Shown here: positions 1 through 64,000 of the stretch, piece after piece
Position numbering within the stretch: the stretch's first letter is position 1
Layout of the letters: each line of letters starts with the position of its first letter
Assembly (NCBI GenBank): GCA_028868535.1
Contig: JAGWUH010000009.1
Location: 1 to 64,000 of the forward strand
Source of the DNA: Sphingomonadales bacterium
GTDB lineage: Bacteria; Pseudomonadota; Alphaproteobacteria; Sphingomonadales; Sphingomonadaceae
Length of the DNA stretch: 64,000 nucleotides
Direction of reading: 5' to 3'
Program-made: the position numbers and the translations under genes
Notes under the pieces: generated by a model
Seen by the model: only the letters and a program-made list of their open reading frames with translations
Databases searched by the model: none
Told to the model about the DNA's origin: nothing

Positions 1-887
1 GGCAGCAGCAGGTCGAGCTGGGGCAGCGCCCAGTCGGTGAAGTAGCGGACCGAGTTCTGCGCGGCCTCGGGCGCGATGCGGACGGCATCGAGTTTCGCGG
101 CGGCGCGCTGGTCGGCGGTGATGGCGCCGGCATCCTCCATCACCGAGAGCACGACGCTGGCGCGGTCGACCGCGGCTTTCGCATCGGCGGTGGGCGAATA
201 GTGCGACGGCGCCTTGACCAGGCCGGCGATGATCGCCGCCTCGGGCAACGAGAGCTGGGTGCCGGGGTGGTTGAAGAACTTGCGAGCGGCGGCATCGACG
301 CCGTAGGCGCCGCCGCCGAAATAGACCTTGTTCAGGTAGAGTTCGAGAATCTGGTCCTTGCTGAAGCGCCATTCCAGCGCCAGCGCCAGCAAGGCCTCGC
401 GCGCCTTGCGGCCGAAGGTGCGGTTGTTGTTGAGGAACACGGTGCGCGCAAGCTGCTGGGTCAGCGTCGAGCCGCCCTGGCGCCACTTGCCCGATTGCGC
501 GCGGACGAACACCGAGCGGACGATGCCGATCGGATCGAGGCCGATGTGGCTGCGGAAGCGGCGGTCCTCGGTGGCGACGATCGCGTCCTTCATCACCGGC
601 GGGATCTCGTCGTAGGAGAGCCAGTGGCCGTAGCTGGGGCCGAGCGCGACGAGCTGGGTGCCGTCCCGCGCGCGCACGACGATGGTCTGGCCGTTCTGGC
701 TCGACTTCATCTCGTGGAAGCTGGGCAGCGAATTGGCCTCGAGCATGACCGCGGTGGCGAGGCCGCCGGTCAGCAGCAGGCCGAGCGCGAGCATCCAGAC
801 CAGCAGCTTGCGCAGCCAGCGGCGCCGGGGCTTGCCCGCGCCACCCGCCGTTCCACCACCCCTTCGCCGATCGGCGTTACCTGCCAT
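1..887 (-). CDS. Penicillin-binding protein 1A family, transglycosylase (GT51) domain, truncated by window start
   Basis: Minus-strand reading from ATG at 887: ATEDRRFRSHIGLDPIGIVRS, GGSTLTQQLARTVFLNNNRTFGRKAREALLALALEW, ILELYLNKVYFGGGAYGVDAAARKFF; N-terminal TM segment; open at position 1. Confidence 0.93.
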   Translation of the reverse strand, partial: MAGNADRRRGGGTAGGAGKPRRRWLRKLLVWMLALGLLLTGGLATAVMLEANSLPSFHEMKSSQNGQTIVVRARDGTQLVALGPSYGHWLSYDEIPPVMKDAIVATEDRRFRSHIGLDPIGIVRSVFVRAQSGKWRQGGSTLTQQLARTVFLNNNRTFGRKAREALLALALEWRFSKDQILELYLNKVYFGGGAYGVDAAARKFFNHPGTQLSLPEAAIIAGLVKAPSHYSPTADAKAAVDRASVVLSVMEDAGAITADQRAAAKLDAVRIAPEAAQNSVRYFTDWALPQLDLLL

Positions 888-1013
888 GTCCCTCGCCCAT
901 GTCCCTCGCCTTGCCCCCTCGATCAGCCCGGAAGCCCGGGCCTAGCACGGATCGGCGTTAGGGGAATCATGGTTAACCGAATATTTCTGGAATGCGGCGC
1001 CGCGCCCCGCCCT

Positions 1014-1412
1014 TCAGTCCTTGGGCCGGAAATCGAGGCTGGCGCTGTTGATGCAGTAGCGCAGGCCTTGCGGGCCAGGGCCATCGGGGAAGACGTGGCC
1101 GAGGTGGCCTTCGCACCTGGCGCAGCGGACTTCGGTGCGGACCATGCCGTGCGAGGTGTCGCGGATCTCGGTGACGGCGTCGTCCTCGACCGGGGCGGTG
1201 TAGCTGGGCCAGCCGGAGCCGGAGTTGTACTTGGTGGCGGCGTCGAACAGCGGTTCGCCGCAGCCGGCGCAGACGTAGAGGCCGGGGGCCTTGTTGCCCT
1301 CGTACTTGCCGGTGAAGGCGCGCTCGGTGCCGTGTTCGCGCAGGATGTGGTATTGCTCCGGCGTCAGGCGTTCACGCCATTCGGCCTCGGTCAGGTTGAG
1401 CTTGTCGGTCAT
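1014..1412 (-). CDS. msrB: Peptide-methionine (R)-S-oxide reductase MsrB
   Basis: [56 protein letters not shown]; start at [12 protein letters not shown]. Confidence 0.95.
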
Positions 1413-1483
1413 GCGGGGAGGCTCCTGTCTGTGCGGGGAATATGGCGCCTGCCGGCACGAATGGAAGGGCAAAGCGCGAGGAG

Positions 1484-1927
1484 ATGGCGATGGCGTTGCA
1501 AGGTGGCTGTGCCTGCGGAGCGATCCGCTACGAGATCGCCGGCGAAACATTGCCGCGCGTGGTCTGCTGCCACTGCCGCGATTGCCAAACGCACACCGGC
1601 AGCGCCTTCGACCTGACCGCGTTCGTCGCGCCGGACGACATGCGAATCCTCGGCAGGCCGGTGGCTGCTCCGCGCCTTTCGCCGCGCGGCATGCGCACCA
1701 CGCTGCACGCCTGCGAGGTTTGCTTCACGCCGCTCTACGTCGTCCACGAGGCCAGCCCCGGCTGGTTGTTGCTGCGTTGCGGCACGCTGGATGACAGCGA
1801 GGCGATCGTGCCGGCGGTACATATGTTCACGCGCAGCAAGCAGCCGTGGATCACGTTGCCCGAGGGTGTGCCGGCCTATCCCGAATTCCCGCCGGCCGAT
1901 GACTTTCGCGCATTGACGGGGCGCTGA
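1484..1927 (+). CDS. GFA/CENP-V domain protein
   Basis: [27 protein letters not shown] zinc-binding pattern. Confidence 0.85.
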
Positions 1928-1949
1928 ACGGGCGCGGGGGAGCGGGCGA

Positions 1950-2408
1950 TCAGTGGAGGTGTTCGACCTGCAGCACGGTGCCGTCGTGGCCGGCAACGCG
2001 CATCCGGGTGCCGATCACCGCGTCGGGGCCGGTGGCGAGCCATTCGCTGTCGCCGTGGCGGACGCGGCCTTCGCCGCCGGCGATCTCCTCGGTGACGATG
2101 ACCATCTGGCCGGCCATGCGGCCGCCGCGATCGTTGAGGCCGGGATCGTCCGATGCCACCGGGTGGCGGCGGACCCATTCGCGCCCCGCCAGCACCGAGC
2201 CGACGGCGAGCAGCGCGAACAGGATCACCTGTTCCGCCCCGGCCAGCGGGAACGCGAAAGTGACGATGCCGGTGATCAGCGCGGCGCCGGCCATCCAGAT
2301 CAGGAACACGCCGGGGATCGCCATTTCCGCCGCCGCCAGCAGCAGGCCGATGGCGAGCCAGGCGTAGCGCGGATCGAGGGCGTTGAGCCAGCCGAAGAAG
2401 CCGGTCAT
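1950..2408 (-). CDS. NfeD family membrane protein
   Basis: N-terminal TM helices then OB-fold-like C terminus; overlaps upstream stomatin gene by 4 bp. Confidence 0.85.
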   Translation of the reverse strand: MTGFFGWLNALDPRYAWLAIGLLLAAAEMAIPGVFLIWMAGAALITGIVTFAFPLAGAEQVILFALLAVGSVLAGREWVRRHPVASDDPGLNDRGGRMAGQMVIVTEEIAGGEGRVRHGDSEWLATGPDAVIGTRMRVAGHDGTVLQVEHLH

Positions 2409-3325
2409 TTCGGCTGGGCTCCCTTGCCGAAGGCGTCGCGGACGAGTTCGCCGATGCCGCCGACCGAGCCGATCAGCTGGGTCGCCTCGACCGGGAACAG
2501 GATGGTCTTGGCGTTGGGCGACTGCGCGAACTGGGCGACTGCGTCGGTGTATTTCTGGGCGATGAAGTAGTTGAGCGCCTGGGTGCCGGAGGTAGCGATC
2601 GCCTCGGAGACGACTTTCGTGGCCTGCGCCTCGGCGGCGGCGGCGCGTTCGCGCGCCTCGGCATCGCGGAAGGCGGCTTCGCGGCGGCCCTCGGCCTCGA
2701 GGATCTGGGCCTGCTTTTGCCCTTCCGCGCGCAGGATCTCGGCCGACTTGAGGCCTTCGGCTTCGAGGATCTGGGCGCGCTTCTCGCGCTCGGCCTTCAT
2801 CTGGCGGGCCATGGCGTTGGAGATGTCCGCGGGCGGGCGGATGTCCTTGATCTCGACACGGGTGACCTTGAGGCCCCAGGGCGCGGTGGCGTGGTCGATC
2901 ACCGCAAGCAGCTTGGCGTTGATCTCGTCGCGCTTCGACAGGGTCTCGTCGAGGTCCATCGAGCCCATCACCGTGCGCAGGTTGGTGGTGGTGAGCTGCA
3001 TGACCGCGAGGAACAGGTTCGACACCTCGTAGGCGGCCTTGGCGGGATCGAGCACCTGGAAGAACACCACCGCGTCGACCCCGACCATCGCGTTGTCGCG
3101 GGTGATGATTTCCTGCCCCGGCACGTCGAGCACCTGTTCCATCATGTTGACCTTCTGGCCGACGCGATCGACGAACGGGATGATGATGTGCAGCCCGGGG
3201 GTGGCGGCGAAGGTGAAGCGGCCGAGCCGCTCGATCGTGTAGACATAGCCCTGGCGGACGACGCGGACGCCGAGCAGCAGGAAGATGAAGACGAGCCCGA
3301 CCAGGGCAATCAGGAATCCGGTCAC
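2405..3325 (-). CDS. SPFH/band-7 (stomatin/QmcA-like) protein
   Basis: VRVVRQGYVYTIERLGRFTFAATPGLHIIIPFVDRV, RDNAMVGVDAVVFFQVLDPAKAAYEV, coiled coil; GTG start. Confidence 0.9.
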   Translation of the reverse strand: MTGFLIALVGLVFIFLLLGVRVVRQGYVYTIERLGRFTFAATPGLHIIIPFVDRVGQKVNMMEQVLDVPGQEIITRDNAMVGVDAVVFFQVLDPAKAAYEVSNLFLAVMQLTTTNLRTVMGSMDLDETLSKRDEINAKLLAVIDHATAPWGLKVTRVEIKDIRPPADISNAMARQMKAEREKRAQILEAEGLKSAEILRAEGQKQAQILEAEGRREAAFRDAEARERAAAAEAQATKVVSEAIATSGTQALNYFIAQKYTDAVAQFAQSPNAKTILFPVEATQLIGSVGGIGELVRDAFGKGAQPK

Positions 3326-3405
3326 CGCATACCCCCCGACAATGGCGGCCAAGGCTTCCGGCGGACCGGCTTGGCCTTTGATGAAGGTATAGGGTTTTCG
3401 GCGCT

Positions 3406-4290
3406 TTACAACTTCGCGAACAGCGCGAGCATCCGGGCCCAGGCGCGCTCTGCCTCGGCCTTGTCGTAGACCGGCGCGTCGAGCGTGGTCCAGCCGTGAT
3501 CGGCGGCGTAGACCTCGATCTCGGCCGGGCGGTGGGCGGCGGCGGCGGCGGCCCTGAGCGCGTCCTTGTCGCCGGGGGCGCGGGCATCGTCGTTGCGGCC
3601 GATCGCGAACAGGAAGGCGGCGCGGGTCTTGCCGAGCAGCTTGCTGGGGCTGTCCGGGGCATCGCCGACGAGGCCGGCGCCGTGCATCGAGGCGGCGGCG
3701 CCGACGCGCGCCGGGACGGCGGCGGCGGTGCGCACGGTGTAGGGGCCGCCCATGCAGTAGCCGACGCTGCCGATGCGGCGGCGCCTGGACACCGCCGGCT
3801 GGGCATCGAGCCAGCGGACGAACGTGGCGGCGTCGGCGGTGATGCCGGCCGGGGTGATCGCGGCGATCATCGGCTTGAGCTTCGCCTGCCCTTCGGGCGT
3901 GCGCCATTCGGCGAAGCTGGCCAGCACCGGGGCGTGGGCGGAACGGTAGTAGTGGTTGACCGCGAGCACGGCATAGCCGGCCCGGGCGAGGCGGCGGGCC
4001 TGGACCCGGTAGGCCTCGCGCAGGCCGCCGATGTCGGGCCACATCAGGATCGCGGCGTGGGCGCCCTGCGCCGGGTGGACGAAGAAGGCGTCGGCCTTGC
4101 CGTCGGCGGTGGGGATGGTGACGTCGGTTTCGACCAGCGCGGCGCCGGCGGCGCGCGCGGTGGCACCGGCCGTGGCCGCGGTGGCGGCCCAGAGCGCGGT
4201 GGCGCCGCCGGCCCGCGCGAAGCCGCGCCGGCTGAGGGCGGCGGACGCGAGGGCGAGATCGTCGTCGGCGGCGGTCAGTTCATCACACAT
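3406..4290 (-). CDS. Dienelactone hydrolase family protein, Tat-like signal (SRRGFARAG)
   Basis: MWPDIGGLREAYRVQARRLARAGYAVLAVNHYYR, GSVGYCMGG, catalytic-type DHGW. Confidence 0.85.
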   Translation of the reverse strand: MCDELTAADDDLALASAALSRRGFARAGGATALWAATAATAGATARAAGAALVETDVTIPTADGKADAFFVHPAQGAHAAILMWPDIGGLREAYRVQARRLARAGYAVLAVNHYYRSAHAPVLASFAEWRTPEGQAKLKPMIAAITPAGITADAATFVRWLDAQPAVSRRRRIGSVGYCMGGPYTVRTAAAVPARVGAAASMHGAGLVGDAPDSPSKLLGKTRAAFLFAIGRNDDARAPGDKDALRAAAAAAHRPAEIEVYAADHGWTTLDAPVYDKAEAERAWARMLALFAKL

Positions 4291-4321
4291 CGGCGGGGCC
4301 TTCCAGCGGTGGGGAGCAGGA

Positions 4322-4726
4322 TCAGTCGGCGAAGAAGTTGAGTTCGAGCGTGATCCGGTCGGGATCGGTGACGAAGATCTGGCGCAGGTCGCCGAATGTG
4401 CGGTCGTTCACGCGGTGCGCAACGCCGAGCGCGGCGAGGTGATCGATCATGGCCGCGAAGCCGGTGCATTTCAGCGCGACATGGTCGATCGCGCCGGTGG
4501 GGGTGACGTCACCGGCGGCGTTGGCCTGGTGGTGGGCGGGATCGAAGCCCTGGATGTGCATGATCGGATAGCCGCTCTCGTCGCGCATCCAGGCGCCGCG
4601 GCGGCCCATCTTCTCCAGCACCGAATGGGGATCGCGGGTCAGCCCCAGCACCGCGCCGTAGAAGGCGACGCTGGCTTCGAGATCGGAGGCGATGATGTTG
4701 ACGTGATCGAGACCGGCGACGGCCAT
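4322..4726 (-). CDS. VOC (glyoxalase) family protein
   Basis: GLDHVNIIASDLEASVAFYGAVLGL, IDHVALKCTGF. Confidence 0.85.
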   Translation of the reverse strand: MAVAGLDHVNIIASDLEASVAFYGAVLGLTRDPHSVLEKMGRRGAWMRDESGYPIMHIQGFDPAHHQANAAGDVTPTGAIDHVALKCTGFAAMIDHLAALGVAHRVNDRTFGDLRQIFVTDPDRITLELNFFAD

Positions 4727-4793
4727 GGCGTTCTCCCTTTGGCGGGAGAATGAACCGTGGCGCCGCCCGGGGCAAGCGCTCAGCAGCGGGGGA

Positions 4794-5798
4794 TCAGCGA
4801 CGCGTCAGCGCGGCCTCGCTTTCGGCCATGAGTTCGGCGATGATGGCGGCGACCGGCTCTTCCTTGGTGACCATGCCGACCGACTGGCCGGCCATGACCG
4901 AGCCGTATTCGACGTCGCCCTCGATCACCGCGCGGCGCAGCGCGCCGGCCCAGAAGTGCTCGATCTCGAGCTGGGCGGCGGCCATGTCGACGGTACCGGC
5001 GTCGAGCTGGCGGGCGACCTCGATCTGCTTGGCGGTGAATTCCTCGCTGCCCTTGTTCTTCAGCGCGCGGACGGGAATCACCGGCAGGCGCGGATCGACC
5101 TGGACCGAGGTGACGGCATCGCGGGCGTTGGCGCGGAAGAACGCCTTCTTGAAATCGGGGTGGGCGATCGATTCGCTGGCGCAGGCGAAGCGGGTGCCGA
5201 GCTGGACGCCCGACGCGCCCATTTCGAGGTAGCTGGCGATCATCTCGCCCCGGCCGATGCCGCCGGCGACGAAGACGATGAACTCCTCCGCCAGCGCGGG
5301 GAGGAATTCCTGCGCGAGCACGCTGGTGCTGACCGGGCCGATGTGGCCGCCGGCCTCGCTGCCCTCGATCACCAGCGCATCGGCGCCGGAGCGGAGCAAT
5401 TTTTTCGCCAGCGCGAGCGTGGGCGCGAAGACGAGGACCTTGGCGCCGAATGCCTTGATCGCCTCGACGCTGCCTTTGGGCGGGATGCCACCGGCGAGCA
5501 CGACGTGGCCGACGCCGTGGCGGGCGCAGACCGCGATCAGGTCGAACAGGCCGGGGTGCATGGTGATCAGGTTGACGCCGAACGGCTTGTCGGTCAGCGC
5601 CTTCGTCGCGGCGATCTCGCGGTCGAGCAGTTCGGGGGTCATCGCGCCGCAGGCGATCACGCCGAAGCCGCCGGCGTTGCTGATCGCGGCGACGAGGTTG
5701 CGTTCCGACACCCACGACATCGCGCCGCAGAGGATGGCGACCTCGCTGCCGAGAAATTCAGCGCCGCGCGCCATCAAAGCCTTGGTACGATTGGTCAC
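4794..5798 (-). CDS. Nitronate monooxygenase (NPD/FabK-like)
   Basis: ILCGAMSWVSERNLVAAISNAGGFGVIACG, EGSEAGGHIG, GGIGRGEMIASYLEMGASGVQLGTRF. Confidence 0.92.
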   Translation of the reverse strand: MTNRTKALMARGAEFLGSEVAILCGAMSWVSERNLVAAISNAGGFGVIACGAMTPELLDREIAATKALTDKPFGVNLITMHPGLFDLIAVCARHGVGHVVLAGGIPPKGSVEAIKAFGAKVLVFAPTLALAKKLLRSGADALVIEGSEAGGHIGPVSTSVLAQEFLPALAEEFIVFVAGGIGRGEMIASYLEMGASGVQLGTRFACASESIAHPDFKKAFFRANARDAVTSVQVDPRLPVIPVRALKNKGSEEFTAKQIEVARQLDAGTVDMAAAQLEIEHFWAGALRRAVIEGDVEYGSVMAGQSVGMVTKEEPVAAIIAELMAESEAALTRR

Positions 5799-5889
5799 CT
5801 TGCCCCCTGACAGCGATCCCGTGATGGTTCCGCTAGAAAACTGATGTGGCGAAGAAAAATGGAGGCCTCACAGGTACCTCTCGCTCTGC

Positions 5890-7173
5890 CTATTCCCCGT
5901 CCAGCCCGTAAGCCGTGTGCAGGACGCGGACGGCGAGTTCGGTCTCGTCCTCGTCGATCAGCACCGAGACCTTGATCTCGCTGGTCGAGATCGCCTGGAT
6001 GTTGATGCCGCGATCGGCCAGCGCGCGGAACATCGTGCTGGCGACGCCGGCGTGGCTGCGCATGCCGACGCCGACCACCGAGACCTTGGCGACCTTGGAA
6101 TCGCAGATCAGCCGGGTGTAGCCGATCGCCTCCTGCCGCGCCTCCAGCAGCGCCTGCGTGCGGGCGAGATCGGCGCCGGGAACGGTGAAGGTGACGTCGG
6201 TCTCACCTTTGTCCTTGGCGACGTTCTGGATGATCATGTCGACGTTGATGTTGGCGTTGGCGAGCGGGCTGAAGATCGCCGCGACCGCGCCGGGACGATC
6301 GGCGATGCGGGTCAGCGTGACCTTGGCTTCGTTCTTGTCGGCGGCGATGCCGGTGATCAGCTGGCGTTCCATCTCAAGTCCTTCAAGTTCTGCATCGCTG
6401 ACGATCATGGTTCCCGGCAGGCTGTCGGCCGGGGGTGCGGTCTCGTCGATGAACGAGGACAGCACCTGCACGCGCACGCCTTCCTTCATGGCGAGGCTGA
6501 CCGAGCGGGTCTGCAGCACCTTCGAGCCGACCGAGGCAAGCTCCAGCATTTCCTCGTAGGTGACGTTCTTGAGCTTGCGCGCCTTGGCGACGATGCGCGG
6601 GTCGGTGGTGTAGACGCCATCGACGTCGGTGTAGATGTCGCAGCGATCGGCCAGGATGGCCGCCGCCACCGCCACCGCCGAGGTGTCCGAGCCGCCGCGG
6701 CCGAGGGTGGTGACGCGGTTGTCCGCGGTCAGCCCCTGGAAGCCGGGGATCACCGCGATCTCGCCCGCCGCCATGCTGGCGAGCAGTTCGGGCGAATCGA
6801 TGCTCTCGATCCGGGCCTTGGAGAAGGCGTCGTCGGTGCGCACCGGCAACTGCCAGCCGAGCCACGAGCGGGCCTTGCAGCCGAGCGCCTGGAGATGCAT
6901 CGCCAGCAGCCCGGAGGTGACCTGTTCCCCCGAGGCGACGACGACGTCGTATTCGGCGGGATCGTAGAGCGCGTCGGCCTCGCGGCAGAAGTTGACCAGG
7001 CGGTCGGTCTCGCCCGACATCGCCGAGACGACGACCGCGACCTCGTGCCCGGCCTCCTGCTGGCGCTTGACGATGCCGGCGACGCGACGGATGCGCTCCG
7101 TCCCGGCCATCGAGGTGCCACCGAACTTCATGACAATGCGGGCCAACTGCTCGCTCCCGAAATCACAGCACAA
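5890..7173 (-). CDS. lysC: Aspartate kinase
   Basis: MKFGGTSMAGTERI, two C-terminal ACT domains; start may be 7131 (MKFGGTS). Confidence 0.95.
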   Translation of the reverse strand: MCCDFGSEQLARIVMKFGGTSMAGTERIRRVAGIVKRQQEAGHEVAVVVSAMSGETDRLVNFCREADALYDPAEYDVVVASGEQVTSGLLAMHLQALGCKARSWLGWQLPVRTDDAFSKARIESIDSPELLASMAAGEIAVIPGFQGLTADNRVTTLGRGGSDTSAVAVAAAILADRCDIYTDVDGVYTTDPRIVAKARKLKNVTYEEMLELASVGSKVLQTRSVSLAMKEGVRVQVLSSFIDETAPPADSLPGTMIVSDAELEGLEMERQLITGIAADKNEAKVTLTRIADRPGAVAAIFSPLANANINVDMIIQNVAKDKGETDVTFTVPGADLARTQALLEARQEAIGYTRLICDSKVAKVSVVGVGMRSHAGVASTMFRALADRGINIQAISTSEIKVSVLIDEDETELAVRVLHTAYGLDGE

Positions 7174-7228
7174 AACCCCGAAAGCAGTGCTTCCGGGGAA
7201 ACGGCTGCGCTGTTAGGGGTGGCGCATC

Positions 7229-7963
7229 ATGAATGCAACACCGATGAATCGCACGATCAGGGCCGAGGAGGCCGCGCATTTCGGCAGGCTGGCGGCGGAG
7301 TGGTGGGACCCGAAGGGTTCCTCGGCGATGCTGCACAAGCTGAACCCGGTGCGGCTGGCGTTTCTGCGCGCGGCGGTCGACGCGCACTGGGACGGCGATG
7401 CGGCGGCGCTGCGACCCCTGGCGGGGCGGCGCGCGCTCGACGTCGGCTGCGGCGCCGGGCTGCTGTGCGAGCCGCTGGCGCGGCTCGGCGCGGCGGTGAC
7501 CGGGGTCGACGCGGCGGAGGAGAACGTCGCCGCCGCGCGCGCGCATGCCGAGGGCAGCGGGCTGGCGATCGCCTACCTGTGCGGCGATGTGGCCGGGCTG
7601 GGTCTGGCGAGCTTCGACCTGGTCACGGCGATGGAGGTGATCGAGCATGTCGCCGACAAGGCGGCGTTCGTGGCGGCGCTGGCGGCGGCGCTCGACCCGG
7701 GCGGGCTGATGGTGCTGTCCACCCCCAACCGCACCGCGCGGTCGCGGCTGCTGATGGTCGAGGGGGCGGAACGGCTGGGAATGATCCCGCGCGGCACCCA
7801 CCACTGGGACGATTTCGTCACGCCGGACGTGCTGCGCGAGCTGCTGGGGGCGGCCGGGCTGGCGATGGGCGCGCCGCAGGGCATCGCCTGGTCGCCCGGC
7901 AAGGGCCTGCACCTCTCGGACGACCTGTCGCTGAACTACCTCGTCACCGCGGTGCGGGCATGA
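7229..7963 (+). CDS. ubiG: Ubiquinone biosynthesis O-methyltransferase
   Basis: EEAAHFGRLAAEWWDPKGSSAMLHKLNPVRL, LDVGCGAGLLCEPLARLGA. Confidence 0.95.
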   Translation: MNATPMNRTIRAEEAAHFGRLAAEWWDPKGSSAMLHKLNPVRLAFLRAAVDAHWDGDAAALRPLAGRRALDVGCGAGLLCEPLARLGAAVTGVDAAEENVAAARAHAEGSGLAIAYLCGDVAGLGLASFDLVTAMEVIEHVADKAAFVAALAAALDPGGLMVLSTPNRTARSRLLMVEGAERLGMIPRGTHHWDDFVTPDVLRELLGAAGLAMGAPQGIAWSPGKGLHLSDDLSLNYLVTAVRA

Positions 7964-8358
7964 GCGGGGACCTGAAGGCGAAGGCGGTGGCGTTCCTGGA
8001 GGCCAGCGCGAAGCATCACCCCGAAACCATCGACGCGCTGATGGCGCCCGACGCGACCTACTGGACCGCGGGAACGCCGCGCCTGTTCGACTATGCCGGC
8101 AGCCGCGACAAGCCGGGCATCGTCGCCTACATGGCGACGCCGTCGATCTTCGTCGGCGGGGCCGAGGTGACCTTCGGGGCGATCACCGCCGAGGGCGACC
8201 GGGTGGCGGTGGAATGCGTGACCGGCGGCACCACGCACGCTGGCCGGACCTATGCCAACGCCTATCACTACCTGTTCACGTTCCGCGACGGGCTGATCGT
8301 GTCGGTGAAGGAATACCTCGACACCGCACTGGCAGCGGAATTCTTCCGCAAGGGGTGA
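7960..8358 (+). CDS. SnoaL/NTF2-like protein
   Basis: ATGA overlap with ubiG; NTF2-like fold signature (YHYLFTFRDGLIVSVKEYLDT). Confidence 0.75.
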   Translation: MSGDLKAKAVAFLEASAKHHPETIDALMAPDATYWTAGTPRLFDYAGSRDKPGIVAYMATPSIFVGGAEVTFGAITAEGDRVAVECVTGGTTHAGRTYANAYHYLFTFRDGLIVSVKEYLDTALAAEFFRKG

Positions 8359-8465
8359 GGCGGGTTCGCGCGCCGTCGGCGGCGTGCTTCTGCCATCGGA
8401 GAATCTGAATTTTCGCGCACGGCCAGGGATTGTGCTGATTTGGCTCAGGCCGGAGCGAGAGCAGG

Positions 8466-8563
8466 TGACTGCGAGAACCGGCGCGCAGCGTACTTCAGTA
8501 CGTGAGCACCGGAAGCGCAGCAGGCGCCTGTTCGCAGCCCGGCATGGGGCAAATCGGCGCAAT
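8466..8563. repeat. Dispersed intergenic element, copy 1 (homologous to 17488-17591)
   Basis: gtgact-gcgagaaccggcgcgcagCGTACTtcAGTACGtgagcaccggaagcgcagca, alignable to second copy. Confidence 0.75.
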
Positions 8564-8565
8564 CC

Positions 8566-10251
8566 CTAGCGGCCTTGGGCGCGCCAGCGTTGTACGGTGC
8601 GCATGACCGTCTCTTCCTCGCCGCCGGTCTGGCGCCAGAGGCTGACGAACGACGGGTCGGCCGAAGCGGGGCGCTTCTCCTCCTCGAGGTTGTCGAACGC
8701 GGCGCGCACCGGGATCGAGACGCCCTCGCCGCAGATCACGCATTCGCGGTTGCGCAGCGCCGGCAGCGCATCGAGGAAGCCGCGCGCGCCCTCGGGCATC
8801 GCCGAGCGGACGAAGGCCTGGTCGCGTTCGTTGTTGAGGCGCATCGAGATGATCGTGCCGACCTGCGACAGCACGCCTTCGGCGAGGTCCGACGGGCGTT
8901 GCGTGACGAGGCCGAGCGAGACGCCGTACTTGCGGCCTTCCTTGGCGATGCGGCTGACGATCTTGCCGACCGACGAGCCATCGGCATTCTTTTCGCTGGG
9001 GACGTAGCGGTGCGCTTCCTCGCAGACCAGCAGGATCGGCTGGGTGCGCTCGTCGCGCGACCAGATCGCATAGTCGAACACCAGGCGGGCGAGCACCGCG
9101 ACGACGGTCGAGGTGATTTCCGAAGGCACGCCGGAGACGTCGACGATGGTGATCGGCTGGCCGCGCGCGGGCAGGCGGAACAGGCGCATGATCAGTTCGG
9201 CCATGGTGTCGCCGACCAGCATGCCGGAGAACAGGAACTGGTAGCGCGGATCGCCCTTGAGCTCGTCGAGACGGACCTTGAGGCGGACGAACGGGGCGGT
9301 GCTGGTCGATTTCTCGAGCTTGCCCATCTCGTTCTGCAGGATCGCGGTGAGATCGGAGAGCAGGTAGGGGATCGGCGAATCGACGGTGATCTTGCCCATC
9401 TGCTCGGCCAGGCGGTTCTTGGCGCGGGCCTGGAGCAGGCACTTGGCGAGGATCTCGGCATCCATCTGGCGATCGTCGCCGGTGGAGCGCAGCATGATCT
9501 CGCAGTGCTCCTCGAAGTTCATCATCCAGTAGGGGAGCTGGAGGTTGGAGACGTCGAGGATCAGGCCGTTGCTGCGGAACGCCGCCGAATATTCGCCGTG
9601 CGGGTCGATCATCACGACGTGGCCCTGCGGCGCCGCCTCGCAGATGCGGTGGAGGATCAGCGACAGCGTCGTCGACTTGCCGGTACCGGTCGAGCCGAGC
9701 AGCGCGAAGTGCTTGCCGAGGAACGGGTCGATCGCGATCGAGGCGCGGACGTCGCGCGTCGGGTAGACGGTCCCGACCTCGATCGAGTTGCGGCGATCTC
9801 CGGCGAAAACCTCGCGCAGGTCGCTGTCGACGCACGGAAACACGAACGTGCCGGGCATCGGGTAGTTGGTGACGCCGCGGCGGAACTTGTGGACGCGGCC
9901 GGTCAGCCGCTCGATGTCGCCCTCGCCGAGGAAGTCGATGTTGGCGAGGATCACGTCGGGGCTGCGCGGGTCCTGCCGCTGGTTGCGGACGCTGGCGATC
10001 AGCCAGGAATGGCCGATGCGCAGCTTGACGAGGCTGCCGACCTGGCCGGCGAGGCGGACCTGCTGGTTGTCGCTGTTCGCGCATTCCTCGAGACGCTGGC
10101 GATCGAAGGCGACGCGGCTGTCCGAGCCGCCGATCTCGAGGATCACGCCGAGCGGTTCGCCGGTGTGGCCTTCGGCTGCGGGCAGGTGCGGCGCCAGACC
10201 GGGCGGTGCGGGCTCGGTGCTGTCGAAGCCGTTCGTGCTCATGTCGCTCAT
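8566..10251 (-). CDS. HerA-like/DUF87 ATP-binding protein
   Basis: Walker A LLGSTGTGKSTTLSLIL, MIDPHGEYSAAF, VCEEAHRYVP, GLVTQRPSDL. Confidence 0.88.
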   Translation of the reverse strand: MSDMSTNGFDSTEPAPPGLAPHLPAAEGHTGEPLGVILEIGGSDSRVAFDRQRLEECANSDNQQVRLAGQVGSLVKLRIGHSWLIASVRNQRQDPRSPDVILANIDFLGEGDIERLTGRVHKFRRGVTNYPMPGTFVFPCVDSDLREVFAGDRRNSIEVGTVYPTRDVRASIAIDPFLGKHFALLGSTGTGKSTTLSLILHRICEAAPQGHVVMIDPHGEYSAAFRSNGLILDVSNLQLPYWMMNFEEHCEIMLRSTGDDRQMDAEILAKCLLQARAKNRLAEQMGKITVDSPIPYLLSDLTAILQNEMGKLEKSTSTAPFVRLKVRLDELKGDPRYQFLFSGMLVGDTMAELIMRLFRLPARGQPITIVDVSGVPSEITSTVVAVLARLVFDYAIWSRDERTQPILLVCEEAHRYVPSEKNADGSSVGKIVSRIAKEGRKYGVSLGLVTQRPSDLAEGVLSQVGTIISMRLNNERDQAFVRSAMPEGARGFLDALPALRNRECVICGEGVSIPVRAAFDNLEEEKRPASADPSFVSLWRQTGGEEETVMRTVQRWRAQGR

Positions 10252-10342
10252 GCGGTGATGCCGTCCCCTTCGCCTCGCGCAGGATTGCGAGACGGAAGCG
10301 GACACTACGTGCCGAGGGTTAAGTTCGGCCTAATCCCGCGTT

Positions 10343-11107
10343 CTAGACCAGCGCGAACAGGCGGCCCGCGATCCACCCCATCGCCACCGAGATCGCCACT
10401 GCCACCAGGCCGTAGAAGAACGCGTAGTGCCGGGCGAAGCGGGCGATCGCACGCTCGATGCCGAGCTTGCGGACCTCGACATGGGCGATCGCCGAGGCGA
10501 CGACGCGGCCGTGGCGGACGGCGAAGGTTTCTGCGGTGTACGTGCCGGTCTGGACGCTGGAGGGCAGGAAGATGCGGGCACGATAAAGCACCTGGCCGGT
10601 CAGCGTCACCCCGGCCTCGTCCTGGCTGTAGAGCTGGTGGCGGCGCATGAGATCGACGAGGCCGCCGGCGAAGCGAGTCTGCGCCGCGGGATCGATCGTG
10701 CCCGAGGGCGAGAGCTGGAGCGAATCGAGCCCGAACTCGTAGATCGCGGCGGTGCGCGGATCGACGATCTGCGCGAGCGGGCGCGAGGAGGCGACCGCGT
10801 AGTAGCTGGGGACCGAGCGGTAGGTGGTGCTGTCGGCGTTGATCCACACCCCGGCGACGCGGCGCTTTTCGCGCAGCACCACCGGCTGGGTCGGCCCCTC
10901 GACGACGACGACGATATCGTAATCGCCGCCGGCGCGGGTGCCGGCGGGATCGAGGATCGCGCCGAACAGCAGCAGCTCGGTGCCGGTGAAGCCCTGCCGC
11001 ACCTCGATCTGGTGCTGCGAGACATCGGGCACCAGGATCGGATCGCGCGCGGCGGTCAGCAGCACCAGCCCCGCGGCCAGCAGCAACAGGCGCGCCAGTG
11101 CCTTCAC
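10343..11107 (-). CDS. TIGR02186-like membrane protein
   Basis: Signal peptide, VSQHQIEVRQGFTGTELLLFGAI, C-terminal TM; GTG start; 4-bp overlap with TSUP gene. Confidence 0.75.
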   Translation of the reverse strand: MKALARLLLLAAGLVLLTAARDPILVPDVSQHQIEVRQGFTGTELLLFGAILDPAGTRAGGDYDIVVVVEGPTQPVVLREKRRVAGVWINADSTTYRSVPSYYAVASSRPLAQIVDPRTAAIYEFGLDSLQLSPSGTIDPAAQTRFAGGLVDLMRRHQLYSQDEAGVTLTGQVLYRARIFLPSSVQTGTYTAETFAVRHGRVVASAIAHVEVRKLGIERAIARFARHYAFFYGLVAVAISVAMGWIAGRLFALV

Positions 11108-12018
11108 AGCAACGTCACCGTGAAGATCTCGTCCGGGCGGTACGTCAGCCCGATCGCCATGCGCAGCGCCACCAGCAGCACGATCACCGCCAGCACCAGC
11201 CGCAGCCGCACCGGGCTGGCGGCCTGTGCGAACTGCGCGCCGATCTGCGCGCCGGAGACCGAGCCGAGCAGCAGCAGCAGCGCGAGCACGATGTCGACCG
11301 CATGCGTGGTCAGCGCGTGCATCATCGTCGTTGCCATCGTCACGAACAGGATCTGGAACAGCGAGGTGCCGACGACGACGTTCGCGCTCATCCCCAGGAT
11401 GTAGAGCATCGCCGGGACCAGCACGAAGCCGCCGCCGATGCCCATCAGCATCGTCAGGATGCCGGTGGCCATGCCCAGCAGCAGCGGCGCCAGCGGCGAG
11501 ATGTAGAGCCCGGAACGGTAGAACCGCCAGCGCAGCGGCAGGTTGGCGACCAGCGGGTGGTGGCGGCGCTTGCGCGGCGGCAGCGGGGCGCCGCCGCGCA
11601 TCGCCCGCAAGGTCCGGATTGATTCGTGCGCCATCAGCCCGCCGATGCCGCCGAGCAGGATCACGTAGAGGAAGTTGATCACCGTATCGATCTGGCCGAG
11701 ATGTTCGAGCAGGCGGAACAGCAGCGAGCCGATGCCGGTGCCGAGCACGCCGCCGGCGACGAGCACGCCGCCCATCTGGTAGTCCACCCCGCCGCGCCGC
11801 GAGTGCGCGAACACGCCGGAAACGCTGGCGCCGGTGACCTGGCTGGCGGCCGAGGCGGCGGCGACGGTGGGCGGGACGCCGTAGAAGATCAGCAGCGGCG
11901 TCGTCAGGAAGCCGCCGCCGACGCCGAACATGCCCGAGAGCAGCCCGGTCAGGCCGCCGAGCAGGACGATGACGAGGCCGTTGACCGAAAGGTTGGCGAT
12001 CGGGAGATAGACGTCCAT
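11104..12018 (-). CDS. Sulfite exporter TauE/SafE (TSUP) family permease
   Basis: GLLSGMFGVGGGFLTTPLLIFYGVPP and second repeat GILTMLMGIGGGFVLVPAMLYI. Confidence 0.9.
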   Translation of the reverse strand: MDVYLPIANLSVNGLVIVLLGGLTGLLSGMFGVGGGFLTTPLLIFYGVPPTVAAASAASQVTGASVSGVFAHSRRGGVDYQMGGVLVAGGVLGTGIGSLLFRLLEHLGQIDTVINFLYVILLGGIGGLMAHESIRTLRAMRGGAPLPPRKRRHHPLVANLPLRWRFYRSGLYISPLAPLLLGMATGILTMLMGIGGGFVLVPAMLYILGMSANVVVGTSLFQILFVTMATTMMHALTTHAVDIVLALLLLLGSVSGAQIGAQFAQAASPVRLRLVLAVIVLLVALRMAIGLTYRPDEIFTVTLL

Positions 12019-12117
12019 GCGGATGGAAGCCTAGGCATTTTCCGGCGCGGTGGGAACACCCGGGACGGCGCCGCGCGGAGGCAAGCGGGGGGTTTTCCAC
12101 CCCGCGGCGGGCATCGA

Positions 12118-13290
12118 TCAGAATCCGGCGGAAATCGTCAGGGCCGGACCGGATGCGGGGGCGGCATTCCCGGCGACGCGGAAGCGCCAATCGATCGCCA
12201 CGCGTGCGGCGGCGGTGCCGGTGGCAACGGCGATCGTGGCGCTGGGGCCGAGATCGAGCCGGGCCGAACCGCGTTGCACCCCGCCCCACGCCCCTGCCCC
12301 GGCCCGCAGCTCACCCCGCGCGGGGGCGCCGGCGACCGCGCGATCGAGCCGCAGCTGGCCATCGGCAAAGCCGGTGGCGGCCGGCCCCGCGACATAGCCG
12401 CCCTGGGCGTAGAATTCCGCCCGGACGCCGGCAGGCAGGGTGACCGGCGCGATCTCGGTGACGGCGAAGGCCGCGGCGCGGGCGCGGGCCGCGCCGCCGG
12501 CAAGGCGATCGACGCGGGCTTCGGCCATCACCCGCAGCGGCAGCGCCGGCAGCGGGCGCAGCGAGAGGCCGGCGGCGACCCCGCGCTCCCCCGAGGCGAG
12601 CGCGGCCGTGGCGCGCAAGTAGGCAGCGGGACGCAGGCGGCCCGCGGCGAGGCGATAGCGCAGCACCGCACCGGCCTGGCTGGCGCCATAGACCGGCAGG
12701 CTGCCGGCGAACCGGGCATCGCCGCCGCTGTCCTGCCGCAGCAACAGCCAACCGTCGGCCGACCAGCGGCGGGTGCGGGCGGCGGTGGCGGGCAGCGGCC
12801 CGTCCCCTGCGGGGACCGGCGGAGCGAGCACCGCCGGCGGCAGCGGCAGATCGGCCACCGCCGCCATCCACAGCAGCGCGTGGGCGACGCGGCGGAGCGG
12901 CGGGAATGCGGCGGGCGGGGAGGTGGCTGGCGTGGCCGGCATGGCGCTGGCGAGCGGCACCGGTGGCGCGATCGCCACCGGCGGCGGCGGCGGCGCGACG
13001 CTGACGACGGGCGATGCCGGTGCGACGCCTGCGGCCGGCAGGCGGATGCCCGGGGCCGGCCGCGCCTTCGGGTGCGATGGCGGGACGGCTGGGGCGCCAG
13101 CCAGCCCCGGTATCGGCTCGACCGCCGAGGCGGCCGGGCCGGCCGCGATGCGGGCCGGCGCCGCCCGCGCGAGCAGCGGCCGCGCCAGCGGTTCCCAGGT
13201 GGCAACGCGCAGGCCGACCCAGCCGCCGAGCATCAGCGCCAGTGCCAGCAGCGGCTGGCCACGGCGGCGGGTGGCGGGTGGCGCGGTCAT
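12118..13290 (-). CDS. Hypothetical exported, Ala/Pro-rich protein, putative outer-membrane barrel-like C terminus
   Basis: N-terminal TM; alternating C-terminal strands ending in Phe (GPALTISAGF); overlaps GT2 gene stop. Confidence 0.55.
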   Translation of the reverse strand: MTAPPATRRRGQPLLALALMLGGWVGLRVATWEPLARPLLARAAPARIAAGPAASAVEPIPGLAGAPAVPPSHPKARPAPGIRLPAAGVAPASPVVSVAPPPPPVAIAPPVPLASAMPATPATSPPAAFPPLRRVAHALLWMAAVADLPLPPAVLAPPVPAGDGPLPATAARTRRWSADGWLLLRQDSGGDARFAGSLPVYGASQAGAVLRYRLAAGRLRPAAYLRATAALASGERGVAAGLSLRPLPALPLRVMAEARVDRLAGGAARARAAAFAVTEIAPVTLPAGVRAEFYAQGGYVAGPAATGFADGQLRLDRAVAGAPARGELRAGAGAWGGVQRGSARLDLGPSATIAVATGTAAARVAIDWRFRVAGNAAPASGPALTISAGF

Positions 13291-14873
13291 GCGGTCGCCG
13301 CGGCGGGGACGGCGGCGGGCGCGCCATCCGGGACGATCCCATCACGGGCCAGCCCCGCGACGTGCTGCCGGTGGGCGGTCTTGTCCCAGCGCACCGGCAC
13401 GCCGGCCAGCGACAGCAGGTAGGCCGACAGCGCCCGGCGGCCCGACAGGATCAGGATCACGTTGCCGACGGGGATGCGCAGCAGCGCGCGCAAACCTTCA
13501 TCCCAGCCGTATTCACGGGCGGTGAAGGCGGCGCGCAGGGTGCCGCGCCAGACCAGGTTGGCCATGCCGAACGCCAGCATCCCCGCCAGCACGCCGGCCT
13601 GCGGCGGCGCCGGCAGGTCGATCGCGGCATGGAGCAGCAGGCGAACGAGGTTCACCACCAGCAGCAGATAGCCGCCCGCGATCACCAGCGCCGCCATCGG
13701 TCCGCGCCGGTCCCGCAGCGCCATCCACACGTCGACGGCACGCGGCGCCCAGCCGAGCCGGTCCCAGCCCTGCAGCGCAATGCCGTGGATCCAGCGCGAC
13801 TTCTGGCGGACCGCCGGGCCGAGTTCGTCCGGGAACAGCGAGCGGGTGGCGACGAGCGTGCCGTCGCGATCCCGCAGGCGGAGGAACCGGCCGCGGCCGC
13901 CGAGCCGGGCGACCAGCAAGCCGAGCTCGTAATCCTCGGTCAGGGCCTCGGCCGCGAAGGGGCCGCCGGACTTGCCCCGCGCGCGGCGTCGCGCGGCCAG
14001 CCGGTCGAGCATGTCGCGGGCCAGGCCGCAGCCGACGCCGGCCACGGGCAGCGCCGCGCCCAGCGCATCGCGCACGACCATGACCTCGGCGTGTGATTCG
14101 GCGAATTCGTCGCAGTAGTGGCCCGAGACCCAGTGCGCGCCGGGCGCCGGCTCAGGACGCACCGGCAACTGGACGAAATCGCAACCGGCGAGTGCCCGGT
14201 CGATCGCCGGGAGCGCCTGGGGGTGAACCATGTCCTCGGCATCGTGGAACACCACGGCGCGGAAGCGTTCGCCCAAGCGGGCCTCGTCCGCGCGCAGCGC
14301 TTCGTCCAGCCGGTTGAGGCAATCGGCCTTGGTGGTGGGGCCGGCGCGATCGGTGACGACCAGGCGCACCCGCGGATCGGCGCCGGCAGCGGCCATCGCC
14401 GTGGCCAGGGTGGGGCTATCGTTGCGGTAGCAGCCGATATAGAGCCGCATTTCCGGCTGCGGCCAGGCGCGGAGCAGATAGGCGATGGTGGTGCCGAGGA
14501 CGTCCGATTCGCACCAGGCGGGGATGAACACCGCGATGCGGCCCGAGAGGCGCGATGCCGGCGGCTCCCGCAGGCGCGGGGTGCGGGCGCGGCCGGCGAG
14601 GCGCAAGCCGGCCCAGACCAGATCGATCCAAAGTTCATCCAGCGCGGCGAGGATGAACCAGAACAGCGTGAACAGCAGCAGTTCGCGCGAGAGCACGTCC
14701 GCGCCCCAGGCGATGCTTGCCAGCATGGACTGGTCCACCCGAATCAAGGCCGCCCCCGATTGCCGATCCCCGGACAAATACGTAACCGGCGGCCGGGCGG
14801 GCAGCAATTGTTTTCCGCGGCTTAGGAGGAAGTTCGGGTGAATCGCGGGAAGTCGGGGCGGGATGGCGGGCAC
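13287..14873 (-). CDS. Membrane glycosyltransferase family 2, NfrB-like
   Basis: FIPAWCESDVLGTTIAYLLRAWP, FHDAEDMVHPQAL, QLPVRP, ALTEDYELGLLVARLG, RQKSRWIHGIALQGWDRLGW, C-terminal TM helices; start could be internal MLASIAWGAD. Confidence 0.8.
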   Translation of the reverse strand: MPAIPPRLPAIHPNFLLSRGKQLLPARPPVTYLSGDRQSGAALIRVDQSMLASIAWGADVLSRELLLFTLFWFILAALDELWIDLVWAGLRLAGRARTPRLREPPASRLSGRIAVFIPAWCESDVLGTTIAYLLRAWPQPEMRLYIGCYRNDSPTLATAMAAAGADPRVRLVVTDRAGPTTKADCLNRLDEALRADEARLGERFRAVVFHDAEDMVHPQALPAIDRALAGCDFVQLPVRPEPAPGAHWVSGHYCDEFAESHAEVMVVRDALGAALPVAGVGCGLARDMLDRLAARRRARGKSGGPFAAEALTEDYELGLLVARLGGRGRFLRLRDRDGTLVATRSLFPDELGPAVRQKSRWIHGIALQGWDRLGWAPRAVDVWMALRDRRGPMAALVIAGGYLLLVVNLVRLLLHAAIDLPAPPQAGVLAGMLAFGMANLVWRGTLRAAFTAREYGWDEGLRALLRIPVGNVILILSGRRALSAYLLSLAGVPVRWDKTAHRQHVAGLARDGIVPDGAPAAVPAAATA

Positions 14874-16037
14874 AGGGCCTGGGCGGCGTCGCTGGTGGCC
14901 GGGTTCGCCCGGTCCATGCGGGGCGACGCCGGCGCCGGGCTGCTGCTGGTCGCGGTGGCGGCGGTGGCGATGGCCGCCGCGAATTCACCCTGGGCGCATG
15001 GCTGGCACGCGCTGTGGCACGATCCGCTGCCGTGGACGCCGGTCGCCGCGCTGCCGACCGCGGCGCACTGGATCGAGGACGCGCTGATGGCGGTGTTCTT
15101 CCTGGCCGTGGGACTGGAGATCAAGCGCGAGGCCCTGGCCGGGGAGCTTGCCGATCCCCGCCGGCGGCGGCTGCCGGTGCTGGCGGCGGCGCTGGGCATG
15201 GCCATGCCGGCGCTCGTCTACCTGGCGCTGGCCGGGTCCACGCCGGGACTGGCGCGCGGTTGGGCGATCCCTGCCGCGACCGACATCGCCTTCGCGCTGG
15301 GGGTGCTGGGGCTGGTGGGCCGGCGACTGCCGCCGTCGCTGCGGCTGTTCCTGCTGGGGGTGGCGGTGGTCGACGATCTCGGCGCGGTGGCGATCATCGC
15401 GCTGTTCTACGGGGGGCCGCCGCAGGCGCCGTGGCTGGTGGCGGCCGCGCTGGTGCTGGCGGGGCTGGTCTGGCTGAACCGGCGGGGCTGCCTGCGCCCC
15501 TGGCCCTACCTGCTGGGCGCGGGCGCGCTGTGGCTGTGCGTGCTGCATTCGGGCATTCACGCCACCGTCGCCGGCGTGCTCGCCGCGCTGACCGTGCCGC
15601 TGCGGACCGGCGGCGGCGAGGCACCGTTGCTGCGGATCGAGCACGCGCTGGTGCCGTGGTGCAGCTACCTGATCGTGCCGCTGTTCGGGCTGGCAAGTGC
15701 CGGGGTGCCGCTGGCGGCGGCAAGCGGCGGGATCCTGCCCTGGGCGGTGGCGGCCGGGCTGGTGCTGGGCAAGCCCGCGGGCGTGCTCGGCGCGGTGTGG
15801 CTGGCCGGGCGCACCGGGCTGGCGCCGCGCCCGGCGGGCGCGGGCTGGGCGGCGCTGTGGGGCGTGAGCCTGCTGGCGGGGATCGGCTTCACGATGAGCC
15901 TGTTCATCGCCGCGCTGGCGTTCCCCGATGCGCCCGCGCAGGCCGAGGCGGCGCGGCTGGGCATTCTCGGCGGCTCGCTGGTTTCGGCGCTGGCGGGGTT
16001 CGTGGTGCTCAGGCTGGCGGCGCGGCGCTCACCATGA
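14838..16037 (+). CDS. nhaA: Na+/H+ antiporter NhaA
   Basis: EDALMAVFFLAVGLEIKREALAGEL, AIPAATDIAFALGVLGLVGRRLPPSLRLFLLGVAVVDDLGAVAIIALFY. Confidence 0.95.
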   Translation: MNRGKSGRDGGHRAWAASLVAGFARSMRGDAGAGLLLVAVAAVAMAAANSPWAHGWHALWHDPLPWTPVAALPTAAHWIEDALMAVFFLAVGLEIKREALAGELADPRRRRLPVLAAALGMAMPALVYLALAGSTPGLARGWAIPAATDIAFALGVLGLVGRRLPPSLRLFLLGVAVVDDLGAVAIIALFYGGPPQAPWLVAAALVLAGLVWLNRRGCLRPWPYLLGAGALWLCVLHSGIHATVAGVLAALTVPLRTGGGEAPLLRIEHALVPWCSYLIVPLFGLASAGVPLAAASGGILPWAVAAGLVLGKPAGVLGAVWLAGRTGLAPRPAGAGWAALWGVSLLAGIGFTMSLFIAALAFPDAPAQAEAARLGILGGSLVSALAGFVVLRLAARRSP

Positions 16038-16460
16038 GCCGGTGTTGGGCATCGACAGCCAGGGTTCCGCCGGTTCGAGCGCGCCGTCCTGGAGCAACTC
16101 GACCGAGATGCCGTCGGGCGTCTTGACGAAGGCCATGTGGCCATCGCGCGGCGGGCGGTGGATCGTGTGCCCGGCCGCCATCAGCGCCGCGCAGGTCTCG
16201 TAGATGTTGTCGACCCGGTAGGCGAGGTGGCCGAAATTGCGGCCGCCGTCATAACGTTCGCCGGGCTCGCCCTCGGGCGGCCAGTTGTAGGTCAGCTCGA
16301 CCTGGGCGTCCTCCTGCCCCGGCGGGGCGAGGAAGATCAGCGTGAAGCGGCCCTGCGCGCTGTCGAGGCGGCGCACTTCGCGCAGGCCGATCAGCGCGAA
16401 GAACGCGATCGTCGCATCCGGGTCGGTGACGCGGATCATGGTGTGGAGGTATCGGGTCAC
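16029..16460 (-). CDS. Lactoylglutathione lyase-like VOC protein
   Basis: YLHTMIRVTDPDATIAFFALIGLREVRR, NFGHLAYRVDNIYETC, DGISVELLQ; GTG start. Confidence 0.85.
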   Translation of the reverse strand: MTRYLHTMIRVTDPDATIAFFALIGLREVRRLDSAQGRFTLIFLAPPGQEDAQVELTYNWPPEGEPGERYDGGRNFGHLAYRVDNIYETCAALMAAGHTIHRPPRDGHMAFVKTPDGISVELLQDGALEPAEPWLSMPNTGSW

Positions 16461-16613
16461 GGCAGGGGGGCTCCGGCAGGGGGAAGCGCGAGCTTGGCCG
16501 GGCGCGGCGGCCCGCGCAAGCGGGAAACGGACCGGAAACGGGACAGTCGCGCCGGTTCGCAGCCGCAGCATCGCCTTGACCGCGCGGCGGTCGAAACGTA
16601 CCTTTGCGGCCCC

Positions 16614-17411
16614 ATGCTGTCCGCGATCCGCAAGCTGCTGAGGCCCCCCGGCCCTGCGCCAGAGGCGCGGGTGCCCGATGGCGAGCGCGTCTATGCGATC
16701 GGCGACATCCACGGCCGCAGCGACCTGCTCGAGGCGCTGGTCGAGGCGATCGAGCGCGATCATGCGGCGCGGGGACCGGCGAAATCGACGGTGGTGCTGC
16801 TGGGCGACCTGATCGATCGCGGGCCGGACAGCTTCGGCGTGCTGCTGTGGGCGCGCGAGTGGCAGAAGCTGCGGCCGGTGCGCATCCTGATGGGCAACCA
16901 CGAGGAGATGCTGCTCGGCGCGATGGAGAAGCTCGACGTGCTCAAGCAGTTCGTGCGCTTCGGCGGGCGCGAGACGCTGCTCAGCTTCGGGCTGGACGAG
17001 GAACTCTACGAGACCGCGGAATGGGAAGTGCTGCACGCGATGGCGATCGCCGCCACGCCGCAATCGCTGCTCGAGTTCATCCGCACGTTCGAGGACCGGG
17101 TGCAGATCGGCGACTACCTGTTCGTCCACGCCGGCATCGCCCCGGGGGTGCCGATCGACGAGCAGAAGCGCAGCGACCTGCGCTGGATCCGCGAGCCGTT
17201 CCTGAGCGACGAGAACTGGCACGGGGCAATGGTGGTCCACGGCCACAGCATCACCGGCCACGCCGACGTCCGCGCCAACCGCATCGGCATCGACACCGGC
17301 GCCTATGCCTCGGACGTGCTGACCGCGATCGGGCTGGAAGGGACCGAGCGCTGGCTGATCGAGGCGCGCGGCACCCGGCAGGCGGTGGTGACCGAGACGC
17401 TGGCGGCCTGA
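16614..17411 (+). CDS. Serine/threonine-type metallophosphoesterase
   Basis: YAIGDIHGRSDLL, LLGDLIDRGPDS, MGNHEEM, VHGHS. Confidence 0.9.
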   Translation: MLSAIRKLLRPPGPAPEARVPDGERVYAIGDIHGRSDLLEALVEAIERDHAARGPAKSTVVLLGDLIDRGPDSFGVLLWAREWQKLRPVRILMGNHEEMLLGAMEKLDVLKQFVRFGGRETLLSFGLDEELYETAEWEVLHAMAIAATPQSLLEFIRTFEDRVQIGDYLFVHAGIAPGVPIDEQKRSDLRWIREPFLSDENWHGAMVVHGHSITGHADVRANRIGIDTGAYASDVLTAIGLEGTERWLIEARGTRQAVVTETLAA

Positions 17412-17487
17412 AGACGGCGCGGCGGGCAGTGTCCGGATTTGAGCACCGGCCTTGGTGCGCGCTGGTGCGTCCGGGTGAAGCCGGGGG

Positions 17488-17591
17488 GCGTGACTTGCGA
17501 GCACCGGAGCGGAGCGTACTGATCGTACGTGAGCACCGGAGCGCAGCAAGGCGCGTCCCGCAGGCCCGCATTGGGTGCATCAGCGCGCATC
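17488..17591. repeat. Dispersed intergenic element, copy 2
   Basis: gtgacttgcgagcaccggagcggagcGTACtgatcGTACgtgagcaccggagcgcagcaaggcg, homologous to 8466-8563. Confidence 0.75.
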
Positions 17592-17595
17592 AAGG

Positions 17596-18000
17596 TGCCA
17601 GGGGGCCTGTAAGCCGGGTTCTGTGATCCGGACGGTATCCCACGAGAGACCGTATCCGGAACGGCAGCCATTCCTCTCGGCGGCATGTTGCCATGCCGCT
17701 CCAGCGACCAACCCGGGCGACTGGGCTGAAACGGCCCTGCTGTTGCCAGCGTGTCCCCCCTATTCGGTCTTGCTCCGGGTGGGGTTTGCCATGCCGCTTC
17801 CGTTGCCGGTCGCGCGGTGCGCTCTTGCCGCACCCTTTCACCCTTGCCTGCCCCGAAAGGCGTCGGCGGTCTGCTCTCTGTGGCACTTTCCCTATGCCCG
17901 CTTGCGCGGACACGGCGGGCGTTACCCGCCACCCTCGTTTCATGGAGCCCGGACTTTCCTCGACGTGCAAGCACGGCGCGGCTGCCCGGCCCCCTGGCAG
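17596..18000 (-). ncRNA. rnpB: RNase P RNA (bacterial type A)
   Basis: Minus strand carries gaggaaagtccgggctccat near the 5' end and acagaacccggcttacagg near the 3' end; terminal P1 pairing ccagggggcc/ggccccctgg (17598-17607 with 17988-17997). Confidence 0.95.
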
Positions 18001-18052
18001 GGCCGCGTTAGCAGCGGGTCAGCGCCGGGGCAATGCCGTTGCCGGTCGCCCC

Positions 18053-18796
18053 CTACCAGTCTCCCTCATCGGCCCGGTCGCCTTCGTCGGCAAGGCCGTT
18101 GCGGCTGGCCATGTCGCGCGCCAGCAGCAGCTCGAACAGCAGCGCGCCGAGCTCGCCGTCGACCTCGCCGCGGATGCGGCGCGGGCGCCAGCGGCGTTCG
18201 AACGCGGTGACGGCGGCGCGGCCATCGGTGATGTCGTAGCCGAAGCGTTCGAGCGCCAGGTAGAACTGGCCGGGGTTCTCGTGCAGCAGGCGGATGCGCG
18301 GGCGCGGCGTCTTCAGCGCCAGGCCGATCTGCGCCAGCATGTCCCAGTCGAACAGCTCGCCCGGGTCCTGCTTGCGCGCCGGGGCGATGTCGGAATGGCC
18401 GACGACGTTGGCGGGATCGATGCCGTGGCGGCGGACGATGCTGGCGAGCAGCGGGCACAGCGACGACATCTGCGCGTCGGTGAACGGGCGATAGCCGAAT
18501 TCGTGGCCGGGGTTGACCAGCTCGATGCCGATGCTGGCCGAGTTCACGTCGGTGATCCCGCGCCAGTACGACCTGCCGGCGTGCCAGGCGCGCTTGTCCT
18601 CGGGGACGAGGCGGGTGACGGTGCCGTCCTCGTCGATCAGGTAGTGCGCCGAGACTTCGGCGGCGGGATCGGTGAGCCGGGCGAGCGCGGCTGCGGCGCT
18701 CTCCATGCCGGTGTAGTGGAGCACCGCCATCGACACCGGCAGCGCGCGTTCGTTCCAGTTGGGAGATGGCACCTCGCGGTGGACCAGTTCCTGCAT
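18053..18796 (-). CDS. N-acetylmuramoyl-L-alanine amidase (AmiD/AmpD-like)
   Basis: VLHYTGMESAAAAL, VSAHYLIDEDGTVTRLVPEDKRAWHAGRSYW, VVGHSDIAPARKQDPGELFDW. Confidence 0.92.
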   Translation of the reverse strand: MQELVHREVPSPNWNERALPVSMAVLHYTGMESAAAALARLTDPAAEVSAHYLIDEDGTVTRLVPEDKRAWHAGRSYWRGITDVNSASIGIELVNPGHEFGYRPFTDAQMSSLCPLLASIVRRHGIDPANVVGHSDIAPARKQDPGELFDWDMLAQIGLALKTPRPRIRLLHENPGQFYLALERFGYDITDGRAAVTAFERRWRPRRIRGEVDGELGALLFELLLARDMASRNGLADEGDRADEGDW

Positions 18797-18825
18797 CGGC
18801 CCTGTCCCTCCGGCGGTGACGCGAC

Positions 18826-19524
18826 TCAGCCGACCGGCAGCATGGCGCCGAGGACCAGCGCGTCCTCGGAGCGGGCGAACTGGACCTGGCCGCCGAGCGC
18901 GGCGGCGAGCTGGCAGAGCATCGCCGCCGGGGCGGTGCGGCTGGCGAGTTCGCTGGCGGGCAGCTCCCCCGCGAGGGCCCGGCCGATCGCCTCGTCGAAG
19001 GCGATGCGCGGGCCGTGCGCGCGGACGACCAGTTCGCTGTGACCGGCGCGCGATTCGCAGGCAACGTCGATGGTGCCGCCGCGCACCAGGGCCTCGATCG
19101 CGATCAGCGAGAAATTGAGCAGGATCTTGACCATCGGCTTGGGCAGCGTCTCGCTGGTGAACTGCCAGTTGACGGTGGTGCGCCCCTGCGGGCCGACCAG
19201 TGCCTCGACCAGCGTGCGCGGTTCCGCCACCGGCACCGCATCCCCGAAGCCGCCGGCCGCGCCGAACGCGAGGCGGAAGAACTTGAGCTTGTCGGCCGAG
19301 GCGCGGGCGCTGGCTTCGAGCAGCTCGAAGCAGCGCTGGCGCATCTCCGGGTCCTTCTCGTCGGCCAGCAGCTCGAGGCCGTTGGACAGCGCGCCGACCG
19401 GCGAGAGCATGTCGTGGCACAGACGCGAGCACAGCTGCGCGGCGATGTCGAGCGCGGCCAGGGACGAAGGGGACGGCTGGCGATTCGGGGTCTCGGCTTT
19501 CGCGGTGCTGGACAAGCTGGGCAT
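18826..19524 (-). CDS. chpT: Histidine phosphotransferase ChpT-like
   Basis: LCSRLCHDMLSPVGALSNGLELLADE and degenerate HATPase-like C terminus. Confidence 0.85.
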   Translation of the reverse strand: MPSLSSTAKAETPNRQPSPSSLAALDIAAQLCSRLCHDMLSPVGALSNGLELLADEKDPEMRQRCFELLEASARASADKLKFFRLAFGAAGGFGDAVPVAEPRTLVEALVGPQGRTTVNWQFTSETLPKPMVKILLNFSLIAIEALVRGGTIDVACESRAGHSELVVRAHGPRIAFDEAIGRALAGELPASELASRTAPAAMLCQLAAALGGQVQFARSEDALVLGAMLPVG

Positions 19525-19572
19525 CCTGTAATGGGCGGGCGTCTGGCGGCGGCGCGGTGTCGCGCTTCCCCC

Positions 19573-19995
19573 TTAACCTTCAACGAGTCGCGTGGGAAGC
19601 ACGGTAAAGCCCTCAGGCGTGTCGCGGAACCAGCCGATCGCGTTTTCGGTGACGATCGCCCAGACGCGGCCGTCGCCGCCGGCATGTTCGCAATCGGTGG
19701 CCGATGGCAGCGGGTGGCCGGTGGGGTGCGAGTGCCAGTAGCCAAGCACCGAAGGGCCACCGGCGCGCGCGGCGCGGTGCGCGGCGATGAGCGCGGCGGG
19801 ATCGAGCTCGAAGTGGCGCAAGGGGTCGGGGGCGACGTTGGCGCAGGGGATGGCGGCAACGATCGCCTCGCCGGCGCCGCTCCCCTCCCCCGCCCGACCA
19901 AGCAGCAGCCCGCAAGCCTCCGCCGGTTGCGCGCGTGCGGCTTCGCGGTGGAGTGTGGCAATCGTGCCACTTGTCACGGTGAGAACGGTTCCCAT
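19573..19995 (-). CDS. JAMM/MPN (Mov34/PAD-1) metalloprotease domain protein
   Basis: AEACGLLLG, VLGYWHSHPTGHPLPSATDCEHA (JAMM HxH-x(n)-D motif). Confidence 0.85.
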   Translation of the reverse strand: MGTVLTVTSGTIATLHREAARAQPAEACGLLLGRAGEGSGAGEAIVAAIPCANVAPDPLRHFELDPAALIAAHRAARAGGPSVLGYWHSHPTGHPLPSATDCEHAGGDGRVWAIVTENAIGWFRDTPEGFTVLPTRLVEG

Positions 19996-20004
19996 CTGCC
20001 ATGC

Positions 20005-20988
20005 ATGGACAGGGGGGAAAGCATCGTCAACGGCGTGATCGCCGCGCCCGGACGGCTCGACAAGGGGCTGGCCGAGGCGCTGGCCGGCCACGCCGGGCTT
20101 TCGCGCGAGCGGATCAAGGCGCTGCTGGGCGAAGGCCGGGTCAGCATCGGCGGCCGCGTCGTCACCCAGCCGTCGCTGAAGGTCGAGGCGGGCGCGGCGT
20201 TCGCGGTGCGGGTGCCCGAGGCGGCGCCCGCGGAAGCGCAGGCGCAGGACATCCCGCTGGTCATCGTCCACGAGGACCCGCACCTGATCGTCGTCGACAA
20301 GCCCGCGGGTCTCGTCGTCCACCCGGCGGCGGGCAATCTCGACGGCACGCTGGTCAACGCGCTGCTGCACCATTGCGCCGGGCAGCTTTCCGGCATCGGC
20401 GGCGTGGCGCGGCCGGGCATCGTCCACCGCATCGACAAGGACACCTCGGGGCTGCTGGTGGTTGCCAAGACCGACGCCGCGCACGAAGGGCTGGCGCGGC
20501 AGTTCGCCGACCATTCGCTGGAGCGGGCCTATCTCGCGGTGACGGCGGGCCAGCCGGTGCCCGCCGCGGGGACGGTGCGCGGCAACCTTGGCCGGTCCGA
20601 CGCCGACCGCAAGAAGATGGCGATCGTCGGCGAAGGGCGCGGCAAGCACGCGGTCACGCACTATCGCACGCTGGCGCCGCTCGACGGTGCGGCGCTGGTG
20701 GAATGCCGGCTGGAAACAGGGCGCACGCACCAGGTGCGCGTTCACATGGCGTCAATCGGCCATGCGCTATTGGGGGACCCGATCTATGGACGCACCCCGA
20801 AGGCCCTCCGGCCGGCGCTCGACAGTCTCGGTTTCAAGCGGCAGGCGTTGCACGCGGCCGTTCTCGGGTTTATTCATCCCGTCACGACGCAGGCCCTGCG
20901 GTTCGAAAGCGGGGTTCCCGGCGACATGCGGGAACTTCTCGGCGCGCTTGGCGCTGAACAACAGGGGGGCCGGTTCGGGCCCGCGTGA
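20005..20988 (+). CDS. rluD: RluA-family pseudouridine synthase (RluD-like)
   Basis: S4-like N terminus, GIVHRIDKDTSGLLVVAKT, LETGRTHQVRVHMASIGHALLGDPIYG. Confidence 0.92.
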   Translation: MDRGESIVNGVIAAPGRLDKGLAEALAGHAGLSRERIKALLGEGRVSIGGRVVTQPSLKVEAGAAFAVRVPEAAPAEAQAQDIPLVIVHEDPHLIVVDKPAGLVVHPAAGNLDGTLVNALLHHCAGQLSGIGGVARPGIVHRIDKDTSGLLVVAKTDAAHEGLARQFADHSLERAYLAVTAGQPVPAAGTVRGNLGRSDADRKKMAIVGEGRGKHAVTHYRTLAPLDGAALVECRLETGRTHQVRVHMASIGHALLGDPIYGRTPKALRPALDSLGFKRQALHAAVLGFIHPVTTQALRFESGVPGDMRELLGALGAEQQGGRFGPA

Positions 20989-21051
20989 CGTGGCCGCAAG
21001 CGGCGGATGCCTGAGCAGGGTCCGCCAAGCGACGGTCGACAGGACAAGGAA

Positions 21052-21981
21052 ATGCGCATCGTGACCAGCCAGAACAAGACGACCGGGGATACCAACCTGC
21101 CCGTGATGCCGTCCGCCGCCAGCGGCGAGGCCGGGCTGAACCGCTATCTCGCCGAGATCAAGAAGTTCCCGGTGCTCAAGCCCGAGCAGGAATACATGCT
21201 CGCCAAGCGCTATCAGGAGCACCAGGACCCGGAAGCCGCGCGCCAGCTGGTCACCAGCCACCTGCGGCTCGTCGCCAAGATCGCGATGGGCTATCGCGGC
21301 TATGGCCTGCCGGTCAGCGAGCTGATCTCCGAGGGCAACATCGGGCTGATGCAGGGCGTCAAGAAGTTCGAGCCGGATCGCGGCTTCCGCCTCGCCACCT
21401 ATGCGATGTGGTGGATCAAGGCGAGCATCCAGGAATTCATCCTGCGCTCGTGGAGCCTCGTCAAGATGGGCACCACGGCGGCGCAGAAGAAGCTGTTCTT
21501 CAACCTGCGGCGGATGAAGAAGAACCTCGACGCCTACGAGGACGGCGACCTGCACCCCGACGACGTGGCGAAGATCGCCAAGGACCTTGGCGTTTCGGAG
21601 ACCGAGGTCGTCAACATGAACCGGCGGATGATGCTGGGCGGCGACTCCAGCCTCAACATCAGCCTCAACGAAGAGGGCGAAGGCCAGTGGCAGGACCTGC
21701 TGGCCGACGAGGGCCCGTTGCAGGACGAGACCGTGGCCCAGGCCGAGGAGGCGCGCTGGCGCCATGCCCTGCTGGCCGAGGCGATGGGCACGCTGAACGA
21801 GCGCGAGCAGGCGATCCTGACGCGGCGGCGGCTGATCGACGATCCCGAGACGCTGGAGGAACTGAGCCAGGAATACGGCGTCAGCCGCGAGCGCGTGCGC
21901 CAGATCGAGGTGCGCGCCTTCGACAAATTGCAGAAGGCGATGCAGAAGATCGCCGGCGAGCGGCGACTGCTGGCGCACTGA
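21052..21981 (+). CDS. rpoH: RNA polymerase sigma-32 factor
   Basis: SHLRLVAKIAMGYRGYGLPVSELISEGNIGLMQGVKKFEPDRGFRLATYAMWWIKASIQEFILRSWSLVKMGTTAAQKKLFFNLRR. Confidence 0.97.
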   Translation: MRIVTSQNKTTGDTNLPVMPSAASGEAGLNRYLAEIKKFPVLKPEQEYMLAKRYQEHQDPEAARQLVTSHLRLVAKIAMGYRGYGLPVSELISEGNIGLMQGVKKFEPDRGFRLATYAMWWIKASIQEFILRSWSLVKMGTTAAQKKLFFNLRRMKKNLDAYEDGDLHPDDVAKIAKDLGVSETEVVNMNRRMMLGGDSSLNISLNEEGEGQWQDLLADEGPLQDETVAQAEEARWRHALLAEAMGTLNEREQAILTRRRLIDDPETLEELSQEYGVSRERVRQIEVRAFDKLQKAMQKIAGERRLLAH

Positions 21982-22127
21982 GGTGGCGAGGCGCGCCCGC
22001 GCCGCGGTTCGCGGCGATGTGGGCGAATCCGGCCGTTCATCGCCGGAACGCGATGCGGCCAAGCCGCTGATTTTATTTTTATAGTTGGCATGTCGACAGT
22101 CTGGCTCGCAAGTGTTATAACTGGCGT

Positions 22128-22355
22128 ATGAACAACCCCTTGAAGATCACGAAGATCGGCAATTCCGCCGGCGTCATCCTGCCCAGGGAGGTGCTTGCGC
22201 ACCTGAATGCGCAAGTCGGAGAGACCCTGTCCGTCGTGCTGACGCCGCGCGGGATCGAGCTTTCAGCCGCGGAGCCGGATTTCGACGCGCAGATGGCCGC
22301 CGCGCGTGAAGTCATGGCACGACGCAAGCGGGCGCTGCGCGAACTGGCGAAGTAA
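22128..22355 (+). CDS. AbrB/MazE-type antitoxin
   Basis: LKITKIGNSAGVILPREVLAHLNAQVGETLSVVLTPRGIEL. Confidence 0.88.
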   Translation: MNNPLKITKIGNSAGVILPREVLAHLNAQVGETLSVVLTPRGIELSAAEPDFDAQMAAAREVMARRKRALRELAK

Positions 22356-22357
22356 TC

Positions 22358-22741
22358 ATGGCCCGCGACTGGGTGTGGGTACTGCCGCAGGTGGCAGAGG
22401 CCGCGCACGCGGAACAACTGGCGGAACACGGCGGTGGCGAGGGCGTGCGCGACCCCGGCTTGCTGGCGAGCGCGCTGGCCCGGCCGCAGAATCTGGCCGT
22501 CTATGGCGAACCGGATGCCCCGGCGCTGGCGGCGGCCTATGCCTTCGGCATCGCGCGCAACCACCCGTTCGTGGACGGTAACAAGCGGACGGCGGCAGTC
22601 GTTAGCGAAACGTTCCTGGCGCTCAATGGACATGTCCTCGATGCAACCGACGCCGAAGTCGTGGTCGCGTTTCTCGCGCTCGCGGCGGGGGAACTGGGCG
22701 AGGATGAGCTGGCCGACTGGTTTCGCACCCACCTGGCGTGA
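22358..22741 (+). CDS. Doc-type (death-on-curing, Fic fold) toxin
   Basis: NHPFVDGNKRTAAVVSETFLALNG (Fic/Doc motif HxFxxGNKR); 2 nt after antitoxin stop. Confidence 0.88.
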   Translation: MARDWVWVLPQVAEAAHAEQLAEHGGGEGVRDPGLLASALARPQNLAVYGEPDAPALAAAYAFGIARNHPFVDGNKRTAAVVSETFLALNGHVLDATDAEVVVAFLALAAGELGEDELADWFRTHLA

Positions 22742-22756
22742 GCGGGCGCCCCTGCC

Positions 22757-24139
<1,383 letters not shown>

Positions 24140-24304
24140 GGCTCCCGATGGCGCAGCGCGCGGCAAACGGCAAGAGATTCCGGGTTTTCGGCGGCATCGC
24201 CGGAGAGCGGACGGCGCGGCTCGGGCAGCGCGCGGCCGGTGCCGGGCAAAAACTTGCCGGCCTGTTAACCATATATTGCAATCTGTCCCTAACCATATGT
24301 CGCC

Positions 24305-24922
24305 ATGTCCTGGGGAATGAATATGCGGACATTGACGCCCTTGCTGGCCGTGGCGCTCGGCCTGGCTGCGCTCGCCATGGGCGGGACGGCGCACGCGCGT
24401 TCGCTCGACTACGACAGCATCGACGATGCCGATCCGGCGCGCCTGCCCGGCTATCTCCAGTGCGTGCCTTATGCGCGGCAGGTCTCGGGCGTGCAGATTC
24501 GCGGCGATGCCTGGACTTGGTGGAGCCAGGCCGAAGGCCGCTATGCCCGTGGCTCGACGCCGAAAGTCGGCGCGGTGATGGCGTTCCGTCCTTACGGCAA
24601 GATGCAGCTCGGCCACGTCGCCGCGGTCAGCCGCATCATCGATTCGCGCACGGTGCTGCTGCGCCACGCCAACTGGAGCCCGATCAACGGCCGTCGCGGC
24701 CAGATCGAGGATGACGTCGTGGCCGTCGATTCCTCGCCCGGCAACGACTGGAGCGAGGTGCGCGTCTGGTTCGACCCGATCAAGGGCCTGGGCGCGACGC
24801 GCTGGCCGCTGGCAGGGTTCATCTACAACCGCAAGCCGGGCAAGGCGGGGCACATGCTGCCGCGCAAGGGCTTCGGCAGCGACCCGATCGGCGAGATCAT
24901 CGCCGCGTACGGCACGCGCTGA
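24305..24922 (+). CDS. Secreted CHAP-domain (putative peptidoglycan amidase/peptidase) protein
   Basis: Signal peptide; LQCVPYARQVSGVQIRGDAWTWW, KVGAVMAFRPYGKMQLGHVAAVSRI. Confidence 0.88.
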   Translation: MSWGMNMRTLTPLLAVALGLAALAMGGTAHARSLDYDSIDDADPARLPGYLQCVPYARQVSGVQIRGDAWTWWSQAEGRYARGSTPKVGAVMAFRPYGKMQLGHVAAVSRIIDSRTVLLRHANWSPINGRRGQIEDDVVAVDSSPGNDWSEVRVWFDPIKGLGATRWPLAGFIYNRKPGKAGHMLPRKGFGSDPIGEIIAAYGTR

Positions 24923-24937
24923 GCCGGCGGCCCCGGC

Positions 24938-25246
24938 TCAGGCCTTCGCCACCGGGGGATTGTCGCCGAGGTCCTCATACCAGGCTTCGACCGGGCCGTT
25001 GAGCTTGATCGTCAGCGGCTGGCCCTTGCGGTCCATGCTTTTGCCGGCCTGGACGCGGACCCAGCCTTCCGAAATGCAGTATTCCTCGACATTGGTGCGC
25101 ACCACGCCCTTGAAGCGGATGCCGATGCCGCGCCGCAGCTTGTCGGCATCGAAATGCGGGCTGCGCGGATTGATCGCGAGGTGATCGGGCGGCGCGTCGG
25201 CTCCTGAGGGGGCGGCGGCGGCGGGCGTTTCGGTTTCGTCGGTCAT
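24938..25246 (-). CDS. DUF3297 family protein
   Basis: DHLAINPRSPHFDADKLRRGIGIRFKGVVRTNVEEYCISEGWVRV. Confidence 0.8.
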   Translation of the reverse strand: MTDETETPAAAAPSGADAPPDHLAINPRSPHFDADKLRRGIGIRFKGVVRTNVEEYCISEGWVRVQAGKSMDRKGQPLTIKLNGPVEAWYEDLGDNPPVAKA

Positions 25247-25324
25247 GGCCGGTCCGTTTAGGTGCGCGAGGGCACTTGTCAACGCCCGCATGCTGCTCTA
25301 GGGGCGCGGCTCCGCAACTGGTGC

Positions 25325-25399
25325 GGGCGCGTAGCTCAGCGGTAGAGCACACCCTTCACACGGGTGGGGTCACAGGTTCAATCCCTGTCGCGCCCACCA
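25325..25399 (+). tRNA. tRNA-Val(CAC)
   Basis: gggcgcg acceptor pairs with cgcgccc; anticodon stem-loop accc-ttCACac-gggt; T loop ggttcaatc; encoded CCA. Confidence 0.95.
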
Positions 25400-25486
25400 C
25401 TCCGACCGGTCGCAACGATGGGTCGGGAGTGGTTCGCCCCTTGGGCCTTGGGCCGCGCGGCCCGCTCACCCGGCGCGATCTTGGCC

Positions 25487-27022
25487 TCAGGACTGCAGCG
25501 CGTTGCACAGCGGCAGGCGGATCGTCACCATCGTGCCCTTGCCGTCGCGCAGCGGCGAGCGCAGCGCGATCGAGCCGCCGAAGGCTTCCGCGAACGTCTT
25601 GGCGATGGCCAGGCCGAGGCCCGTGCCGCCGGGAGCCTGGTCCTCGCGCCGCACCCGGTAGAAGCGGTGGAACACCCAGCTCTGCTCGTGCGCGGGAATG
25701 CCGCAGCCGGCGTCGCTGATCTCGACCACGCAGTCCTCGTCGTCGCTGCGGCAGACCACCGCGACGGGGGTATCGGCATCGCTGTAGAGCAGCGCGTTCT
25801 CCAGCACGTTGGTCAACGCCAGGTCGAACAGCCCGGCATCGGCGAGCACCCACGGCTCCGCCTCGCCCTGGGTCAGCGTGATCTCGCGGCCGGGCCAGCG
25901 GGCACACTTGCGCGCGATCACCGTGCGCAGCAACGCGCCCACCGCCAGCTCCTGCCCGGCCACGCCCTCGACGCCGGTCTCGAGGCGGCTGAGTTCCAGC
26001 AGGTTGGCGCTGAACTGCTCGATGCGATCGCATTCCGAGGCAATGTCGCGCAGCGCGCGGGCCGTCCCCCGCGCGTCGCGCGGGGCGCCCGGCGCGCGCA
26101 GGCGCTCCACCGTCTCGCCGATCGCCGCCACCGGCTTGCGCACGTTGATGCTGACCGACGCCAGCAGCGCGCTGCGCAGTTCCTCGGTCTTGGCCATGGC
26201 CTGGGCATAGGCGAGCTCGGAGCCGAGCTGGGCGCGTTCCAGCGCCAGGCCCACCATCAGCGCCAGCGCCTCGAGGATCTCGCGGTGGCGGCCCGCTGCG
26301 GCGCCACAATCGGCGACGAGTGCGCCGGCGCCCGACCGGCTGTCCTCGATGCGATAGGCGAGATATCGGCCGTCCTGGGCGAAGGCCGGCCCGGTCACCA
26401 CCCGGCGGGCGAGATCGAACGGCTGCCCCGGGGTGTCGCCCGCCAGCGCGACGACCGTGCCTTCGTGCTGGCCGAACAGGTACAGGCGCAGGCCGAGTTT
26501 CGCCGCCAGCGCCTCGATCACCACCTTGCGCACCGCGGACACGTCGGGCGCGGCCTGCAGCAGCCGGCTCATTTCCAGCAGGCTTTCCAGTTGCCGGTTG
26601 GACTGCGCCAGCCGCGCCGACTTTTCCTTGAGCCGCCCGCCGACCGTCCCCGAAACCAGCGCGCTCAGCATGAACAGCGCCGGCGGCAGCAGGTCACGGG
26701 CGCTGTCGATCTCGATGGCGTAGAGCGGAGCAACGAAGAAGAACTCGAAGATAAGCGTCGCCAGCAGCGCGCAGAACACCGCCGTCGCCAGCCCCGACGT
26801 CGCGCCGATGATGGCGATGCCCAGTACGAACACCGGCCCCGCCGACATCCGCTCGACGTGGAGGGGCTCGAAATTCGTGCCCAGCATCACCGTGAACGCG
26901 AGCAGCAGCGCGGGGAGCGCCCAAGCGAGCGCGCCGGCCAGCACCGGCGTCAGCGCATCGGGGCGCGGTGGCCATCGCAGGCCGGTGGTCCGGTTCGTTC
27001 GCATCACCCACGGCCTCATCAA
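25487..27022 (-). CDS. KdpD-like (DUF4118) sensor histidine kinase lacking the phosphoacceptor His
   Basis: DUF4118-like TM region, GAF-like region, LRSALLASVSINVRKPVAAI at the H-box position, HATPase boxes NVLENALLYSD, DAGCGI, GGTGLGLAIAKTF. Confidence 0.85.
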   Translation of the reverse strand: MMRPWVMRTNRTTGLRWPPRPDALTPVLAGALAWALPALLLAFTVMLGTNFEPLHVERMSAGPVFVLGIAIIGATSGLATAVFCALLATLIFEFFFVAPLYAIEIDSARDLLPPALFMLSALVSGTVGGRLKEKSARLAQSNRQLESLLEMSRLLQAAPDVSAVRKVVIEALAAKLGLRLYLFGQHEGTVVALAGDTPGQPFDLARRVVTGPAFAQDGRYLAYRIEDSRSGAGALVADCGAAAGRHREILEALALMVGLALERAQLGSELAYAQAMAKTEELRSALLASVSINVRKPVAAIGETVERLRAPGAPRDARGTARALRDIASECDRIEQFSANLLELSRLETGVEGVAGQELAVGALLRTVIARKCARWPGREITLTQGEAEPWVLADAGLFDLALTNVLENALLYSDADTPVAVVCRSDDEDCVVEISDAGCGIPAHEQSWVFHRFYRVRREDQAPGGTGLGLAIAKTFAEAFGGSIALRSPLRDGKGTMVTIRLPLCNALQS

Positions 27023-27103
27023 TGGTGTTCCCTGACGTCGGCCCCCACGATCACCCTACACCGCGATCACACGATTGTGGAGGGCGGATTTGCCGATCGT
27101 CGA

Positions 27104-28336
27104 TCACCGCGGGCGCTTCATCGCCATGACCGACGCGGCATTGCCGCCCTCGCCCAGCAGCGCCGCGATCGTTTCCAGCCAGGGCCGCGCGTGGTCGAGG
27201 TAGTGCAGGTAGCCCTCGCACAGCCAGTTGAGCCCGGGTTCGCCGTCGCGCGTCGCCAGGAAGCGGTGCTTCGGGCAGCCGCCCCAGCATAGATCGAGTT
27301 GCGGGCAGGCGCGGCACTGGGCCGGCAGCGTGTCGCGCTTGGCCGTGCCGAACGCCTGCTGCCGGCTCGATTCGACCATCGCCGCCAACGGCGTTTCCGC
27401 GAGATTGCCGAGACGGTATTCGGGATAGACGAAGTGGTCGCAGGAATAGACCGCGCCGTCGTGCTCCACTACCAGCGCGCGCCCGCAGGTGGGTTGGTGG
27501 ACGCAGACCACGCCGGGCGCGCCGACCAGCGCCGCCAGCGTCCATTCGAAGTTCATCACGAAGACCTTGCCGACGTCCTTGCGCCGCCACTCGTCGAACA
27601 CCGTCGCCAGGAACCGGCCCCAGGCACGCGGCTGCACCGCGAACGGGGCGATACCGCCGCCCTCCCCGCCCGAGGGTCCTTCGAGATCGAACCCGGCGTC
27701 GCGATAGGCGGGGCCGGCCAGCCGCTCCACAACGGGCGTGAATTGGATGTATTCCACCCCCTGCGCCTTCAACCAGCGGTAGACCGTCTGCGGCTGGCGC
27801 GAGGAATTGCGATCGACGCAGGCGAGCACGTTGAACGCGACGCCGTGGCGCTGCAACCGCTCCAGCGCCGCCATGACGAGGTGGTGCGACGGCGCGCCGG
27901 AGCGATAGCGACGGTGATGATCGTGGATTTCCTGCGGCCCGTCGAGGCTGAGGCCGACGAGGAACCGGTTCTCCGCCAGAAACCGCGCCCAGTCCTCGTC
28001 GATCAGCGTGCCGTTGGTCTGGAAGCTGTTCTCGATCGCGCGGCCGGCGCCATAGGCCTGCTGCAGCGCGACGGCCCGCTCGTAGAACGCGATCCCCAGC
28101 AACGTCGGCTCGCCGCCCTGCCAGGCGAACAGCACCGGCTGGTCGGCCGGCGTCGCGGCGATGGTCTCGCGGACATAGGCGTCGAGCACCGCCTCGGACA
28201 TGCGGCGGGTGGCGCGCGCATCGTGCAGAGCCTCCTTCTCGAGGTAGAAGCAGTACGTGCAGTCGAGGTTGCAAGCCGGGCCGCTGGGCTTGGCCATCAG
28301 GTGGAATCCGGTGGATGCGGCCGTGGCCATCGTCAT
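27104..28336 (-). CDS. Radical SAM/SPASM protein, anaerobic sulfatase-maturase-like
   Basis: KPSGPACNLDCTYCFYLEKEAL (CxxxCxxC), FAWQGGEPTLLG, SFQTNGTLID, C-terminal Cys clusters CRACPQLDLCWGGCPKHRF. Confidence 0.9.
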   Translation of the reverse strand: MTMATAASTGFHLMAKPSGPACNLDCTYCFYLEKEALHDARATRRMSEAVLDAYVRETIAATPADQPVLFAWQGGEPTLLGIAFYERAVALQQAYGAGRAIENSFQTNGTLIDEDWARFLAENRFLVGLSLDGPQEIHDHHRRYRSGAPSHHLVMAALERLQRHGVAFNVLACVDRNSSRQPQTVYRWLKAQGVEYIQFTPVVERLAGPAYRDAGFDLEGPSGGEGGGIAPFAVQPRAWGRFLATVFDEWRRKDVGKVFVMNFEWTLAALVGAPGVVCVHQPTCGRALVVEHDGAVYSCDHFVYPEYRLGNLAETPLAAMVESSRQQAFGTAKRDTLPAQCRACPQLDLCWGGCPKHRFLATRDGEPGLNWLCEGYLHYLDHARPWLETIAALLGEGGNAASVMAMKRPR

Positions 28337-28695
28337 GTTCTCCGATCGACCGCCGGAATAGCCGCGACCGGGCCGCGAAGGCGAGACAAAACGGCCGGGT
28401 GATGGCGCGAGGCTCGCAATCCGCGGTGAGTCGACGCAGTCTGGCGCAAACAGGGGACAGGGTGCCGGCCGATGATGCGCATGCTGCTGTCGATGACGAT
28501 TCTCGCAAGGACGGTGGCATCGAGACACCGGTCCGGAGCAACTCGCGGGCCGCCCATCCCCAGCTCAAGTAGCGGGGCGCAAGTAGCCGGGCGGCGCCAC
28601 GCGATCATCGCAGGGGCGCGCTTGCCAAGCGCGGATGGATAGTGTTCGCTCTCTGGAAACTAGGCCCCCGTCGCGGGCCGGACAGGAGGGACGTC

Positions 28696-29490
28696 GTGCA
28701 GGATATTCTCGATCTCGGCGGGCAGGTCGCGCTGGTCACCGGGGGCGGCCAGGGCGCGGGGCGCGGCATCGCGCGCATGCTGGCGGGGCATAACGCCCGC
28801 GTCGTCGTCAATGATTTCGTGCTCGACCGGGCCGAGGCCGTGGCGCAGGAGATCCGCGACGCCGGGGGCGAGGCGGTGGCGGTCCAGGCCGATGTCGGCG
28901 ATCTCGAATCGGTGCGCGCCGCCGTGGCGAAGGCCGAGGCCGCGGTCGGCACGGTGACGCTGCTCGTCAACAACGCCGGCATGGCCGGTCCCAACGCGCA
29001 GATGGGCTATGCCAAGCCGTTCTGGGAGTCGGACCCGGCGGAGTGGGACCGCTACTTCCACACCAACACCTTCGGCGTGCTCAACTGCTGCCATGCGGTG
29101 CTGCCCGGCATGGTCGCGGGCGGCAAGGGCCGCATCGTCACGATCGTTTCCGATTCGGGCCGCATCGGCGAACCGCGGCTGTCGGTCTATGCCGCGGCCA
29201 AGGCAGCGGCCGGGGGCTTCGTGCGTTCGATCGCCAAGGAGGCCGGCCGCTATGGCGTGACCTGCAACGCGATCTCGCTGTCGACGCTGGCACCACCGCT
29301 GGAGGGTGATGCGCTCGCCGAATTCATGGCCAGCGACCGCGTCAAGGCGCAGCTGTCGCATTACGTGATCCGTCGCTTCGGCCAGCCTGACGACGTCGCG
29401 GCGATGGCGCTTTTCCTGTGCTCGGACGCGGCCGGATGGATCACCGGGCAGACTTATCCGGTCAACGGCGGCTATACCTTCGCCGTCTGA
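28696..29490 (+). CDS. SDR family oxidoreductase
   Basis: ALVTGGGQGAGRGIARML, NNAGMAG, YAAAKAAAGGF; GTG start after ggaggg RBS. Confidence 0.9.
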   Translation: MQDILDLGGQVALVTGGGQGAGRGIARMLAGHNARVVVNDFVLDRAEAVAQEIRDAGGEAVAVQADVGDLESVRAAVAKAEAAVGTVTLLVNNAGMAGPNAQMGYAKPFWESDPAEWDRYFHTNTFGVLNCCHAVLPGMVAGGKGRIVTIVSDSGRIGEPRLSVYAAAKAAAGGFVRSIAKEAGRYGVTCNAISLSTLAPPLEGDALAEFMASDRVKAQLSHYVIRRFGQPDDVAAMALFLCSDAAGWITGQTYPVNGGYTFAV

Positions 29491-29534
29491 ACCCGGCCGC
29501 CACGGCGCAATGGCCTGGTCCCGCCGAGCCCGGC

Positions 29535-30365
29535 TCAGGGCCGGCTTGACGCTCCCTTGGCCAGTTCCGCCTGCTCCGCCGCAGCCACGGCGGTCTGGTC
29601 GCGCGGCACGATGGCGTGGGCCAGAACCGTCTCCGCGCGATTGTCCACGCCGTTGATCATCCGCGCCCGCTCGAGGTTGCCGGGGGTACTGACGATCCAC
29701 ACCGGCCCGTTGGCGATGTTCTCCAGCCCCTCGCGCGCCACCGTCTCCGGCGGCTCGGCAAGATCGACCGGCATTCCCAGCCGCGCCATTGCCGGCGTGG
29801 CGGTGAAACCGATGTTGAGGTGCAGCACGTCCACCCCCAGCGGTTTCATCTCGCCCCACAGGGCTTCGGAGAAGATGCGGCTGAACGCCTTGGCGCCGGT
29901 ATAGGCGGCGAGCGTGGGGGAACCGAGATAGCTCGACAGCGAGCCGCCGAGAATGATGCCGCCACGCCCGCGCTTCGCCATCAGCGCGCCGTAGTGGCGG
30001 GTAAAGTTGGCTTGCCCCATCACCGTGATCTGCAGCACGCCGTTGGTGACCGCCTCGGGCAGTTCGACGAACCGCCCACGGGTGTCGTTGGCGCCGGCGT
30101 TGTAGACCAGCAACCCGACCTCGATGTCGTCGGTCACCTCGCGCACCTGGTCCAGCACCGCGGGGTCGGCCAGGTTGGCCGAAATCGTGCGGACCTCGGC
30201 GCCACCCGCGCGCAGTTCCGCCGCCAGTTCCTCCAGCGGCCCCGGTTTGCGCGCCAGCAAGACCAGCTTGAACCCGTCCGCCGCCAGCATCCGCGCGAAC
30301 GCCGCGCCCACGCCTTCCGAGCCGCCCACGATCAAGGCCCAGGGGCCGTATTTCTGCACGTCCAT
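29535..30365 (-). CDS. SDR family NAD(P)-dependent oxidoreductase
   Basis: ALIVGGSEGVGAAFARML, YNAGAN, YTGAKAFSRIF. Confidence 0.9.
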   Translation of the reverse strand: MDVQKYGPWALIVGGSEGVGAAFARMLAADGFKLVLLARKPGPLEELAAELRAGGAEVRTISANLADPAVLDQVREVTDDIEVGLLVYNAGANDTRGRFVELPEAVTNGVLQITVMGQANFTRHYGALMAKRGRGGIILGGSLSSYLGSPTLAAYTGAKAFSRIFSEALWGEMKPLGVDVLHLNIGFTATPAMARLGMPVDLAEPPETVAREGLENIANGPVWIVSTPGNLERARMINGVDNRAETVLAHAIVPRDQTAVAAAEQAELAKGASSRP

Positions 30366-30588
30366 CGTCTTCTCCCTTCGTCTCGCGCTACGGCTGTGGT
30401 GCGCGCTCAAGCTCTCGTGCTTCCAGCGCGCGCCCGGCCCGGAACAGCCGCCCGGCACACTCTCACGGGTCCTCGCGGGCGGCGAAGGTGGCGATCACCA
30501 CTTTGTCCTGCGGCGGAGCCTCGCGGTGGCGCATACGCCGGCGCACGCGATGTCTTCTGCCGCCGTATCCACGAATCGCCCTCCATTC

Positions 30589-30604
30589 ATTCCAATAATG
30601 GAAT
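30589..30604. promoter_or_regulatory. Candidate IclR-type operator dyad ATTCCA-ataa-TGGAAT
   Basis: Perfect 6-bp inverted repeat in the divergent SDR/iclR intergenic region; a second dyad TCATT-tctgg-AATGA lies just downstream. Confidence 0.5.
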
Positions 30605-30664
30605 AAAACTTGTCATTTCTGGAATGATGGGCAAATTGCAGCCGACCTGTCAACCGGAGTTCCC

Positions 30665-31558
30665 GTGCCCGATCCCTCCAACCCGACCAACCGCGTCATG
30701 GACGTGCTCAACTTCCTCGCCGCGCATCCAACGGAACGGTTCTCGCTGGCAGAGATCGCGCGCCATGTCGGCCTGTCGAACGGCTCGGCGCATCGCCTGC
30801 TGACGACGATGGCCGCACGCCGCTTCCTCGCCCGGCACGAGCGCCACCGCACCTATTCGCTCGGACTCGCGCTGGTCGCCATCGGCCAGGCTGCGATCGA
30901 GCAGCATCGCGGCATCGACATCGCGCGGCGCGAACTGGCCCGGCTCGCGCTCGAACTCGGGGTCCAGTGCAGCGCCAACGCGCTGGTCGACGGAGAGATC
31001 GTGGTGCTCGCGCGGGAAGGCACGGCGCGCTCGCAACTCGGCCTGACCCGCGTCGGCGAACGCCGGCCGCTACTGCCTCCCGTCGGCCTGTGCCACGTCG
31101 CCTGGAGCGGACCGGCGGCGATCGACACCTATCTCGCCGCGGCCCGCCCGCACCTCGACGATGCACTGTTCGGACGTCTCGCCGAGGCGATCGCGCTGGT
31201 GCGCCGCCGGGGCTTCGCGATCGCCGCCAAGGGGCTGCGCGCAGCGCTCGGCCACGACGCCACCTGGCTGCCCGTCGACCAGGTCCGCGACGCCGCGTAC
31301 TGGAACGCGGTCTTTGCGATGATCGGTCAGCTCAGCCCGGGCGAGATCCAGGCGTTCGACCTTGCCGAAGCGGCGGCGGCCGGTGTCAGCCACATATCGG
31401 CGCCGGTGTTCGCGCCGTCCGGGTCGGTCGCGTTCCAGCTGGTGATGAGCGGACTTCCGAGCGACCTCACCGCGGGCCAGATCGCCGGCCATGTCGAGCG
31501 TCTCTGCGCCACCGCCGCCCAGATAACCTCGGAAACCCACGGCCGCGCACCGGACTGA
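30665..31558 (+). CDS. IclR family transcriptional regulator
   Basis: RVMDVLNFLAAHPTERFSLAEIARHVGLSNGSAHRLLTTMAARRFLARHERHRTYSLG. Confidence 0.93.
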   Translation: MPDPSNPTNRVMDVLNFLAAHPTERFSLAEIARHVGLSNGSAHRLLTTMAARRFLARHERHRTYSLGLALVAIGQAAIEQHRGIDIARRELARLALELGVQCSANALVDGEIVVLAREGTARSQLGLTRVGERRPLLPPVGLCHVAWSGPAAIDTYLAAARPHLDDALFGRLAEAIALVRRRGFAIAAKGLRAALGHDATWLPVDQVRDAAYWNAVFAMIGQLSPGEIQAFDLAEAAAAGVSHISAPVFAPSGSVAFQLVMSGLPSDLTAGQIAGHVERLCATAAQITSETHGRAPD

Positions 31559-31669
31559 CCGGCCGCCAAACGGAACGAAACGAGGCCAAGGCCGTTGTTC
31601 CGGCATAGACCCTGGCTAAACTGGGCCGTGCCCGATCCCTCCGCAGGCAGGCTCCGCGGGAGATGATCG

Positions 31670-33163
<1,494 letters not shown>

Positions 33164-33164
<1 letters not shown>

Positions 33165-33928
33165 TGCGCATCCTCCTCACCAACGACGACGGCATCCATG
33201 CCCCGGGTCTCGACGTCCTCGAAGCCATCGCCCGCCCCCTGTCGGACGACATCTGGATCTGCGCCCCGTCGGAGGAACAGTCCGGTGCCGGCCATTCGCT
33301 GACGCTGACCCGCCCGGTCCGCCTGCGCGAACACGGGCCGCGCCGCTTTTCGGTCAGCGGCACGCCGACCGATGCGGTGACGATGGCGCTCAAGCGCCTG
33401 CTCCCCGCGGCGCCCGACCTGATCCTTTCCGGCGTCAACCGTGGCGCCAACCTCGGCGATGACGTCACCTATTCGGGCACCGTTTCCGCCGCACTCGAAG
33501 GCGCGCTCGCCGGAATCCGCTCGATCGCGCTCAGCCAAGTCTATGCCAAGGAGGGCATGGCCGATACCGTGCCTTTCGACGCCGCGGCGCACTGGGGCGA
33601 ACAGGTGCTGCGGCCGCTGCTCGATGCACCGTTCGCGCCGCGCACGCTGGTCAACGTCAATTTTCCCCCTATAAGCGCGGAAGCGGTGAAGGGAATTCGC
33701 GTGGTTCGCCAAGGGTTTCACGACTATGCGCGCGGCTCCGTGGTCGAGGGGACGGACCCGCGCGGCTACCGCTATTTCTGGTTCGGCCTGCACGGGATCG
33801 AGCATACCCCGGGCCATGCCTCGGACCTCGAGGCGATCGCCGATGGCTATGTCAGCGTCACCCCGCTCCACCTCGACCTGACGCACGAGGCCTCGCTTGC
33901 CGCGCTTGCGGCCCGGTTCGACGGGTGA
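33164..33928 (+). CDS. surE: 5'/3'-nucleotidase SurE
   Basis: MRILLTNDDGIHAPGL, SGVNRGANLGDDVTYSGTVSAALEG. Confidence 0.97.
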
Positions 33929-34863
33929 AGGCCGGTCTCGCCGCACTGGCGCTGGCGCTGCTCGCCGCGCCTCCCGGTCCGGCAGGCGCGCGCGAAAAGC
34001 CTGCTGCCGCAAAGCCCGCCGCATCGGCGAAGAAGCTGTCCCGCACCGCCCCTAAGCCCGCGCCCACGGTCGATGACGATGTCCCCGCCCCGGACGCGGA
34101 AACGATCCACATCGTCAAGCCGGGCGAAACCCTGGGCGGCATTGCCCAGCGCGCGAAAGTGCCGCGCGTGCTGATTGCCGAGGCGAACCACCTGGCCAAG
34201 CCGTGGAAGGTCCATGCCGGCCAGAAGCTGCGGCTGCCGCGGACCCGCCACCACATCGTCAAGGCGGGCGAGACCGGGTTCGACATCGCCTATCGCTATG
34301 GCGTTCCGTTCAATGCGATCGCCGTCGCCAACGGCCTGGCACCGCGCGCGGTGCTCAAGCCCGGGCAGGACCTGCTGATCCCGACGATCCTGGCTCCTGC
34401 CACGCCTGCGCCCGCTGCGGCTTCCGCTGCCACGGCCACCATCGATGCCGCTGACGAAGCCCCGGCGGCAAAACCTGCGGCCCGCGCAGGATTCGTCTGG
34501 CCGCTCGACGGCAAGGTCCGCCGCGGCTTCACCCCGCGCACCAGCGCCGGCTACCACGACGGCATCGACATCGTCGCCGATCCCGGTTCGCCGGTGCGCG
34601 CCGCCGCCGCCGGCACGGTGATCTTCGCAGGCCGCGAACCGAAGAGCTTCGGCAACCTCGTCGTCATCCAGCACGACAACGGCTGGCAATCCGCCTACGG
34701 TTTCCTTGGCCGGATCACCGTCGCCAAGGGCGATGCGATCCGCAAGCGCGAGCGGCTCGGCCTCGTCGGCCGCACCGGCAAGGCGACCCGCGACGAGCTC
34801 CACTTCGAACTGCGCAAGGCCAACCAGCCGCTCGACCCGCTGGCCCAGTTGCCGTCGCGCTGA
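33925..34863 (+). CDS. LysM + M23 peptidase (NlpD-like)
   Basis: Two LysM repeats (HIVKPGETLGGIAQRAKV, HIVKAGETGFDIAYRYGV) and M23 domain GYHDGIDIVADPGSPVRAAAAGTVIFAG; lacks full check of HxH. Confidence 0.88.
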   Translation: MKAGLAALALALLAAPPGPAGAREKPAAAKPAASAKKLSRTAPKPAPTVDDDVPAPDAETIHIVKPGETLGGIAQRAKVPRVLIAEANHLAKPWKVHAGQKLRLPRTRHHIVKAGETGFDIAYRYGVPFNAIAVANGLAPRAVLKPGQDLLIPTILAPATPAPAAASAATATIDAADEAPAAKPAARAGFVWPLDGKVRRGFTPRTSAGYHDGIDIVADPGSPVRAAAAGTVIFAGREPKSFGNLVVIQHDNGWQSAYGFLGRITVAKGDAIRKRERLGLVGRTGKATRDELHFELRKANQPLDPLAQLPSR

Positions 34864-35125
34864 TCCTCCCCCGATCCGGGGATGGCGCCACGATGCGCCC
34901 CGCCGCATCCCATCGCTGCGACCCACCAGGCCGCCCCGCCTCGCGCGGGGGGACCTGCCCTGCGGCCCGGATGACCTTTCCCGCAAGGGGCCGCTCGTCC
35001 GGGCCGGCTTTTCCCCGGCCGCTCCGCCGTGCAATCGGATGCGTTTCACAATGTTGCATTAACTCCATTTTTTGCAGGTCCAGCAAGGGCTTGGGCGTAC
35101 ATCGGCAACACCATCCATCCGGAGA

Positions 35126-35707
35126 ATGCCGATGCGCCTTACCACGATGACCAATCCTGGCCCTGCGGCCGCCGCCGTTCTCGCCCTCCTGGCGATCCCC
35201 GCCCAGGCCCAGCAGCCGGCTGCCGCAGCCGCGCCGGCCAGTGCCACGGCGCTCCGCACGATCATTCTGCCGGCCGGGATGGACATCGCGATCACGCCCG
35301 ACGAGGCACTGTCGAGCAAGTGGCTGAAGACAGGGGACAGCATCACCTTCACCACGCTGAACCCCGTGATCGCCGAAGGCGCGGTGTTGATCCCGCGCGG
35401 CACGCACGGCGTCGGCACCGTCGTCTATGCCAGGAAGACCGGGGCGTTCGGCCGCAGCGGCAAGCTCGACGTCAGTTTCCAGGCGCTGACGCTCAAGGGC
35501 TTTCGGATCCCGCTCGAAGGACGCTACTCGACCAAGGGGGAAGGCAACGCCGGCGCCGTGATCGGCGCCTGGGCCGCGATCGGCGTACTCGGTGGGGCGG
35601 TGGTGCACGGTCACAGCGCGCGGGTCGAAGATGGCGAGGCGCTCCACGCCCGCACCGTGCAGAGCCAGGCCTTCGTGGTGCGCGCGCCCGTCGTCGCAGC
35701 GCGCTGA
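35126..35707 (+). CDS. Hypothetical exported protein
   Basis: Signal peptide (VLALLAIPAQAQ), coding-like codon bias. Confidence 0.65.
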   Translation: MPMRLTTMTNPGPAAAAVLALLAIPAQAQQPAAAAAPASATALRTIILPAGMDIAITPDEALSSKWLKTGDSITFTTLNPVIAEGAVLIPRGTHGVGTVVYARKTGAFGRSGKLDVSFQALTLKGFRIPLEGRYSTKGEGNAGAVIGAWAAIGVLGGAVVHGHSARVEDGEALHARTVQSQAFVVRAPVVAAR

Positions 35708-35775
35708 ACCGGCATGCCCGCCGGAGGTAACGGCAGGTAGTTGCGGTCGCGCGGCGAACGTGCGCGTCCGCCGGC

Positions 35776-36180
35776 TCACTCATCGAATGATGCGAGGATC
35801 GGACAAGGGCCGGAGGTGCCCTTGCCGCACTCCGCCGCCAGCCGCTTCAACGAGTCGCGCGCGCGCTGAAGTTGAGCGATCTTCTCGTCCAGTGCGGTCA
35901 CCCTGGCGCTGGCGAGTTCGCGCGCCCGGCGGCGGTCTTCGCCGGCGTCGAGGTCAAGGAGTTCCCTGATTTCCTCGAGCGTGAAGCCGGCGGCCTGGGC
36001 CTGCCTGATGAAATGCAGGCGCCTGAGATCGTGGGCGCCATAGCGGCGCACCTCGCGATCGCGCGCCGGAGTCTGCAGCAGGCCGCGGCGCTGGTAGTAC
36101 CGGATCGTTTCCACCCCGACGCCGGCGGCGGCGGCAAGCTTCCCGATCGTGAGCGATTGCGCGGCTTGACTCTGTACCAT
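35776..36180 (-). CDS. MerR family metal-responsive regulator
   Basis: LTIGKLAAAAGVGVETIRYYQRRGLL, RRYGAHDLRRLHFIRQAQAAGFTLEEIRELL; C-terminal AEC...GPCPILASF. Confidence 0.9.
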   Translation of the reverse strand: MVQSQAAQSLTIGKLAAAAGVGVETIRYYQRRGLLQTPARDREVRRYGAHDLRRLHFIRQAQAAGFTLEEIRELLDLDAGEDRRRARELASARVTALDEKIAQLQRARDSLKRLAAECGKGTSGPCPILASFDE

Positions 36181-36196
36181 GGTACGGAGGTTATAC
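36165..36196 (+). promoter_or_regulatory. MerR-type promoter/operator: TTGACT-19 bp-TTATAC with dyad GTACCATGGTAC
   Basis: -35 at 36165-36171 region (TTGACT), 19-nt spacer ctgtaccatggtacggagg, -10 TTATAC 36191-36196; perfect 12-bp palindrome in the spacer. Confidence 0.8.
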
Positions 36197-36238
36197 GGTG
36201 ATTCGCTCACCCAGAGCAACGAAAGATGGAGACGTCAC

Positions 36239-36343
36239 ATGAGCGAAATGAAGACCACGGACGAGCGGACCTGCAAGTGCGGCTGCGCCACCGGAACCGG
36301 CTGCCGCTGCAACCCGTGCACCTGCAAGAACTGCAACTGCTGA
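36239..36343 (+). CDS. Small bacterial metallothionein-like protein (34 aa, 9 Cys)
   Basis: MSEMKTTDERTCKCGCATGTGCRCNPCTCKNCNC; ggaga RBS; follows MerR-type promoter; absent from ORF track (size cutoff). Confidence 0.85.
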   Translation: MSEMKTTDERTCKCGCATGTGCRCNPCTCKNCNC

Positions 36344-36350
36344 GGACGAC

Positions 36351-36377
36351 GCACCCCCGCCCCGTGGGCGGGGGTGC
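36351..36377 (+). terminator. Hairpin GCACCCCCGCCC-cgt-GGGCGGGGGTGC after the metallothionein
   Basis: Perfect 12-bp stem 7 nt after stop; no strong U tract. Confidence 0.6.
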
Positions 36378-36437
36378 TGGTCCGATGGCCGCACCCGGCT
36401 GCAGGCAGCCCGGTCCGGCATCTCAGCGGCGCCTCGA

Positions 36438-36842
36438 CTAGCGCAGCGCCCAGAACACGGTGCCCATCGCCAGGTAGGCGACGAGCCAATAGCCGCAATC
36501 GACGGCGATGAAGCGACGGTCCGCGCCGGTGCGCAGGTAGCCCAGCGCCACCGCCGGCACCACGAACGCGATCGCCAGACCGCCCGATTGCATCCAGTAC
36601 AGCCACGGCTTCAGCGCCAGCTTGTCCGCTCCCAGCCGCGCGTAATTGTGGCCCAGCATCGCCGCCGCCAGCAGCATCACCACCAGCGAGATCGCATAGC
36701 TCTGGGGCGGCCGCCGGCCGGCCGGGTCAGCGCCCGCCAGCAGCGGCTTGCCGGTGCCGAAGATCACCCCGTGCCAGACGATGCCGATCGCCACCGCGAG
36801 GTTCGCCGCCAGGAACACCGCCAGCCAGTTCACCGGACCCAT
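36438..36842 (-). CDS. DUF1761-like membrane protein
   Basis: NWLAVFLAANLAVAIGIVWHGVIFG, four TM helices. Confidence 0.7.
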   Translation of the reverse strand: MGPVNWLAVFLAANLAVAIGIVWHGVIFGTGKPLLAGADPAGRRPPQSYAISLVVMLLAAAMLGHNYARLGADKLALKPWLYWMQSGGLAIAFVVPAVALGYLRTGADRRFIAVDCGYWLVAYLAMGTVFWALR

Positions 36843-36913
36843 TGCCGTCTCCCGTCATGCCTTCGCGCGCGGGAGTAGCGCGAAACCCGCGCAAGGTGTA
36901 GGGGCGCAGCCCC

Positions 36914-38344
36914 ATGACAGTCGCGAAATCCCCCACCCCCGTCGAACCGCTGCAGATCGCAGGCGCGCCCAAAGTCGGCATGGTCAGCCTGGGCTGCCCC
37001 AAGGCGCTCGTCGATTCCGAGCGCATCCTGACGAAGCTGCGTGCCGACGGCTATGCGATGAGCGGCGATTATGCCGGCGCCGACGTGGTGCTGGTCAACA
37101 CCTGCGGCTTCCTCGATTCCGCCAAGGAGGAAAGCCTGGCCGCGATCGGCGAGGCCATCGCCGAGAACGGCCGCGTCATCGTCACCGGCTGCATGGGCAA
37201 CGAGGCGGAAGCGATCCGGGCACGCTTCCCCGACGTTCTCGCCGTCACGGGCGCGCACCAGTACGAGGCCGTGGTCGAGGCCGTGCACGAGGCCGCCCCG
37301 GCCGCGCGGGGGCCTTTCGTCGACCTCGTTCCGCCCCGGAATCCTGACGCCATCGAGGATGGCGGCATCAAGCTGACCCCGCGGCACTACAGCTACCTGA
37401 AGATTTCCGAAGGCTGCAACCACGCCTGCAGCTTCTGCATCATCCCCCAACTGCGCGGGCCCTTGAGCAGCCGCCGCATCGACGCGGTGCTGCGCGAGGC
37501 GGAAAAGCTGGTCGCCGCGGGCACCCGCGAACTGCTGGTGATCAGCCAGGACACCTCGGCTTACGGCCTCGATCTCGGCCATGCCGAATACCCGTGGAAG
37601 GGCCGCCAGGTCCGCACCCACATGACCGACCTGGCGCGGGAGCTCGGCGCGCTGCGCACGCCCGAAGGCATCCCGCCGTGGGTGCGTCTCCACTACGTCT
37701 ATCCCTATCCCCACGTCGAGGCGGTGATCCCGCTGATGGCCGAAGGGCTGGTCACGCCCTACCTCGACATCCCTTTCCAGCATGCCGCGCCCAATGTGCT
37801 GCGGGCGATGAAGCGCCCGGCCAACGAGGCCAGGGTGCTCGAACGGCTCAAGGCCTGGCGCGCGATCTGCCCGGATCTCGCGATCCGTTCCAGCTTCGTC
37901 GTCGGCTTCCCCGGCGAGACCGAGGCCGATTTCCAGTACCTGCTCGACTGGCTCGACGAGGCGCAGCTCGATCGCGTCGGCGCGTTCCGCTTCGAGCCGG
38001 TTGCGGGCGCGGCGGCCAACACCCTGCCCGATGCCGTCCCCGAGGCGGTCAAGGAGGAACGCTACGCCCGGCTGATGGATAAGACCGAGGCGATCAGCGC
38101 CGCACGGCTTGCCGCCAAGCTGGGCCGCACGCTCCCCGTCATCATCGACGAGGTCGGCGAACCGGACGAGGACGGCGATATCGGCGCCACCGGCCGCAGC
38201 CAGGCGGACGCGCCCGAGATCGACGGCGCCGTCTTCCTCCGCGACGTGCCCGCCTCGCTGCAGCCCGGCGCGATCGTCCCGGTGCTGATCGAGGACGCGG
38301 ATGCGCATGACCTGTTTGGCGTGATTGCATCGCACGCACGCTGA
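36914..38344 (+). CDS. rimO: Ribosomal protein uS12 methylthiotransferase RimO
   Basis: [45 protein letters not shown]-like C terminus. Confidence 0.97.
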
Positions 38345-38394
38345 AACGGCGTTCCCGGTTGCAATCCACGCAACAGCCGAGGCACTTTTCGCAC

Positions 38395-38492
38395 TTGCAG
38401 CAATGTCAGTATTCGCGTCTAAGGAACGGGCCTTTCAGGCATCCTCTCCCAAACTTTAATGGGGCCGGTCGCAAGATCGGCCCTTTCTTTTT
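38395..38492 (+). ncRNA. Candidate alphaproteobacterial sRNA (MmgR/suhB-like) with its own promoter and terminator
   Basis: TTGCAG-17 nt-TCTAAG promoter (38395-38423), C-rich single-stranded caucctctccc, terminator GGGCCG-gtcgcaagat-CGGCCC-TTTCTTTTT. Confidence 0.55.
38462..38492 (+). terminator. Rho-independent terminator
   Basis: gggccg...cggccc followed by tttcttttt. Confidence 0.85.
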
Positions 38493-38556
38493 GCGAAGGC
38501 GAAGCGTCGCCCATACTGACGGGCGCGGCCGCCCCGCCGTAACGCCGCCACTTCTT

Positions 38557-39531
38557 TCAGAGCCAGCCGATCCGCCGGAACCGCCAGTAAAGACCGCCGC
38601 AGATCGCCGCCATCGCCCCTACGACCGCGAAGTAGCCAAACCGCCAGTGCAGCTCGGGCATGAACTCGAAGTTCATGCCATAGACCCCGGCGATCGCCGT
38701 CGGCACCGCCAGGATCGCCGCCCACGCCGCCAGCTGCCGGGTCATGTCGCCCTGCCGATGCTGCTCGAGCAGCGACGCGGTCTCGACCACGCTCGCCAGC
38801 GTTTCCTTCAGCCCGCCCAGCCGGATCATAGTCCGCCGGACATGGTCGAGCACGTCGCGGAACCACACCCGCGCCGCCGGATCGACCACTGGCAGGTCCA
38901 CCGTCGACAGCCGCTCGCAGACTTCCTCCATCGGGCCGATGATCCGCTCGAACCGCCGCAGCCGCCGCCGCAGGCGGAAGATACGCCGGATCGTCGAAGG
39001 CTGCGGGAACGCCTCGATCGCCGCCTCCTCGATCTGCTGCACCGAATCCTCCATCCGGTCGAGGATCGGCTGGTAGCCATCGACGATGAAGTCGAGGATC
39101 GCATGCGCGACATAATCGATCCCCTCGGCCAGCCGCAGCGGATCGGCCTCCAGCCGGCGCCGCAGCGTGGCATGGTCCCGCACCGACCCGAACCGCACCG
39201 TCACCAGGAAATCCGCCCCCAGGAACAACGCGGTCTGGCCGTAGCCGATGTTGTCCCCCTCCTCGACCGCCGCCGTCCTGGCGGCGATGAACAACTGCGC
39301 GCCGTAGATGTCCACCTTGGGCATCTGCTGTGGATTCAGCGCATCCTCCACGGCCAGCGGGTGCAGCCCGAACTGGCTGGCGACCAGCGCCATCTCGTCC
39401 GCGTCGGGCTCGGCCAGGCCGATCCAGTCGAACGAACCGGCGGGCAGCGGCGGCCGCGCCACGCCATCGACGCGGACTGCGTGTTCGGACGGCTTTCCAG
39501 CGGCATAGCGGCGGGCGGCGATGATCGTCAT
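38557..39531 (-). CDS. CorA-like Mg2+/divalent cation transporter
   Basis: FDWIGLAEPDADEMALVASQFGLHPLAVEDALNPQQMPKVD, C-terminal YGMNFEFMPEL (GMN motif). Confidence 0.95.
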   Translation of the reverse strand: MTIIAARRYAAGKPSEHAVRVDGVARPPLPAGSFDWIGLAEPDADEMALVASQFGLHPLAVEDALNPQQMPKVDIYGAQLFIAARTAAVEEGDNIGYGQTALFLGADFLVTVRFGSVRDHATLRRRLEADPLRLAEGIDYVAHAILDFIVDGYQPILDRMEDSVQQIEEAAIEAFPQPSTIRRIFRLRRRLRRFERIIGPMEEVCERLSTVDLPVVDPAARVWFRDVLDHVRRTMIRLGGLKETLASVVETASLLEQHRQGDMTRQLAAWAAILAVPTAIAGVYGMNFEFMPELHWRFGYFAVVGAMAAICGGLYWRFRRIGWL

Positions 39532-39614
39532 GGCGGCGGCTTGTGGCATTCGCCGCCGCCACTGGCAACTCGCCGACCGCCGTGGCATGGCGGGCACGCA
39601 GCGGGAGGCCCGGG

Positions 39615-41090
39615 ATGAGCCAGGATACGATTCTCGACGTAGCCATTGTCGGCGCCGGCATCTCCGGCATCGGTTTCGCCGCCAGGCTCGGCCGCGAGCT
39701 GCCGCACAAGCGCTTCGTCGTGCTGGAGCGGCGCAGCCGCGTCGGCGGCACCTGGGACCTGTTCCGCTATCCCGGTATCCGCTCCGACAGCGACATGTAC
39801 ACGCTGGGCTTCAGCTTCGCGCCGTGGCGCAGCGACAACGCGGTGGGCAGCGGCGCGGCGATCCGAGACTATCTGGAGCAGGTCGCGCACGATTTCGGCG
39901 TCGCCCCGCACATCCGCTTCGACACGCGGATCACCGGGGCCGACTGGAATTCCAGCGCGCAATGCTGGGAGCTGGCGATCGCCGATGCCCCGCCGGTGCG
40001 GGCGCGCTTCCTCTACCTCGGCGCCGGCTACTACGATCACGACCGGCCCCACGACGCGGCCATACCGGGCCTTGCCGCGTTTGGTGGTGAGGTAATCCAT
40101 CCCCAGTTCTGGCCGGCGGATCGCGACCTGGCGGGCAAGCGCGTCGTGGTGATCGGCTCGGGCGCCACGGCAGTGTCGCTGGTGCCGGCCCTGGCGGCAG
40201 CGGGCGCGGCGGTGACGATGCTTCAGCGCACGCCGACCTGGTACCTGATCCTGCCCAGCAAGGACCGCATGGCCCGGCTGGCGCGACGGCTGCTGCCGGC
40301 GGGCTGGGCGCACCGGCTGATCCGTGCCCGCAACGCGCGCTTGCAGGACATGGTCTACAAGCGCAGCCGCAGCGATCCGGAGGGGCTTGCCGCCTGGCTC
40401 AAGGGCAATGTCCGCCGCGCGCTTGGCGATGCGTGGAACGAGGCGGATTTCACGCCCCCCTACGCGCCGTGGGACCAGCGCCTGTGCCTGGTTCCCGATG
40501 CCGACCTGTTCCGCACGATCCGCAAGGGGCGCGCCAGGGTCGTCACCGGCGCGATCGCGCAGGTGGAATCCGACAGCATCGTCCTGGACGATGGCCGGCG
40601 GATCGCGGCCGACGTCATCGTTACCGCCACCGGACTGGCGCTGGCGCCGCTGGGGGGCATTGCCGTCCGGGTCGACGGGACGCCGGTGAACCTGGGTGAG
40701 CGCTGGTGGTATCGCGACTGCATGTTCTCCAACCTGCCGAACTTCGCCGCGCTGTTCGGCTACCTCAACGCCGGGTGGACGCTGCGGGTGGAGATCGTTG
40801 CCGATTACCTGTGCCGCCTGCTGCTCCAGATGGATGCCTGGGGCGCCCGCGTGGTGACGCCGGTCCTGCCCCCCGACCGCGAGCCCGAGGCCGCGGACCT
40901 GTTCGCCGGGTTCTCGTCGGGTTATCTGCAGCGCGGCGCGCACCTGCTGCCGCGCAATGCGGCGAAAGGCCCCTGGCGGCTGGAGATGGACCACTTCACC
41001 GATCGCGCGATGCTGGCCGATGCCCCGTTGGACGATGAATGGCTGCGCTACGAGCGTGCGCCGCTTGTCGAATCCGGCGCAAGCACCTAA
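39615..41090 (+). CDS. Flavin-containing (Baeyer-Villiger type) monooxygenase
   Basis: VAIVGAGISGIGFAARLGREL, GGTWDLFRYPGIRSDSDMYTLGF, VIGSGATAVSLVPALA. Confidence 0.93.
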   Translation: MSQDTILDVAIVGAGISGIGFAARLGRELPHKRFVVLERRSRVGGTWDLFRYPGIRSDSDMYTLGFSFAPWRSDNAVGSGAAIRDYLEQVAHDFGVAPHIRFDTRITGADWNSSAQCWELAIADAPPVRARFLYLGAGYYDHDRPHDAAIPGLAAFGGEVIHPQFWPADRDLAGKRVVVIGSGATAVSLVPALAAAGAAVTMLQRTPTWYLILPSKDRMARLARRLLPAGWAHRLIRARNARLQDMVYKRSRSDPEGLAAWLKGNVRRALGDAWNEADFTPPYAPWDQRLCLVPDADLFRTIRKGRARVVTGAIAQVESDSIVLDDGRRIAADVIVTATGLALAPLGGIAVRVDGTPVNLGERWWYRDCMFSNLPNFAALFGYLNAGWTLRVEIVADYLCRLLLQMDAWGARVVTPVLPPDREPEAADLFAGFSSGYLQRGAHLLPRNAAKGPWRLEMDHFTDRAMLADAPLDDEWLRYERAPLVESGAST

Positions 41091-41099
41091 CCCGCGCGC

Positions 41100-41867
41100 A
41101 TGGCCGATTCCGCTTCCAACCGCATCTGGACCGCCGCGCTGATCGTGATCGGCGACGAGATTCTCTCGGGCCGAACGCACGACAAGAACATCGCCCAGGT
41201 CGCGACCTGGCTCGGCGTGCAGGGCATCCGCCTGAAGGAGGTGCGCGTGGTCGCCGATGACACCGCCGCCATCGTCGAGGCGGTCAACACGCTGCGGGCG
41301 CGCAATGACTACCTGTTCACCACCGGCGGCATCGGCCCGACCCACGACGACATCACCGTCGACGCGATCGCAGAGGCCCTGGGCGTGGGCGTCGTCGTCC
41401 ATCCGGAGGCACGGGCGATCCTCAGCGGCTATTACGAAACGCGCGGCGGCCTCAACGAGGCGCGGCTGCGCATGGCGCGGGTGCCCGCCGGCGCGGAGCT
41501 GATCCCCAACCGCTATACCGGCGCGCCCGGCATCCGTTTCGGCAACGTCTTCATCATGGCCGGCGTGCCGTCGATCACCGCCGGCATGCTCGATGCGCTG
41601 TCGGGCACGTTGGAAGGCGGCGCGGTGCTGCTGTCGGAAACGGTCGGCTGCTGGGTGGGGGAGAGTGAAGTCGCCGACCTGCTGCGGCAGACCGAGAAGG
41701 ACCACGCGACGTGCCAGATCGGTTCCTACCCGTTCTGGAAGGATGGCCGCACCGGTGCCAATTTCGTGATCCGCTCGGTCGATGCGGAAGATCTCGCCGC
41801 TTGCAGCCGCGCACTGATGGCGGGACTCGCGGCCCTGGGCCGCCCCGGCGAGCCCGGCGGCATTTGA
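41100..41867 (+). CDS. cinA: CinA/MoaB-type molybdopterin-binding domain protein
   Basis: ALIVIGDEILSGRTHDKNIAQVATWLG, FTTGGIGPTHDDITVDAIAEALG. Confidence 0.88.
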   Translation: MADSASNRIWTAALIVIGDEILSGRTHDKNIAQVATWLGVQGIRLKEVRVVADDTAAIVEAVNTLRARNDYLFTTGGIGPTHDDITVDAIAEALGVGVVVHPEARAILSGYYETRGGLNEARLRMARVPAGAELIPNRYTGAPGIRFGNVFIMAGVPSITAGMLDALSGTLEGGAVLLSETVGCWVGESEVADLLRQTEKDHATCQIGSYPFWKDGRTGANFVIRSVDAEDLAACSRALMAGLAALGRPGEPGGI

Positions 41868-42415
41868 GCCTCGCCGCCGTCCTGCCAGTGCTCGTGGCGG
41901 GCATGCCGGGCCCCTCCCCGGTCCTGGCCGATCTCGAACGCAAGCTCGATTCGGAGCCGAGCGCGACGCGTGCGTTGACCGCATGGTGCGGCGAACGCGG
42001 CATGGCCGGTGGCGACGCGCCGCGCATCACGGCGGCACGGCAGCGCGACCGCCTGCCCTTGCCGCCCGATGGCCGGGCGCTGCTGGCACTTGGCCCGGAC
42101 GAGGCGCATGGCTTCCGGCACGTGCGGCTGGCCTGCAACGGCATCGTCCTGTCCGAGGCCTACAACTGGTACGTGCCTGCCCGGCTGTCGGAGGGCATGA
42201 AAGCGGAGCTTGCGGCGACGGGTACCCCTTTCGGCACGGTGGTGGCGCCGCTGCGGTTCAGCCGCACCGCGCTGGCCAGCGCGCGGGGGCGTGGCGCGGG
42301 CTGCCCGCGTGGCACCGTGCTCAGCCGGCGGGCGTTGCTGCGACTGCCCGACGGCCGCGCGCTGGCGCTGCTGGTCGAGTGCTACACCGCCGCGACGATC
42401 GCGCGTGGAGCGTGA
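41864..42415 (+). CDS. UbiC-like (chorismate lyase fold) hypothetical protein
   Basis: FRHVRLACNGIVLSEAYNWYVPARLSEGMKAELAATGTPFGTVVAPLRFSR; TTG or internal ATG start. Confidence 0.6.
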   Translation: MSLAAVLPVLVAGMPGPSPVLADLERKLDSEPSATRALTAWCGERGMAGGDAPRITAARQRDRLPLPPDGRALLALGPDEAHGFRHVRLACNGIVLSEAYNWYVPARLSEGMKAELAATGTPFGTVVAPLRFSRTALASARGRGAGCPRGTVLSRRALLRLPDGRALALLVECYTAATIARGA

Positions 42416-42456
42416 TGCCCCTTTCCGCGCGGCCCGGCGCTTCCTACATTCAGCCG

Positions 42457-43017
42457 ATGACCGAAGCAGAGTACCTGAACGGGCGGCTGCTGCTGGCCCT
42501 GCCCGGGATGCCCGATCCGCGTTTCGCGCGGTCGGCGATCGCCATGGTCGCGCACGACGCCAACGGGGCGCTGGGCATCGGCGTCGGCATGCTGGCTGGC
42601 GATATCCGCCTGCACCGCCTGCTCGAGGACCTGGAGATCGAACCGGGGCTTGCCCCCGATGTGCCGGTGCTGCTGGGCGGTCCGGTCGAAACGCAGCGCG
42701 GCTTCGTGCTGCACAGTGCCGACTGGACCAGCCCGGCCACCATCGACGCCGGGCCGATCGGGGCGCTGACCACCTCGATCGACGTGCTCCGCGCTATTGC
42801 CGAAGGCCAGGGGCCGGCCAAGTGGCTGGTCGCGCTGGGTTATGCCGGTTGGGGCGCCGGGCAGCTCGACGGCGAGATGGCCCGCCACGGCTGGCACGCC
42901 GCCACCGGCCGGCCGGAGATCATCTTCGACACGCCGGTGGAAAAGCGCTGGGAAGCGGCCTGGCGCGCCGAGGGCATCGATCCGGCGCTGCTGTCGGAAA
43001 CTTCGGGACACGCCTGA
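42457..43017 (+). CDS. YqgE/AlgH family protein
   Basis: YLNGRLLLALPGMPDPRFARSAIAMVAHDANGALGIGV, VLLGGPVETQRGFVLHS. Confidence 0.95.
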   Translation: MTEAEYLNGRLLLALPGMPDPRFARSAIAMVAHDANGALGIGVGMLAGDIRLHRLLEDLEIEPGLAPDVPVLLGGPVETQRGFVLHSADWTSPATIDAGPIGALTTSIDVLRAIAEGQGPAKWLVALGYAGWGAGQLDGEMARHGWHAATGRPEIIFDTPVEKRWEAAWRAEGIDPALLSETSGHA

Positions 43018-43045
43018 AACCGGAACCGTCGGGGGGAAAGAAGCC

Positions 43046-43516
43046 ATGCCGTCGCGCCGCGAACTGATCGCGATGACGCCCGAGGAAGTGCGCGAATACC
43101 TGCTCGCGCAGCAGCGCATCATCCTGATCTCCAACGGGGCGAGCGGGTTTCCGCATCCGGCGCCGATGAACTATGGCCTCGACGGGCAGGGCCGGGTGCT
43201 GATACTGACGTTCGCCAAGAGCCAGAAGGTGCGCAATCTCGAGCGGGACCCGCGGGCGACGTTGCTGGTCGAATCGGGGCGGGTCTACCAGGAACTGAAG
43301 TCGGTGATCCTTTACTGCCGGACCGAGATCATCCACCCCGGACCGGACTTCGATGCGGCGCGCGATTCGTTCACCACGAAGGCGCAGACGCGGACGGCGC
43401 AGACGCCGGAAATGCTGGAGCAGATCGCGGAATCGATGAAGAAGCGCGTGTGCCTGCGTTTCACCCCGGAGCGCGTGATTTCCTGGGATCATGCCAAGCT
43501 GGCAGGCAAGTACTGA
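43046..43516 (+). CDS. Pyridoxamine 5'-phosphate oxidase-fold protein
   Basis: MNYGLDGQGRVLILTFAKSQKVRNLERDPRATLLVESG. Confidence 0.8.
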   Translation: MPSRRELIAMTPEEVREYLLAQQRIILISNGASGFPHPAPMNYGLDGQGRVLILTFAKSQKVRNLERDPRATLLVESGRVYQELKSVILYCRTEIIHPGPDFDAARDSFTTKAQTRTAQTPEMLEQIAESMKKRVCLRFTPERVISWDHAKLAGKY

Positions 43517-43519
43517 CCG

Positions 43520-44722
43520 TCACGGCACGCCCTTGGTGAGGATCACGCGGAGTCCCAGCACGAGCGCGTTGGGGATTCCGCCGAAGCCGCCGGGATTGAC
43601 CACCCATTGCAGGTCGGGCTGAACGGTCAGCCAACCGGCGACACGGTGCTGCACCGTCCATTCGAAGGTGGTCTCCGCCCCAGCCGCGCTGCCGGCCCGG
43701 TCGTTCATGCGGGCATGGGCGATCGCGAAGCCCAGCGCATCGTCGGGGCAGGCCGCCCAGAATCCCGAAGCGACCAGGCCACCGCCGAGATAGGCCCGGA
43801 CCGCGTCGGTGGCCGCATCGCCGATCGCGGCGCGGGTCCAGCCTTTCAGCTGCAGGCCGTCCTTGTGATCGACCAGGTTGGCTTCGACGGTGGCGAAGCC
43901 GCCGCTGGCGCCGCGGCGGTCGGCGCTGCCGTCGAGCGCGGGGAGCCGGGAGGTGAAGTGCCATCCGCCGACGGCGATGCGGCCCCAGGCGCGGGTCAGG
44001 TCGGCTTCGGCGATGGCAAGCACGCCGTTGTCGCGGCTGAAGCTGAAGTTGGGTTCGCCGGCGCGCGCGGGATCTCCCGGTCGGCCGTTGAACACGCCGG
44101 CGCGGACCTTCCAGCCGGCGGCGGCGTCGAACAGCGAGACGATCGCGCCGAGGGTGGTATCGGGCGACGAGCCGGCACCGTCGAGCCCGGCGCCGGACAG
44201 TTCCGGGCCCATGCCGTGCGAGGCGTGGACGAACAGCGCGCCGACGTTCTGTTCATCGAAATCGAGGTTGCTGTCGATGATGCCGACCTTGAGCGCGGCG
44301 TGGGCAGAGCTGGCCTGGACCCAGGCGTTGACGACGCGGAGGGTGCGATCGAATTCGATGTTCGACACGCCCTGGACGTCGCCGGCGAGCGCGGAGATCG
44401 ACTGGCCATTGATCGCGGCGATATCGAGCTGGGCGGAAAGCCAGGGCAACGCGCCGGCGCTGCCGTCGTACTGCGCGCGCAAGTCGGCGCGGGCCAGCAC
44501 GCGGGTGCCACGCGCGGCGCCGCCGCTGGCGACGCCCATCGTGTCGACCAGCGCCGCGGCGTCGACAGTGAGCGGGGGGGCGGCGTCCTCGGCACGGACG
44601 TTGCCCGGGGACAGCGCCAGCAGGCTGCCGGCCAGGGCCGCCGCCACGCGTCCCGTCCCGGCACAGGCCGGCGGGGCGTCACCCTTGCCGGCTTGCCGGC
44701 GGAACGGTAGTTTCCAAGCCAT
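43520..44722 (-). CDS. OprB-like carbohydrate porin
   Basis: Signal peptide ending NVRA/EDA, alternating barrel strands, VGIIDSNLDFDEQNVGALFVHASHGMGPELS. Confidence 0.8.
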   Translation of the reverse strand: MAWKLPFRRQAGKGDAPPACAGTGRVAAALAGSLLALSPGNVRAEDAAPPLTVDAAALVDTMGVASGGAARGTRVLARADLRAQYDGSAGALPWLSAQLDIAAINGQSISALAGDVQGVSNIEFDRTLRVVNAWVQASSAHAALKVGIIDSNLDFDEQNVGALFVHASHGMGPELSGAGLDGAGSSPDTTLGAIVSLFDAAAGWKVRAGVFNGRPGDPARAGEPNFSFSRDNGVLAIAEADLTRAWGRIAVGGWHFTSRLPALDGSADRRGASGGFATVEANLVDHKDGLQLKGWTRAAIGDAATDAVRAYLGGGLVASGFWAACPDDALGFAIAHARMNDRAGSAAGAETTFEWTVQHRVAGWLTVQPDLQWVVNPGGFGGIPNALVLGLRVILTKGVP

Positions 44723-45035
44723 GGTCCGCAAGCTCCCGATCATCGCCCTGTCTGCCCTCTCCCTTTCGGCGCTGGCGATCAGCACCGCTGCCGGCGCCAC
44801 CGCGGCGCCGACGGGCGATCCGTGGCGGCAGACCGCGATCGTCGCGGCCGACCTTCACGCTCGCCTTGCCGCGCAACCCGTCCCGGCCGCGAATGTGCGG
44901 CTGGAACTGGCCCGGCTGGCGGCGCTGCGCGGCACGCTGGCCGCGGAGCGCCGCGTCCAGGGCGGCGTGCTTTCCGCCGAGCAGCGGGCGCGCGCATTCG
45001 GCCGGCTGGAGGCCATCGAACGCGCGGCACGCTGA
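44721..45035 (+). CDS. Hypothetical exported protein, 104 aa
   Basis: Signal peptide MVRKLPIIALSALSLSALAISTAAGA; start overlaps porin start in CATG. Confidence 0.6.
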   Translation: MVRKLPIIALSALSLSALAISTAAGATAAPTGDPWRQTAIVAADLHARLAAQPVPAANVRLELARLAALRGTLAAERRVQGGVLSAEQRARAFGRLEAIERAAR

Positions 45036-45203
45036 GCGGCGGGCGGTTTCCCGCTGTGCCAATTTGTATCAGGAAGTGGTCGACCGGCGCTTTCGCCGGG
45101 TGATCGCATTCGTCCCTAGGGGACGTTCGCGGATGTTTTCATCCCGTCAACAATGATGGTGCTCCGGTTAACCATGCCGCGCAACCCTCTGAACCGTCAA
45201 AGA

Positions 45204-45236
45204 GAAAGGCCGGGAGGGTTTCCCCTCCCGGCCTTT
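45204..45236 (-). terminator. Rho-independent terminator of rplKA
   Basis: gaaaggccgggaggg/ccctcccggcctttc hairpin, T-rich on minus strand. Confidence 0.85.
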
Positions 45237-45261
45237 CGCGTGTCCGGAGCGGCGGGCTGGA

Positions 45262-45963
45262 TCAGCCGCCGTGAACCTGGGCAACATCGATCTTGAGGCC
45301 GGGGCCCATCGACGAGGACAGGCCGACCTTGCGGACGTACTTGCCCTTGGCGCCGGCCGGCTTGGCCTTGACGATGGCGTCGACGAAAGCGTCGAAGTTG
45401 GCGCGCAGCGCCTCGTTCGAGAACGAGAGCTTGCCGATGCCGCCGTGGATGATGCCCGCCTTCTCGACGCGGAACTCGATCTGGCCGCTCTTGGCAGCCT
45501 TGACCGCGTCCGCGACGTTCGGGGTGACGGTGCCGAGCTTGGGGTTCGGCATCAGGCCCTTCGGACCCAGCACCTTGCCGAGGCGGCCGACGATGCCCAT
45601 CATGTCCGGCGTGGCGATGACGCGGCCATAATCGAGGTTGCCGGCCTGCATGTCTTCGAGCAGGTCCTCGGCACCGACCTTGTCGGCGCCGGCGGCGAGC
45701 GCGGCCTCGGCCTTGTCGCCACGGGCGAACACGGCGACCTTGACGTCCTTGCCGGTGCCCGAGGGCAGCACGACCATGCCGCGGACCATCTGGTCCGCAT
45801 GGCGCGGATCGACGCCGAGGTTCAGCGAGACTTCGAGGCTCTCGTCGAACTTGGCGCTCTTGAGGTCCTTGAGGAGCTGGATGGCTTCATCGACGCCGTG
45901 CAGCGCCTGGTTGTCACCCAGCTTTTCGACGAGCGACTTCTGCTTCTTGGTCAGCTTGGCCAT
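45262..45963 (-). CDS. rplA: 50S ribosomal protein L1
   Basis: Full-length L1: [35 protein letters not shown]. Confidence 0.98.
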
Positions 45964-45967
45964 CGGA

Positions 45968-46399
45968 TCAGCCCTCCACCACGGTGAGGCCCATCGCGCG
46001 GGCGGAGCCTTCGATGATCTTCGTCGCCGATTCGAGATCGTTGGCGTTGAGATCCTTCATCTTGATCGTCGCGACTTCGGCGAGCTGGGCGCGCGTGATC
46101 GTTCCGGCGGACACCTTGCCCGGCTCCTTCGAGCCCGACTTCAGCTTGATCGCCTGCTTGATCAGGTAGGTCGCCGGCGGCGTCTTGGTGACGAAGCTGA
46201 ACGAACGATCGGCATAGACGGTGATGATGGTGGGCAGCGGCGTGCCCTTCTCGATCTCCTGCGTGGCGGCATTGAACGCCTTGCAGAATTCCATGATGTT
46301 GACGCCGCGCTGACCCAGCGCCGGGCCGATCGGCGGCGACGGGTTGGCGGCGCCGGCGGCCACCTGCAGCTTGATGTAGCCTACTTCCTTCTTGGCCAT
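45968..46399 (-). CDS. rplK: 50S ribosomal protein L11
   Basis: [37 protein letters not shown]. Confidence 0.98.
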
Positions 46400-46570
46400 G
46401 ACGGCCTCCTTTCATCCTGTCGGGCCGGGGAAACCCCGCCCTCAGATCAAGCGGTCAAGCAGGGCGCGAACGCCCCTCCCGCACGGATTCCCGAGTTGCC
46501 CGGGAGCGCGCGCGTCTAGCGGAACGGGCGCGGAATGCAAGGGGAATCGCAGCCTTGGAGTTGGCACCTG

Positions 46571-46604
46571 TTGACACAGGTTGACAGGGTTCAGGGGCGG
46601 ATTG
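46571..46604. repeat. 34-35 bp dispersed repeat copy 1 (ttgacacaggttgacagggttcaggggcggattg)
   Basis: Near-identical to 58231-58265. Confidence 0.85.
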
Positions 46605-46771
46605 ACGGGAGCGGTGGCGGTTTTGCGGTAACGATCAGGATCGCGAGCCGGATTGAACATATCAAGAACATCCTAACGTGGCATGGCGCTGTAGGAAAGT
46701 GATTTTTCAGCGGGGCTTGCCCGATCGCCACGGCCGGGCGAGGCTGGTGCCCTGCAACGGGAGAAAACGCG

Positions 46772-47284
46772 ATGGGCAGCGAGATCGTCGAAGCGGTGCG
46801 CGACCTGCACGCGCGCTACAGCGATGCGGTGTGGCGGCACGATTACGCGAGCTTCGGCGAATGCTTCGCCGCCGATGGCGAGTGGCGGATCGGCGGGCTG
46901 GAACTGCGCGGGCGAGCGCGGATCGTCGAGGCGATCACGGCGATCCTCGGCAACAACATGCGGCGGGTGCTGATCACCTGGCAGGCACCGATCGTGCATG
47001 TCGATGGCGGCGGGCGGGTGACGGCGCGGACGATGATGCAGGAGCAGGTGGCGCGGCTGGACGGCACCGGCTACCTGGCGATCGGCCGCTATTACGAGGA
47101 ATTCGCGCACGACGACGGGCGCTGGCGCTTCGCCTGGCGGCTGTTCGAGCGGCACTATTCGGGACCGGCGGACCTTTCGGGCGAGTTTTTCGAATGGCCC
47201 GACTACGGTCCGCCACCGGCGATGCCGCCGCGCGACGCGGCATCGGGGGACTATGCGATGGCGCGGTGGGGGGTTGGGGGATAA
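46772..47284 (+). CDS. SnoaL/NTF2-like protein
   Basis: VRDLHARYSDAVWRHDYASFGECFAADGEWRIGG, GYLAIGRYYEEFAHDDGRWRFAWR. Confidence 0.8.
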   Translation: MGSEIVEAVRDLHARYSDAVWRHDYASFGECFAADGEWRIGGLELRGRARIVEAITAILGNNMRRVLITWQAPIVHVDGGGRVTARTMMQEQVARLDGTGYLAIGRYYEEFAHDDGRWRFAWRLFERHYSGPADLSGEFFEWPDYGPPPAMPPRDAASGDYAMARWGVGG

Positions 47285-47382
47285 GGGTTGCAAAGGCCTT
47301 CGGGGCAATCTTGCCTCTGTCTGCCGGCGATTCGAGCCATTTTTGGGACACGACGACGCAAGGCCCAATCAGCCGTTGCGTC

Positions 47383-47399
47383 AATTGGCCTAACCAATT
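47383..47399. promoter_or_regulatory. Dyad AATTGG-cctaa-CCAATT upstream of GH79 gene
   Basis: Perfect 6-bp inverted repeat ~30 nt upstream of the ATG. Confidence 0.35.
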
Positions 47400-47427
47400 A
47401 AGCCATGCCCCCTGTCAAGGGATCGTC

Positions 47428-48993
47428 ATGACGCGCGCGTTGATTTGCGGCTGCTTGCTGCTCTGGTCCATCCAACCGGCCCATGCATCGACGGCGGGGC
47501 CTCTTGTCCTTTCGGCCGGTCGCATGCCGGCCGTGGCGAGAGTCGATCCGCGGTTTCAATCCTACAATGTCGAGATGGCGGAGATCGTCGGCGGACGCTT
47601 CTGGGCCCCGTACCCGAAACCGGGCGCCGCCGAGGACATGACAAGCGCGGGATCGGCCGGAACCCTGGGGTTCGATGCCGGCCTGTTCCGCCAGCGCCCC
47701 CCTGTCGACCTGGCGAACCCGCGCCTGCGAAACCTCGCCAGGGCGCTGGGACAGGTCTACATCCGGGTAAGCGGTTCCTGGGCGAACAAGACCTTCTTCC
47801 AGGACGACGACCTGCCCCGGATCGCCGCGCCGCCCAAGGGCTTCGAAAACGTGCTGACGCGCGCTCAATGGCGCGGTGTCCTGGATTTCGCGAAAGCGGT
47901 GGACGGCCGGATCACGACATCGTTTGCGGTGAGCGCAGGCGCGCGGGACAGCAGTGGCGTGTGGACACCCGTCGAGGCTCGCAAGCTCCTGCGCTTTACC
48001 CGCTCGGTTGGCGGCAGGATCCATAGCGCCGAGCTGATCAACGAACCCAATCTGGGCGCAACATCGGGATTGCCCGCGGGCTACGACGCCAGCAGCTTCG
48101 CCCGCGACATCGCGGCATTCCGCAACTTCGTCAGACGCGAGGCGCCGGACCTCAGGACCGTCGGCCCCGGATCGACCGGCGAGACGGGGGTGGCCCTGTT
48201 CAACAGCCGCGGATTGGCGACGGAGGCGATGCTGAGCGCCGAGCCACGCGCCAGGTTCGACTTCTTCTCGTATCACTTCTACGGCGGGCGCTCCCAACGA
48301 TGCGCGTGCATGGCCCCGGCCAGCGCCATCCTCCCGGAAAACGCGCTGAGCGAAGAATGGCTCGGCCGCACCGACAAGGCCTTCGCCTTCTACAGGGACT
48401 TGCGCGATCGCTACATGCCGGGCGCGCCGATCTGGCTCAACGAGACGGCGCAAGCCTCGTGCGGCGGCGACAGGTGGGCGGCCAGCTTCCTCGACACGTT
48501 CCGCTACGTCGACCAGATGGGCCGTCTCGCCCGGCAGGGTGTCGCCGTCATCATGCACAACACCCTGGCGGCGAGCGACTATGGGCTGATCGACGAGCAG
48601 GGCCTGAAGCCGCGCCCGAATTACTGGGCAGCCGTGTTGTGGCGCCGCCTGATGGGCGAGGTCGTGCTCGACGCGGGGCCTTCTCGGCCGGGACTCCACA
48701 TCTACGCGCATTGCCTTCGCGGCCGCAGCGGCGGGGTCGCCATCGTGGCGATCAATCTCGATCGAACGCAACCGGCCCGCGTGGCGCTGGCCGGGGCGGC
48801 CGAGCGCTACATGCTTACCGCGGACCAGCTTTCAAGCGAAACGGTGATGGTGAATGGCAGGCCGTTGATGCTCGCCGGCGACGACCTCCCTGCGATCCGC
48901 AGCGAGACAGTCGAAGCCGGTCACATCGCATTGCCCCCCGCCAGCATCAGCTTCCTGTCGGCACCCAGGGCTGCAAACAGGGCCTGTCGATAG
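47428..48993 (+). CDS. Secreted heparanase-like glycoside hydrolase (GH79-type)
   Basis: Signal peptide; RVSGSWANKTFF, ELINEPNLGATSGLPAGYDASSFARDIAAFRNFVR, FDFFSYHFYGG, WLNETAQASCGGDRWAASFLDTFRYVDQMGRLARQGVAVIMHNTLAASDYGLIDE. Confidence 0.75.
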   Translation: MTRALICGCLLLWSIQPAHASTAGPLVLSAGRMPAVARVDPRFQSYNVEMAEIVGGRFWAPYPKPGAAEDMTSAGSAGTLGFDAGLFRQRPPVDLANPRLRNLARALGQVYIRVSGSWANKTFFQDDDLPRIAAPPKGFENVLTRAQWRGVLDFAKAVDGRITTSFAVSAGARDSSGVWTPVEARKLLRFTRSVGGRIHSAELINEPNLGATSGLPAGYDASSFARDIAAFRNFVRREAPDLRTVGPGSTGETGVALFNSRGLATEAMLSAEPRARFDFFSYHFYGGRSQRCACMAPASAILPENALSEEWLGRTDKAFAFYRDLRDRYMPGAPIWLNETAQASCGGDRWAASFLDTFRYVDQMGRLARQGVAVIMHNTLAASDYGLIDEQGLKPRPNYWAAVLWRRLMGEVVLDAGPSRPGLHIYAHCLRGRSGGVAIVAINLDRTQPARVALAGAAERYMLTADQLSSETVMVNGRPLMLAGDDLPAIRSETVEAGHIALPPASISFLSAPRAANRACR

Positions 48994-49082
48994 GCGCCGA
49001 GACCACGGCTGATCGCCCTGGCACGACATTCCGGGGCATCGCCGGTCGCGCGGATCGAGGTGACGATGGACGTCCGGCCCGG

Positions 49083-49535
49083 TCAGAGCGGCAGATTGCC
49101 GGTCTGGCGCAGCGCCTCGCCCAGGGCCAGCGCCGCCGACGAGGCGAGGTTCATCGAGCGCACTTCGGGCCGCATCGGGATGCGCACCCACGCTTCGCAG
49201 GCGGCGGCGATTTCGGGCGGGACGCCGGCGCTTTCCTTGCCGAACAGCAGGATGTCATCGGATTCGAATGCGAAGTCGTAGACCGATTGCGTGGCCTTGG
49301 TCGTCAGCAGCACCAGCCGTCGTGGGCCTGCACATGCGCGGAACGCGGCGAAGCCGGCGTGGCGGGCGATGGTGACGTGGTCGATGTAGTCCATCGCCGC
49401 GCGGCGGACGCGGCGATCGTTCCAGACGAAGCCCATCGGCTCGATCAGGTCCACCGCGACACCGAGGCAGGCGCCGAGCCGGAGCACGGCGCCGACGTTG
49501 CCGGCGATCTCGGGTTCGTAGAGGGCGATGCGCAT
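49083..49535 (-). CDS. trmL: tRNA (cytidine(34)-2'-O)-methyltransferase
   Basis: RIALYEPEIAGNVGAVLRLGACLGVAVDLIEPMGFVW, LFGKESAGVP. Confidence 0.95.
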   Translation of the reverse strand: MRIALYEPEIAGNVGAVLRLGACLGVAVDLIEPMGFVWNDRRVRRAAMDYIDHVTIARHAGFAAFRACAGPRRLVLLTTKATQSVYDFAFESDDILLFGKESAGVPPEIAAACEAWVRIPMRPEVRSMNLASSAALALGEALRQTGNLPL

Positions 49536-49608
49536 CGCCGCTGCATGGCGGCGACGATGCGCGGTGGCAAGCCTGTCAGGACCGTCTCAGGCCTGTGTCA
49601 GGCCACCC

Positions 49609-51153
49609 TCAGCCGCGGCGGGGGCCGCCGTCCTGACGGCGGCGCTGCGGCTGGCCGCCGCCGCTGCGGTTGCGCTGGCCCTGGCCCTGACCGTTGCCCT
49701 GGCCCTGACGCTGGCCGCCGCCCTGCCCGGCCGGGCGCGCGGGGCGCTGGTCCGACCGGCGCTGTTCACGCGGGGCGTCGGCGCGCTGGCCGTCGCGGCG
49801 CTGGCCGTCGCGGGCCGGCTGGGCGCGGGGGGCGTCGCGGGAGACATCGCGGGGGGCGCCTTCAGGGCGGTCACGGCGGGGGGATTCGTCGCGGCGGGGG
49901 GCGTTGCGATCGCGGCGCGGCTCATCGCGGCGGGCGCGGTGCTGGCGTTGCGGCTGCTCGTCCCCGGCGGGCTTGCGCGACGGCGCGGGCAGGCGCGCAG
50001 CCTCGACCGTGAAGTTGGCCGGGAGCGCCTGCTGGACGAGGCGCACGCCGGTGAGCTTCTCGATGTCCTTGAGGTAGGGCCGCTCGTCCGGGGCGACGAA
50101 GCTTTCGGCGATGCCATCGGCGCCGGCGCGCGCGGTGCGGCCGATGCGGTGGACGTACTGTTCGGGCACGTTCGGCATCTCGAAGTTGAAGACGTGGCTG
50201 ACGCCGGGGATGTCGATGCCGCGTGCGGCGATATCCGTGGCGACGAGCACGCGGATCGCGCCCGAGCGGAAGCCCTTGATCGCGGCGGTGCGCTGCGCCT
50301 GCGACTTGTTGCCGTGGATCGCCGCGCAGGAGATGCCGGCGGCGGCGAGGTGGCGGGTGACGCGATCGGCGCCGTGCTTGGTGCGGGTGAACACCAGCGC
50401 GAGTTCGATGCTGTTGTCGGCGAGGCCCTCGCGCAGCTTCAGCGTCAGCAGCGCCTGCTTTTCGGCCTGGTTGAGGAAGGTGACGTTCTGGACGACACGC
50501 TCGGCCGTGGTCGCCTGCGGGGTGACCTCGACGCGGACCGGGTTCTTGATGAACTGCATGCCGAGCTCGGCGATCGCCTTGGGCATGGTGGCCGAGAAGA
50601 ACAGGCTCTGGCGCTTTTCGGGGAGCAGGCGGGCGACGCGCTTGAGCGCGTGGATGAAGCCGAGGTCCATCATCTGGTCGGCCTCGTCGAGCACGAAGAT
50701 CTCGACATGGCGGAGCGTGAGCGCGCGCTGGTCGATCAGGTCGAGCAGGCGGCCGGGGGTGGCGACGAGGATGTCGGTGCCGTGGACCAGCGCGCGCGCC
50801 TGCTTGCCGACGGGGACGCCGCCGAACACGCACTGGACCTCGAGGTTCAGGTACTTGCCGTAACCGCGCATCGATTCGGCGATCTGCGCCGCCAGTTCGC
50901 GCGTCGGGGCCAGCACCAGCATGCGGCAGCCGGCGTTCTTGCGCGGCTGCGGATTGTTGGTGAGGTGGTGCAGCGAGGGCAGCGAGAACGCCGCGGTCTT
51001 GCCGGTGCCGGTCTGGGCGATGCCGAGCAGGTCGCGCCCGTCGAGCAGCGGCGGGATCGCCTTCTGCTGGATCGGCGTGGGATCGTCGTAGCCCTTGGCG
51101 GCGAGCGCGCGGGCGATGGGCTCGATCAGCCCGAGTTCGGAAAAGAAGGACAT
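49609..51153 (-). CDS. DEAD-box RNA helicase (RhlE-like) with Arg/Gly/Gln-rich tail
   Basis: [55 protein letters not shown]. Confidence 0.95.
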
Positions 51154-51505
51154 GGATGTGCTTTCGTTGGGCGCGCGCGAACAGGAGGCGCGACGCCGAG
51201 GGGGCTTGTTGATGCCGCCCCGCGTGAAGAAGGAAGCTTCGGGTTCGGATGCGACGCCTGCCATGGCGGCCCGATCGGGCCTCACGCTGCATGGCGGAAT
51301 GCGCACCGGGATGGGCGCACGGGGTCGCTGCTGGGGCCAGTTAATGCAAATTGCGCCGGAAAGCAAGAAAATTCCACGCAGCGGCATTTCGTCGCGGGAC
51401 GGGACCGCCCTGGCCGGGGCGAAGGCCGTTCATCGGGGGTTGTGGATCGCGGCTCCAGCAGGGACATTGGTGCGAGGACATCCCTTGCAACGACAGGAGT
51501 TCGAC

Positions 51506-51952
51506 ATGCGCAAGACCCTTCTCGCCGCCGCGCTGGTGGCGCTGACCCTGCCGGCGGCGGCGCCGGCACTGGCCGATCCGCCGCCGTGGGCCCCGGCCCA
51601 TGGCCATCGGGACCATGATCGTGGCGACTGGGATCGTGGCGATCGCGATCGTGGGGATTGGCGCGGTGACGATCGGCGCGACTGGCGTGGCCAGTATCGC
51701 CAAGATCGCCGCGACTGGGGCCGGCGCGACCGGGTGATGACCCGCAACGACCGCATCTGGTATGCCAACGGCGGCTATCACTGCCGGCGCAGCGACGGCA
51801 CCACCGGCACGATCGTCGGCGCGGCGCTGGGCGGGCTGCTGGGCAATTCGCTGGCGGGGCGCGGCGATCGCACGCTGGGGACGCTGCTCGGCGTGGCCGG
51901 CGGCGCGGTGCTCGGCCGGTCGATCGATCGCGGCGACGTGGTTTGCCGCTGA
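51506..51952 (+). CDS. Exported glycine-zipper protein with Arg/Asp/Trp-rich repeats
   Basis: Signal peptide; HRDHDRGDWDRGDRDRGDWRGDDRRDWRG; GTIVGAALGGLLGNSLAGRGDRTLGTLLGVAGGAVLGRSI. Confidence 0.85.
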   Translation: MRKTLLAAALVALTLPAAAPALADPPPWAPAHGHRDHDRGDWDRGDRDRGDWRGDDRRDWRGQYRQDRRDWGRRDRVMTRNDRIWYANGGYHCRRSDGTTGTIVGAALGGLLGNSLAGRGDRTLGTLLGVAGGAVLGRSIDRGDVVCR

Positions 51953-52013
51953 TCCGGGAACGGGGGCGCGAGCCCCCTTCCCTTGCCCCTGCCACTGTGC
52001 TTTGCCGGGCGGG

Positions 52014-52775
52014 ATGGAAAAGCCCGCAGTCCTGATTACCGGTGGCGCCAAGCGCATCGGCTCGCGCATCGCCCGCAAGCTCGGCGCGGCGGGCTGGCAC
52101 GTGGTGATCCATTACGGCCGGTCGCGGGCCGATGCCGAGGCGCTGGCCGCGCAACTGCCATCCGCCGAATGCGTATCCTGCGACCTGGCCGACAGCGCCG
52201 CGGCGGTGGCGATGGTGCGGGCGCTGGCGGTGCGGCTGGGCGACTGGCGGATGTTGGTCAACTCGGCGGCGGTGTTCCGGTTCGACGACGGCACGGCGAT
52301 CGACGACGGGGTCCACGACGAGGCGATGGTGGTGAACGCGCGCACGCCGGCGATGCTGACGCAGGCCTTCCTGGCCCACGCCCGCGCGGCCGGCGGGCGG
52401 CGCGTCATCAGCCTGACCGACATGAAGCTGGCAAATCCCAACCCGGACTTCTTCTCCTATTCGATGGCCAAGGCGGCGCTGGCGATGGCGGTGCGGATGC
52501 AGGCGATGGCCGGTGGCGCCGCGGGCAATGGCGGCGACCGAATCTATGCGCTGGCGCCCGGGGCGATGCTGCCGAGCCACGACCAGCGCCCCGAGGAGCA
52601 TGAGACCAGCGGCCGGATGAACCTGCTGTCGCGGCTGACCGACCCGGACGAGCTGGCCGACGCGGCGCTGTGGCTGAGCGAGGGCTGGCTGGCCAGCGGC
52701 GAGACGCTTTTCGTCGATTCGGGGCAGCACCTGCTGGCGCAGCCGCGCGACGTGCTTTACCTGGCGCGGGCATGA
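52014..52775 (+). CDS. SDR family oxidoreductase (FolM-like)
   Basis: AVLITGGAKRIGSRIARKL, SLTDMKLANPNPDFFSYSMAKAAL. Confidence 0.88.
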   Translation: MEKPAVLITGGAKRIGSRIARKLGAAGWHVVIHYGRSRADAEALAAQLPSAECVSCDLADSAAAVAMVRALAVRLGDWRMLVNSAAVFRFDDGTAIDDGVHDEAMVVNARTPAMLTQAFLAHARAAGGRRVISLTDMKLANPNPDFFSYSMAKAALAMAVRMQAMAGGAAGNGGDRIYALAPGAMLPSHDQRPEEHETSGRMNLLSRLTDPDELADAALWLSEGWLASGETLFVDSGQHLLAQPRDVLYLARA

Positions 52776-53353
52776 TGGAAGCCTTTTTCGTATCGCTGTC
52801 GGTCGTCGCGCTCGCCGAGATCGGCGACAAGACCATGCTGCTGGCGATCGTGCTGGCGACGCGGCTGCGCGCGCCGGCGCAGATCGTCGCCGGCATCCTC
52901 GCGGCGACCATCGCCAACCACCTGCTGGCGGCATTCGTCGGCGTCGAGCTGGCGGGGGTGCTGGAAGCGCGCTGGTTCCGGATCGCGGTGGCGCTGGGGT
53001 TCATCGCGATGGCGCTGTGGACGCTGGTGCCGGACAAGCTCGACGACGACGAGGACGGGCTGGTCAAGCGGCGCGGCAGCGCGTTCCTGACGACGCTGGT
53101 GTCGTTCTTCATCGTCGAGATGGGCGACAAGACGCAGGTCGCGACGATCGCGCTGGGCGCGCACTATCACAGCGTGATGGTGGTGGCGGCGGGGACGACG
53201 GTGGGGATGCTGCTGGTCAACGGCCCGTCGGTCTATCTCGGCGACCGGCTGATGCGGAAGGTGTCGATGCGGGCGGCGCACCTGGCGGCGGCTGCGCTGT
53301 TCGCGGTCCTGGGGGTCTGGCAACTCGTCTCGGTGCTGCAAGGGCAAGCGTAA
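52772..53353 (+). CDS. TMEM165/GDT1 (UPF0016) family cation transporter
   Basis: Two E-x-G-D-K-T motifs: AEIGDKTMLLAIVLATR and VEMGDKTQVATIALGA. Confidence 0.93.
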   Translation: MMEAFFVSLSVVALAEIGDKTMLLAIVLATRLRAPAQIVAGILAATIANHLLAAFVGVELAGVLEARWFRIAVALGFIAMALWTLVPDKLDDDEDGLVKRRGSAFLTTLVSFFIVEMGDKTQVATIALGAHYHSVMVVAAGTTVGMLLVNGPSVYLGDRLMRKVSMRAAHLAAAALFAVLGVWQLVSVLQGQA

Positions 53354-53419
53354 CGGTTGCGGGGGGCGGGCTGGCCTGATAGGCGCCCCGCGAAATTTCC
53401 CATTCCCCGGAGCTGCGCC

Positions 53420-54655
53420 ATGTCGGACATCAAGAACGTCGTACCCAAGAAGGTCGTTCTGGCCTATTCGGGCGGCCTCGACACCTCGGTCATCCTCAAG
53501 TGGCTGCAGGTGACGTACAACTGCGAGGTGGTGACCTTCACCGCCGACCTCGGCCAGGGCGAGGAGCTGGAGCCGGCGCGCGCCAAGGCGCGGCTGATGG
53601 GCGTGCCCGACGCGAACATCTACATTGATGACCTGCGCGAGGAGTTCGTGCGCGATTTCGTCTTTCCGATGATGCGCGCCAATGCCCGCTACGAGGGCGA
53701 CTACCTGCTGGGCACGTCGATCGCGCGGCCGCTGATTTCCAAGCGGCTGATCGAGATCGCGCGGGAAACCGGCGCCGATGCCGTGGCGCATGGCGCGACC
53801 GGCAAGGGCAACGACCAGGTTCGCTTCGAGCTTTCCGCCTATGCGCTGGAGCCGGGCATCAAGGTGATCGCGCCGTGGCGCGAGTGGGACCTGACCAGCC
53901 GTACCGCGCTGATCGCGTGGGCCGAGCAGCACCAGATCCCGGTGCCCAAGGACAAGCGCGGGGAAAGCCCGTTCTCCACCGACGCGAACCTGCTGCACAC
54001 CTCGTCCGAGGGCAAGGTGCTGGAGAACCCGTGGGAGGAGACTCCGGACTATGTCTATTCGCGCACGGTCAATCCCGAGGACGCGCCCGACCAGCCGGAA
54101 TACGTGACGATCGATTTCGCGCGCGGTGACGGCGTGGCCCTCAACGGCGAGGCGATGAGCCCGGCGACGTTGCTGACCGCGCTGAACGAGCTGGGGCGAA
54201 AGCATGGCATCGGGCGGCTCGATCTCGTCGAGAACCGGTTCGTCGGCATGAAGTCGCGCGGGATGTACGAGACGCCGGGCGGCACGATCTATGCGATCGC
54301 GCACCGCGGCATCGAGAGCATCACGCTCGATCGCGGGGCGGCACACCTCAAGGACGAGCTGATGCCGAAGTATGCCGAGCTGATCTACAACGGCTTCTGG
54401 TTCGCGCCGGAGCGCGAGATGCTGCAGGCGGCGATCGACCACAGCCAGGCGCGGGTGAACGGCACGGTGCGGCTGAAGCTGTACAAGGGCGGCTGCTATG
54501 TCGTCGGCCGCAAGTCGCCCGACAGCCTTTATTCGGAGCGGCACGTGACGTTCGAGGATGATGCCGGCGCCTATGACCAGAAGGACGCAGCCGGGTTCAT
54601 CAAGCTGAACGCGCTGCGGTTGCGGTTGCTGGCACAGCGCGATTCGCGCGGCTGA
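53420..54655 (+). CDS. argG: Argininosuccinate synthase
   Basis: [47 protein letters not shown]. Confidence 0.98.
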
Positions 54656-54877
54656 TCGACCCGGCGGCGACACGGCAAGCGGCGGCGCGGTGGTTGTCCA
54701 CCGCTGCGTCGGCGGCTGTGGATAAGTCATGCAGATTCTGCTTGCGCGACTCGGGGACGAGGCGCAGCATTCTCCCTGTCGAGAGCAGGAAACGCTGCGG
54801 AAAGCGGGCTTCAAACCCCTGATTTTCCGAAACGATCCTTGCTCGAGAAGCTGAGCATTCGCACTGGATTTCGATCA

Positions 54878-55605
54878 ACCGAAGCGCGCGCGAGCGCGGT
54901 TTCGGTGGCGGTGGAGATGTGGGGCGAATGGGCAGATCCGGTGGCTCAGGCTGCCGGGAATGCAGGAATGCGAAGGAGCCATGCCGGACCGTGGACGCGC
55001 AAGCGTCGGGCGGAAAGGCGCCGGATGGCATGCGCCGCAAGGCGATGGTGCCGGAAGGAACGGCCGGGACTTGCAGGGCCGAAGGGCGCTGCGGGGAACG
55101 GTGCGGCCGCAGGGCCGAAGCCGCGAGGCTTCCGACTGCGAGCGCGCGAAAGGCGGCGCCGCGAGGCAAGCCGTCCAACGTCGGTGGCAAGGCGCAGGCA
55201 GGTGTTTCCGGCTTGAGCGACCGGGAGGCTTTTCCCTGGCGGAGGGCCGTCCGGAGCGAGTGCCAGCAGGCACTGTCAGCTGCGGCAGCCGTGCCGGCAT
55301 GGGAAAGGTCCGCGTCCACCCCAGGCCGCAAGGCCGGCGGCGGGAGCGAGGACTTCGCCGGGCCCCGGCCCGGCAGCGCGACGATCAAGGCCGCGGTGGC
55401 CGCGATCCGGATGCGGGAACCGTCCTTTCGGGGATCGGGGACGACTCCTTCGGGAGCCGATGCGGAAGGAGCCGCGGCAAGGGCTGGCAGACCGCAAGGA
55501 AGCCGGCCATTCGCCGGACGCCGGGTCGAAGCGTGACGAAGGACAAGCACCGACGCCAGTGGTGGGACGAGAGTGGGGGCCGGCAGCGATGTCGGCCCCC
55601 ATTTG
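54878..55605 (+). ncRNA. Candidate large structured RNA with multiple GNRA/UUCG hairpins and terminal hairpin
   Basis: GCGA, GCAA and TTCG tetraloops closed by 3-6 bp stems at 54878-54906, 54994-55007, 55033-55044, 55117-55132, 55158-55167, 55324-55335, 55445-55456; terminal hairpin 55575-55600; no convincing protein. Confidence 0.45.
55575..55604 (+). terminator. Terminator-like hairpin GGGGGCCG-gcagcgatgt-CGGCCCCC-ATTT
   Basis: 8-bp stem, short T run. Confidence 0.6.
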
Positions 55606-55790
55606 CGTCTGGTGGACGCGAGCGGGCCATGGGCGCGAGCGGGCCATGGGCGAGCGGTTGGCGCCGGACAGCGGGATATCCGGCGTGAGGCCGGGCGGGG
55701 CATGGCTGCGTGCTGTCGGCGGGGCGGCGGGGCGAGCGGCGGGGCGGCAAGGCGCAGGTCATAGTGGCGACAGCGTCGCGCGTGATGCCC

Positions 55791-55834
55791 GGGCGATAAA
55801 GCATGGCTGGGCGGGCGATAAAGCATGGCTGGGC
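55791..55834. repeat. Exact 22-bp tandem duplication (gggcgataaagcatggctgggc x2)
   Basis: Direct reading. Confidence 0.85.
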
Positions 55835-55875
55835 GGGCGTGGCGGAGCGCGGCGCGGGCGCGGCGGATCTGAGCC

Positions 55876-56168
55876 CGGGCACGCGGTGGCGGGTTCGCCG
55901 GGCGAGTGAGCGATGGGGCAGCGGCGGGTTGTGCGGCGGCGGCGTGGCGCGAGGCATAGCGGCGTGGGAGCGCCTCCGGGCACGCGGTGGCGGCAGGTTC
56001 GCCGGGCGGGGCTGCGAATGGGGAAGCCAGGCGACCGGGCTTGTGGCGGCGGCGTGGCGGTGAAGCGGGTCCGGCGGAGCAGCCGGGCCAAGCTTCGGTT
56101 GGCGGGATCGCGTGGCGCGGTGCCGGAGCAGCGCCGCCGGGCACACGGGGGCGGGTTCGTTGGGCGGT
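55876..56168. repeat. Three degenerate copies of gggcacgcggtggcggg(ca)ttcgccgggcg
   Basis: Copies near 55876, 55977 and 56138. Confidence 0.6.
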
Positions 56169-56207
56169 GCGGCGACGCATGGGCCGCCGTGGGACGGCGC
56201 GGGTGGG

Positions 56208-56648
56208 TCAGGCGGGGCGAACGAGGCTTTGCGGGCTGTACCAGAGGGTGCGGGGACGGCGGTGGGCGATCAGCCAGTCGCCGGCGAGCTGTTCCAGCCT
56301 GTCGTCGTAGTAGCCGCTGTGATCGGGGCCGTGGGCGGTGATCACGAACCAGTAGGTGCGCGCGGTGGCGGTGGCTTCGTCCAGGAGATCGATGCGCATC
56401 GTCGTCAGGTGGTGGCTGACGTAGGCAGGGGTGGCGGTGGACGCGGCGGGCGCGGGGATGACCGAGGGCGCGCGCATCCACTGGCGGATCGCCTCGCGGC
56501 CCGACAGGACCTGGCCATCGAGCTGGAGGACGCCGGCCGGGGTGAAGCAATCGGCGTAGGCATCGGCCTTGCGGGCATCGCCCGACTGGGTGGCGATGGC
56601 GAGGCGGTTGGCGATCAGGGCGCGGGCGGCGGCGTAGACATCAGGCAT
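56208..56648 (-). CDS. SnoaL/NTF2-like protein
   Basis: ALIANRLAIATQSGDARKADAYADCFTPAGVLQLDGQVLSGREAIRQWM, YVSHHLTTMRIDLLDEATATARTYWFV. Confidence 0.8.
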   Translation of the reverse strand: MPDVYAAARALIANRLAIATQSGDARKADAYADCFTPAGVLQLDGQVLSGREAIRQWMRAPSVIPAPAASTATPAYVSHHLTTMRIDLLDEATATARTYWFVITAHGPDHSGYYDDRLEQLAGDWLIAHRRPRTLWYSPQSLVRPA

Positions 56649-56688
56649 TCGGGGGGAAGCAGGCATTCGGCAAGCGCCGCCGCGGGGA

Positions 56689-57102
56689 TCAGCCGGCGGG
56701 GTGGACCTGCAGCAGGGCCATGATCGCGAGGACGACGGCCTTGCAGCAGGCGCGGGCGAACGTGCCGCCCTCGGCGCTGACTTCGACGTCGTGATCGGGG
56801 ATGGCGATGGTGACGTAGTGCAGGCCCTGGACGCCGCGCGAGATCATGAAGCCGGTGCGATCGCCGATCACGCGGAGCATGACGGTTTCCAGCGAATCCG
56901 GGCCGACCGCGGCGCGCAGGGCGGCGGCGTTGCCGTGGACGCCGAACGGCATGGCGAGATCGATCGGCGCGGTATCGATGACGGTGATCAGGCGGGCGAC
57001 GAAGCCTTCGTCCTCCGACGGGTCCTCCGCCACGAGGTTTTCGGCCAGGACCTGGAGGGCGATGAGCCAATCGGCAAAGCCGCGCTCAGCCGAATCGGAC
57101 AT
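56689..57102 (-). CDS. Hypothetical protein
   Basis: Coding-like composition, 137 aa, upstream of SnoaL gene. Confidence 0.6.
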   Translation of the reverse strand: MSDSAERGFADWLIALQVLAENLVAEDPSEDEGFVARLITVIDTAPIDLAMPFGVHGNAAALRAAVGPDSLETVMLRVIGDRTGFMISRGVQGLHYVTIAIPDHDVEVSAEGGTFARACCKAVVLAIMALLQVHPAG

Positions 57103-57130
57103 GGCTTCATCTTTTAACCACATCCATTGT

Positions 57131-57736
57131 CTATACGTTCAGTGTCGATTCGATTGCAATACGGATTGCGCCGCTGGTGCCGTTGACGGCGAGCTTGCTG
57201 ATCATGTTGGCGCGGTGGATTTCGACCGTGCGCGGGCTGATGCCGAGGTTGTCGGCGATCGAGCGGTTGGACAGGCCTTCGGCCAGGCTGAACAGCACTT
57301 CCTTTTCCCGCCGGCTCAGCTGTTCCACCTTGCAGCGGGCGCGGACGGTGGTGAGGAAGACCTTTTCGGCGCGGTGCGCGGCGCTGCTGAGCTGGGCGAC
57401 GCGGGCCGGCACGGTGGCCGGATCGAGCGGCAGCTCGCAGTAATCGAGCGCGCCCTCGTTCATCGCGGCGACGACGGTGGCGGCGGCGGGCCGCTCCGAA
57501 AACGCGACGAACGGGAGCCAGCGGCGGGTCAGTTCCATCTGCTGCTTGAGGCTGGCGATGTTGCCCGCGGTGTCCTCGACGAAGATCAGCGCGCGATCGG
57601 GCCAGCGGCCGGCGATCTCCGCCATGTCGTCGCAGGGGATGACGTAGATGCCGAGATTGGTGAGACCGTAGGAGAATTCGGCGCGCCGCCGGCTGTCACT
57701 ATCGATGACGACGACCTGAAAGGATTCCTGAAACAT
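57131..57736 (-). CDS. LuxR/FixJ-type transcriptional regulator with degenerate receiver
   Basis: HTH LSRREKEVLFSLAEGLSNRSIADNLGISPRTVEIHRANMISKL; receiver-like N terminus VVVIDSDSRRRAEF...RALIFVEDTAG...FVAFSERP...ALDYCELPLDP. Confidence 0.85.
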   Translation of the reverse strand: MFQESFQVVVIDSDSRRRAEFSYGLTNLGIYVIPCDDMAEIAGRWPDRALIFVEDTAGNIASLKQQMELTRRWLPFVAFSERPAAATVVAAMNEGALDYCELPLDPATVPARVAQLSSAAHRAEKVFLTTVRARCKVEQLSRREKEVLFSLAEGLSNRSIADNLGISPRTVEIHRANMISKLAVNGTSGAIRIAIESTLNV

Positions 57737-57850
57737 CGCAACCCGCCCGTTTTGTTGACCCCGCCCCGTCGGCCATCGTCATGCGGCGCGATCGGGACAA
57801 TCACCCAAGTAGACCACCCGTCCGTGATCCTCGGTTAATCCGCAACCAGG

Positions 57851-57873
57851 TATTTCCCCTATTATACGGAATA
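57851..57873. promoter_or_regulatory. Imperfect dyad TATTTCC-N10-GGAATA upstream of the LuxR-type gene
   Basis: tatttcccctattatacggaata. Confidence 0.3.
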
Positions 57874-58230
57874 GTCCATGCATGTTTCTCAGACGATTGA
57901 ATGCGGTGGGCCGGGGTCGCGACGTTGTTGGCTGAAACGCCGTGATATTTTGGGGGACAAATTTATTTCTGGTTGGAGACACGCGATGGTGGACAAGGGG
58001 CAATGACTTTCGATTGCATGATTTTTTCGGAGCTGCGCCGAGGGAGTGGCGATGCCCGAATCGGTGCGGGGACGGTGGACCCGCCCGGTCCGCGTGGAGC
58101 GAATCGGCTGGCGGCGGGCGCGGCGCGGCGGGGGTGGACGAGCCGCCTGGCGGCGACTTCGGCGGCGGGGTCGGTCGGGGGCTGGAGGGGGTGAAAGGTT
58201 ACCGCCGGGGTGCGTCCGGCGGCGGCGGGG

Positions 58231-58265
58231 TTGACACGGGTTGACAGGGTTCAGGGGGCGGATTG
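58231..58265. repeat. 34-35 bp dispersed repeat copy 2 (ttgacacgggttgacagggttcagggggcggattg)
   Basis: Near-identical to 46571-46604; contains the stop codon of the adjacent minus-strand CDS. Confidence 0.85.
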
Positions 58266-58856
58266 CGGGGCGCCGGCGAGGAGGCCGTCGACGGTGGCGT
58301 GAGCGGCGGCCTGCCACGCGTCCCACTCCGCCCGGGCGCGCTCCGCCTGGCGGCGATCGCGGGTGACGTGGATGGCGCGCGGCTCCGGCAGATGCGGCGA
58401 AGCGCTGCCGGAAAGCTCGCGGGCGGCGTTTTCCTCGGCGATGGAATCGAAGAACATCGGGATGGCCGGGACGGCGCCGCCGAGGAGGGCGAGAAGCTCG
58501 TCGAAGCGGGCGGCGTGGTGGACGGCGAGCGGGGCATCGGCGCGCTCGTCGAGGCGGGCGAGATGGGCGAGGAGCAGGCGGGAATCGTGGCGGAGGCGGG
58601 TGCCGACCTGCTCGCCGCGGTGGAAGACGGCCTCCTCGACGCCGTTGAGCGCGCGATCGGCGAGCTCTGCCTCGGCAACCTCACGCGAGAGCACGAGCGC
58701 GCCATCCCAGGCGGCGGCGAAGGCGGGGAGGCGGCGGCGGAGCCGATAGGCGGTTTCGGCAGAGACGCCGGTGCGGGCGCAGGTGAGGCGGACATTGCCG
58801 GTGGCGGCGAGCGCCTCGCAGAACAGGACCTGGCGGGCGGGGGTGAATTCGGACAT
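58251..58856 (-). CDS. Helix-turn-helix protein, terminase small-subunit-like
   Basis: FTPARQVLFCEALAATGNVRLTCARTGVSAETAYRLRRRLPAFAAAWDGAL. Confidence 0.6.
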   Translation of the reverse strand: MSEFTPARQVLFCEALAATGNVRLTCARTGVSAETAYRLRRRLPAFAAAWDGALVLSREVAEAELADRALNGVEEAVFHRGEQVGTRLRHDSRLLLAHLARLDERADAPLAVHHAARFDELLALLGGAVPAIPMFFDSIAEENAARELSGSASPHLPEPRAIHVTRDRRQAERARAEWDAWQAAAHATVDGLLAGAPQSAP

Positions 58857-58962
58857 GGGGCGCGACTCCGTTTTGGTGAAATGTATCGCACCTATGTACC
58901 ATATTGGAACTTTGTAGGAAAGCTTTTCCTTTCACGCCGATGCAGGCGAGCGCGACCAGCCC

Positions 58963-59044
58963 GCAAATATCGATTGTCGATATTTGCCACTGTCAGACTC
59001 CGTGAGTTCAACGTCGCCGCGCCCAGCGGCGACACCGCTTGGAG
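58963..59044 (+). repeat. Two-hairpin structured element, copy A
   Basis: GCAAATATCG-attgt-CGATATTTGC, 12 nt, ccgtgagttcaac, GTCGCCGC-gccca-GCGGCGAC. Confidence 0.8.
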
Positions 59045-59115
59045 CGCGGGTGTGGCGCGAGGCAGGCCGGCATGATACCGTATCGCCGCGAATATAGATT
59101 AGCACGGAGGCGAAG

Positions 59116-59610
59116 ATGCGGTGGGCGATGGTGCTGGCGGCGATGACGGCGACGCCGGCGGGAGCGCAGGAGGCCCCTGCCCCGGCGTGCACGGCGACGG
59201 TGAAGGCGGAGGGGGCGCTGGCGGCCTGGGGCGTGGAGACGGCGATGACAGCGAACGGGGCGGCGACACTGAAGGTGGGCCAGGCGGCGCGGCTGACGCT
59301 GGCGCCGGTGGCGGCGGTTCACTGGGCGGCGGCTCCGGCGAAGGCCCCGGCGGCGGGGACGTTCGGCGGGGTGGTGAACGTGTATGTCGCGAAGGCGGGG
59401 ACCTATCGCGTGGCGCTGGGCGCGGGGGCCTGGCTGGACGTGATCAGGACGGGGGAGACGGCGGCGACGCCATCAACGGCGCACGCGCATGGGCCGGCGT
59501 GCACGGGGGTACGCAAGCTGGTGGACTTCACGTTGGTGACGGGGCGGTATGCCGTGCAGGTTTCCGGCGCGCCCGAGGCGACGATCGGGATGTTGGTGGT
59601 GGCGGGGTGA
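59116..59610 (+). CDS. Hypothetical exported protein
   Basis: Signal peptide MRWAMVLAAMTATPAGAQEA; flanked by the two structured elements. Confidence 0.65.
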   Translation: MRWAMVLAAMTATPAGAQEAPAPACTATVKAEGALAAWGVETAMTANGAATLKVGQAARLTLAPVAAVHWAAAPAKAPAAGTFGGVVNVYVAKAGTYRVALGAGAWLDVIRTGETAATPSTAHAHGPACTGVRKLVDFTLVTGRYAVQVSGAPEATIGMLVVAG

Positions 59611-59611
59611 C

Positions 59612-59692
59612 GTCCAGATCGCTTGTCGATCTGGACCATCATTGGCTTCCGTGAGTTCAACGTCGTTGCGACCAGCGGCGACACTGCTGGAA
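59612..59692 (+). repeat. Two-hairpin structured element, copy B
   Basis: GTCCAGATCG-cttgt-CGATCTGGAC, 12 nt, ccgtgagttcaac, GTCGTTGC-gacca-GCGGCGAC. Confidence 0.8.
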
Positions 59693-59925
59693 GTTTGAGG
59701 GTGGAGAAAAGAATGCGCTGGCTTCTGGCAGTGCGCCAACTTGCAGCCTCCCTCACCCCCATCCAACTCCGGCCAGGCGCTGCACGACGAAGCCTTCGTA
59801 TCCTTCCTCCATCGATGAGGAAGCTTTGCTTCAGCCCAAACCGTAACCGAGCCTGCGGCTCGAAGCCACCCATCCCCTCCCCAAGCGGATCATCGCATTC
59901 CGCACCATGCGGGGGAATACGCCCC

Positions 59926-60111
59926 TTACCACTCCCCCCCGGCATCCTTGATCGCCTGGAGCAGTGCCTGCTTGCTGGCGGTGCGGCGTTTGCCGGTGTT
60001 GCGGGGGAGCTCCGGCTGCCCCAGCGTAGCGCGGCGGGCTGCGAGGCGCTGGCCGAGTTCGGCCATGTCCAGCACGGGCGGCTGCTTATCGGAGGAGGTC
60101 TTCGACGCCAT
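59926..60111 (-). CDS. Small basic protein (61 aa)
   Basis: [61 protein letters not shown]; overlaps NTase gene. Confidence 0.6.
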   Translation of the reverse strand: MASKTSSDKQPPVLDMAELGQRLAARRATLGQPELPRNTGKRRTASKQALLQAIKDAGGEW

Positions 60112-60652
60112 AATCGCCCATGCTTTCTTCGCGGATGCGCCTGTCCAGATAATCCATTTCAGCATCGGGGTGAAGCTGCAGCAAAATGCGGGCCTGTTCG
60201 AACCGGTCCGGCGCGGTGCCGGAGGCGAATTGGCCCATGCGGTCGGCAATCAGGTCCTCGACCGAGATCACGCGGAACAGGGCCGTCTCCCCGATCGGGC
60301 GGACAAGCCGAATGTGCGCGGCATCGACGCCGCCATCCATCGGCACTTCGGCAACGACTTCGAAGCCGAGACCAAGTTCGGGGTGCACCCATCCCTTGAG
60401 CATCGCGCCGGGACCGCTGGGCCGGACAAAGCCCTGCCGCCGCATTTCCTCTTCAAGCTCGGACTGGCGTGTGGTGCAGATATCGAAGTCGCCCGTCGTC
60501 ACCGCGCTGGTGGAATAGAATTCGGCCGCAGCGCCGCCGACAAGGATGGGGCGCGGGAAGCCCTGTTGGTGCATGGCTTCGCTGATGCGGGCGAACAGGC
60601 GCAGGGCGTCGATGAACTCGGGCCGCCACGGGGTGTCCGCCAACGGGTTCAC
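60086..60652 (-). CDS. Nucleotidyltransferase-like protein (pol-beta/AbiEii/DUF6036-type fold)
   Basis: [26 protein letters not shown] (GG...DxD), [18 protein letters not shown] start overlapping uvrA stop (GTGA). Confidence 0.7.
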
Positions 60653-63600
60653 CCCCCTGCCCCGCGTGCCAGCAGCGGCCTCAGGTAGGCACCGGTGAAG
60701 CTGGCGGGATTCCCCGCCACGTCCTCCGGCGTTCCCTCCGCCACCAGCTCCCCGCCCCGCACCCCGCCCTCGGGCCCCAGGTCCAGGATCCAGTCCGCGG
60801 TCTTGATGACATCGAGGTTGTGCTCGATCACCACCACCGAGTTGCCCTGATCGACCAGGCGGTGGAGGACTTCGAGGAGTTTGCGGACATCCTCGAAGTG
60901 GAGGCCGGTGGTCGGCTCGTCGAGGATGTAGAGCGTCTGGCCGGTGGAGCGGCGAGAGAGTTCCTTGGCCAGTTTGACCCGCTGCGCCTCGCCGCCCGAC
61001 AGCGTCGTCGCCTGCTGGCCGACCTTGACGTAGCCGAGGCCGACCTCGTTGAGCATGTGCATCTTGTCGCGGATCGGCGGGACGGCCTTGAAGAATTCCT
61101 CGGCATCCTCGATCGTCATGTCGAGGACGTCGGCGATGGAGTGGCCCTTGAACTTCACCTCGAGCGTCTCGCGGTTGTAGCGCTTGCCGTTGCATTCCTC
61201 GCAGGTGACGTAGACGTCGGGCAGGAAGTGCATCTCGATCTTGAGCAGGCCGTCGCCCTGGCAGCGTTCGCAGCGGCCGCCCTTGACGTTGAAGCTGAAG
61301 CGGCCGGGCTTGTAGCCGCGCGCCTCGCTTTCCGGGAGGCCGGCGAACCAGTCGCGGATCTGGGTGAAGGCGCCGGTGTAGGTGGCGGGGTTCGACCGCG
61401 GGGTGCGGCCGATCGGGGACTGGTCGATCTCGATCACCTTGTCGCAGGCTTCGAGGCCGGTGATCCTGTCGTGCGGGCCGGCGATGACGCGGGCGCCGTT
61501 GAGCGTGCGGGCGGCGCCGGCGTGGAGGGTGTCGAGCGTCAGCGACGACTTGCCCGAGCCGGAGACGCCGGTGACGCAGCAGAAGGTGCCGAGCGGGAAG
61601 CGGGCGGTGACGCCTTGCAGGTTGTTGGCGCGGGCGTTGTGGACGGTGATGGCGAGGCCGTTGCCGGGGCGGCGACGGGCGGGGACCTCGATGCGGCGTT
61701 CGCCGGTCAGGTATTGGCCGGTGAGGCTGTCCGGGGAGGCGAGGATGTCCGCCAGCGTGCCCTGGGCGACGATCTCGCCGCCGTGGACGCCGGCGCCGGG
61801 ACCGAGGTCGACGATGTGGTCGGCGGTGCGGATCGCGTCCTCGTCATGCTCGACGACGATGACGGTGTTGCCGAGGTCGCGCAGGCGCTTGAGGGTTTCA
61901 AGCAGGCGGTCGTTGTCGCGCTGGTGGAGGCCGATGCTCGGCTCGTCGAGGACGTAGAGCACGCCCGACAGCCCCGAGCCGATCTGGCTGGCGAGGCGGA
62001 TGCGCTGGCTCTCGCCGCCGGACAGGGTGCCTGACGTGCGGTCGAGGTTCAGGTAGTCCAGCCCGACGTTGTTGAGGAAGCCGAGGCGCTCGACGATTTC
62101 CTTGAGGATGGCGCGGGCGATCTGGTTCTGCTGGTCGGTGAGCCGGGGCGGGAGGCCTTCGAACCAGGCGAGCGCCTCGGCGACCGGGCGGCGGGTGGAC
62201 ATCGAGATGTCCTCGCCGGCGACCTTGACGGAGAGCGCCTCGGGCTTGAGGCGGGCGCCGTGGCAGGTCTCGCACGGCTGGGCGGTCTGGAACTTGCCGA
62301 GTTCCTCGCGCATCCAGGCGCTCTCGGTCTGCAACATGCGGCGGTTGAGGTTGCCGATCACGCCTTCGAAGGCCTTGTCGACGGTGTAGCTCTTGCGGCC
62401 GTCGATGAAGGTGAGCGGGACTTTCTTGCCGGCAGTGCCGTGGAGGATGACGATGCGCGCCTCGACCGGGAGCTGCTCCCACGGGGTTTCGAGGCTGAAG
62501 CCGAAGTGCTTCGCCAGGCTGGCGAGGACCTGCATGTAGTAAGGGCTGGGCGGGTTCGAGCGGGCCCAGGGGACGACGGCGCCCTGCTTGAGGCTGAGCG
62601 TCTCGTTGGGGACGACGAGCTGGGGGTCGAACAGCAGCTTTTCGCCGAGGCCGTCGCAGGCCGGGCAGGCACCCTGCGGGGCGTTGAACGAGAACAGGCG
62701 GGGCTCGACCGCCTCGAGCGTGAAGCCCGAGACCGGGCAGGCGAACTTTTCGCTGAAGACGATGCGGTTGGGCGGGAGGCCGGTGTTCTTCATCGCGCCG
62801 GTCTTGGTGCCGGCGGTGGCGGGCTGGTTCCCCTCGGCGGCTGCTTGCCCGGCGACAGGCCCACCCCCGGCCCCTCCCGCAGGCGGGAGGGGAGTGTGGG
62901 CGTGCAATTCGGCCAGGGTGGTGTCTGCCAGGTCGATGTAGGCGAGGCCTTCGGCGAGTTTCAGGGCCTGTTCGAAGCTGTCCGCCAGGCGGGTCTGGAT
63001 GCCGTCGCGGACGGCGATGCGGTCCACCACCACCTCGATGTCGTGCTTGTACTTCTTGTCGAGCGCGGGGGCGTCCTCGATCGCGTAGAGCTCACCGTCG
63101 ATGCGGACGCGGGTGTAGCCGGCCTTCTGCCACTCCGCCAGCTCCTTGCGGTATTCGCCCTTGCGGCCGCGGACCACCGGGGCGAGCAGGTAGGCGCGCG
63201 TGCCCTCGGGCAGGGCCATGACGCGGTCGACCATCTGGCTGACGGTCTGCGCGGTGATCGGCAGGCCGGTGGCGGGGCTGTAGGGCACGCCTACGCGCGC
63301 CCAGAGCAGGCGCATGTAGTCGTAGATTTCCGTCACCGTGGCGACGGTGGAGCGCGGGTTGCGGCTGGTGGTCTTCTGCTCGATGCTGATCGCGGGGGAG
63401 AGGCCGTCGATGTGCTCGACATCGGGCTTCTGCATCATTTCGAGGAACTGGCGGGCGTAGGCGCTGAGGCTCTCGACGTAGCGACGCTGGCCCTCCGCGT
63501 AGATCGTGTCGAATGCGAGGCTGGACTTGCCCGAGCCGGAGAGACCGGTGATGACGATCAGCTGGTCACGCGGCAGCTCGACGTCGAAACCCTTGAGGTT

Positions 63601-63657
63601 GTGCTCGCGGGCGCCCCGAATCGTAATCTTGGGCCCGGTAATGTGGGTGAGACTCAT
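60649..63657 (-). CDS. uvrA: Excinuclease ABC subunit A
   Basis: [95 protein letters not shown]. Confidence 0.98.
62871..62892. repeat. Palindrome CCCCTCCCGC-ag-GCGGGAGGGG inside uvrA
   Basis: Perfect 10-bp inverted repeat within an in-frame Pro/Gly/Ala insertion. Confidence 0.8.
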
Positions 63658-63763
63658 GGCGAGAGTCTGTTCCAGATTTGTTCGTCGGGAGCAAGCCCGG
63701 ATCGCTGCGCCGCCCTCGCCGTGGATCCGGCGGGCCCTCCCGGCGACGGCCCGGGTCGGAGGC

Positions 63764-63973
63764 CTATTGCAGCGCCGGGCAACCGTGGCAGCCGGGGCCG
63801 TGGACATGGCCGCCGCCGCCGCCGTCGCAGCCGTGGAGCGCGGGGGCGGCGAGGCATTTCTCGACCGCGGGGGCGCCGCAGGCGGGGCAGGCGGAGGGAG
63901 CCGGATCGCTGATTTTCGCGAGGACTTCGAAGCGGTGGTCGCAGGTGGGGCAGCGATAGTCGTAGAAGGGCAT
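63764..63973 (-). CDS. FmdB-type zinc-ribbon protein
   Basis: [46 protein letters not shown]. Confidence 0.88.
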
Positions 63974-64000
63974 CGAGCGTTCCTGGAGGTTCGAGCGGGC

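Follow-up and report, generated by a model that had tools for sequence, protein, structure and literature searches.

In the window (i.e. the whole stretch of 64,000 nt of DNA that was analysed), the gene for argininosuccinate synthase, argG, is followed on the same strand by a unit consisting of DnaA-box-like sites, a promoter-like block containing a GANTC site, a body with many short hairpins, and a terminator-like hairpin. Its features are as follows:

53420-54655, + strand: argG (argininosuccinate synthase), an ORF; the syntenic neighbour, outside the RNA
54694-54702, + strand: DnaA-box-like site TTGTCCACC, read from the sequence and recurring in relatives
54717-54725, minus strand: DnaA box TGTGGATAA (TTATCCACA on the minus strand), a sequence motif
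54741-54770, + strand: promoter-like block CTTGCGCGACTC-N9-GCGCAGCAT, the putative promoter
54742-54747 and 54765-54770, + strand: sigma70-like -35 (TTGCGC) and -10-like (CAGCAT) elements, with a spacer of 17 nt
54748-54752, + strand: GACTC (GANTC, CcrM methylation site), directly 3' of the -35
54777-55604, + strand: predicted transcript of ~0.83 kb, from the promoter position to the terminator
54798-54829, + strand: predicted 5' domain hairpin CGGAAA..CCCCTGATTTTCCG, with conserved AA and CTGA segments
54830-55226, + strand: lineage-specific expanded part, holding the first five GNRA hairpins reported earlier
55227-55248, + strand: core helix H1, GGCTTT(T)CC..GGAGGGCC, with partner changes in relatives
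55259-55274, + strand: core helix H2, AGTGCC-AGCA-GGCACT, with variants at loci L123 and L295
55324-55335, + strand: core helix H4, GGCC-GCAA-GGCC, stem kept and loop exchanged in relatives
55445-55456, + strand: UUCG hairpin CTCC-TTCG-GGAG, loop start 55449
55574-55604, + strand: intrinsic-terminator-like hairpin TGGGGGCCGGCA-GCGA-TGTCGGCCCCCA, followed by TTT (a short U tract)

A preliminary description of this DNA had proposed a large non-coding RNA from its hairpins, which do sit at the places given there when checked against the sequence, including the terminator-like hairpin (at 55574-55601, and carrying a GNRA loop, GCGA). The start at 54878 that it had assigned is wrong, because a conserved 5' domain and the promoter, at 54694-54830, lie outside that span, placing the start of the unit ~100 nt further upstream. 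The -10 of the window copy is weak (CAGCAT), and its terminator-like hairpin is strong and covarying, with only ATTT downstream.

Perfect stems of at least 4 bp that are capped by GNRA loops are found with loop starts at 54890, 54999, 55037, 55123 and 55328. When stems of at least 3 bp are counted over 54800-55610, the + strand holds eight GNRA-capped stems and the minus strand none, compared to an expectation of 1.05 for the + strand in dinucleotide shuffles of the same interval (0 of 500 shuffles reach eight), so that the abundance of capped stems pointed out earlier withstands this comparison. Among 118 homologous elements, with the terminator excluded, there are 151 GNRA-capped stems of at least 4 bp on the + strand versus 16 after shuffling, and 16 on the minus strand versus 7 after shuffling, while UUCG-capped stems number 70 on the + strand (0.8 in shuffled sequence) and 0 on the minus strand. 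Such an asymmetry between the strands is predicted by a functional RNA, and not by a DNA element or a gene. The folding energy of 54800-55610 gives z-scores of -4.6 (+) versus -1.2 (-), with -0.2 for a GC-rich neighbouring control (55701-56180). A weaker point is that in relatives the general folding energy lacks strand specificity (z of -2.5 on the + strand and -2.0 on the minus strand); the argument rests on the tetraloops and on covariation. The neighbouring part of the window, 55620-56180, has a GC content of 75-79%, a strong G skew and short direct repeats (GCGAGCGGGCCATGG, GCGATAAAGCATGGCTGGGCGG), and no Pfam domain was found in the ORFs tested there.

Compensatory changes in the stems occur among the homologs, as judged with controls that are blind to phylogeny and as is expected of a conserved structured RNA. 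In the terminator, 97.8% of the positions are paired over 61 distinct homologs, compared to 83.8% when the arms are re-dealt among sequences (0 of 2000 re-dealings, a control that ignores phylogeny), and the loop is GNRA in 100 of 102 cases. A hairpin in the 3' domain of the Erythrobacteraceae, flanked by AAGC and CCAC, has 88.8% of its positions paired (n = 25 distinct sequences), versus 61.7% on average and 72.8% at most with re-dealt 3' arms (0 of 2000, the control again ignoring phylogeny); A-T, T-A, G-C and C-G pairs are exchanged for one another, and each of five positions shows several kinds of standard pair. As the shuffles ignore relatedness, these results appear strong but not final. 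In the core, both partners of H1 change together in relatives (CCTTCC/GGAAGG in L123, GACCC/GGGTC in L035), H2 is found as GATGCC-GCGA-GGCATC (L123) and GGCGCC-GCAA-GGTGTC (L295), and the loop of H4 is GCAA, GCGA, GAGA or TTCG in relatives of the window's subgroup while its stem is kept. The 5' domain hairpin could be aligned in 104 representatives, and in 78 of alignment A2; a whole-length RNAalifold consensus on a mixed alignment was uninformative for this domain, alignment quality being limiting, and folds per clade performed better.

That the region encodes a protein, or the remains of one, seems extremely improbable. The window does have ORFs of 205 and 242 aa on the + strand and of 526 aa on the minus strand, as expected at ~70-74% GC, but none of the ORFs overlapping the unit contains a Pfam domain, the longest + strand ORF varies from 32 to 205 aa among the 118 elements, and tblastn among homologs recovers essentially terminator DNA only, with no protein similarity beyond it. 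The earlier statement that no convincing protein is present therefore stands, the ORFs having neither a domain nor conservation.

It is hardly credible either that the unit is a divergent version of a known RNA (RNase P or tmRNA) or a mobile repeat, even if its size and richness in GNRA loops would suit the former. At gathering thresholds, Rfam models have no match for this region in a search of the whole window; with E-values up to 10, the interval 54600-56300 yields two sub-threshold chance matches only, with OLE, GOLLD, ROOL and HEARO (the families proposed for checking) all absent, and eight diverse homologs searched at E-values up to 1 give a single chance match (0.9). For RNase P and tmRNA, of which the preliminary description recognised no signature, there is indeed no match at this locus, and both RNAs are matched elsewhere in the genome: the sole RNase P match in the window (RF00010, class A) lies away from the locus at 17594-17997 on the minus strand, and alpha-tmRNA (RF01849) is found elsewhere in all four genomes tested, including the window's own (G000:C9). 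Against a mobile repeat, the unit is present as a single copy in the window's genome, and no copy of it was found in the phages and plasmids searched. A separate Rfam match in the window, just above the gathering score, is an mmgR/suhB-family small RNA (RF00519) at 38423-38498 (+).

In searches among relatives, BLASTN against 60 genomes mainly matches a block at 54693-54791 and the terminator (55565-55612), which in Novosphingobium members lie in this order downstream of argG. Because the middle diverges, a BLASTN query with the whole region picks up chiefly the two ends and is of no use in delimiting the family. The argG protein is matched in 115 of 120 Novosphingobium genomes, and ~57 of 110 argG loci in this genus carry the unit, mostly 50-350 nt past the argG stop, with the layout TTGTCCAC, followed by TGTGGATAA at 24 nt ahead of CTTGNNCGACTC-N9-GCGCAGC, a stretch of ~500-860 nt, and finally GGGGCCGGCA-GNRA-TGCCGGCCCC. 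The spacing of 24 nt from the DnaA box to the CTTG block is kept in nearly all Novosphingobium carriers, and in other genera the box reads AGTGGATAA. The promoter-like block is kept in ~57 Novosphingobium loci, and scanning 85,488 species genomes for its exact pattern leads to 114 stretches; among the matches listed are Novosphingobium, Erythrobacter, Altererythrobacter, Aurantiacibacter, Pelagerythrobacter, Croceibacterium, Croceicoccus, Parerythrobacter, Pontixanthobacter and unclassified MAGs, mostly of Sphingomonadales. Nearly wherever the upstream sequence suffices, these matches lie right after argG, most exceptions being close to the end of a stretch. A covariance model of the Erythrobacteraceae 3' domain (R1) has one strong match (E below 1e-10) in each of 44 of 201 Sphingomonadales genomes, and all 30 matched loci that were examined lie immediately downstream of argG, including those of genera in which the promoter has drifted. 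The window copy is an outlier: with 0.83 kb, it is 41-52% identical to the co-aligned elements, the elements aligned with it mostly have gaps where its expanded part (54830-55226) lies, and the R1 match to the window copy is confined to the surroundings of the terminator (E 1.4e-4).

Of the Novosphingobium sampled, about half have no such unit behind argG, which means that there it is either not essential or has moved. Some loci have unusual arrangements: L025 has a terminator of the unit's style alone, ~42 nt after the argG stop (possibly the relic of a deletion), L068 has three tandem terminator hairpins with a spacing of 47 nt, 822-940 nt after argG, and in L093 (G001), with which L202 is grouped, the unit lies ~1.9 kb beyond argG, from which it is apparently separated by inserted sequence.

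Given the recurrence at a fixed place, the covarying stems, the absence of ORF conservation and the lack of an Rfam match, a large non-coding RNA of an undescribed class, as was proposed initially, is still the best reading. It is very likely that the signals read here from the genomes reflect a real, conserved and as yet unannotated large structured RNA at this locus. A literature search, which covered sources other than subscription journals, found no description of it.

Whether such an RNA would have a gene of its own or be part of the argG transcript is a further matter. The unit lies downstream of argG on the same strand, species without it carry a different terminator-like hairpin a short way past argG, and L025 keeps only a terminator of the unit's style, all of which would suit a long structured argG 3' UTR, formed by read-through to the terminator of the unit, so that the RNA would be a tail of the argG transcript, either processed or passive. 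This reading is nevertheless unlikely, since a promoter block of fixed geometry is situated between argG and the RNA, the unit of L093 is far removed from argG, and similar units exist in other genera away from argG. It is very likely, then, that the unit is a free-standing gene, with a DnaA/GANTC promoter and a GNRA-capped terminator, whose product is a large structured non-coding RNA. Transcription would start near 54777 from a sigma70-type promoter, with the GANTC directly after the -35 and the DnaA boxes just upstream, and would end at the GNRA-capped terminator (55574-55604), releasing an RNA of ~0.83 kb predicted to form several domains made up of many short helices with GNRA or UUCG caps.

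Of 152 promoters, 146 retain a GANTC (GACTC in 133, GAATC in 13, and never GATTC or GAGTC), although this count is partly biased, because part of the set was retrieved with a pattern containing GACTC; loci found via argG (with mismatches tolerated) and via R1 (for which the pattern was not used) have mostly the same GANTC forms. Read on the minus strand, these sites are of the GAGTC or GATTC form and fit YGAKTCK, as does CGAGTCG in the window, which is the extended motif that has been proposed for CcrM-methylated promoters activated by GcrA, a partner of sigma70 (PMC7987155). GcrA is encoded in the window's genome (a PF07750 match that passes the cut-off and is partial, at a contig edge). The fixed spacing of the DnaA box, together with a GANTC that may be used by GcrA, naturally suggests that expression is tied to replication: DnaA would act early, and passage of the fork would leave the GANTC site hemimethylated. 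From motif and position, it seems reasonably likely that expression is coupled to replication through DnaA and through GcrA at the CcrM-methylated GANTC, which suggests a cell-cycle-linked RNA that is so far undescribed.

The same promoter motifs could also mean that the locus controls replication as a DNA element, either as oriC or as a DnaA-binding site like datA or DARS, with the RNA being incidental, in particular as the units of Erythrobacteraceae have up to three DnaA-box-like sites besides the conserved GANTC. This is quite improbable, however, as it leaves covarying helices and one-strand tetraloops over hundreds of bases unexplained. As for oriC, G118, a relative with a complete genome in a single contig, has its minimum of sampled GC skew near 1.0-1.1 Mb, with hemE close to it at 1.21 Mb, whereas argG is at 0.076 Mb; the locus is therefore not oriC, despite its DnaA box.

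Units of like anatomy are also found at other loci in further genera of the Sphingomonadaceae. In genus g34 (L335-L355), the unit lies beside a UvrD-like helicase gene (as read from the translated flank) and has a block that hardly varies, containing a perfect DnaA box and, in most members, a GANTC (a 32-nt block is identical between L335 and L336), a structured-RNA-like body with a strongly conserved 3' domain (alignment A3, model R2) and a GNRA terminator. Genera g27, g41 and g23 (L357, L360, L362 and L363) have like units at yet other loci, each with a DnaA box, a GANTC, a body of ~0.4-0.7 kb and a GNRA terminator. The hairpin GGGGNNGGCA-GNRA-TGCCNNCCCC is a generic terminator of Sphingomonadaceae that also occurs beside ordinary genes (L333, L334, L338 and L339), and such a terminator is therefore by itself no evidence of homology. 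R2, built on the g34 domain, strongly matches only further g34 members; its score on elements of the argG type comes mainly from the terminator, which it also picks up at the ends of ordinary genes. With so little found beyond the terminator, what is shown across these clades is common anatomy only, and any homology between them is putative. We entertain, tentatively and somewhat short of conviction, that all of these units form a Sphingomonadaceae-wide class of large, fast-evolving structured RNAs that are activated by DnaA and GcrA/CcrM at replication, with one locus per genome where tested. In such a class the body would be replaced quickly between genera while the promoter logic, helices, tetraloops and terminator persist, and the locus would be downstream of argG in Novosphingobium and Erythrobacteraceae, helicase-adjacent in g34 and elsewhere in others.

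What the RNA does may be approached from what is conserved. The helices and tetraloops are kept while the intervening sequence changes freely, which is at odds with an antisense regulator that has a fixed seed and favours a role as a structural scaffold or protein-binding RNA (i.e. in an RNP) over antisense pairing; such a role is suggested here with low confidence. Few large structured RNAs are known from bacteria besides those of the ribosome, RNase P and tmRNA, and every new class of them has opened its own biology. The present case combines a chromosomal RNA, cultured environmental bacteria, a conserved genomic address and signals that would tie the RNA to replication, as a result of which its regulation (by DnaA, CcrM and GcrA) and its function are testable at once. 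In addition, the rapid turnover of the body amounts to a natural experiment on the way in which a large RNA can keep its function while its sequence changes.

OLE, GOLLD and ROOL are, like the predicted RNA of the argG unit, free-standing non-coding RNAs of roughly 0.5-0.9 kb with many helices, and the formation of a homo-oligomeric complex is a trait of all three. The unit differs from them in being unmatched by their Rfam models and in its DnaA/GANTC promoter. GOLLD and ROOL are moreover encoded in prophages and phages (PMC12286853), whereas the argG unit is located on the chromosome beside a constant neighbour gene, and no copy of it was found in phages or plasmids. The raiA-motif RNA (ModT) is likewise a conserved, structured and free-standing RNA (PMC11706538); it is known from other phyla, and the argG unit has no Rfam match. 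CcnA of Caulobacter is another alphaproteobacterial non-coding RNA with ties to cell-cycle regulators; it is encoded at the origin, presumably activated by CtrA, and acts on the ctrA and gcrA mRNAs (PMC8959179), whereas the argG unit has DnaA and GANTC motifs and, in the genome tested, is not located at the origin. The promoter itself most resembles the sigma70 promoters controlled by GcrA and CcrM, in that a GANTC is located within the promoter in a YGAKTCK context (PMC7987155), with the difference that a large RNA, and not a protein, is the apparent product here.

What the first reader, a model, noticed from the sequence alone, without database searches (positions are those of the whole stretch)
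58963..59692. Two co-oriented two-hairpin elements flank one gene: covarying stem I, constant loop and spacing, conserved core
Seen: copy A 58963-59044, copy B 59612-59692. Stem I differs almost completely but stays perfectly paired (GCAAATATCG/CGATATTTGC versus GTCCAGATCG/CGATCTGGAC) around the same loop (A/C)TTGT and closing ATCG/CGAT. A linker of different sequence but exactly 12 nt follows in both. The core CCGTGAGTTCAACGTCG..GCG.CCAGCGGCGACAC is conserved and forms hairpin II; CC in A becomes TT in B opposite GG, which preserves pairing only as G-U wobble on the + strand RNA. Inference: a mobile or regulatory RNA-level element (REP/MITE-like or riboregulator) bracketing the exported-protein gene 59116-59610.
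Basis: partly seen in the sequence, partly recalled or inferred. Interest (0 to 1): 0.82.

Follow-up and report, generated by a model that had tools for sequence, protein, structure and literature searches.

The report
Two-hairpin repeats behind bacterial genes
The two elements belong to a family of about 25 short mobile repeats scattered through this sphingomonad-type (probably Novosphingobium) genome; each folds into two hairpins, most sit at the stop codon of a gene in the same direction, and the outer hairpin arms change wholesale between copies while staying paired, which makes them a distinctive new variant of the known REP-type repeats.

Summary
A covariance model built from own-genome copies finds about 25 copies in the 3.39-Mb draft genome, one in MAG SZAS-34, and almost none in 195 other genomes of the genus. 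Both hairpins keep pairing through two-sided changes (11 of 18 pairs; 59 cells against 17.6 in shuffles). Stem I arms differ at up to 10 of 12 positions between copies whose 36-nt core and hairpin II differ at 1, so arms turn over as a block. Seventeen of 21 copies lie at -36 to +40 nt from the stop codon of an upstream gene, all in sense; some supply the C-terminus and stop. Copy B fits this and copy A does not, so "bracketing one gene" is incidental. I read it as a mobile REP-like repeat selected as a 3'-UTR RNA hairpin. It lacks a RAYT (none in the draft) and a GTAG/CGTC tag. At one locus two copies flank a 603-nt segment holding an unannotated, promoter-bearing structured-RNA candidate conserved in the genus; at least 7 such left junctions exist. 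Family and structure are shown; mobility, transcription and function are inferred.

The parts
58963..58987 (+). Copy A, stem I (10 bp, loop ATTGT)
58988..59012 (+). Copy A, 12-nt linker (ends AGACT) and core CCGTGAGTTCAAC
59013..59033 (+). Copy A, hairpin II (8 bp, loop GCCCA)
59034..59068 (+). Copy A, less conserved 3' part of the element; right boundary approximate
   Evidence: shared with other copies
59116..59610 (+). Gene with a signal-peptide-like N-terminus by eye; homologues on plasmids of Sphingomonas, Novosphingobium and Methylobacterium relatives (some annotated homogentisate 1,2-dioxygenase); host gene of copy B
   Evidence: weak codon score
59612..59636 (+). Copy B, stem I (10 bp, loop CTTGT), 1 nt after the TGA stop codon
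59637..59661 (+). Copy B, 12-nt linker and core CCGTGAGTTCAAC
59662..59682 (+). Copy B, hairpin II (8 bp with two U-G pairs, loop GACCA)

Best explanation
A mobile, non-coding repeat of about 115 nt (stem I, linker, core, hairpin II, 3' part) that has spread in this lineage and is retained mainly directly at stop codons, in the sense direction. There it would be transcribed as the first part of the mRNA 3' tail, and its two hairpins would act as RNA elements: a block to 3' exonucleases, or a processing or termination site for the upstream gene. Shown: family, structure conservation, position and orientation. Inferred: mobility (dispersal, near absence from relatives, altered gene ends) and the RNA-level role. 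The mobilising enzyme is unknown.
For: 25 copies in one genome, only traces in 195 other genomes of the genus, one full copy in MAG SZAS-34. Two-sided changes in 8 of 10 stem I pairs and 3 of 8 hairpin II pairs; 94.7% of cells paired against at most 56.5% when slid. Seventeen of 21 copies lie at -36 to +40 nt from the stop codon of a co-oriented gene; all 17 are sense (2^-17 under random orientation). Comparison with orthologues shows replaced gene ends: adenosine kinase has lost its usual ..LVAARLG end and stops inside the stem I loop (L130), and the XRE-type regulator P0002 gains GSLVDPDPHQTP from the element. Known REPs of sphingomonads also sit within 20 bp of ORF 3' ends (PMC3733652).
Against: No T-run follows either hairpin; the only terminator-like site in the region lies elsewhere. 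G-U and A-C cells are about equally frequent, so selection on RNA rather than DNA hairpins is not proven. Four copies, A among them, have no co-oriented gene just upstream. Relatedness of copies inflates covariation counts. Gene calls rest on a home-made codon model, which missed gene 59116 and the PPIase gene upstream of L133.
Confidence: 0.55

Rival explanations
1. Purely selfish DNA element: the hairpins are needed as single-stranded or cruciform DNA for transposition by an unidentified enzyme, and the sense position behind genes is only where insertions do least harm or where the enzyme acts.
For: Pairing conserved without strand preference; clusters within 2 kb, 7 pairs against 0.35 expected; composite copies that carry other DNA.
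Against: Selection against harm alone does not explain why all 17 copies at gene ends are sense. No Y1 transposase in the draft genome, though it is only 82.8% complete.
Confidence: 0.28
2. Stem I pairing is kept by mutation rather than selection: template switching at quasi-palindromes, or snap-back copying, rewrites one arm from the other, so the covariation says nothing about function.
For: Arms change as a block, up to 10 of 12 positions, between copies with 1 core difference; ten different triplets next to a nearly constant ATCG-loop-CGAT.
Against: Hairpin II also covaries, at single separate pairs. Recurrent arm types (GCAAAT in 7 copies) suggest inherited lineages plus recombination in the linker. 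In adenosine kinase orthologues the gene end does not clearly contain the 5' arm (not conclusive).
Confidence: 0.12
3. Recombination-site cassettes like integron attC: each gene plus its 3' element is a mobile cassette.
For: Element at gene 3' ends, sense, structure conserved more than sequence; runs of gene-element-gene-element at contig C32.
Against: Hosts are scattered, many of them housekeeping-type genes in ordinary contexts; hairpin II is preceded by AAC but not followed by GTTRRRY. No integrase search was made.
Confidence: 0.03

Closest known systems
CGTC-tagged REPs of alphaproteobacteria (Di Nocera et al. 2013, PMC3733652)
   Same: Short palindromic repeats, 5-nt loop, tail often CCA, subfamilies with complementary stem changes, lying close behind ORFs and sometimes inside ORF ends; no dedicated transposase known
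   Different: No conserved CGTC tag, no AT at the first two stem positions, two unlike hairpins in fixed order instead of head-to-head dimers, longer unit with a conserved core. Typical CGTC REPs (CGTCATCCCCGCGAAAGCGGGGACC) exist separately in this genome
YPAL/RU-2 and ERIC/RU-1 of enterobacteria (PMC2229807)
   Same: 100-170-nt mobile repeats with RNA hairpins, transcribed with neighbouring genes, sometimes fused in frame
   Different: No sequence comparison made; those have TIRs and/or target duplications, which were not seen here; hosts are gammaproteobacteria
RIME, Rhizobium-specific intergenic mosaic elements (existence per PMC2573895; two-palindrome anatomy from memory)
   Same: Intergenic alphaproteobacterial repeat; two large palindromes (from memory)
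   Different: Sequences not compared here; hypervariable stem I and position at stop codons are not known to me for RIME
RPE of Rickettsia (PMC3733652, PMC2229807)
   Same: Palindromic repeats that add encoded residues to proteins
   Different: RPEs lie within genes; here only C-terminal ends are supplied, with the stop codon in or before the core

Membership tests
CGTC REP superfamily | Unpaired CGTC (or TGTC/CCTC) tag before the stem | tested here: not met
   Only a minority of copies have CGTC at the foot of stem I (B, L119, L115 2204), and there GTC is paired; GCA, GGA and others elsewhere
CGTC REP superfamily | Stem 8-9 bp starting with AT, loop 4-5 nt, CCA tail | tested here: not met
   Loop of 5 and CC(A) tail fit, but the stem does not begin with AT and is 7-10 bp
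GTAG REP / RAYT system | GTAG foot and a Y1 (RAYT) transposase in the genome | tested here: not met
   No conserved GTAG; PF01797 has no match in G000 while it does in some other genus members; draft is 82.8% complete
MITE | Terminal inverted repeats and target-site duplication | tested here: inconclusive
   None seen by inspection of flanks or against orthologous gene ends without the element; exact 3' boundary uncertain
Intrinsic terminator | GC-rich hairpin followed by a T run | tested here: not met
Rfam families | Match to a covariance model | tested here: not met
   No match up to E=5 for 58850-59800
Integron attC | RYYYAAC ... GTTRRRY on either side of the stem | tested here: not met
   No GTTRRRY after hairpin II; integrase not searched

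The most novel reading that the evidence does not exclude
The two-hairpin element is the terminal direct repeat of a larger LTR-like mobile unit that carries a roughly 450-nt, promoter-bearing structured RNA gene. Solo copies arise by recombination between the two ends, and stem I arms are rewritten at mobilisation, giving each lineage its own palindromic address around a constant loop.
Probability: 0.15. Interest if true: 0.8.

Novelty: new variant of a known kind. Interest (0 to 1): 0.48.

Why it matters
If right, it is a natural experiment in which many gene 3' ends acquired the same RNA structure, so its effect on mRNA ends and stability can be read directly from RNA-seq. The block-wise turnover of a palindrome around a fixed loop bears on how such repeats spread, which is open for alphaproteobacterial REPs that lack a known transposase. 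The RNA-like cargo may be an undescribed ncRNA family.

Tried and rejected
Rfam: no family. Viral contigs and phages: no copies; plasmids: one short partial match in Embleya only, taken as chance. The 78 viral hits to the 15-mer are unrelated by model R1. Three family-wide hits near E=0.005 and L152 judged to be chance. The first codon model picked antisense frames and was discarded (replaced by 46). HTH gene beside copy A as a multi-copy mobiliser: single copy in G000, not supported. G-U asymmetry as proof of + strand RNA: rejected. Host-derived 5' arm: not supported at adenosine kinase. The IS66-type genes beside the copy in MAG SZAS-34 look like an insertion into the element's tail, not a partner (inference).

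Full report
Check of the observation. Both copies are at the stated places. Stem I of A and B differ at most outer positions yet all ten pairs hold; the linker is 12 nt; the core is identical; hairpin II has two U-G pairs in B. Folding beats dinucleotide shuffles on the + strand (z -5.3 and -3.1); on the minus strand A still folds well and B does not.

Copies elsewhere. The 17-nt core has 17 hits with up to 2 mismatches in the own genome, against none for the reversed control pattern. Model R1, built from 14 copies, gives 25 matches at E<0.01 in the own genome. In 60 relatives there are none. In the genus (196 genomes) three others show one match each: L150 is a distant relative with stem GTCAAAGCCG-CTTGG-CGGCTTTGAC, L151 has stem I and linker next to a tRNA-like 3' end, L152 looks like chance. 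Large searches score only the best candidates per genome, so weak copies can be missed. A pattern scan of 85,488 species finds one further copy, in MAG SZAS-34. The genus is probably Novosphingobium: the interior segment described below, as found in two genus members, has its only plasmid matches in N. resinovorum; this is an inference.

Structure. On 22 distinct copies 94.7% of the paired cells are standard pairs; 11 of 18 pairs show changes on both sides; the covariation score is 0.409 against 0.154 in shuffles, and sliding the partner destroys it. Hairpin II changes at single pairs (C-G to U-A, C-G to G-C, G-C to A-U); stem I changes in blocks. Stem I arm positions differ by 51% on average between copies, the inner four pairs by 5%, the core by 20%, the hairpin II stem by 12.5%; copies with one difference in 36 core and hairpin II positions differ at up to 10 of 12 arm positions. 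Gradual compensatory change cannot easily do this. Exchange of modules between lineages by recombination in the linker is my preferred reason, rewriting of palindromes the more novel one. Eight copies have GGA, GAA, CAA or AGA opposite GAC at the foot instead of full pairing; GGA opposite GAC would be a tandem G-A pair (inference).

Position. Using a codon model trained on window genes, stop positions, flanks and a manual reading of L133, 17 of the 21 copies that are not the right end of a composite have the stop codon of a co-oriented gene at -36 to +40 nt of stem I. Examples: B (TGA, 1 nt before stem I); L119, L121 and L127 (stop just before it); L126 and L131 (stop inside the 5' arm); L130 (stop in the loop); L112 2442, L115 2204, L122 and L148 (stop in the core, protein ends ..TP or ..AP). 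Exceptions: A, L112 1501, L116, L132. Orthologues without the element show that the gene ends were altered in G000. Seven pairs of copies lie within 2 kb, 0.35 expected. Gene 59116-59610 is real by homology although its codon score is low.

Composite units. At contig C51 two copies in direct repeat flank 603 nt. The left junction recurs in L119, L122 (diverged), L127, L129, L131 and L133, all near contig ends; the right junction in L114, L124 and L125. So there are at least seven left junctions and four right ones, and these repeats break the assembly. The interior has relatives without this element in eight other genomes of the genus: a segment of about 450 nt with a conserved TTGACA...TATAGGTTAT promoter-like end, a long closing helix (GGGTCGGCGTC with GACGCCGACCC; in G000 AGGTCGGCGTT with AACGCCGGCCT) and no Rfam match. 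Which strand is transcribed is inferred from the promoter-like end only.

Interpretation. The family is a REP-like mobile repeat. It matches the known habit of sphingomonad REPs to lie close behind ORFs (PMC3733652), but fails the CGTC and GTAG tag tests and has a fixed two-hairpin order. RNA-level function is the best reading of strict sense orientation at gene ends; it is not demonstrated. Mobility is inferred from dispersal, lineage restriction and altered gene ends; no strain-level empty site was available.

Noticed in passing
L115:1601-2203 (contig C51); relatives L217-L224, L226, L228, L259, L260: About 450-nt conserved structured segment with a TTGACA-type promoter-like end on the reverse strand, absent from Rfam, several copies per genome in some Novosphingobium; candidate new ncRNA.
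   Followed up: partly
window 58227-58935; L111, L112, L116, L118, L130, L132: Motif GTTGACAC..GTTGACA.GGTTCAG lies at the end of the HTH gene 58251-58856 (minus strand, weak Sf6 terminase-small-subunit-like match) and near its homologues L230-L233; the same motif, about 150-190 nt before TGTAGGAAAG, directly follows six two-hairpin copies, like an HTH-less remnant.
   Followed up: partly
L114, L124, L125: Canonical CGTC REPs CGTCATCCCCGCGAAAGCGGGGACC close to the right ends of the composites.
   Followed up: no
L151:1480-1624: Stem I and linker sit between two copies of a tRNA-like 3' end (GGTTCGAGCCCTAGTGCGTCCACCA on the reverse strand) at a contig end; ARAGORN calls no tRNA.
   Followed up: no
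L150:1501-1600: Distant relative of the element in genome G176 (48 bits) with stem GTCAAAGCCG/CGGCTTTGAC.
   Followed up: no
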